DNA of 32,519 nt, from contig JAFGWM010000047.1 of NCBI GenBank assembly GCA_016937155.1, forward strand, positions 1-32,519. Reading direction: 5' to 3'. Position numbers and translations under genes: made by a program. This document shows, piece after piece, positions 1-32,519 of the stretch. Below the pieces are notes generated by a model that was given only the letters and a program-made list of their open reading frames with translations, was not told the origin of the DNA and made no database searches. How positions within the stretch are numbered: position 1 is the first letter of the stretch; each line of letters begins with the position of its first letter. The DNA comes from Deltaproteobacteria bacterium (GTDB lineage: Bacteria; Myxococcota_A; Polyangia; HGW-17).

Positions 1-201
1 ATAAGGAAAAAGAAAGATACCGGAGTGGTATACATACCGCCTTATTCACCAGAATTTAATCCAATTGAAAAGGCGTGGGCAAAGATAAAAGACATACTTC
101 GTAGACAAGACACAGAAAATGAAGAAAAGTTTGATAATGCAGTAGAATTTGAGTCTGTAAGTAACTGCAGCGAGTTCGTCGTAAACACCCATGTCCCCTG
201 A
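1..201 (+). CDS. IS630-family transposase, C-terminal part (5' end outside window)
   Basis: An open frame runs from base 1 to a TGA at 199-201 with no start inside the window. It encodes the hallmark end of an IS630/Tc1-type DDE transposase: PPYSPEFNPIEKAWAKIK, where the Glu of NPIE is the third catalytic acidic residue. A family-typical short tail follows (about 35 residues, ending FVVNTHVP). The missing part should carry the DNA-binding domain and the first two Asp residues. Whether the whole element is intact cannot be judged here. No convincing terminal inverted repeat or TA target duplication was found just downstream. The family call rests on the motif and is strong; the activity of the element is unknown. 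Confidence 0.85.
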   Translation: MRKKKDTGVVYIPPYSPEFNPIEKAWAKIKDILRRQDTENEEKFDNAVEFESVSNCSEFVVNTHVP

Positions 202-285
202 CTCCCTGTTTTGCTGACTCTCTGACTACCTGAAATAGATTGTTTATATAACAGCACCTTGGCTCAACTAACGTGGGCACCGCTG

Positions 286-309
286 TAACTATAAAAAAAC
301 AAATAGTTA
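286..309. repeat. 7-bp inverted repeat in IS debris
   Basis: TAACTAT (286-292) and ATAGTTA (303-309) form a perfect 7-bp stem around a 10-base A-rich loop. It lies between the IS630 end and the IS66-like remnant. The stem is AT-rich and has no T-tract, so it is a weak terminator candidate; it could also be a trace of an element end. Confidence 0.25.
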
Positions 310-322
310 TTAGTAATTTCAT

Positions 323-445
323 ATGGCAACATTCAAGAAAATATCAGAAAGTACGGTTGAAAAGGCTGAGTGGATCAATTAGTATGCTGACATTAGAGTT
401 TCTACTCAAGAGAGTGCAAACTTTTGTAAATATCAGGTGCTGTAA
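323..445 (+). pseudogene. Decayed IS66 orfA-like (TnpA) remnant
   Basis: Reading from ATG 323 gives MATFKKISESTVEKAEWIN, then an in-frame TAG (380-382), then YADIRVSTQESANFCKYQVL and TAA at 443-445. The pattern W....YxxxRxSxxSxxxFCxxxxL matches the N-terminal helix-turn-helix region of IS66-type accessory proteins (W-x-Q-SG-S-x-FC). The in-frame stop and the early termination mark it as broken. The rest of the element is absent: 446-500 contains only the Shine-Dalgarno region of the next gene. The assignment is by pattern only and is tentative. Together with the IS630 tail it fills 202-500, which otherwise holds no gene. Confidence 0.35.
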
Positions 446-500
446 AAACAAATTTTGCAGAACCTAATTAAGGTGCCGCGCCAGGGAGGACGCAGAGTAA

Positions 501-2063
501 ATGTGGAGAGTATATTCAGTTATGTCAGTTATGCTTATTTTGGCTTGCTCCAAGGGAACTGACGAAGGGAAAACCGATGATAAAAAAACAATCAGGCCTG
601 AAGATGAAATAAAAAAAGTTGGACTTGTTAAAATACCCAGAAAACCGGGAGAAAATGGTGAAGGTATTGCTCTGCCATCGACAATTGGACCACTGCAGAA
701 ACCAAGGAAAGACTGTAAAGCACCTGATAATACCTGGCCGGTGAACGATACTGAATTGCCATCTGCTGCAGGAATAATAGCAAAAGGTTCAAACTCACTG
801 AAAGTTTTAAGAAAAGCCAGAGTGTACAGTGAACCCGATTCAAAGTCTGAACTGGTTGGAATAATAAAACAGTACAGTAGACTACCAATCTCAGGATACA
901 GTGCTCCTGGAAAAGGTTGTAAAAAATACTGGATGAATCTTGGCAAACACAGGTGGATATGCGGCGAAAACCTTCAAGGTGATAAGCGAAGTGTTCTTTT
1001 GCGTCCTCAGCCAATCATTCCAAAAGGACTTATTGTTCCTCATAAGTATGGACGAATACGCAGAACAGGGGCTTTTTACTATCCAAATGAGAAAGCACTT
1101 CAGGAAAACAAGGGAACAGCTGAATTCCACCGTGGAGACATGGTTCAATTAACTAAATTTAAAAGTCTTGGAGGAAAAGCCTACTGGGTAACCGGAAAGA
1201 AATATCTTGTGTGGGATGATGATGTCAGTGGATATAAAATTCCCGAATATCACGGTATTGACCTGAGAAAACTTGATATAAACCTTCCGGTGGCTCTTAT
1301 CAGAGCAAAGCAGTCAGGGGCAAAGGTGTTTGAATTTCCTGGAGGACCTGAAAAAAAAGGAGTAAAACCTATTCCTCATTACTCACCACGGGCAATATAT
1401 GACAGGAAAAAAATAGGAAAAGCACTGTATTACCGAGTTTCTGAAGGGTGGATTCTGGCCAGACGTGTACTAAGTGCCTGGCCGTCACAGCCACCCCCGG
1501 GTCTTAAGCCGTGTGAAAAGTGGATAGAAATAAATGTGAGTATGCAGACCCTTGTTGCCTATGAAGGTACAGAGCCTGTATATATGGCACCGGTGAGCAC
1601 AGGAAAGAAAAAACACCCGACAAAATATGGTATTTTTAGAATCTGGGCGGTAAAAGCCAATTCAGATATGAATTCCAGCATGGGTGCATCTGAAAGATAT
1701 CGTGTTGATGATGTTCCATGGTCCATGTTTTTCTATCTTGGACAGGCAATGCACGCAGCATACTGGCACAGTGACTTCGGAAACAGAAAATCTCATGGTT
1801 GCGTAAATCTTACTCCTATTGATGCCAGGTGGATCTATAACTGGACTCTTCCCCATATGCCTGATGGATGGCTTGAGATTTATGTTGATGAGAAAAGCCC
1901 GGTTCCGGGAACGCTTGTTGTAGTAAGGCATAAATACGATCATGAAGTCCCATTCCTGAGATATGCCAGAAAACTTGCCCCTCCGGAAGAAGTCAAAAGA
2001 CTAGATGACGCAAAAAAAGCCCGTTTGAAAAAGCAGACTCTGAAGCTTCTCAAAAATAAGTAA
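501..2063 (+). CDS. Lipoprotein L,D-transpeptidase (YkuD domain)
   Basis: The 520-residue protein probably makes 3-3 peptidoglycan cross-links or attaches proteins to peptidoglycan. It starts at ATG 501 with GGAGGA at 485-490. The N-terminus is a lipoprotein signal ending LILAC (Cys16). Residues about 95-150, and a second stretch near 190-250, look like SH3-type wall-binding folds. The YkuD catalytic domain is about 344-465 and carries HAAYWH (His418, His423) and SHGC (Ser431 to Cys434); Cys434 is the predicted nucleophile. The C-terminus is a Lys/Arg-rich tail. The family is well established; the exact reaction (cross-linking, anchoring or a non-wall role) is inferred. It is followed 106 bases later by an unrelated secreted protein on the same strand. 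Confidence 0.9.
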   Translation: MWRVYSVMSVMLILACSKGTDEGKTDDKKTIRPEDEIKKVGLVKIPRKPGENGEGIALPSTIGPLQKPRKDCKAPDNTWPVNDTELPSAAGIIAKGSNSLKVLRKARVYSEPDSKSELVGIIKQYSRLPISGYSAPGKGCKKYWMNLGKHRWICGENLQGDKRSVLLRPQPIIPKGLIVPHKYGRIRRTGAFYYPNEKALQENKGTAEFHRGDMVQLTKFKSLGGKAYWVTGKKYLVWDDDVSGYKIPEYHGIDLRKLDINLPVALIRAKQSGAKVFEFPGGPEKKGVKPIPHYSPRAIYDRKKIGKALYYRVSEGWILARRVLSAWPSQPPPGLKPCEKWIEINVSMQTLVAYEGTEPVYMAPVSTGKKKHPTKYGIFRIWAVKANSDMNSSMGASERYRVDDVPWSMFFYLGQAMHAAYWHSDFGNRKSHGCVNLTPIDARWIYNWTLPHMPDGWLEIYVDEKSPVPGTLVVVRHKYDHEVPFLRYARKLAPPEEVKRLDDAKKARLKKQTLKLLKNK

Positions 2064-2169
2064 AAACTCTTAAAATTTTCAGATATCCACAATTGTGTCG
2101 AATATTGTGTACAGTTTGTATAAATATTCAACTAATGATGTATAGTCTGGAACCCAAAGGAGATTTGAT

Positions 2170-2979
2170 ATGAAAAAGCATTTTTTTTTCCTGATACCCA
2201 CGGTTTTATTAATGAGCGCGAGCGGTAACGTCTGGGGATTTGGAGGGGGACAAAAGAAAATCGGTAAAATTCTCTTAAAAAAGGTAAGATTTATCGGAAA
2301 TCTGGTGAAAAACAGTCAATACAGTGTTTTCGCTCCAGATCGCTATTGTATTTTTCCCCGTAATTCAAGAAATGGAAAAGGTATTCAGTATAAAGGTTTT
2401 GACTATCGCATGGGAAGTTTGAACATATACGGTATCTCATCAGATTTACTTGAAAAACACCGTAAATACCCGGCTGTGGAGGTGTCAGGAGTTGAAACTC
2501 AGGATCTTACCAGAGTGATAACAAACACAGGCAGTTGCAGCCGGAACTCTATACCTGTAATGCAACTTAGAAGTGACTGGGAAAGTCCTGAATGTGGAAA
2601 CAGTATTCAGGTCACAACTATGAGTAAACTCAGAACCTTAAGTTATCTCAATGCAAAAAGTATTAAAAAGACTGAATATATGAAGTTTTCCAGGGGAAAA
2701 AGTTTTCTGACGGTTAAATTCAGGAATATTTTTGGAATCAGTACAAAACCGATGGGATTCCATGCGAATTACGAGAGTTATCCGGGAAAACCCTCAAAGA
2801 CAGTTGTATCACATACGATAAGCAGTTTACGAACGAATAAAGTCTCTGCTCACTCTATTCCATTGAAAATAAAAAAACATGGAAAAACATATCGCCTTAA
2901 TACAATAAGTCAGGAAGGTGAACTGATTGATATATCTGGAAATAAGGTTGTTATAAGAATAAAGAGTTCCAGTTTTTAA
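2170..2979 (+). CDS. Unrecognised secreted protein
   Basis: A 269-residue protein I do not recognise. ATG 2170 follows a clear AAAGGAG Shine-Dalgarno. Residues 1-23 form a Sec signal peptide (basic start, poly-Phe/Leu core, VWGF end), with no lipobox Cys. The mature part is basic and rich in Ser, Lys and beta-prone segments, with four scattered Cys and no motif I can name. It probably resides in the periplasm or outside the cell. The 106-base gap in front contains a perfect palindrome CACAATTGTG (2088-2097) and AT-rich DNA, but no convincing promoter. It sits between the L,D-transpeptidase and RNase PH genes; neither suggests a role. Confidence 0.75.
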   Translation: MKKHFFFLIPTVLLMSASGNVWGFGGGQKKIGKILLKKVRFIGNLVKNSQYSVFAPDRYCIFPRNSRNGKGIQYKGFDYRMGSLNIYGISSDLLEKHRKYPAVEVSGVETQDLTRVITNTGSCSRNSIPVMQLRSDWESPECGNSIQVTTMSKLRTLSYLNAKSIKKTEYMKFSRGKSFLTVKFRNIFGISTKPMGFHANYESYPGKPSKTVVSHTISSLRTNKVSAHSIPLKIKKHGKTYRLNTISQEGELIDISGNKVVIRIKSSSF

Positions 2980-3134
2980 ACCTTCAAAAACGATTTTATC
3001 TGATAACTGCTCAGTCACCGTGCCATTTAAAGAGTCCTCTTCTCTTTACCGTTATAAAAATTAGATTATAAACTGTTTGTATTAATTTCAGTATGTTATA
3101 CATTTCTGTATATAGAATTTAACAGGAGAAAGAA

Positions 3135-3839
3135 ATGAAAAGAGCACTGAACAGAAAAAATAATGAGCTTAGAAAGATAGATATTCAGATTGGAATTCAG
3201 AAGGACCCCGCGGGAAGTGTTATGATTAGTTACGGGAACACCAAAGTATTGTGCAGTGCTACCATCGAAGAAAAAAGTCCTCCATGGATGAGTTCTCCAA
3301 CAGGCTGGGTTACTGCTGAATACGCAATGCTTCCAGGAGCAGGATCAAACAGGATATCCCGTGTAAGAAAAGGTCGTAGTGAAGAAATTCAAAGACTTAT
3401 AGGAAGATCATTGAGAGCCGCAATGGATCTTAAGATTTTAGGCAACCGCACTATTATAATTGATTGTGATGTTATACAGGCTGATGCCGGAACGAGAACT
3501 GCATCTATTACTGGTGGATTTATTGCCCTCTCTCTTGCTGTTCAGAAACTGATACACGAAGACAAACTTGAACTGAATCCTATTATTCGATCGGTTGCAA
3601 GTGTAAGTTGTGCTGTTGTTGATAATGAAATTCTTCTGGATCCTGATTACAGTGAAGATGCCAGAGCTTGGGTTGATATGAATTTTGTGATGGGCAGCAA
3701 TGGTGAATTTATTGAAATTCAGGGTACAGGTGAAAAGGGCACTTTTTCTGAAAAACAGCTATTGGAAATGATTTCAGTGGCGCGTCAGGGATGTAATGAA
3801 ATCTTTAAACTTCATGAAACAGTTTCGGGTCTTGGGTGA
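3135..3839 (+). CDS. rph: Ribonuclease PH
   Basis: The 234-residue phosphorolytic 3'-5' exoribonuclease trims tRNA 3' ends and acts in the cytoplasm as a hexamer. ATG 3135 is preceded by AGGAG. The length is close to the family norm (about 240). Visible family features are the N-terminal NNELRKI, GNTKVLCSAT, GWVTAEYAMLPGA, GRSLRAAMD and QADAGTRTASITGG segments. DPDYSEDARAWVDMN carries the metal/catalytic Asp residues. There is no fused second domain. It lies alone between a secreted protein (155 bases upstream, + strand) and the convergent prolyl oligopeptidase gene (92 bases downstream). The family assignment is secure. Confidence 0.95.
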   Translation: MKRALNRKNNELRKIDIQIGIQKDPAGSVMISYGNTKVLCSATIEEKSPPWMSSPTGWVTAEYAMLPGAGSNRISRVRKGRSEEIQRLIGRSLRAAMDLKILGNRTIIIDCDVIQADAGTRTASITGGFIALSLAVQKLIHEDKLELNPIIRSVASVSCAVVDNEILLDPDYSEDARAWVDMNFVMGSNGEFIEIQGTGEKGTFSEKQLLEMISVARQGCNEIFKLHETVSGLG

Positions 3840-3931
3840 ATAAAACTTCCATTGATTCAGTAATATACCGATATTCAAAATATTAATTTTCAAAGTGAAG
3901 TTATTAAACAAGAGTTTGTGTGCGGATTAAT

Positions 3932-6184
3932 TTATTCTGATTCAACCTTAAACTTTTTAAGGAGGGCAGCGCTGACCTTCTTTGTCATTCCCAGTTCAAG
4001 CATTAAAAACGCATATTCTTCGGCTGTGTTTTTTATTCTTTTTGATATTTTATCGCCGCCGCCATGTCCGGATTTCGCGTTGATCCTGAGGATAACAGGA
4101 TTTTTAGAAACACTGGCCCACTGGATAGCAGCGGTAAATTTACGAGCGTGCATTGGATCCACTCTGTCGTCACTGTCTGCGCTGCTCATGAGAAGGGCAG
4201 GATATTTAATGCCGTGTCTGATCTTATGGTATGGACTGTAATTATAAAGTGCAGCAAAGTGTTCAGGATTTTGTGGATCCCCATACTCACTGATCCATGT
4301 TTTACCGGAGCCAAATAGTGTATATCTAACCATATCAAGAAGCGGAACATGACATGACACTGCTTTAAAAAGGGACGGTCTCTGTGTCATTGCGGCACCA
4401 ACAAGAAGACCGCCGTTGGAGCCACCCCGTATAGCCAGTTTTTTGGGGCTTGTGTATTTTTCTCTGATAAGATACTCGGCGGCAGCTATAAAATCATCAA
4501 ATACATTCTGTTTGTTCGTAAGCATTCCAGCTTTATGCCATTTTTCGCCATACTCTCCACCACCCCTCAGATTAGGGATAGCAATGGAACCTCCGTTTTC
4601 AAGCCAGACAATTCGGGATGAACTGAAAATTGGAGTAAGACTGACATTGAACCCCCCATAGCCATAAAGGATGAATGGATTGGAACCATCTTTTTTCAGC
4701 CCTTTCTTATGAATTATAAACATTGAAATATCGGTTCCATCCTTTGATTTATATTTCACCTGCTCTGTTGTGTAAGGGGATGGATCAAAGGGTATTTTAG
4801 CACTGCTGTATTCCTTGGTGGCAGCAGTTTTTGTATCTATCTCAAATGCCTTTTTAGGACTTGAGAATGAACTGTAAGTGAAATAGGCTTTTTCCAGTTT
4901 AGGATCTCCATTAATACCATGTACAGTACCAATGCCAGGCAGTTTAATCTGAGTACGGTTTCCACCGTTAAGATCAGTTATCTCGAGTCTGGAGGAAGCC
5001 TGTCTTAGCCAGTCGAGAAGTATCCTGTTTCCAGCTATCGAAAATCCCTGCAGAACACTGTGTGGATCCTCAGGAATGAGCTTCTTCCAGTATTTTCTCG
5101 CAGTTCTGTGGGGCGTTGTAACTAAAAGCTGGTATTTGGGAGCACCGTTATTGGTTCGTATATAGAATTTCCCCTTCCAGTATGTAACATCGTACATATA
5201 GTTTGTGTTAACTGCTAGAGGTTTCCATCTTCCCCCGTAAGGAGAGCGGAAAAATACATCAACATTTGTCCATCCGAATTGAACATAAGAAATGAGATAT
5301 TTTCCGTCACGGGAAATTTCCACTCCAACGAAACGCTTGGGATCTCCGGTTTTTTGTAAAACAAGTTTATCCTTGGCCCATGGCTTACCGATACGGTGAT
5401 AATACCCGGCAGCATGTCCTGGAAGCTCACTGGGATTAATTTTCTTATCAGTAGGGAGCCTGATATAATAAAAACCTTTGCCGTGGGGATCCCATGAGGG
5501 ATATGCGTATTTGCACCCTGGAATTTCTTCCCCTTCAAGATCTGTTCCCTTTTCAACATTTCTTATGCGGATAACGGCACTGTCCGCATTATTTCTGCTT
5601 AACTTGTATGCTGCAAGTTTTCCATCATGGCTGACAAAAATACCCTTAATGCTTAAGCTTCCATCCTCACTCATTGTGTTGGGATCCAGAAGAACCTTAG
5701 GTGTTCCAGTTTCTCCCTCCTGCCAGTAATATACAACTTTATCCTTCATCGCATGCTGCTTATGGAAGAAAAATCTATTTCCCCTTTTCACTGGTGCACT
5801 GGTGAAATCAATATAAAGAAGTTTGTTCAGTCGGGCCTCAATTTTCTTGATTTCAGGAAGTCTGGAAAGATACTTTTTTGCAAAATTATTCTGTTCATCC
5901 ATCCAGTGTCTGGTTTCCGGGTTTTTAAGGTCCTCCAGCCATCGGTATGGATCCTTAACTGTAACTCCATGGAGAGTATCTGCTGTGGCTTCACGCCTGG
6001 TATTTAGCTGGATATAGTTTACAGGATTTGTCTGTTTGTTGTCTCCAGTGTTTTTACCAGCTGTTTTGTCATCTCCGGCATTGTTTACTTGGGGAATAGC
6101 GGGTGGACCGCAACTTATCAGGCCAATGGAAACGACGGTAAATAAAACATAACTTTTGAATTGAAATAAAAATTTTGTAATCAT
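3932..6184 (-). CDS. Prolyl oligopeptidase family serine peptidase (S9A), lipoprotein
   Basis: The 750-residue enzyme should cleave short peptides after proline. Unlike the classical cytosolic enzyme it carries a lipoprotein signal ending LISC (Cys25), so it is predicted to be envelope-anchored. Residues about 60-480 form the beta-propeller and start with the YRWLEDLKNPET segment typical of S9A. Residues about 500-750 are the alpha/beta-hydrolase domain, with RGGSNGG (Ser589), the ADSDDRVDP segment (Asp672/Asp673) and SGHGGG (His707). The catalytic triad is therefore complete. A low-complexity linker rich in Asn, Asp and Lys follows the lipidated Cys. No strong Shine-Dalgarno precedes the ATG. 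The 280-base leader contains an inverted repeat and a structured RNA candidate. Confidence 0.93.
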   Translation of the reverse strand: MITKFLFQFKSYVLFTVVSIGLISCGPPAIPQVNNAGDDKTAGKNTGDNKQTNPVNYIQLNTRREATADTLHGVTVKDPYRWLEDLKNPETRHWMDEQNNFAKKYLSRLPEIKKIEARLNKLLYIDFTSAPVKRGNRFFFHKQHAMKDKVVYYWQEGETGTPKVLLDPNTMSEDGSLSIKGIFVSHDGKLAAYKLSRNNADSAVIRIRNVEKGTDLEGEEIPGCKYAYPSWDPHGKGFYYIRLPTDKKINPSELPGHAAGYYHRIGKPWAKDKLVLQKTGDPKRFVGVEISRDGKYLISYVQFGWTNVDVFFRSPYGGRWKPLAVNTNYMYDVTYWKGKFYIRTNNGAPKYQLLVTTPHRTARKYWKKLIPEDPHSVLQGFSIAGNRILLDWLRQASSRLEITDLNGGNRTQIKLPGIGTVHGINGDPKLEKAYFTYSSFSSPKKAFEIDTKTAATKEYSSAKIPFDPSPYTTEQVKYKSKDGTDISMFIIHKKGLKKDGSNPFILYGYGGFNVSLTPIFSSSRIVWLENGGSIAIPNLRGGGEYGEKWHKAGMLTNKQNVFDDFIAAAEYLIREKYTSPKKLAIRGGSNGGLLVGAAMTQRPSLFKAVSCHVPLLDMVRYTLFGSGKTWISEYGDPQNPEHFAALYNYSPYHKIRHGIKYPALLMSSADSDDRVDPMHARKFTAAIQWASVSKNPVILRINAKSGHGGGDKISKRIKNTAEEYAFLMLELGMTKKVSAALLKKFKVESE

Positions 6185-6244
6185 GCGGAGAGACTAGCAA
6201 AAACAGTGTCGATCGTTAAGTATTTTTTCTGTTTTACCATCTGA

Positions 6245-6278
6245 ATTCAGGTGATTTGTCGAATTCCAAAACCTGAAT
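6245..6278. repeat. 8-bp inverted repeat upstream of the S9A peptidase
   Basis: ATTCAGGT (6245-6252) and ACCTGAAT (6271-6278) are perfect complements separated by 18 bases. The left arm overlaps a palindrome CTGAATTCAG (6241-6250), and a second GAATTC lies in the spacer. It sits 60-95 bases upstream of the peptidase ATG, where an operator or leader hairpin would be expected. No regulator family is recognised. Confidence 0.35.
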
Positions 6279-6318
6279 AAAACAAAAATGTGAAAAAAAT
6301 TAATTTTTTATTTAATAT

Positions 6319-6344
6319 TAAAAAAATACTACCGATTGGTAAGT
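6319..6344 (-). terminator. Possible - strand terminator
   Basis: On the - strand a short hairpin with one bulge (ACTTACC paired with GGTAGT, loop AATC) is followed by seven T (6320-6326 on +). It lies after the two large stem-loops downstream of the RCC1 gene and could end that transcript before the peptidase gene. The stem is short, so this is weak. Confidence 0.3.
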
Positions 6345-6457
6345 GTGAACGGGAAACAGGGTTTCTCCTCCCTCAATCAGCCTGTTTTCCGTCTCAAGGC
6401 GGCGGTGGAAATCCCCTCCTCACCAGTAACAAACCTTCCACCGCCGAATCTTTTTTC
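6328..6457 (+). ncRNA. Candidate small RNA with two anti-Shine-Dalgarno (CUCCUC) loops
   Basis: Two strong stem-loops lie in tandem. Stem 1 pairs 6349-6360 with 6381-6392 (12 bp, one G-U) and exposes a 20-base loop containing CTCCTCCC (6365-6372). Stem 2 pairs 6400-6410 with 6436-6446 (11 bp, perfect) and exposes a 25-base loop containing CCCCTCCTC (6413-6421). A run of six T (6451-6456) follows stem 2, giving an intrinsic terminator on the + strand. A small hairpin at 6328-6344 may form the 5' end. C-rich loops complementary to ribosome-binding sites are the hallmark of several known trans-acting sRNA groups, for example the CcsR/cuckoo RNAs of alphaproteobacteria and RsaE-type RNAs of Firmicutes. 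This is analogy of architecture, not shown homology. No good promoter was found in the AT-rich DNA upstream. On the - strand the loops would read GGAGG, so an alternative is a leader or CsrA-type site. Confidence 0.5.
6400..6457 (+). terminator. Intrinsic terminator, + strand
   Basis: An 11-bp GC-rich perfect stem (6400-6410 with 6436-6446) is followed by AATC and then TTTTTT at 6451-6456. The large C-rich loop is unusual for a plain terminator. It stops just before the stop codon of the convergent RCC1 gene (6464-6466), so it fits the end of a + strand transcript such as the small RNA candidate. Confidence 0.55.
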
Positions 6458-6463
6458 AGAATA

Positions 6464-8413
6464 TCAGAATACAGGATCATGTATGTAAGTGGGAACGTCA
6501 ATGGTGGAAGGTGCGAGTCTGCCACACTGGTATTTATAGTTGTCACCCCAACACCACAATCGCCTTGAAGAGTCAATGGCGCATGTGTTTTTCCATCTGC
6601 TATGACCAAGTTGAGTGAAGACTATATTCCCTAATGTGTAACTCAATGCAGGAGTATTTCTTGAATCAGTTGTATTCAGCCCCAGTTGTCCGAGGCTGTC
6701 AGAACCCCAACAGTAAATTTTCCCGTTTTCCGAAGTCAGCGCACAGGAGTGATTAAATCCAGTTATTATTTGAGAAAACAATATACTTGAAGATAATGAA
6801 ACCGGTGTTGGAACTACATAATTTGTGTTATCAGCAGTTCCCAGTTCCCCATAAGCGTTCCAACCCCAGCAGTAAGCGCGGCCATTAGTACCGATCGCGC
6901 AACTGTGTCCATGATTTGATGAAATATCCACAAAAACCGCACCCGGATTAATTGCAGTTACAGGGGTATTTGTATCCGCTGTGTCATTGTTTCCAAGTTG
7001 ACCATTATTGTTCCACCCCCAGCATAGAATTTCTCCAGACTGGTTTAATCCACATGTATGATTACCACCTGCGCTGACTTTAGTAAAAATCAGAGTTTCA
7101 ATTTTTGCAGGTGGTAAAGTGTTTTCTTCACTACCCACTCCAAGTTGGCCATAGTCATTGTTTCCCCAGCACCAGACACTGCCAGAAGAATCAATGATGC
7201 AGCAGTGCTCAGTTCCACAACTTATATCCGCAGCCATTATGTAATCCGGCAAATCAACAATCCCCGGATCTGCATATTCAGGTAGAGTTCTTGAAGCGCT
7301 CCCAAGTTGATACACGGTATTGGAACCCCAGCACCAAACATGTCCTGCGGTGTCGAGTGCACATGTGTGATTAATTCCTGAACTCAATTTAATAAAACTG
7401 ATTCCCTCCGGCTGATTAACCATAAGTGGAGTACTGGAATGCTGTAGTGTATTACCGAGCTGGGAATGGTTGTTGTCTCCCCAACACCAGGCCTGCTGAT
7501 TCAAATCAATACCACAGGAATGCTCCATTCCTTCGCTTACATCAAGGAAGAGAAAGCCGTTGCAGTCACTGAAATCCGCAACACATTCATTGCAGACATA
7601 TGTTCCTGCAATGAATGATGATGCCTCACAACTGAAGTTATCAGGATTTGATGGTTCGCAGGATTCTTCGAATTCCTCCTGAACAATTCCGTCCCCACAG
7701 AACTTACAATCTGCAAGTTTGTATGTGCAGTCACTTTTACAGGTTAAATATGAATTTTCATAATAGTAAACGGGATCAAGAGAGTTGCAGTTTGTAATTC
7801 CGTTAAGTTCATCACCATCACACTGCTCATAATAATTTATCTGAATTTCACCATCCCCGCATTTTCCCCATGTCTCACAGTTTGATGTGTCTAGTCTGCA
7901 GGTGTCGGTTGTGCAGAAGAGTTCTCCTCCGTAATAACCCAATGATATGCATGAATTTTCATTCATATTTCCAGAATCACATTCTTCATTTCCAGTTATT
8001 TCCCCATCACCACAGTCACTGCATCCGGATAGATCAAAAGTACATTCACTGGTGCATCCAATATTTCCGGTTTCAAAACCGAGATCGTCACAACTTACCC
8101 CATTAAATGATGTTCCGTCACAATCCTCAAATTCAGCGTCAACAAATCCATCTCCGCATTTTCCGGCTGCTTCACAACTACTCAGGTCAAACATGCAGTC
8201 AGAGTTACATTTTAATTCAGCATTATTGAATCCAAGTGAAGCACAACTTGTATTGTCAAGATCATCACCATCGCAATCTTCCCCCAGATCGATGGTTCCG
8301 TTACCACAGGAGGAAATTTCAGGAGAATCATCACACCCTTCAAAGACGATTAACAATAGAACTGTTGAAGCAAAAATAACAAATCCTGTAATTGCAGAAT
8401 ATCGTTTTTTCAT
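6464..8413 (-). CDS. RCC1-repeat lipoprotein with myxobacterial-type Cys repeats (copy 1)
   Basis: A 649-residue surface lipoprotein. The signal ends IVFEGC (Cys27) and is followed by Asp-Asp-Ser. Residues about 36-283 hold five tandem disulfide repeats beginning CGNG or CGDG, each with a later CDG/CD-type Cys and a terminal DxSxC. From about residue 290 to the end are seven RCC1-type repeats, each with a core close to xCWGxNxxGQLG; seven repeats make one complete beta-propeller. RCC1 propellers serve protein-protein or ligand binding; no enzymatic role is suggested. AAGGA lies 13 bases before the ATG. It is downstream of the deacetylase gene (104-base gap) and is a paralogue of the gene at 23784-25646. 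The ligand is unknown. Confidence 0.9.
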   Translation of the reverse strand: MKKRYSAITGFVIFASTVLLLIVFEGCDDSPEISSCGNGTIDLGEDCDGDDLDNTSCASLGFNNAELKCNSDCMFDLSSCEAAGKCGDGFVDAEFEDCDGTSFNGVSCDDLGFETGNIGCTSECTFDLSGCSDCGDGEITGNEECDSGNMNENSCISLGYYGGELFCTTDTCRLDTSNCETWGKCGDGEIQINYYEQCDGDELNGITNCNSLDPVYYYENSYLTCKSDCTYKLADCKFCGDGIVQEEFEESCEPSNPDNFSCEASSFIAGTYVCNECVADFSDCNGFLFLDVSEGMEHSCGIDLNQQAWCWGDNNHSQLGNTLQHSSTPLMVNQPEGISFIKLSSGINHTCALDTAGHVWCWGSNTVYQLGSASRTLPEYADPGIVDLPDYIMAADISCGTEHCCIIDSSGSVWCWGNNDYGQLGVGSEENTLPPAKIETLIFTKVSAGGNHTCGLNQSGEILCWGWNNNGQLGNNDTADTNTPVTAINPGAVFVDISSNHGHSCAIGTNGRAYCWGWNAYGELGTADNTNYVVPTPVSLSSSILFSQIITGFNHSCALTSENGKIYCWGSDSLGQLGLNTTDSRNTPALSYTLGNIVFTQLGHSRWKNTCAIDSSRRLWCWGDNYKYQCGRLAPSTIDVPTYIHDPVF

Positions 8414-8484
8414 AGTCGAATTCCGTCCTTCTGAGCCACTGAAGAAAATGGAGCGGCATTCACATTTTAGATGAAAAATCCCTA

Positions 8485-8511
8485 ATTACAATGCTCTTGT
8501 GCCGGAATCAA
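8485..8511 (-). promoter_or_regulatory. Possible promoter for RCC1 lipoprotein copy 1
   Basis: On the - strand TTGATT (8506-8511) and TGTAAT (8485-8490) resemble -35 and -10 boxes but have a short 15-base spacer. The predicted start would give a 5' leader of about 65 bases. It is supported only by similarity to the sigma-70 consensus. Confidence 0.25.
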
Positions 8512-8517
8512 TACATA

Positions 8518-9618
8518 TCAGTAGAGTTCGTAAAAAGAATCTCCGTCATCTGTAAGTTTGATATTCCAGATACTGTTTATACTGGTGAGTACTTTATTGA
8601 CAGTAGTTACTGTGCTGTGGGCAGGGGAATTTTCGAATTGGATATCATCATTGAGATTACCTGTCAGCAGGATTTTTGAAAAACTGGAGATCCCGGTGGC
8701 AAGAGCATCAAAATGATAACCGCCTTCCATAAATACGCCTAGTTTCCCGTTGCAGATTTCAGTTGCAAGGGAGAATAGCATGCTGTGGATTATTGAAAAA
8801 CCTCTGTCTGTTAGAGTCTGGGAACTGATGTGATCAAGTTTATGCGCATCATATCCGGCACTGACAAGAATAATATCCGGATTGAATTTGCGAATAACAG
8901 GGAAAATTAAATTTGTGAGAGCATATACCCAGTCAACATCATCCCCAAGTGGTGGCATAGGTACATTTATGGTTGTTCCCGGAGCTTTATCAGATCCGGT
9001 TTCATCAATGTCACCGGTTCCAGGAAAAAGAGGACTCTGATGTATTGATGCATAAAGCACAGATGGATTTGAATAAAAAATATTCTGTGTTCCGTTTCCA
9101 TGGTGGACATCAAAATCAACAATAGCAACCTTTTTTGTTGGGTCATCTTTTACGATGGAAGCGGCTGCTGCTGCAATATTGTTGAACAGGCAGAATCCCA
9201 TTGCAAGATCTGTTTCGGCATGGTGTCCGGGTGGTCTAACAAGTGCAATGCCATTTTCTACAGAGCCATTCATGATAGCTCTTACCATGTCAATCCCGCC
9301 TCCTGCTGCTTCATAGGCTGCCTGATATGTTCCCGGACTGTAGTAGGTATCTCCCAGATCAAGGTAGCCACTGACACCTCTCATCAGTTTCTGCTCAACT
9401 GCAGTTAGATAGTGTGGCTGGTGAATAAGAGTCAGTTCTTCATGGTCAACTCTTCTGGGTTTTATGAAATCAAAACCCTTCCACAAACCTGACTCTTTCA
9501 GGGTTTTAACGACGGCTCTTAATCTGCCTGGACATTCAGGATGATCAATAGGAGCAACATGATCAAAAAACGCTTCACTGAAAACACATGCTGTTTTTAG
9601 GTTAAAATTCTCACTCAT
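8518..9618 (-). CDS. Histone-deacetylase-fold amidohydrolase (class II HDAC/AcuC-like)
   Basis: A 366-residue zinc-dependent deacetylase, likely cytoplasmic. The signature parts are present: DHPECPGRL near the start, PPGHHAE (His132, His133), DFDVHHGNGTQ (Asp170 and His172, zinc ligands), SAGYDAH (Asp257, zinc ligand) and EGGY (Tyr301, transition-state tyrosine). All catalytic residues are therefore intact. Bacterial members act on acetylated proteins, polyamines or acetoin-metabolism targets; the substrate cannot be told from sequence. No strong Shine-Dalgarno precedes ATG 9618. It is divergent from the ABC transporter run at 9799; the 180-base gap contains no clear promoter. It may be the first gene of the - strand group that includes the RCC1 lipoprotein. 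Confidence 0.92.
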   Translation of the reverse strand: MSENFNLKTACVFSEAFFDHVAPIDHPECPGRLRAVVKTLKESGLWKGFDFIKPRRVDHEELTLIHQPHYLTAVEQKLMRGVSGYLDLGDTYYSPGTYQAAYEAAGGGIDMVRAIMNGSVENGIALVRPPGHHAETDLAMGFCLFNNIAAAAASIVKDDPTKKVAIVDFDVHHGNGTQNIFYSNPSVLYASIHQSPLFPGTGDIDETGSDKAPGTTINVPMPPLGDDVDWVYALTNLIFPVIRKFNPDIILVSAGYDAHKLDHISSQTLTDRGFSIIHSMLFSLATEICNGKLGVFMEGGYHFDALATGISSFSKILLTGNLNDDIQFENSPAHSTVTTVNKVLTSINSIWNIKLTDDGDSFYELY

Positions 9619-9798
9619 GAAGAGGGAAAATAGGCCAATAACATCTTCAGTACAAGCGAAATCAGCTGGTAATTTGTTTTTATAGAAATTATAAGTACCT
9701 GTGGAAAGTAATTCCTCAAGGTGGCAGGAATTTTTATCCCTTACCGGATGACAGATGTCTGCAGTTTCGTCAAAATCCGTTTGAAAGGATGGTGGAAA

Positions 9799-10533
9799 AT
9801 GGCCCTTGTAAGGGTAGAAAATCTTAAAAAAACATACAAACAGTTTGATGCTGTAAAAGGTATTTCATTTGAAATTAACCGGGGGGAGATTTTTGGTCTG
9901 ATTGGACCTAATGGAGCCGGTAAAACCACTACTCTGAGGATTTTATCAACTCTACTCAGTACAACCGAGGGAAAGGTACTGATTAATGACAGGGAAGTTC
10001 AGCATCAGCCTGATGAAATACGAAAACTGATAAGTTATCTTCCCGAGGACGCTGGAATATATAAAAATCTCAGGGGTAGAGAGTATCTTGAATTTATAGC
10101 AGGTTTTTTCAAGGATCGTGAACCACTTCAAAAGATGGTTGAAAGAGGGGTTGAAATTGCAAATCTGGGTGATCGAATCAATGATAAGGTTCAGAACTAC
10201 TCAAAGGGTATGACGCGAAGACTTGTTATTGCAAGAGCTCTCATGGTTCAGCCTGTGCTGGCAATTCTTGATGAGCCCACCAGCGGTCTGGATGTAATCA
10301 ATGCGCATGATGTGAGAAATGTAATCAGGAACTCTCTTTCTGAAGAACGGAGTGTACTGCTTTCTTCCCACAATATGCATGAAGTGGAATTTCTCTGTGA
10401 CAGGGTCGCCTTAATTCACAGCGGAAAAATTATTGAATACGGTAAGGTTGAGGAAATTAAGGAACGTTACGGAATGAATGATATTGAAGGTATTTTCATG
10501 AAGGCTGTAGGGGAGGCAACTGATGCTCGTTAA
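9799..10533 (+). CDS. ABC transporter ATP-binding protein (NatA-like)
   Basis: The 244-residue ATPase powers the permease encoded next. I chose ATG 9799 because it follows AAGGATGGTGG and opens the usual MALVRVENLKKTYKQFDAV start; an upstream in-frame GTG at 9721 would add 26 residues outside the family pattern. Walker A is GPNGAGKT (residues 36-43), the signature is a degenerate YSKGM, Walker B is LAILDEP (Asp158, Glu159) and the switch His is in LLSSHNMHEVE. This architecture, with the DEPTSGLD segment, fits ABC-2 exporters of the NatA/drug/lipid type. It is the first gene of a tight seven-gene + strand run, overlapping the permease start by 11 bases. The cargo is unknown. Confidence 0.93.
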   Translation: MALVRVENLKKTYKQFDAVKGISFEINRGEIFGLIGPNGAGKTTTLRILSTLLSTTEGKVLINDREVQHQPDEIRKLISYLPEDAGIYKNLRGREYLEFIAGFFKDREPLQKMVERGVEIANLGDRINDKVQNYSKGMTRRLVIARALMVQPVLAILDEPTSGLDVINAHDVRNVIRNSLSEERSVLLSSHNMHEVEFLCDRVALIHSGKIIEYGKVEEIKERYGMNDIEGIFMKAVGEATDAR

Positions 10534-11776
10534 TCTTATTAAAAAGGAAATCAAGGAACTTCTGACTCCTTCAAGTGTAGCTATTATCATCGGGATAACC
10601 ATACTGTTTGCATCCATGGGAAAGATTATTGGCGTTTCAAAGGATGAAGCAAGAAAGAAACCGCAGATAGCCCTTGTTGATCTGGATAATTCTCCAGCAT
10701 CAAAGGCTCTTTCCTTGGGGCTGGAGGAAAAGACGGAAATTATCTTCAAGGGTGATAGCCCTGAAACAGCTCTGGAGCGTGTTAAAAAGTCAAAAAAAGC
10801 TGTGGCAGTAATAGTTGTTACAAAAGGTTTTCACAGTGAAATAAAAAAAGGTCAGAAAGGTCTGATTCTAATTCAATGGGTTATGCGCGGAGCGGGTATA
10901 ATGGATACCATAGGAAGTGCTGTTCTGGAAAAAAGTCTGGAACAGATGAACAGACGATTGAGCTCATTTATTTTGCAGGATCAACTCAGTCTGGAATCTG
11001 AAAAAACACTTAATATTCTTCAGCCAACCATGAAAGTTGAATCAACGATATACAAACTTAAAATGATTCCTGCTCTTAGTCCCAATAAAATTGCTCAGGT
11101 TCTTGTGAGCCAGTCGCTGACAATCCCCATGGCTATTTTTATTATTCTTATGCTGGGCGGATCCATGGTTATAACTTCCATGGGGCTTGAGAAGGAAAAT
11201 AAGACTCTGGAAACACTTCTGACAATGCCTGTGAACAGAACCACAATTGTAGTTGGAAAGTTGCTTGGAAGCGCAATTGTCGGGTTGATAATGGCTACCT
11301 TGTATCTGATTGGATTCAAGTTCTATCTTAACTCCCTTGAAGCAGGAAATATTAATCTCTCACTGCTTGGACTTCAACTGGAATGGTTTGATTATATTCT
11401 TGTGGGATTGAGTCTGTTCGCTTCACTGATTTTTGGACTGGCCAGTGCAATGCTCCTTGGTATTATGGCAAAGGATTATAAAAGCGCTCAGGTTCTCACT
11501 TACCCAATCATGGGACTTGCGATTATTCCAATGTTTTTTACCATGTACAAGGATTTCGACACAGTTTCCCCTGTAGTCAGGTATCTTATGTATGCAATTC
11601 CCTTTTCTCATCCCATGAGTGCAATGAGATCTCTGACCTTTGATGCATATTCAACGGTGATAATAGGAATACTTTACAATATTTTACTTAGTGGTTTGCT
11701 GATCGCTGTGATTGTAAAGATATTTAAAACTGATAAACTGGTCACCGGAATAATGCAGTTCAAACGTAAAAACTGA
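10523..11776 (+). CDS. ABC-2 type permease (NatB-like)
   Basis: The 417-residue inner-membrane permease partners the preceding ATPase. ATG 10523 lies inside the ATPase gene (11-base overlap) and follows GGGAGG. One membrane helix (about 18-34) is followed by a large extracytoplasmic domain (about 40-195). Five more helices lie near 198-220, 243-268, 288-314, 326-343 and 376-400. The cytoplasmic segment EKENKTLETLLTMPVNR is the conserved coupling motif of the NatB/ABC-2 family. Substrates in the family include sodium, drugs and lipids. Here the downstream genes are lipoproteins and a transpeptidase, so a role in envelope or lipoprotein traffic is possible but is inference. Confidence 0.9.
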   Translation: MLVNLIKKEIKELLTPSSVAIIIGITILFASMGKIIGVSKDEARKKPQIALVDLDNSPASKALSLGLEEKTEIIFKGDSPETALERVKKSKKAVAVIVVTKGFHSEIKKGQKGLILIQWVMRGAGIMDTIGSAVLEKSLEQMNRRLSSFILQDQLSLESEKTLNILQPTMKVESTIYKLKMIPALSPNKIAQVLVSQSLTIPMAIFIILMLGGSMVITSMGLEKENKTLETLLTMPVNRTTIVVGKLLGSAIVGLIMATLYLIGFKFYLNSLEAGNINLSLLGLQLEWFDYILVGLSLFASLIFGLASAMLLGIMAKDYKSAQVLTYPIMGLAIIPMFFTMYKDFDTVSPVVRYLMYAIPFSHPMSAMRSLTFDAYSTVIIGILYNILLSGLLIAVIVKIFKTDKLVTGIMQFKRKN

Positions 11777-11799
11777 AATAAAGTACCCAATGGAGTTTT

Positions 11800-13260
11800 A
11801 TGATGAAGAATCTTTTTTTCACTTTGTTTTTATTTTCCAATCTCATAATTATCTCCGGTTGTGATGATGATTCCACTACTTCCTTTGGGGAGCCGTGTGA
11901 CGAAAACTCTGTTTGTGAGGGAGTCTGCAATCTTGGACTTCCTGAGGGTATGTGCACCGAAGTTTGCAGTGATACCCAGCCTTGTTCCAAAGGACTGTGT
12001 GTTGAATTCAATGCAGATGAATCCTACTGTATGCCCCAGTGTGAGGATAATGAAAACTGCCGTGAAGGTTATTCCTGTATTGATTATTTTTGTGCACCCA
12101 AACAGGGAGCGGGTAGCAGATGTGATGATAATGCCGACTGCCTTGACTGTACGGAAGACGAAAATTGTCCTGATGGACTTACGCAGGAATGCCGCGAAAA
12201 TGTATGTTCCTATGAGTGCACAGATCAGGATCAGTGTCCTGATGGAACAGTATGTGCTCTAAGTGGAACCAGTTACTGGTGTGTAGGTATTTACTTCCAG
12301 CAGGGAGATGGAACAGCAGGGGAAAGTTGTGCTGTTTCTGATTGCAGTTCGGGATTCAGTTGCATTACTGATTTTGAGAGAGCGGATCCTACACCATTTT
12401 GTTCCAACGAATGTATTGATTCCAGAGAATGTCCCCCTGACATGGTCTGCAGACCATATGGATCAAATACCAAATCATGGTGTATCCCTAGGGCTTACTG
12501 TGAAGGCTGTGATATGGATTTTCAGTGTGGGTATGATCAGGATGCCTGTCTTAACTATGGTGATGTAAATGGTTCCTTCTGTTCCAGTCAGTGTGATGAA
12601 GCTGTTCCAACTTCCTGTGGCCCGGATTCTACATGTTCAGAAGTGTTTTTCTGTCCGGACAGGGGGCAGCATGTTCTTGACTGTGAAAATGAGTGTCCCG
12701 AAGGCTGTGCTCTCACTACAGCATCCATATATCAGTGTGTTAAATCATATGGCTCCTGTGTTGGTGGTGGTGAAGAGTGCAGTCCATGTGAATATGATGA
12801 ACAGTGTAATGATGGCAGTGAATGTGTATTCTCCAGTCTGACCGGTAACCGTGTTTGCGCAATAAGTTGTGAAAATTTTAGTGACTGTGGTGATACAATG
12901 ATTTGTACTGAGCTCTCGGATGGTACAAAATACTGTCTTCCCCGAACTGGTGAATGCTCAAATCCTTCGGGGGAACTGGGAACATGCCAGATATGCAGTG
13001 AAAATGCTGATTGTATGAATGGTGCCTGCCTTACACTTCCAGGCGATACAACGGGATTTAGTTACTGTCTTGATTTTTGTGACGGAGGTGCTTCATGTGA
13101 TGGATACAGTGAATGCACCAGTCTTGATATGGGGGGTGTATCGGTTGACGTATGTGTGATGACCACTGCTGTGGAAAGCTGTGTTAACTATCTGGAATGT
13201 CTGGATATCTGTCCTACAGGTCCGGGTGAATGCACAGATGGACCTTCATACTGTCAGTAA
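11800..13260 (+). CDS. Cys-rich lipoprotein
   Basis: A 486-residue lipoprotein with about 69 Cys (about 14%), clearly a disulfide-stabilised extracytoplasmic protein. The signal ends IIISGC (Cys21), followed by Asp-Asp-Asp. The mature chain is a string of loosely repeated short units such as C..D.DCP.G..C and C...C.....C, resembling EGF-like/EB-module repeats without a firm match. Two adjacent ATGs (11800, 11803) both fit the TGGAG at 11791-11795; the same TGGAGTTTTATG context precedes the kinase gene at 23708. It lies 23 bases after the permease and its stop is followed directly by the Shine-Dalgarno of the regulator gene, so it is in the same transcript. The function is probably surface binding or structural; it is not established. 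Confidence 0.85.
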   Translation: MMKNLFFTLFLFSNLIIISGCDDDSTTSFGEPCDENSVCEGVCNLGLPEGMCTEVCSDTQPCSKGLCVEFNADESYCMPQCEDNENCREGYSCIDYFCAPKQGAGSRCDDNADCLDCTEDENCPDGLTQECRENVCSYECTDQDQCPDGTVCALSGTSYWCVGIYFQQGDGTAGESCAVSDCSSGFSCITDFERADPTPFCSNECIDSRECPPDMVCRPYGSNTKSWCIPRAYCEGCDMDFQCGYDQDACLNYGDVNGSFCSSQCDEAVPTSCGPDSTCSEVFFCPDRGQHVLDCENECPEGCALTTASIYQCVKSYGSCVGGGEECSPCEYDEQCNDGSECVFSSLTGNRVCAISCENFSDCGDTMICTELSDGTKYCLPRTGECSNPSGELGTCQICSENADCMNGACLTLPGDTTGFSYCLDFCDGGASCDGYSECTSLDMGGVSVDVCVMTTAVESCVNYLECLDICPTGPGECTDGPSYCQ

Positions 13261-13262
13261 TC

Positions 13263-13274
13263 GGAGGAATTTTG
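13263..13274 (+). promoter_or_regulatory. Ribosome binding site deciding a TTG start
   Basis: GGAGG at 13263-13267, directly after the stop of the previous gene, is followed four bases later by TTG 13272-13274. The receiver domain starts right after it (DFKDFPVLYVDDE). No ATG lies nearby; the only in-frame ATG (13230) would start inside the previous gene and add 14 unrelated residues. Confidence 0.6.
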
Positions 13275-14696
13275 GATTTTAAGGATTTCCCTGTTTTATA
13301 CGTTGATGATGAACCTGATAATTTAGAGGTTTTCAGACTTAATTTCAGGCGTACTCTCGATATAACTACTGCTCAGGATGGTCCCTCAGCACTGGAGCTG
13401 GCCGCAAAAAAGAATTTTGCTGTAGTGGTTACCGATCAGAGAATGCCAAAGATGAGTGGTCTGGAGTTTCTTCAGAAACACAGGATTATTAACCCGGATG
13501 CTCTCGGTATTATTCTGACTGCATATAAGGATCCGGATGTCCTTATGGAAGCCATAAGGCTTGGGGTGGTTTATAGATTCATTACCAAACCATGGAATAT
13601 GGATGAGTTGAAAAGTGCAATCGTACAGGCAATAGAAGTATTCCATCTGAAAAAACTAAATTTGATTCTTGAAAAGAAACTGGAGGCATATACCAGTTAT
13701 CTTGATAATCAGGCTCATGAGGTTTTCAGTTTTGGAAATATAGTGGGTTCAAGTAAGGCTTTGAAAAATGTTCTGGATAATATTGAAAGAGTTGCGCCAA
13801 CAGCATCCACTGTACTTCTGAGAGGAGAAACTGGTACCGGTAAGGAACTTATAGCTCATGCAATTCATCTGAATTCTCCAAGGGCTTCAAGACCTTTTGT
13901 CAGAGTTAATTGTGCTGCACTTTCCAGTGGTGTTCTGGAAAGTGAACTTTTTGGGCATGAAAAGGGTGCTTTCACAGGTGCTGTATCCAAAAGGATGGGA
14001 CGATTCGAACTTGCAGATACAGGAACACTCTTTTTGGATGAAGTGGGTGACCTTCCGATAGATATTCAGGTGAAACTTTTACGGGTATTGCAGGAACGTG
14101 AATTTGAAAGAGTAGGGGGGGAAGAAACAGTTAGTGTTGATGTGCGGCTCATAAGTGCTACACACAGAGATCTTGAGGATCTGGTCAGCAGAGGTGAATT
14201 CCGACAGGATTTATATTATCGTTTGAATGTATTCCCTGTAGAACTGCCGTCTCTCAGGGAACGTCGTCAGGATATCCGGGAACTGGTAGTGCATTTTGTC
14301 GAAAAATATCAGAGCGTTACAGGAAAAAAAGTACAGCAGATAGATGAAAATTTTATACGGGCACTGGAGGCATATGACTGGCCGGGTAATGTTCGCGAAC
14401 TGGAAAATATTATTGAAAGGGCCCTTATCCTTTCAAGCAATGGAACTCTGGCGGTTTCTGATCTCAGGTTTGGTCCAAATTTTGAGAAGACAGAAACAAT
14501 TTCTCAAAGGATTTCTGCTCCTCTGGATATTCAGAAAAATGAAAATGAAAAGTCCAGAATACTGAGAGCAGTGGAAGAATCCAAAGGTAATATGGCTCAC
14601 GCAGCCCGGATGCTGGGGATAAACAGGAGTACCCTGTATTACCGTATGAAAAAGCACGGTATTGAATATCTCCAGAGTGAAAAGTGGCAGGATTGA
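13272..14696 (+). CDS. Sigma-54-dependent response regulator (NtrC family: REC-AAA+-Fis)
   Basis: A 474-residue two-component transcription activator with a probable TTG start. The receiver domain (about 6-122) has the acidic pair Asp12/Asp13, phosphoacceptor Asp55 (VTDQRMP) and the KPW switch Lys. The AAA+ domain has Walker A GETGTGKE (185-192), ESELFGHEKGAFTGA with the sigma-54 loop GAFTGA at 232-237, and Walker B LFLDE. The C-terminal Fis helix-turn-helix (about 430-468) contains NMAHAARMLGINRSTLYYRM. The VLYVDDEPDN and DQRMPKMSG segments resemble HupR/HoxA-like receivers. No histidine kinase is in the window, so its sensor is elsewhere. I found no clear -24/-12 promoter before the run. 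It lies between a lipoprotein gene and a PBP gene (4-base gap). Confidence 0.95.
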   Translation: MDFKDFPVLYVDDEPDNLEVFRLNFRRTLDITTAQDGPSALELAAKKNFAVVVTDQRMPKMSGLEFLQKHRIINPDALGIILTAYKDPDVLMEAIRLGVVYRFITKPWNMDELKSAIVQAIEVFHLKKLNLILEKKLEAYTSYLDNQAHEVFSFGNIVGSSKALKNVLDNIERVAPTASTVLLRGETGTGKELIAHAIHLNSPRASRPFVRVNCAALSSGVLESELFGHEKGAFTGAVSKRMGRFELADTGTLFLDEVGDLPIDIQVKLLRVLQEREFERVGGEETVSVDVRLISATHRDLEDLVSRGEFRQDLYYRLNVFPVELPSLRERRQDIRELVVHFVEKYQSVTGKKVQQIDENFIRALEAYDWPGNVRELENIIERALILSSNGTLAVSDLRFGPNFEKTETISQRISAPLDIQKNENEKSRILRAVEESKGNMAHAARMLGINRSTLYYRMKKHGIEYLQSEKWQD

Positions 14697-14700
14697 TGTA

Positions 14701-15975
14701 ATGCCGAAGAAGTTAACCAGAAAATCCGTTGCTCCGATGTTACTGTTTCTGGTGATTTTTCTGTTTGTGATTTCCCTTCTGATATGGCTTAGCCGCTCGG
14801 GTAAAGAACGCACAAAGGTAAAACTCCATAGCGTCAATGTTGAGGCTGCTTCTAAAACAGAATTGATTCAGGACTGGAAGAAGTTTTTAAACACTTCAAA
14901 TGGAAGGGAAAAAAATGGTGTATTCGAACAACTGACACCAGGGGGACTGAAAATCTCCTATTCAATTGATCCATCACTTCAGGCTTATACAGACAGTCTG
15001 TTCAAATTATACAATATTCCCTATGCGGCGGCTTTTATGTACAGTCTGAAGGATGGAAGAGTCTTAATATTCAGAGGACGTTCTGAAAAGGATCCAAGAC
15101 TTACTGATATGGAACTGATTCTCAAACCATGGGCGCCGGCAGCCAGCGTTTTTAAAGTCGTCAGTGCCAGTGCTTTTATTGCTTCAGGTAAAATGGATCT
15201 TAACGAAACTATATGCTATCACGGTGGCTCTCACAGGCTTACCCCGAAACTGCTGATAGAAAACCCTCAGAAGGACAAGGAGTGTACTGATCTCTCTTTG
15301 GCCCTTGCTAAAAGTGCAAATGTTGTTTTCGCAAGACTTGGCAATCGCCTTCTTACCAGGAAAGCATTGCTTTATCATGGGAGCCTATGGGGTTTTAATT
15401 CCATGCTGGATTTTGAATTGCCCGTGGAAAAAAGTACTCTTAGTATACTTGCCAGAGATCAAAACAGTGTGGCTTTCACCAGTGCTGGGTTTGGAAAAGT
15501 TACCTTGAGTCCTTTTCACGCAGCATGGATTATGAGTGTTGTAGCAAATGGTGGAGTAGGGAAGAAACCCTTTCTTGTTGAAACGGTTACCGATGAGAAT
15601 GGCAAAAAAATATATTCCAGAAAAAAGGGTACTTTAATTCCATCAAGAGTAATTGATGAATCCGAAGCAAAGACACTTGCCACTATGCTCCGGAAGACTG
15701 TTACAGCTGGTACTGCCAGGACGGCTTTTTATAAGGATGATGAACCCAGATATGGATTCACCTGTAGCGGGAAAACGGGTACTCTCGCCAGAACAGAACC
15801 TGAGTATCTGGAATATAACTGGTTCGCAGGTTACGCACCATCGGATAATCCTGAGGTGGCTTTTGCAATTGGAATTATTAATCCAGCTAAATGGAGAACA
15901 AAAAGCATTTATCTTGCTGCAATGATACTGAAAAAATATTTTGAGAAATATTCTCGAAAGGATAACGGAAAATGA
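14701..15975 (+). CDS. Membrane-anchored penicillin-binding protein, transpeptidase domain only
   Basis: A 424-residue D,D-transpeptidase-type protein. ATG 14701 is chosen over an upstream in-frame TTG (14662) because the latter lies inside the previous gene. One N-terminal membrane helix (about 11-36) anchors it, with the domain outside. The motifs are SVFK (Ser149, Lys152), SAN (Ser205 to Asn207) and KTG (358-360), so the active site is complete. It is shorter than class B PBPs such as FtsI or PBP2 and lacks their N-terminal dimerisation domain. The family is clear; whether it cross-links wall, hydrolyses or only binds is inference. It is four bases from the regulator and overlaps the next gene by four bases (ATGA), so it is translated with them. 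Confidence 0.88.
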   Translation: MPKKLTRKSVAPMLLFLVIFLFVISLLIWLSRSGKERTKVKLHSVNVEAASKTELIQDWKKFLNTSNGREKNGVFEQLTPGGLKISYSIDPSLQAYTDSLFKLYNIPYAAAFMYSLKDGRVLIFRGRSEKDPRLTDMELILKPWAPAASVFKVVSASAFIASGKMDLNETICYHGGSHRLTPKLLIENPQKDKECTDLSLALAKSANVVFARLGNRLLTRKALLYHGSLWGFNSMLDFELPVEKSTLSILARDQNSVAFTSAGFGKVTLSPFHAAWIMSVVANGGVGKKPFLVETVTDENGKKIYSRKKGTLIPSRVIDESEAKTLATMLRKTVTAGTARTAFYKDDEPRYGFTCSGKTGTLARTEPEYLEYNWFAGYAPSDNPEVAFAIGIINPAKWRTKSIYLAAMILKKYFEKYSRKDNGK

Positions 15976-18389
15976 CAGCTGTTTTATTCGTTTTACTTAT
16001 GTCACAGACTGCTCCGGTTAAATGCGGGGGTTCTTATTCTGTGGATATCAGAAATGATGCTATTACACTTTTCAGGAACGGAAAAAAAATAAATACAGGT
16101 AAAAAACCAGTAAATCTGAGAACTCTTAAAACCTGTAATTATCAGAAAAAACTAAACATGCTTCGTCTGGATACTGAAAATACCGCATGGATATTTCATT
16201 CCGGGAAAAAAGAAATAGTTTTCAGACGTGCAGTTTTTACAACCGGGGAAATGGCCGATGAAACAGGTCTAAAAATTGATTCCAAAACCGGAGATATTTA
16301 TCGTCAGAATGAGGAAACCAGGCTTTGTAACGGAATTGCTGTCTCTGTTGTACTGGAAAAGTGGAACAAAAATAAAGGTCAATATGAACCTCTAAATAAA
16401 GTATCAAGAATAAATCTTGAGAAAGTCCGAAAACTCAAGGCTGAAGCTTCTGTAATTACATCTGTAAATCCGATGCCCATGTTTCCATGGAGAGCAGACA
16501 TTATCAGTAGTGACATCAGAGCGGGAAGTGAAACTCCTTCTCCTGTGAAAATAGTAGATTCTGATGCAACCACTTCCTGGGTTGGAAAACTTGGAAAATA
16601 TTCATTCATTAATTTCTCGACAACTATCATGCCTTTTGGAGTCAAAACACTTAGAATTTTCCCTGGTAACTATGCTGATTTAAAATCACTGAAGAATTAT
16701 GCACGAATTAAATCCTTTTTTATTGTTACTGAAAAATCCGTATTCAAAGTGAATGTTCCATGGAAAAAACTGAACGCTTCCGCTCTCAAAACACCCTTCA
16801 TTGTTAATTTCCCCGAAGTTCAGAAGACAAAGTGTATTTCAGTTGTAATTGATACTCTGTCAACAGAGAAGAAACCATCTGGGTTTTCGGAATTCACTGT
16901 TTATACTTCCATAGACTATGAAAAAAATCCCATCAAGGGTATTTTGAATGCATTTTCAGAAGGAAAGCTTAGTCATGATAGAACACTGAAAATATTATCC
17001 AAAATCAATATCCGAAATATTGAAGAACAGTTGAAAATTACAACAGATCATAGAGAAAAGAAAATACTGATAGAGGCGGCTCTGCTCTCCGGGGATGAAC
17101 GATTTCTGGATCTGGCAGTAAGAGTTCTCGGATGGGCCGAAAATGAACTTCTTAGACTCACTGAAAAATATTTAATGAGTTCAAAAAGTACTTCAAGGCT
17201 GGAAAAACTTATTAAAGAAAAAAATATCGCAAAAGAATATGCTCTTAGGGCACTCGGTGTTTATGTGCAGCTTTCAAACAGTAATGTTGAACTTATCAGT
17301 GAATTTCTTGGAGCGGGAACCCGGAAGGATTATGAAATAAGAAAAAGACTCGAAAAATCAATACGAATTGAAAAACGGAAAGAGTTTATTGAGCGGTTAT
17401 GTAAAGTTTCTCATAATTCAGGAGCTTTTTACTGGCTGATGGCAAGATGGATTAAAAAAGACCGGAGTATAATCAAATCAGCATTAAAATGTCTTAATAC
17501 CACAAAGGTAACTAAATTATCGGCTCTATTGAGGTATCTGTATGCTGTAAGAATGACTTCTTCCCCTCAGATGGTATCAAAAGTATCCGCAATTTATAAC
17601 CAACATAAACTTGCAGTTGTCAAACTGGAATCTATCAGGACGCTTCTCGCTTTGGGAGATACCGGATTTGTTCTGAAAAGCTTCAATCCCTCTGATCCTG
17701 CACATGTTCTCACAATAGTCAGATACTGGCCGAAACCTGAATTCCCTGAAAAAGTTATGAGCATTTTTAATAACACGAGATGGGGAGTCCTGAAAAAAGC
17801 CTTTTTGATGAAAGCAGGGATGAACTGTTCAAATCAACTTGATGCAATGCTTATTAAAACTCTGGAATCAAGAGAGCGGGATCTTTACCCTCTTGTAACT
17901 ACATACTCATCTTCATGCAAAGTATCACAAACAGTTTATTCAAAAATGGCTGATGCAATGAAATCAGAGAAGGATCTTAGTATGTTCGCATTGCTGGGGG
18001 ATTCACTTTCAAAAAATCCCCAGAGAGGAATTGAGCAGCTCGTGCGTAATAAAACCGAAACAGTATGGAAATTACTGCAGAAAAAGGGAAATGAAGACAA
18101 GGAATACGCATTCACTCTTCTCATCAGAGCACTGTCCCAGTTTAATTCACCAAAAGATAATATCTTGTTTACAAATATCGCTTCAAATGAGGTTTCAAGG
18201 CCTATGCTTAGAGCTGCTGTTGATATTCTGGCTAAAAGATGCCCGACAGAGGTAATGAAGATAAAAGCTTCAGGCAAATTTTCATGGAGAGAGGAATATA
18301 TTCTTAATCTTAAAAAAATATGTTCATCCTCCAAAAAAATGCTAAAACCTTCCTTAGAACAGATTAAAAACAGAAGAGAAAAAAAATGA
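15972..18389 (+). CDS. Secreted protein: discoidin/NADase-type glycan-binding domain plus helical repeats
   Basis: An 805-residue protein of unknown function. ATG 15972 overlaps the previous stop (ATGA). The N-terminus is a short Sec-type signal (MTAVLFVLLMSQTAPVKCGG; the Cys is not in a clear lipobox). Residues about 171-317 resemble the NADase-type glycan-binding/discoidin-like fold: a DSDATTSWVG segment (family pattern DG..tTaW), then IRIFPGNYA-like and NYARIKSF-like strands. From about 325 to 790 the chain is almost all amphipathic helices rich in Lys, Leu and Glu, like HEAT/ARM repeats. The fold calls are by eye and only moderately firm. It probably works at the envelope with the neighbouring transpeptidase and lipoproteins. 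The next gene again overlaps by four bases. Confidence 0.75.
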   Translation: MTAVLFVLLMSQTAPVKCGGSYSVDIRNDAITLFRNGKKINTGKKPVNLRTLKTCNYQKKLNMLRLDTENTAWIFHSGKKEIVFRRAVFTTGEMADETGLKIDSKTGDIYRQNEETRLCNGIAVSVVLEKWNKNKGQYEPLNKVSRINLEKVRKLKAEASVITSVNPMPMFPWRADIISSDIRAGSETPSPVKIVDSDATTSWVGKLGKYSFINFSTTIMPFGVKTLRIFPGNYADLKSLKNYARIKSFFIVTEKSVFKVNVPWKKLNASALKTPFIVNFPEVQKTKCISVVIDTLSTEKKPSGFSEFTVYTSIDYEKNPIKGILNAFSEGKLSHDRTLKILSKINIRNIEEQLKITTDHREKKILIEAALLSGDERFLDLAVRVLGWAENELLRLTEKYLMSSKSTSRLEKLIKEKNIAKEYALRALGVYVQLSNSNVELISEFLGAGTRKDYEIRKRLEKSIRIEKRKEFIERLCKVSHNSGAFYWLMARWIKKDRSIIKSALKCLNTTKVTKLSALLRYLYAVRMTSSPQMVSKVSAIYNQHKLAVVKLESIRTLLALGDTGFVLKSFNPSDPAHVLTIVRYWPKPEFPEKVMSIFNNTRWGVLKKAFLMKAGMNCSNQLDAMLIKTLESRERDLYPLVTTYSSSCKVSQTVYSKMADAMKSEKDLSMFALLGDSLSKNPQRGIEQLVRNKTETVWKLLQKKGNEDKEYAFTLLIRALSQFNSPKDNILFTNIASNEVSRPMLRAAVDILAKRCPTEVMKIKASGKFSWREEYILNLKKICSSSKKMLKPSLEQIKNRREKK

Positions 18390-20305
18390 GAAAATATTTA
18401 TTACTTATCAGTTTATTTTTATCGGCTGTATTGGGTGGCTGTGATGATTCCACTGAAAATAGCAACAATATAAATAATACCAGTAATAATACTACAACAA
18501 ACAATTCATCCAACAATGCTGAGTGTTCCGGAGATGAGTTCAGATGTCTTGGTGCTTCTCTCCAGCAGTGTACGGAAGGGTTTTGGGTTGAGCAGAAACT
18601 TTGTGGCGATGGCGAAAATCCTCCTGTTTGTGACGAGAACCTGATGGAGTGTCTTGAGTGCTCCCCCGGAAATAATATCTGTGGTGAAGACGGGAATGTA
18701 TATGAATGTGTTGATGGATATCAGGGCAATCTTGTTGAAGAATGTGATTCCTCAGCCGATGAAGGTTGCATTGAAATCAATTCTCTAGCGGCATGTAATA
18801 CTCCGTGTAATGTGGCTTCAATGAAAAAAAGTTACAGAGGATGCGAGTTTTTTGCTGTTACCTCAATGAACAGCCAGATTGAGTCTGTTTTTAACGATGA
18901 TTTTGTAATTGCTGTACATAATGGAAATGACGAATCAGTAACAGTTAATATCACTGGAAATGGTATAAACAGCACCGAAACTATTCCAGCAAATGATATC
19001 AATCTATTTTATCTGCCATTTCATAATGATATGAGGATGGGTCTCGCAGGAGACGGAACATATTACTACCAGAGCATGAAATATCAGGATGCATCTTACT
19101 ATCTGACTACAGATTTGCCGGTTACCGCATATCAGTTTAATCCGTATGATTTTGAACTGGGGGGTATAGCCTCCAACTCGAATGATGCAAGTCTGCTTTT
19201 ACCTGTGTCCGTGTGGGGAAAAAGATATCGTGTGCTGAGTGCTTCAGTTATGACAGCTGCCAGACTTGGGATAGAGTTCAAATCAAGTCCGGGCTTTGCT
19301 GTTATTTTAGCATCTGAAGACAATACAACTGTTACAGTGAATTCTTCTGCATTTATAGCTCCCGGGACCGATATCAGCGGAATCAATCCGGGATCTGAAT
19401 TTTCTCTAAACCTTATGGCCGGTGATGTTGTTCAGTTGATTGCAAAGTCTGATTTCGGATTCACCCAGTGTTCGGAGATGGAAAATGCATTACTGAGCGG
19501 CCCTGATGATGAACTTTTTGAGTTCTGTAATCCAGGTGCATCCTATGATTTGACCGGAAGTCTTATTACCTCGGATAAACCACTGGGACTATGGTCGGGT
19601 CATAACTGCGCATTTGTTCCTTTTGATGCAAGGGCATGTGATCATCTGGAAGAAATGATTCTCCCTGAGGAAACATGGGGAAAGACTTTTTATGTGTCAC
19701 TTACACATCCTGTTGAGGAATTAACAAGCGAAACAAACGTTGTCAGAATCCTTGCAGGAGGATTTGAAAAAGTTGATGTGGAGACAACACTGACCGGCCA
19801 TGAAAGTTTTTCACTGGAACCAGGTCAGTATGTTGAACTTCAGCCGCCTGCTGGATATCATTTCAAGGTAAATGCCTCGGGACCTATTTTGGTGGGGAAA
19901 TATACTGTTGGTCAGAAATTCTGGACAGATGTCCAGACTGCGTCGGGTGATCCTGCAATGGGGCAGGTTATTCCTGTGGTGCAGTATCGAAGCGAATACA
20001 CATTCACAGCACCTCCCGGAATGACTGTAAATTATGTAAACATCACCGGGAAAATTCCCGGGCCTTCTGATGAACTTCTCATACTTGATGGTGGATATGT
20101 TACATCAGAAATGTATGAGGAGATAGATGACGGCTATGGTGTTGCAAGGATTGATATTTCAAATCAGGGAGAAAATGGAGCGCATCACATCTACAGTGAG
20201 TCAGGTGCGACATATTTTGGGGTGGAAGTATACGGATTTGCCAATTATACATCCTATATGTATCCGGGAGGTCTGGATCTCAAAGCCGTAAATCCTGTAC
20301 AATGA
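18386..20305 (+). CDS. Lipoprotein with IgGFc-binding-like domain
   Basis: A 639-residue surface lipoprotein. The signal ends VLGGC (Cys19), followed by Asp-Asp-Ser. An Asn/Thr/Ser-rich linker covers about 24-44. A Cys-rich segment (about 45-145) contains units such as CSGDEFRCLGASLQQC. The remainder (about 155-500) matches the IgGFc-binding N-terminal pattern: FVIAVHNGNDESVTVNI, DLPVTAYQFNP, DASLLLPVSVWGKRYRV, EDNTTVTV, SDKPLGLWSG and a DHLEEMILPEETWGKTF block. In animals this domain binds antibody Fc or mucin. In bacteria it occurs in large surface proteins and the ligand is not known; adhesion is an inference. It is the last gene of the tight run, followed by a 90-base gap with a candidate promoter. 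Confidence 0.85.
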   Translation: MRKYLLLISLFLSAVLGGCDDSTENSNNINNTSNNTTTNNSSNNAECSGDEFRCLGASLQQCTEGFWVEQKLCGDGENPPVCDENLMECLECSPGNNICGEDGNVYECVDGYQGNLVEECDSSADEGCIEINSLAACNTPCNVASMKKSYRGCEFFAVTSMNSQIESVFNDDFVIAVHNGNDESVTVNITGNGINSTETIPANDINLFYLPFHNDMRMGLAGDGTYYYQSMKYQDASYYLTTDLPVTAYQFNPYDFELGGIASNSNDASLLLPVSVWGKRYRVLSASVMTAARLGIEFKSSPGFAVILASEDNTTVTVNSSAFIAPGTDISGINPGSEFSLNLMAGDVVQLIAKSDFGFTQCSEMENALLSGPDDELFEFCNPGASYDLTGSLITSDKPLGLWSGHNCAFVPFDARACDHLEEMILPEETWGKTFYVSLTHPVEELTSETNVVRILAGGFEKVDVETTLTGHESFSLEPGQYVELQPPAGYHFKVNASGPILVGKYTVGQKFWTDVQTASGDPAMGQVIPVVQYRSEYTFTAPPGMTVNYVNITGKIPGPSDELLILDGGYVTSEMYEEIDDGYGVARIDISNQGENGAHHIYSESGATYFGVEVYGFANYTSYMYPGGLDLKAVNPVQ

Positions 20306-20326
20306 AAATTCTTTCCCACCTGTTTT

Positions 20327-20354
20327 TTGAATATCCTGAAATTTAATATATTAT
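20327..20354 (+). promoter_or_regulatory. Candidate sigma-70 promoter for the hydrolase gene
   Basis: TTGAAT (20327-20332), a 16-base spacer and TATTAT (20349-20354) resemble the consensus well. A start near 20361 would give a leader of about 35 bases before ATG 20396. It suggests that the hydrolase is transcribed apart from the upstream run. Confidence 0.45.
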
Positions 20355-20395
20355 CCTCTGAATATTTCATGCCTTAACTTCGTAGGAAAGTTGCT

Positions 20396-21220
20396 ATGCA
20401 GAATCTGTTATTTATTTTTACATTTATATTTAATCCATTTCATCTACAGCCTCAGGCATTGAAAACAGGCGGAAAGAAACCTGGTAAAACAAAAAAAACA
20501 TCTGGCAAACTTACAAAAAAAGAGAAGAAAAATGTCTATGGCGGAACACACTGGAGAATACAGACACCGTCCAAGGGTCCAATTCATGTGTGGGTTCCAA
20601 AAAATTACAACCGCAAAAGGGCAGGGACGGTTTTTTATATTCATGGTTACCACACCACCGCTGATAAAACATGGGATAATGATAAACTTGGTCTTCAGTT
20701 CAGAAAAAGCAGGCAGAATGCAATTTTTATTGTTCCTGAAGCACCCGGCAGTCGTAATGAAGCTGTTGTATGGGAGAGTCTCAGAGCTCTTAAGAGAACC
20801 ATTCTGAAATCCAATATCCGGCTTCCCAATGGCCCAACGATAGTTATTGGACACAGTGGTGCATTCAGAACTATTTCCAGATGGAGTGCCAATAAACTCC
20901 TGGCTCAGATAATCCTTCTGGATGCCATGTATGGAGCCCATAAAGTCTGGGACGATTTTATTGGAACAGGAAAAAAAGCAAGACATCATAAACTTGTGAT
21001 TCTGGGTAAGGATACTGCTGATAAGGGAAGGGCTTTTGCAAAAAAATTCCCCTTTGCAGTAATCAGGAAAAATATGCCTGCCAGATATGAAAAATTTACA
21101 AAAAGACAAAAGAGGGCAAAACTTCTTTTAATCCGTTCCCAGTATTCTCATATGAGTATTGTAACCAGTCAGAGTGTTATTCCTGTTTTACTCAGGTTGA
21201 CTCCTCTGAAGCTTCTTTAA
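20396..21220 (+). CDS. Secreted alpha/beta-hydrolase-fold protein
   Basis: A 274-residue protein. ATG 20396 follows AGGAAAG. The N-terminus is a signal peptide (hydrophobic LLFIFTFIF core), then a Lys-rich stretch about 22-45. The fold is suggested by VFYIHGYHT (oxyanion strand), the nucleophile elbow GHSGA (Ser154) and downstream candidates for Asp (LLDAMYG or LGKDTADKG) and His (SQYSHMS, close to the C-terminus). This arrangement fits an esterase or peptidase, but the exact triad is not certain and no subfamily is recognised. It lies between the IgGFc lipoprotein and the LDL-A-type lipoprotein. Confidence 0.78.
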   Translation: MQNLLFIFTFIFNPFHLQPQALKTGGKKPGKTKKTSGKLTKKEKKNVYGGTHWRIQTPSKGPIHVWVPKNYNRKRAGTVFYIHGYHTTADKTWDNDKLGLQFRKSRQNAIFIVPEAPGSRNEAVVWESLRALKRTILKSNIRLPNGPTIVIGHSGAFRTISRWSANKLLAQIILLDAMYGAHKVWDDFIGTGKKARHHKLVILGKDTADKGRAFAKKFPFAVIRKNMPARYEKFTKRQKRAKLLLIRSQYSHMSIVTSQSVIPVLLRLTPLKLL

Positions 21221-21325
21221 AGTAATATTTAGGATTTAGTTTTATGTTTTGTGCCGGATTTATAAATGTATCTGAAAAAAAAATTTAGATGTGAAAAAAA
21301 ATACACATTGGACAAAACTTTTCTA

Positions 21326-21354
21326 TTGATTTGACTCTGCAACTGGAGTATATG
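21326..21354 (+). promoter_or_regulatory. Candidate promoter and structured leader for the LDL-A lipoprotein
   Basis: TTGATT (21326-21331), a 17-base spacer and TATATG (21349-21354) form a plausible sigma-70 promoter. The leader that follows contains two small hairpins, GATGC/GCATC (21363-21377) and GCAGC/GCTGC (21391-21403). A strong AGGAGGAA Shine-Dalgarno follows near 21412-21419, then ATG 21429. The arrangement suggests strong expression. The 208-base gap 21221-21428 holds no gene. Confidence 0.4.
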
Positions 21355-21428
21355 CGTAACTCGATGCTGATTGCATCTTTTCTTAACAAGGCAGCAGTGC
21401 TGCATTAAAACAGGAGGAATTTATTATT

Positions 21429-21950
21429 ATGAAACGTTTTATTCTTGCAAGTATTTTGGTGTTTTCAGTTATGGCTTGTGACGATGATTCATCAAGCGGC
21501 AACGCATGCGAACAGGTATTTAGCAAACTGGATGGTTGCGGCCTGATGACAGAAGGCGAAACAGGCTGCGATGATTTTGAGTCCAGCGCATCAAACAACT
21601 GTTTTGCAGACTGCCTCACTTCTGCAACATGTACAGAACTTGAAGAACTTTACTGTACTGAAGATGGCAATGATGACATTATTGCATGCATTGGTTTATG
21701 TCCAGACGAGCCTCAGTTCACATGTGACGATGGTTCGACAATTGATGAAGGCTGGGTTTGTGACGGTGAAGATGATTGTTCTGATGGCGAAGACGAAGAG
21801 GGCTGTCCAACAATAGAGGACTTTGTATGTGATGATGGTGAGAATTCAATTCCAGAATCCTGGGTTTGTGACGGTGAAGAAGACTGTGATGATGGCACCG
21901 ATGAAGTTGGCTGTCCTGAATATGCCGAAATAGTCTGTCCTGCTGAATAA
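21429..21950 (+). CDS. Small acidic lipoprotein with two LDL-receptor class A-like repeats
   Basis: A 173-residue lipoprotein with signal ending SVMAC (Cys17), followed by Asp-Asp-Asp-Ser-Ser. Residues about 27-90 form a Cys-rich helical-looking segment. Two LDL-A-type repeats follow at about 97-127 and 132-163. Both keep the calcium-binding part WVCDGExDCxDGxDExGC. In both, the third canonical Cys is replaced (by Thr or Ser), so only four of six Cys remain in each core. The protein is very acidic. LDL-A domains bind calcium and protein partners in animals; in bacteria they are found in surface proteins with unknown ligands. It converges on the kinase gene across a 96-base gap without a clear terminator. 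Confidence 0.88.
   Translation: MKRFILASILVFSVMACDDDSSSGNACEQVFSKLDGCGLMTEGETGCDDFESSASNNCFADCLTSATCTELEELYCTEDGNDDIIACIGLCPDEPQFTCDDGSTIDEGWVCDGEDDCSDGEDEEGCPTIEDFVCDDGENSIPESWVCDGEEDCDDGTDEVGCPEYAEIVCPAE
21752..21880 (+). repeat. 21-base perfect direct repeat inside the LDL-A repeats
   Basis: The same 21 bases occur at 21752-21772 and 21860-21880. They encode WVCDGE, the calcium-loop core of each LDL-A repeat. Identity at the DNA level, including third codon positions, points to a fairly recent internal duplication or gene conversion. Confidence 0.8.
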
Positions 21951-22046
21951 TTCCTCTTTTGTTCCTTCAGAATTTTCTCAGAATAAAAAAACTAAATCAC
22001 TACTGAAAAAAGAATAATTCAAAAAAACAGCGAGAGTGAGAGGAAA

Positions 22047-23708
22047 TTATAAAAGCCCGTCTCCAAGAGTTGCCATATCAATCACTTTTATTTTTTTTGT
22101 ATTCTTTTTCATCTGTGAATGATTTGTACGGGAAGGATTTCTGTCTGGTTTCTCATCCACTTTGATACTGCTTTCAGGAATTAGAAGCATTTTATAATGT
22201 CCATTCTCAGTGAATACTTTTGTTTGAGTCTGTGCCTTATAACCCTTCAGCGTAGTTTTAAGAGTATAAGAAACACCTTTTTCAAGTGAAAGCTTCCACG
22301 GGGTGTTTCCTGCCAGGGAATTACCTTTTCCCGAGATGGTTACTGCAGCACCCTGTGGTTTTGTGTCAATTGTTATAAGAACAGAAGCAGGGGTACTTTT
22401 TTTAAGACCTACAATAACAGGGTGAAAAAATCTATGAGTTGGAAGAGAATAATCTGATGTGTCAGATAAAAATATAAAGTAGGAGCCAACTGAAAGAACA
22501 GCACCGGTAAAAATAATAATAAAAACCATGGAGATAAATGAGCGCTTCTGTTCAGTTGTCTGTTGAACTCCTGAAAATGTGGTTTCGCGTTCAGCAGTGT
22601 TTACCGGTTGAATTACAGATGAGTGTTCATCATTAAACCCGCCCCATTCGGAGCCATAGGAGGGAACATCTGTTTTATCCTGTAGTGAGAAATCCGGGAC
22701 ATTCCAGTCATTTGCGGCACTGCTATTATTCCCCTGAGAAGAACCTGTGCCAGGGAATTTATCGATGGAGGTTTCAGACTCCACATTACTGACACCTGGA
22801 ATAGATACACTGGAAGCAGCGGAAAACACCTGGGAAGGAGAAATTATTCCATGGGCAGTTTTAAAAGCCTGAGCAAATTCCCTTGCTGTACCGAACCTTT
22901 CCAGGGGTTTTTTCGACAGGGCTTTCATGACAGTATTGCTTAATTCGCTGCCTATAAGTGAATTTCTGACATGGGGCGGGACAACTTCATTCAGAATGTG
23001 ATTCGTCACAACTTCCCCAAGATTAGAACCTCCAACAGGAACTTCTCCAGTGAGCATTCTGTATAAAATAACGCCAATGGCATAGATGTCAGTCAGATGA
23101 GAAATTTCCTGATTTTTTCCCATTGCCTGCTCAGGACTCATGTAGGCAGGAGTACCCAAAATAGTACCATCAGAAGTTTTATGTGAGGAATCCCCATCCA
23201 TGTAATCAAAAAGTTTTGCCACACCGAAATCAAGAATTTTGACAACTTCACTGTTACCCTTTCGGGCAATAAAGATATTTCCAGGCTTGAGGTCGCGATG
23301 TATTATTCCCTGCTGATGAACATAATCCAGCGCGTTACAGACTTGAAGAATTGTTCTGGAAATAAATTCAAAGGTAATTGCTCCATTATCAAGAATTTCA
23401 TTAAGATTGAAACCCGCTAGGTATTCCATGATGTAATACATTCTGCCATCATCGAATACTCCAAAATCGTACATTTCTATGATATTCGGGTGATCAAGCA
23501 TGGAGATTGCTTTTGCTTCTGTGGTAAACCGATCTCTGACTGTATTAGAATTACTCAGATGAGAAGCGAGAACTTTTACTGCAACCTTTTTCCCTATATT
23601 GGAATGTACAGCAAGATAAACCGTCCCCATGGCACCACTTCCAATTTTTTCCTTTATAATATAGTTTCCTACCTGCCGATGCAGCAGTTTATCTTCAGTG
23701 CTCAACAT
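22047..23708 (-). CDS. Membrane Ser/Thr protein kinase with PEGA domain
   Basis: A 553-residue Hanks-type kinase. ATG 23708 is preferred over an in-frame GTG at 23723 because TGGAG lies five bases before it, as for the gene at 11800. The kinase domain (about 16-285) has GSGAMG (glycine loop), Lys45 (VAVKVL), HRDLKPGN (Asp139), DFG (Asp160) and GTPAYMSPEQ, so it should be active. A Ser-rich juxtamembrane stretch follows, then one membrane helix (about 389-413), and outside it a PEGA domain (about 435-510; TIDTKPQGAAVTISG, NTPWKLSLEKGVSYTLK). PEGA domains are thought to bind surface ligands or wall. It is the last gene of the - strand run, 75 bases after the RCC1 gene, so it may sense that surface module; this is inference. 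Confidence 0.93.
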   Translation of the reverse strand: MLSTEDKLLHRQVGNYIIKEKIGSGAMGTVYLAVHSNIGKKVAVKVLASHLSNSNTVRDRFTTEAKAISMLDHPNIIEMYDFGVFDDGRMYYIMEYLAGFNLNEILDNGAITFEFISRTILQVCNALDYVHQQGIIHRDLKPGNIFIARKGNSEVVKILDFGVAKLFDYMDGDSSHKTSDGTILGTPAYMSPEQAMGKNQEISHLTDIYAIGVILYRMLTGEVPVGGSNLGEVVTNHILNEVVPPHVRNSLIGSELSNTVMKALSKKPLERFGTAREFAQAFKTAHGIISPSQVFSAASSVSIPGVSNVESETSIDKFPGTGSSQGNNSSAANDWNVPDFSLQDKTDVPSYGSEWGGFNDEHSSVIQPVNTAERETTFSGVQQTTEQKRSFISMVFIIIFTGAVLSVGSYFIFLSDTSDYSLPTHRFFHPVIVGLKKSTPASVLITIDTKPQGAAVTISGKGNSLAGNTPWKLSLEKGVSYTLKTTLKGYKAQTQTKVFTENGHYKMLLIPESSIKVDEKPDRNPSRTNHSQMKKNTKKIKVIDMATLGDGLL

Positions 23709-23783
23709 AAAACTCCATCGCACACGATAATATACTTGAATATGTTAATAAAAAAAGAAAGAAAAAAATAAAACAGATTATTT

Positions 23784-25646
23784 TTATTGTGGAGAGATTA
23801 CTTCAACAGGGATATTTGAGTTAAGTGTTTCACCATTTCCAAGTTTCCCGTATGCATTACTGCCCCAGCAGTATAATTTGTCTGAACTGTCTATAACACA
23901 TACATGGTGCCCGTTTGCACTGATGCTTGAAAAATATCCTGATATTTCATTCACTACTGTACCCTGATATTCTGCATCAAAAGTCCCGTCACCAAGTTCA
24001 CCATAATAATTTCTTCCCCAGCAGCTCATTCCTCCGAATATCCCTGTGGTGCAGGTTGATGCATCATTTGCAAAGGCGCGTGTTACAAAGCCGTGGGAAG
24101 TTGTTTCATATGGGGTGAGTACATCAGTTCCCGAAGAACCATTGCCTATCTGTCCATAGTAATTATCTCCCCAGCACCAGGCATTATTGTCCAGATCCAC
24201 TGCACAGGTGTGTTTTTGTCCACAACTCAGGTTTTTTGCATTGGACATGATTAAATCGGGGTAAACCGTGTTCATCAGTGAATGATTTCCAATACGGCCG
24301 TCGGTGCCTCTGCCCCAGCAGAATAAATTGTCATTACTGTCTATGGCACATGTATGATGAGCACCGCAGGATACAGATACCACATTTTCAATACTGCTGA
24401 CATCCTGAGGTGTATTAAAACTGTCGCCACTGGTTCCTATACCCAACTGACCATAATAGTTATTCCCATGACATTTGAGGCTGCCATTTGCATCAAGTCC
24501 GCATATATGGCTCTGGCCGGTGCACAAATCAACGAGGTTTGAGTATCCTGGGATTATATGAGGAGTAGGGTTACCATCGCCCCAGCAGCTCATTCGTCCA
24601 TCCTCAAGAATTCCGCATGAAGTATAATAGCTTGAACTCAGTTTAATAAGAGGACTGGACAGTTGCACAAAAAGTGGAATCAGTGAGTAACCCAGACTGG
24701 GATCGCTTTTATTCATAGTTCCTGTCCCAAGTTGTCCCATGGTATTGAGTCCCCAGCAGTATGTTGCTCCTGAACTTGTAATTGCGCATGTGTGTGAATA
24801 TCCATTACTTACAAAAACGGGCACCGCACAGGTGCTGGAATCGATATCACAATCGGTACATACCGGACTTCCTGACCAGAAACCAAGTTCATTACAGTCT
24901 GTATCCGGAATCATGCCATCACAGATTTCGTAATCACCCTGAAGGATCCCATCACCGCAGTATCCTCCGAGACATCCTGAAACATCAAGAGTACAGTTTT
25001 CATTGCAGCCAATATTGCCACCATCATAAAATCCTATTGATTCGCAACTGGTTCCCCCTGTATTTGTAGAGTCACACTCTTCATGCTCATCAATGACATT
25101 ATCTCCACAACTGGAAGCTTCAATACAGTTATCAGAATTGATTACACTGCAGTTGTTTTCACATATTAAATTTCCCCCAAGAAATCCAAGGCTTTCGCAG
25201 CTTATTGAACCGAAATCATTATCGTCACAGGCTTCTGTGGAGTCTTTCATTCCGTTTCCACAGAGAGCACCTGCACAGCCGTTAATATTTATAGTGCAGT
25301 TTTCGGTACACTCCAGCACACCTGAGGGATACCCATATGATTCACATGACAGATCATCTCCCGGGGTCCCATCACATGTTTCTCCTTCATCAACAATACC
25401 GTTACCACAGTCTGGAGAAATATTTGAACACAGTGAATAATCAATTGTGCAGTTCTGAGTACAGCTTATGGTTCCAAATTGAAATCCTGAATTACTGCAG
25501 GAAAAACCATCAGGCACAATCCCGTCACATTCTTCAGAATCATCTATTTTATTATCACCGCATGAAGGTGGAGGATCTTTGATATCAAGAACAAAATTAC
25601 ATCCCTGAAGAGCTAAAAATAAAACTGGAAGAATATAAAATTTCAT
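23784..25646 (-). CDS. RCC1-repeat lipoprotein with myxobacterial-type Cys repeats (copy 2)
   Basis: A 620-residue paralogue of the protein at 6464-8413 with the same plan. The lipoprotein signal ends ALQGC (Cys16), but is followed by Asn-Phe rather than Asp-Asp. Five disulfide repeats (CGDN/CGNG/CGDG starts) lie at about 28-272. Seven RCC1-type repeats (about 275-620) form one propeller. Two blades are degenerate: one reads CHGNNYYGQLG, and another (CWGDGNPTPH) lacks the GQLG turn. Shine-Dalgarno pairing is weak. It lies 38 bases after the glycosyltransferase and 75 bases before the kinase, so it belongs to that run. The ligand is unknown. Confidence 0.9.
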   Translation of the reverse strand: MKFYILPVLFLALQGCNFVLDIKDPPPSCGDNKIDDSEECDGIVPDGFSCSNSGFQFGTISCTQNCTIDYSLCSNISPDCGNGIVDEGETCDGTPGDDLSCESYGYPSGVLECTENCTININGCAGALCGNGMKDSTEACDDNDFGSISCESLGFLGGNLICENNCSVINSDNCIEASSCGDNVIDEHEECDSTNTGGTSCESIGFYDGGNIGCNENCTLDVSGCLGGYCGDGILQGDYEICDGMIPDTDCNELGFWSGSPVCTDCDIDSSTCAVPVFVSNGYSHTCAITSSGATYCWGLNTMGQLGTGTMNKSDPSLGYSLIPLFVQLSSPLIKLSSSYYTSCGILEDGRMSCWGDGNPTPHIIPGYSNLVDLCTGQSHICGLDANGSLKCHGNNYYGQLGIGTSGDSFNTPQDVSSIENVVSVSCGAHHTCAIDSNDNLFCWGRGTDGRIGNHSLMNTVYPDLIMSNAKNLSCGQKHTCAVDLDNNAWCWGDNYYGQIGNGSSGTDVLTPYETTSHGFVTRAFANDASTCTTGIFGGMSCWGRNYYGELGDGTFDAEYQGTVVNEISGYFSSISANGHHVCVIDSSDKLYCWGSNAYGKLGNGETLNSNIPVEVISPQ

Positions 25647-25684
25647 AACCAGACACCGGCTGTAAAGTTAAAAACCCAGTGGTT

Positions 25685-26821
25685 TTAAAGAATAGAATCA
25701 TAAATATTTTCAAGTGCTGTGTTCAAAACAGTTGAACTGTAACGCTCCTTCATATCTGTTCTGGCAGCCAGTGACATTTTAGCTGACAATTCACTGTTTT
25801 TCAATAATGTTTTAATATATTCCGCCATTAAACGATGATCTCTTTCAGGAGTTATAAATCCAGTTTCCCCGGTTCTGATTATTTCAGGAAGCCCTCCATG
25901 ACAGCTGCCGATTACTGGTATACCGCAACTTAGAGCTTCTTTGGCAACAATTAGCCCGGAATCTCTATCGAAGTTTGGAGCCACAACTGAAGGAGCAAGC
26001 AAAATTCTGGAATTTTTAATTTTCTCCAGCACCTCTTTGGGTGTCAGAAAACCTGTAAAGTTGACATACCTGGAAATTCCATTCTCCTTTACTGATTTTT
26101 CAAGATTCTTTCTTAACTGACCATCCCCTATTATTTCGAGACGACAGTCAATACCACTTTTAATGACATCAGAGACTGCCCTGATTCCGTATTCAAATCC
26201 CTTTTTATATACGAGTCTTCCCACCATAATTATTACGGGGGGATCTTTTTTGAAGGATTCAGATGGTGTAAATAAATCAGTATCCACACCCATATGGTGC
26301 AGACGTATTTTTCCCCTGGGACATCCGGCTTCCTCAAGTAATTCACACAATTCTTTTCCAGCACATAAAAAGAGTGCGGCATGTCTGAACAGTTCTCTTC
26401 TACCTGCGGAATACAGCCAGTTCCCGGGAAAATACTGTTCTGCACTGAGCAGTGTTGAAACATCATGGCCATGCACTGAGACAATCAGTGGAAGATTATA
26501 TTTTTTTGAATATGGAAGTGCATAGACACCATTGTGCCCGAAATGAGCATGAATCAGGGAGAAATCAGATTTCTTAAATGATTTATGAAAATTATGGCTA
26601 TAAGCTGTTAAAAGGTAAAAAAGTTTTTTGGGGTTATTCCTGGAGTCGCTTTGAGACACACTAATGAATTCATGATCAGGAAATACTTCCGAATTGAGTC
26701 TGTTGTTGCAAAAGACAACAGGAGTGTACTTTTTGTGAGCTTTCATTTGTGTGTGAATAAAGGTTTCACTGAGAGGTAAAAAATTATTGCGAAAAACAGC
26801 AATTTTTCGATTTTCAGTCAT
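25685..26821 (-). CDS. GT4-type glycosyltransferase
   Basis: A 378-residue retaining glycosyltransferase of the GT-B fold. I chose ATG 26821 because it overlaps the flippase stop by eight bases and opens the domain (MTENRKIAVFRNNFLPLSET); a longer in-frame start at 26932 lies inside the flippase gene. Visible motifs are HAHFGHNG and SVHGHD in the N-terminal half, VGRLVYKKG for the linker, and the nucleotide-sugar site EALSCGIPVIGSCHGGLPEII with GETGF. The family transfers sugars to lipid-linked or polysaccharide acceptors; donor and acceptor are not known. Its coupling to a flippase suggests surface polysaccharide synthesis. Confidence 0.9.
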   Translation of the reverse strand: MTENRKIAVFRNNFLPLSETFIHTQMKAHKKYTPVVFCNNRLNSEVFPDHEFISVSQSDSRNNPKKLFYLLTAYSHNFHKSFKKSDFSLIHAHFGHNGVYALPYSKKYNLPLIVSVHGHDVSTLLSAEQYFPGNWLYSAGRRELFRHAALFLCAGKELCELLEEAGCPRGKIRLHHMGVDTDLFTPSESFKKDPPVIIMVGRLVYKKGFEYGIRAVSDVIKSGIDCRLEIIGDGQLRKNLEKSVKENGISRYVNFTGFLTPKEVLEKIKNSRILLAPSVVAPNFDRDSGLIVAKEALSCGIPVIGSCHGGLPEIIRTGETGFITPERDHRLMAEYIKTLLKNSELSAKMSLAARTDMKERYSSTVLNTALENIYDSIL

Positions 26822-28274
26822 TACAGTAAAATCTCTTCTGCTCAGTCCTTGTAATTTTTGCCCGGAAAAAAATAAATGATCCGGAATATAAAACAGAAAC
26901 TCCAAGTCGTGAAAAAATAGAAATACTATCATTGAACCATAGAATTTGAATCAAAAAAACTGGGGCTGAAATTAATAAGAGGTTGATTATGAAAAGAAAT
27001 GGATATCTCAGATAACAGTACTTGGATCCCTGATAGAGTTGAATGAACATAAGAAGTGACATGCTCAGAGATGTTGCAGCCGCAGCACCGGAAAGGCCGA
27101 ACTTTGGAATAAGAATTAGATTGAGCAACAAATTAACCAGGCCAACGAATATGGAATCCAGAAAATTCAGTTTCGAATATCCAGACATAATCAGTGTGTT
27201 TCCAGCCAGACCAAAAAGTATATTCATAAAAGGTGACACAAGAAGGATTAAAAAGAAAGTTGTAGGAACGGATTTCCCACCTTCAATCAGTTGGAATAAT
27301 TCAAACCTTATTGAAACAAGAATTATTAGTGCAAAAAAAAGTAGCGGGAAAATCCAACTGATTACTTTGAATATCAACAGATTCCTTTCCTTAATCAGAT
27401 CCTTGTGCCGCATTTTAGAAAGAGCAGGGGATAGAGCACTGGAAAAAACCAGACGTATATGACGAAGGTTTTTAACAATCTGAGAAACCAGTCCGTAAAG
27501 GGCAATCAAATGTGGAGCGGTGTTGAAAAATCCCAGTATGAGGATATCCATTGAAGCAATAGATCTGTTGAACGCCATATTAAGACTCTGTGGAATACTG
27601 AATGCAGTTATCTGCTTAAATTTATGGAAACTGCTTTTAAATTCAGGGACGAAATCAAACTGACGGGAAACAGTGACAACTGCTGCAATGGAGGTTAGAA
27701 CCCAGGATGAAGAGAATGCCAGAGCAAGGGTGGATATTGAAGTTTCAATAAAAGAAAAAAGAATTGAGAGCAGTATCGCAGATACAGGAAAGATAATCCC
27801 TATCATGATTGCGTCATACTGCATCTTAATTTTGATTTTAGGCAGGGTTACATAAAATCGTGTAATAGCCTCAAATGGAATTCCCAAAGCTAAAAATTGA
27901 ATAGCTTTATCAATATCTGCATATTGCTGGAAAAACTTCACTGAAATCAATGGGGCAAAAACCAGCAGTATAAGTGTTGTAAGTAAGGAAAAGACCAGTG
28001 TTATTCCAAAAATGTTTTCTGAGGGTTTCATCTCTTTGGAACTACTATCAGATATCCCAAAGAATAGTACAGCATCCATGAAACCACTGAATGAAATATC
28101 CCCGGCAATCTCAACAATGCTGTACGCTATGAAAAATACAGCCAGAGTGCTGCTGCTGTAAACATTCGCTATCAGATACAGAAGAGCTGGTCCACCAATG
28201 ATTTTAGCCCCAAGAGCGCCTGAATTAATCAGTGCTCCCTTTAGAATTTTCCCGGAGGAGTAAATGGTATTCAT
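26814..28274 (-). CDS. Polysaccharide flippase (Wzx-like, MVF/MATE superfamily)
   Basis: A 486-residue integral membrane protein with about 12-14 helices, fitting an oligosaccharide-lipid flippase. ATG 28274 starts seven bases after the AAA+ gene stop; an upstream in-frame TTG (28295) would overlap that gene. Neither has a strong Shine-Dalgarno, so translation is probably coupled. The N-terminal GALINSGALGAKIIGGPALLYLIAN and the later FSIPQSLN and GLSGAAAATSLSM segments are typical of RfbX/Wzx-type exporters. Sequence in this family is variable, so the substrate cannot be told. It overlaps the downstream glycosyltransferase by eight bases. Confidence 0.85.
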   Translation of the reverse strand: MNTIYSSGKILKGALINSGALGAKIIGGPALLYLIANVYSSSTLAVFFIAYSIVEIAGDISFSGFMDAVLFFGISDSSSKEMKPSENIFGITLVFSLLTTLILLVFAPLISVKFFQQYADIDKAIQFLALGIPFEAITRFYVTLPKIKIKMQYDAIMIGIIFPVSAILLSILFSFIETSISTLALAFSSSWVLTSIAAVVTVSRQFDFVPEFKSSFHKFKQITAFSIPQSLNMAFNRSIASMDILILGFFNTAPHLIALYGLVSQIVKNLRHIRLVFSSALSPALSKMRHKDLIKERNLLIFKVISWIFPLLFFALIILVSIRFELFQLIEGGKSVPTTFFLILLVSPFMNILFGLAGNTLIMSGYSKLNFLDSIFVGLVNLLLNLILIPKFGLSGAAAATSLSMSLLMFIQLYQGSKYCYLRYPFLFIINLLLISAPVFLIQILWFNDSISIFSRLGVSVLYSGSFIFFRAKITRTEQKRFYCND

Positions 28275-28281
28275 TCTGTCG

Positions 28282-29772
28282 TCAGAATTTGACAAAATAG
28301 TTAGTTACGACACGATCCAGTATATCCTTAGTCATAGCTGGTTCATGACCTCTGTAGGAACTAAGATCCACAACCTGAGCCAGAAGGTCTCTGGGCTCAC
28401 AGGCGTTAAAGGGTCGCTTTACTCTCTTGTAATGGTGTTCAATAAGATAATCTATCATATCAGGATTCCACGGAACTCCATGACGGATACATTCTTTCCG
28501 GAAAATTTCAGCGAAAAGTCCCTCATCAGGCCGGTTTACTTCCAGTTTGTATCTGACTCTTCTGAGAAAAGCAGCATCAACAAGTTCCGCTGGATTTAAA
28601 TTTGTGGAAAATACCACGAAAACATCAAATGGAACCTGCAGTTTCTTCCCGGTATGCATGGAAAGAAAATCAACTTCACTTTCAAGTGGAACAATCCACC
28701 TGTTCAGAAGATCCGTTGGAGAAACACGCTGTCTTCCGAAGTCGTCGATAAGAAGCATCCCATTATTTGCTTTCATCTGAATGGGGGCTTCGTAGTATTT
28801 TACCTGCTCTGAATATGAGAGGCTCATATCCTCCAGTTCAAGTTCACCTCCCACAACAACCATTGGTCTTTTTACTTTTACCCATCTGAGGTCTGGCATG
28901 AAATTACTGTTGTCATCTAAAGGCGTTGCTTCATGAATATTTTCATCATAAATTTTAATAACGAAATCATCGATAAGAACAGCATATGGAATAAAAATAT
29001 CTCCTCCGAAACAACTGGTCATTCTTTGACATATGGCAGTTTTCCCGTTCCCCGGAGGGCCATAGAAGAACAGAGCCTTACCACTATTCATTGCAGGGCC
29101 GATAGCATCAAATACGATGGGGCGGAGTACAAGATCCGTGAAATGAGGTTCCAGATCCTCTTTTCTCAATGAATTGGAGCGTATAGTCTGGGCTGTGACA
29201 GCCTGAAGATAATAATTAAATGGAACTGGAGCTGGACCCACATACATATCCCTGTCCATAACTCTAGTGATATAGTCATGTCCCTGAGAAGTAAGACGAA
29301 AAACCATAGAACTCCTGCCAAGACCCGCTCCTGTGGAACCTGTTATTTCCACCATCTTGTTACGTCTCAGGCGCTCCATAATTTCTTCAATGATTACAGG
29401 CGAAAGACAAATTCTGCCCACAAGATCATTGCCCCTTAAAGCACCACCCTGAAACAGATGTTTCAGGCACAGCTCTTCGATATAACTATATGAAAGTCCA
29501 GTGGACCATACGTTGCCTGGTGCTGAGGGAAGGAAAGCAGGTTCACTTGCTTCACGCGGCCGGGTAACAGGAATCAGGTTTACTCCCGGGGTTCGATTTA
29601 AAATGTCTGCAGGAATATCTGTTTCTCCATCCTTGATTTCAATCATTTCAGCACTTAACTCTTCAATATCGGCAATTGTCATTCCAACAAGTGTCCGGCG
29701 TCCATCCGGATTTTCAGGCTTTTTCCTTCTTCCCTTGGATAGTTCAATACTGCTATCTGGTGTTTTATCCAT
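28282..29772 (-). CDS. AAA+ ATPase with N-terminal winged-helix-like region (GPPGNGKT family)
   Basis: A 496-residue cytoplasmic ATPase. ATG 29772 follows GGAG. Residues about 95-180 look like a winged-helix region (LALxGxxL-type and GRSSMVFRLTSQGHDYI segments). The AAA+ core has Walker A GPPGNGKT (238-245), a VGGELELEDMSLSY segment, Walker B NNGMLLIDDFGRQ (Asp343, Asp344), LLNRWIVPLE, FSTNLNPAELVDAAFLRR (sensor and arginine finger) and the C-terminal lid. I recall this as a conserved bacterial family of unproven function. It heads the - strand run with the flippase, glycosyltransferase, RCC1 lipoprotein and kinase. A role in regulating or assembling that system is an inference. Confidence 0.85.
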   Translation of the reverse strand: MDKTPDSSIELSKGRRKKPENPDGRRTLVGMTIADIEELSAEMIEIKDGETDIPADILNRTPGVNLIPVTRPREASEPAFLPSAPGNVWSTGLSYSYIEELCLKHLFQGGALRGNDLVGRICLSPVIIEEIMERLRRNKMVEITGSTGAGLGRSSMVFRLTSQGHDYITRVMDRDMYVGPAPVPFNYYLQAVTAQTIRSNSLRKEDLEPHFTDLVLRPIVFDAIGPAMNSGKALFFYGPPGNGKTAICQRMTSCFGGDIFIPYAVLIDDFVIKIYDENIHEATPLDDNSNFMPDLRWVKVKRPMVVVGGELELEDMSLSYSEQVKYYEAPIQMKANNGMLLIDDFGRQRVSPTDLLNRWIVPLESEVDFLSMHTGKKLQVPFDVFVVFSTNLNPAELVDAAFLRRVRYKLEVNRPDEGLFAEIFRKECIRHGVPWNPDMIDYLIEHHYKRVKRPFNACEPRDLLAQVVDLSSYRGHEPAMTKDILDRVVTNYFVKF

Positions 29773-29872
29773 TTTTTACTCCATAAAGAGATCGATACAT
29801 CACTGGAGCAAACTTTATACTCTTTCTCAGTTCTATTACAGTATTTTCTTTAAGGGTACATCTGTAAATCAT
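29765..29872 (-). CDS. Possible 35-residue protein upstream of and overlapping the AAA+ gene
   Basis: Starting at ATG 29872, with GAGGAAAG a suitable distance upstream, a 35-residue frame (MIYRCTLKENTVIELRKSIK, ending YRSLYGVKNG) ends at TAA 29765-29767. It overlaps the AAA+ start (29772) by eight bases, the kind of overlap used for translational coupling. The chain is basic with no membrane segment. The frame extends upstream to an in-frame start at 30001, which would run into the divergent gene and is unlikely. The good Shine-Dalgarno is the main support. It could equally be a leader peptide or chance. Confidence 0.3.
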   Translation of the reverse strand: MIYRCTLKENTVIELRKSIKFAPVMYRSLYGVKNG

Positions 29873-29962
29873 AACTTTCCTCATGAAAAATCTGATTTTT
29901 TCAGAAAATATACAACTGGAATAATAAAAAAATCTCATGTAATGTTCTGACCGGAGTAATAA

Positions 29963-31534
29963 ATGAAGGATCTTATTCTGGCTGTTGATTGTGGAACGCA
30001 ATCACTGAAAAGTGCTCTGATTGATCAGGAGGGAAGGTTTGTGAGAATGAATCAGTCGTCGTATCCTGATTTTATCTCTCCCTCACCAGGATACTTTGAG
30101 CAAAAACCTGAAGTATACTATGAAACACTTATAAAGAGCATAGATATGCTTGATCTTCAGGTAAAAGATATGGCGGAGCGCATAGCAGGAGTGGTTATAA
30201 CGACCATGCGTGACACTCTTGTGGTTCTTGATGAATTAGGAAACCCCCTTCGGAATGCCATTATATGGATGGATAACCGCAAAGCATTTCCTCCCTATAA
30301 ACCGAATTTTATTATAAAAACAGGCGCAAAAATCATTGGAATGCATGAAGTGCTGCAGAAGGTCCAGATGGACGGTAAAACCAACTGGATAATGCAGAAT
30401 GAGCCGGAACTCTGGGAAAAGACAGAACATATTTTACTTCTCAGTGGATATCTCAATTATCGGCTTTGCGGGGTCTTTACTGACTCAACGGCATCACAGG
30501 TGGGGCATATTCCATTTAACTATAAAAAACAGCGCTGGTCGAAATCAGGTGAGCGGAATCTGGAAATGTTTCCGGTACCTGAAAACACTCTTCCCAAACT
30601 CGTATTCCCTTCTGAAAAGATTGGAGAAATTACTGCAAAGGCCTCAAAAGAAACCGGTATTCCATTTTCAACTCCTGTATATGCCGCCGCTTCAGATAAA
30701 GGATGTGAAACACTTGCTCTCAGTGTTCATGGCAGAAAAAATGCGAGTATGAGTCTTGGCACCACAGCTACTGTACAGACAACTACTCACAGGTATGTTG
30801 AGATTGAGAAATTTATGCCGTCCTATCCAGCTGCTATTCCGGGATATTTTAATCCTGAAGTGGAAATATTCAGAGGTTTCTGGATGATCAGTTGGTTTAA
30901 AAAGGAGTTTGGACATCCAGAGATTAATGCTTCAGAGGTTTCAAACATCAGGATAGAGGAAGCTCTTGATGCTCATCTGGAGAATATACCAGCTGGTTCC
31001 ATGGGTCTTATGATGCTTCCGTTCTGGAGACCGCCACTTTTGGAGCCATCCGCCAAGGGGGCATTTCTGGGATTTGGAGAAGTTCATGACCGGCGATATC
31101 TTTATCGTGCAATAGTGGAAGGTATTTCCTATGGGTTGAGGCATGGTCTGGAAAAAATTCAGAAAAAAACAGGAAATAATGATTTTATAGCAGTAGCCGG
31201 TGGAGGCAGTCGTAGTCACAGAGTATGCTCAATTCTTGGGGATATCTGTGGAATGCCAATAAAAATGCCAGAAAATCATGAACTTTCACTTTTGGGAGCG
31301 GCAATATGTGGATTTGTTGGTGCAAGTATCCATACAGATTATAATGCTGCAGTGGATTCAATGGTGAGATTTTCTGATACTCTAGATCCTGATTACGTTA
31401 TACATGAACAGTATTCTGAATATTTTAACGAGGTATACCTCAAAGCAGTCAAAACCCTGCTGCCCCTTTCTGAATCCATACGGAAAATTTCAAACTATCC
31501 GGAGGTTATATCGAAAAATAATTCCGATGAATAG
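29963..31534 (+). CDS. FGGY-family carbohydrate kinase
   Basis: A 523-residue ATP-dependent sugar kinase in the xylulokinase/glycerokinase family. ATG 29963 follows CCGGAG. Visible are the N-terminal phosphate loop VDCGTQSLKSALID (Asp9 to Thr12), the IIWMDNR segment, the catalytic ASDKGCE (Asp245) followed by SLGTTATVQT, and the C-terminal adenosine motif VAGGGSRSHRVC. The length is normal for the family. The substrate is not predictable; no sugar pathway genes are next to it. It is divergent from the AAA+ gene with about 90 bases of AT-rich control region (29873-29962), and converges on the phosphopantetheinyl transferase with a 29-base overlap of the two 3' ends. Confidence 0.92.
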   Translation: MKDLILAVDCGTQSLKSALIDQEGRFVRMNQSSYPDFISPSPGYFEQKPEVYYETLIKSIDMLDLQVKDMAERIAGVVITTMRDTLVVLDELGNPLRNAIIWMDNRKAFPPYKPNFIIKTGAKIIGMHEVLQKVQMDGKTNWIMQNEPELWEKTEHILLLSGYLNYRLCGVFTDSTASQVGHIPFNYKKQRWSKSGERNLEMFPVPENTLPKLVFPSEKIGEITAKASKETGIPFSTPVYAAASDKGCETLALSVHGRKNASMSLGTTATVQTTTHRYVEIEKFMPSYPAAIPGYFNPEVEIFRGFWMISWFKKEFGHPEINASEVSNIRIEEALDAHLENIPAGSMGLMMLPFWRPPLLEPSAKGAFLGFGEVHDRRYLYRAIVEGISYGLRHGLEKIQKKTGNNDFIAVAGGGSRSHRVCSILGDICGMPIKMPENHELSLLGAAICGFVGASIHTDYNAAVDSMVRFSDTLDPDYVIHEQYSEYFNEVYLKAVKTLLPLSESIRKISNYPEVISKNNSDE

Positions 31535-32159
31535 TGAGGTTTATAGTTGGAGTTGAATCTGTGTAGGCTACATTGATTGTAAGATCATCATCATAGAATT
31601 CTCCAACTGTACAGGAATTTTTACCTAAAGTGGCCTTCCAGGAATACAGACCGTCAATGTTTCCATGAAAATCCATATGAATATCCTTAAAATCATTCAG
31701 AAGTTTACCACCAAAATACTTCAGTGCAGCTTCACGTGCACTTACAATTCTCATGAGATTGTTTCCGGATCTGACAATCCACGGGCAGTTGACAGTATCG
31801 TCAAGAAATCGGGTGTCAAATGTACGTTCTCTGACAAGGTGTCGAATTTTTTCAATATCACATCCGGACTTTGTGCTTGAAACACTAATGAGAGTGGAAT
31901 CATCAGCGTGAGATACAGAAAAGTGAATATTCTCAAGATTAACTAAAACTTTTCCTTCATCATTTCGCTTTATTTCAATTCCTGGTTCTTTACCTTCAAA
32001 ATAGATATCAAGAATTTTTCTTATGAAAAAATCTGTTCTCTCTGTGCCAATCGATGGTACTGTTTCACTAACTGTTGGAACTCTTTTTTGTGTGGCAACA
32101 GAAAAAAGAAACACGTCGATATTGTATATATCAGGAAACGGGAGCATTACAGGTATCAT
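31506..32159 (-). CDS. Sfp-type 4'-phosphopantetheinyl transferase
   Basis: A 217-residue enzyme that loads the 4'-phosphopantetheine arm from CoA on carrier proteins. ATG 32159 is chosen because GAGGA lies six bases before it; an in-frame TTG at 32171 is less likely. The key motifs are IHFSVSHADD, GCDIEKIR (Asp101, Glu103 as magnesium ligands) and SAREAALKYFGGKLL (Glu143, Lys147). These are those of the Sfp/AcpS superfamily, in the two-half Sfp arrangement. Carrier-protein partners (fatty acid, polyketide or nonribosomal peptide) are not in this window. It lies 13 bases after an incomplete upstream gene and converges with the FGGY kinase. Confidence 0.85.
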   Translation of the reverse strand: MIPVMLPFPDIYNIDVFLFSVATQKRVPTVSETVPSIGTERTDFFIRKILDIYFEGKEPGIEIKRNDEGKVLVNLENIHFSVSHADDSTLISVSSTKSGCDIEKIRHLVRERTFDTRFLDDTVNCPWIVRSGNNLMRIVSAREAALKYFGGKLLNDFKDIHMDFHGNIDGLYSWKATLGKNSCTVGEFYDDDLTINVAYTDSTPTINLTIHRNYFSI

Positions 32160-32172
32160 TTTTATCCTCAAT

Positions 32173-32519
32173 CTATAATAAGCAATGACCCGGTATTTCT
32201 GCGATATTTATGTATATTTTGTCAAGTAAATTCCATTGTCTGATTTTTTTAATCAGGATTTTAGATAATGGTGAAGCATATTTCCAGTTATTAATACGAA
32301 TGACCTTCAGGGATGTATTTAAATCTGTATTTTTTCCTTCTCTGTCAGAACAGCTGTGCAGCCCGAAACCGGAAATTTCAATTCCACTTTTTTGTGCTGC
32401 GAGAGATACATCCCTCAAAAATTCCGTTACATTAATAGTTTTGCATTCAGGAGAGGGCTTTTTGCATCCGCCTCTGGGCTGAGAATCAAAAAGCAGCTTC
32501 CCTTCAATGTATTTGAACC
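32173..32519 (-). CDS. Unknown protein, C-terminal part (5' end outside window)
   Basis: An open frame without stop enters from the right edge on the - strand and ends at TAA/TGA-type stop bases 32173-32175, giving at least 114 residues. Segments include LFDSQPRGGCKKPSPEC, VTEFLRDVSLAAQKSGIEISG and LNTSLKVIRINNWKYASPL. I do not recognise it. Several Cys residues and a Lys-rich C-terminal third are visible. It is read in the same direction as the phosphopantetheinyl transferase, 13 bases before it, so the two are probably co-transcribed; that is the only hint of function. Confidence 0.65.
   Translation of the reverse strand, partial: FKYIEGKLLFDSQPRGGCKKPSPECKTINVTEFLRDVSLAAQKSGIEISGFGLHSCSDREGKNTDLNTSLKVIRINNWKYASPLSKILIKKIRQWNLLDKIYINIAEIPGHCLL

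Follow-up and report, generated by a model that had tools for sequence, protein, structure and literature searches.

Tandem hairpins with C-rich loops in an intergenic gap: a candidate anti-Shine-Dalgarno small RNA and its probable relatives across the class

The gap at 6185-6463 of the window (the whole stretch of 32,519 nt analysed here) is flanked on the minus strand by genes for a prolyl oligopeptidase (3932-6184) and an RCC1-repeat protein (6464-8413), and it raises the question of whether the two stem-loops found in it belong to an RNA of their own and, if so, what their loops would bind. The original prediction had described a gap free of protein genes, with stems of 12 and 11 bp, C-rich loops and a T-run after the second stem, and each of these features is present (Table 1). 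There is no conserved reading frame in the gap; a small protein on either strand was considered and rejected, since the orthologue does not preserve the overlapping plus- and minus-strand ORFs.

Table 1. Coordinates of the features of the element in the window.
Feature	Position	Strand	Description or basis
Hairpin 1	6349..6392	+	stem 6349-6360/6381-6392, 12 bp with one G-U pair, 20-nt loop
Loop 1 motif CUCCUCCC	6365..6372	+	sits in block UCUCCUCCCUCAA, kept in the same-genus orthologue
Hairpin 2	6400..6446	+	stem 6400-6410/6436-6446, 11 bp perfect, G+C-rich, 25-nt loop
Loop 2 motif CCCCUCCUC	6413..6421	+	orthologue counterpart CUCUCCU
Second conserved block GUAAC[A/G]AACC, in loop 2	6426..6435	+	orthologue alignment
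Six T downstream of hairpin 2; probably an intrinsic terminator and the RNA 3' end	6451..6456	+	class relatives have the same T-run after their second hairpin
Extent matched by model R3 (window sequence not among its inputs)	6345..6455	+	covariance search
A/T-rich upstream region, expected promoter location	6286..6348	+	sequence inspection

Folding of 130 nt gave -42.5 kcal/mol with z = -3.7 for the plus strand, while the z-score of the minus strand is -1.5. Both loop motifs are unpaired in the ensemble with a probability of 0.94-0.99 (about 0.99 for CUCCUCCC). Two such loops had been judged hard to explain by chance, and it turned out that a pair of adjacent C-loop hairpins followed by a T-run occurs at a single site on both strands of 832 kb of this genome, namely the window element, and at zero sites in three dinucleotide-shuffled copies of the genome. 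We found no paralogue of the RNA in its own genome, and no known Rfam RNA, tRNA or tmRNA matched at the element. Neither a sigma-54 site nor a convincing sigma-70 site was found upstream. A simple terminator scan made no call at the element, and we regard the terminator as plausible rather than textbook because the T-run begins only after three further nucleotides (6447-6449) and a C beyond stem 2, and the loop of hairpin 2 measures 25 nt.

The orthologue, from the second genome of the genus (G001), lies at C63:38861-38970 on the minus strand, adjoining an HDAC gene that in the window is one gene away from the element. Stem 1 is nearly all replaced between the two genomes (CGGGAAACA..UGUUUUCCG in the window versus UGGAUGCAG..CUGCAUCCG in the orthologue), and in a manual alignment both genomes have standard pairs at all 11 aligned positions, 5 of which differ on both sides. 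The two genomes agree in the terminator T-run and in the blocks UCUCCUCCCUCAA and AGUAAC[A/G]AACC, so conservation is highest in the loops and lowest in stem 1, and the G-U pairs are consistent with an RNA of the plus strand. Both compensatory stem changes and conserved C-rich loops, the check proposed with the original prediction, were thus found. That stem 1 is rewritten yet paired, with the loop block and the T-run kept, indicates that the element is a real structured RNA read from the plus strand. In the taxonomic family, only the two genomes of the genus yielded the RNA, with none in G002-G007; the C-loop hairpin is absent from the loci downstream of HDAC in other genera of the family, and other genera of the order gave no good-scoring or convincing matches.

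What would such an RNA do? We consider it fairly likely that it acts in trans as a stand-alone sRNA independent of Hfq, with loops that pair with Shine-Dalgarno sites. An RNA of about 110-130 nt would be made from the plus strand, with its 3' end at the T-run near 6456, and two rigid hairpins would display the C-rich loops; these may pair with several mRNAs at their purine-rich ribosome-binding sites (AGGAG/GGAGG/GGAGA), and the pairing would block ribosome loading without Hfq. For the window RNA we infer transcription, translational repression and the identity of the mRNAs, and a block of translation at the Shine-Dalgarno site is taken as the most likely mode because it is the known mode of NfeR1/ar14 (PMC10746234). 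The Hfq gene was not detected in 13 of 13 genomes of the window's order (control detection, 5 of 14).

The loops had been predicted to be complementary to AGGAG-type sites, and this agrees with the Shine-Dalgarno consensus of this genome: the enriched 5-mers in 593 genes are AGGAG, GGAGG, GGAGA and GAGGT, and the window loops contain the complements of the former three. For loop 1, 130 genes offer a duplex of -10 kcal/mol or lower at positions -20..+3, compared with 37 at -70..-47. Shuffled loops of the same composition reached an equal start-site surplus in 2 of 60 cases for loop 1 and 1 of 60 for loop 2, and a match between loop and Shine-Dalgarno site would to some degree fit any C-rich loop. 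Two candidate target leaders were predicted, the genes being named by eye: GGGAGGAGAAA-AUG of a transporter-like gene (L200, minus strand near 12094) and GGGGAGGAGGAACAA-AUG of an RnfA-like gene (L206, plus strand near 7562). A lipoprotein-like gene (L204, plus strand near 18117) has a further candidate target start site, and about 10 or more nucleotides are complementary to loop 1 at the candidate start sites of all three genes. The window RNA would be an anti-Shine-Dalgarno hairpin-loop sRNA, as yet a candidate, outside Alphaproteobacteria and in a lineage without detected Hfq.

Covariance models were run on the genomes of the class. Model R1, made of two sequences (the window element and its orthologue), gave only two new matches across 318 class genomes. 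The R1 match in G055 (E 0.009) proved on inspection to consist of a terminator and two hairpins whose loops carry C-runs; R1 matches in G009 and G080 were rejected, as they have no C-loop hairpin pair and that in G080 lies inside coding sequence. A DNA search from the G055 element yielded further relatives, three of which, without the window or G001, make up model R2, and with E at most 0.05 this model matched 44 of the 318 genomes. About 40 class genomes have a similar layout, in which a terminator follows two hairpins with C6-C11 loops and with stems that vary and covary; tandem copies are frequent. The weakest R2 matches (L167, L176-L179) look coding-like or like GC-rich noise and were left out as members.

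For 39 R2 matches with E 5e-5 or better in fetched loci, an alignment was made, in which 96% of cells are paired and 21 of 21 pairs changed on both sides. None of 500 shuffles scored as high on any measure, and sliding of the partners abolishes the signal; the covariation score is 0.69 versus 0.20, a difference judged large in an alignment that was fitted to the model and so favours structure. All 39 relatives carry C6-C11 in both loops, though the model itself favours such loops. The stem cells hold 39 G-U versus 7 A-C, which fits the strand assigned to the window RNA. Among the 43 best-scoring matches, 24 carry, 9-16 nt ahead of hairpin 1, a sigma-54 site resembling TGGCACG-N4-TCGC[A/T]; chance, estimated from base frequencies, predicts well under one. 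Judged by its position, the site would start the RNA at hairpin 1. Rfam gave no match on 20 relative loci except two tRNA genes. No conserved neighbour gene was found among the relatives, as expected for a trans-acting RNA. Run on a phylum-wide sample, model R3 found extra members within the class, with two weak matches outside it. The search has uncovered a large, unnamed, multi-copy family of putative sRNAs in the class, many members of which have sigma-54 promoters. As for the binding partners of the oligo-C loops, G6 runs were considered as Shine-Dalgarno-like sites and rejected, since they are not enriched at the start sites of two oligo-C genomes (G177, G314).

These data bear on two other readings of the element. 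It could be no more than a bidirectional or redundant terminator serving the RCC1-repeat gene, which is convergent and has its stop at 6464, with the C-rich loops incidental; hairpin 2 indeed lies 18 nt past the stop of that gene on the minus strand, and at the orthologous locus in G001 the HDAC gene is likewise convergent. However, a terminator should keep its stems rather than its loops, the opposite of the pattern between the two genomes; the T-run serves the plus strand, on which no protein gene lies upstream, the minus-strand z-score is weak, and the RCC1 gene is missing at the orthologous place, so that we hold this reading to be very improbable. Nearly as improbable is a protein-binding sponge, in which the C-rich loops bind a C-tract-binding protein or the GGA loops of the minus strand titrate CsrA/RsmE. 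Similar loops repeated on variable stems are the layout of titrating RNAs, the loops of the relatives are pure C6-C11, with no enrichment of the matching G6 runs around start codons, and GGA is present in the minus-strand loops. Against this, the G-U excess and the T-run put the RNA on the plus strand, where the loops expose no GGA, which contradicts a CsrA-type sponge on the minus strand; the loops, besides, match Shine-Dalgarno sites in this genome, and we know of no C-tract-binding protein partner. The pairing of the loops with Shine-Dalgarno sites stays the preferred reading.

Whether the window RNA belongs to the class family is a separate matter. Model R3, built without the window and G001, scores the window element at 27.1 bits (E 2.5e-4 over 35.6 kb), whereas the next best hit reaches 8.9 bits, and it finds the G001 element in the right place at 21.1 bits. 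R2 gives the window element 23.2 bits, with the next best at about 8-9, and also matches G001; the window matches of both models are full length and in the correct place and strand. The argument for membership is in part circular, since it was R1, derived from the window element and its orthologue, that first picked up G055. Two family features are missing from the window RNA: its loops (CUCCUCCC, CCCCUCCUC) have no uninterrupted C6+ run, which all 39 relatives have in both loops, and it has no sigma-54 -24/-12 promoter at 9-16 nt before hairpin 1, a feature that is not universal in the family either. On balance the window RNA is probably a divergent member of the class-wide tandem C-loop hairpin family, and judging from the sequences common descent is likely.

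The rival to this family claim, and to it only, is that the window RNA and the oligo-C-loop RNAs of the class arose independently and converged on C-rich loops. The two missing features speak for it, as does the lack of matches in intermediate genera of the window's order, and convergence may well occur, given that the alphaproteobacterial ar14 has the same layout. Yet the match spans both hairpins, the linker and the terminator, the start of stem 2 (GGCGGC) is common to both groups, and the elements of two separate genomes of the genus are matched in the right place. We consider independent origin rather unlikely. The loop 2 block GUAAC[A/G]AACC was not seen in the class relatives.

Among known RNAs, the original prediction had pointed to CcsR/cuckoo, and the analogy stands for the architecture and fails for family membership. 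The ar14 RNAs (RF02344; Sinorhizobium NfeR1; SmelA075/SmelA099; "cuckoo") have tandem hairpins on variable stems with anti-Shine-Dalgarno loops CCUCCUCCC, and they are trans-acting and Hfq-independent, their redundant loops silencing mRNAs at the start site (PMC10746234, PMC3927594). The window RNA resembles them in its tandem hairpins with anti-Shine-Dalgarno-type loops, but ar14 is alphaproteobacterial and has three or four hairpins with exact CCUCCUCCC, whereas the window RNA has two, with CUCCUCCC and CCCCUCCUC; against RF02344 it scores 22.7 bits (threshold 58.8), with no match at gathering. We therefore liken it to ar14/cuckoo in its working and do not class it there, because score, hairpin number and exact motif all fail. 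CcsR1 (RF02791) likewise has CUCC-rich anti-Shine-Dalgarno loops in short hairpins, and the window RNA scores 16.5 bits against it (threshold 65.3). Its closer kin appear to be the unnamed class-wide oligo-C-loop RNAs, many with sigma-54 promoters. RepG of Helicobacter pylori has a C/U-rich loop, and to our knowledge no repeated C-loop layout; its target is a variable G-repeat in tlpB. The RepG loop targets this G-repeat in the mRNA leader (PMC8295292).

Another RNA to be compared is Pxr of Myxococcus and relatives, which is about 108 nt long and works without Hfq. A published probe implies CCCCCCACCCC in its stem-loop SL1 (PMC5568312), a C-to-A change in the SL1 loop abolishes function, and published primers point to GCGGCCCG/CGGGCCGC as a 3' stem, with CUUCUUUU behind it (PMC5684412). 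Judging from this probe and these primers, Pxr and the class relatives have in common a C-run (in SL1 of Pxr), a sigma-54 promoter (predicted in Pxr) and a GCGGCC terminator stem; relatives such as L160 have a Pxr-like 3' end, GGCCGCCUUCUUUU. Pxr differs in having three stem-loops, with no C-run in the SL3 loop, whereas the window RNA has two hairpins and no sigma-54 site. No pxr locus was found with the published probe pattern among the genomes searched. It is conceivable, and we put it forward tentatively, that the window RNA, the sigma-54-driven oligo-C-loop RNAs of the class and Pxr form one old sRNA superfamily rather than a recent invention of Cystobacterineae, the C-rich loops being the working part, shifted between oligo-C and anti-Shine-Dalgarno by lineage. 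If Pxr belongs here, the targets of this gate of fruiting-body development could be approached through what C-run loops bind.

Within the class family, four loci of genus g26 (L143, L144, L147 and L150) are without the sigma-54 site, and an additional C-run, CCCCCCACGTCCCC, precedes hairpin 1 there. At L190:1501-1697, L172:1078-1293 and L145:1501-1703, at least four consecutive C-loop hairpins on similar stems form array-like stretches. Five other loci (L160, L161, L133, L162 and L140) contain the gene as a tandem pair at a spacing of about 250 bp, and both copies have a sigma-54 site of their own.
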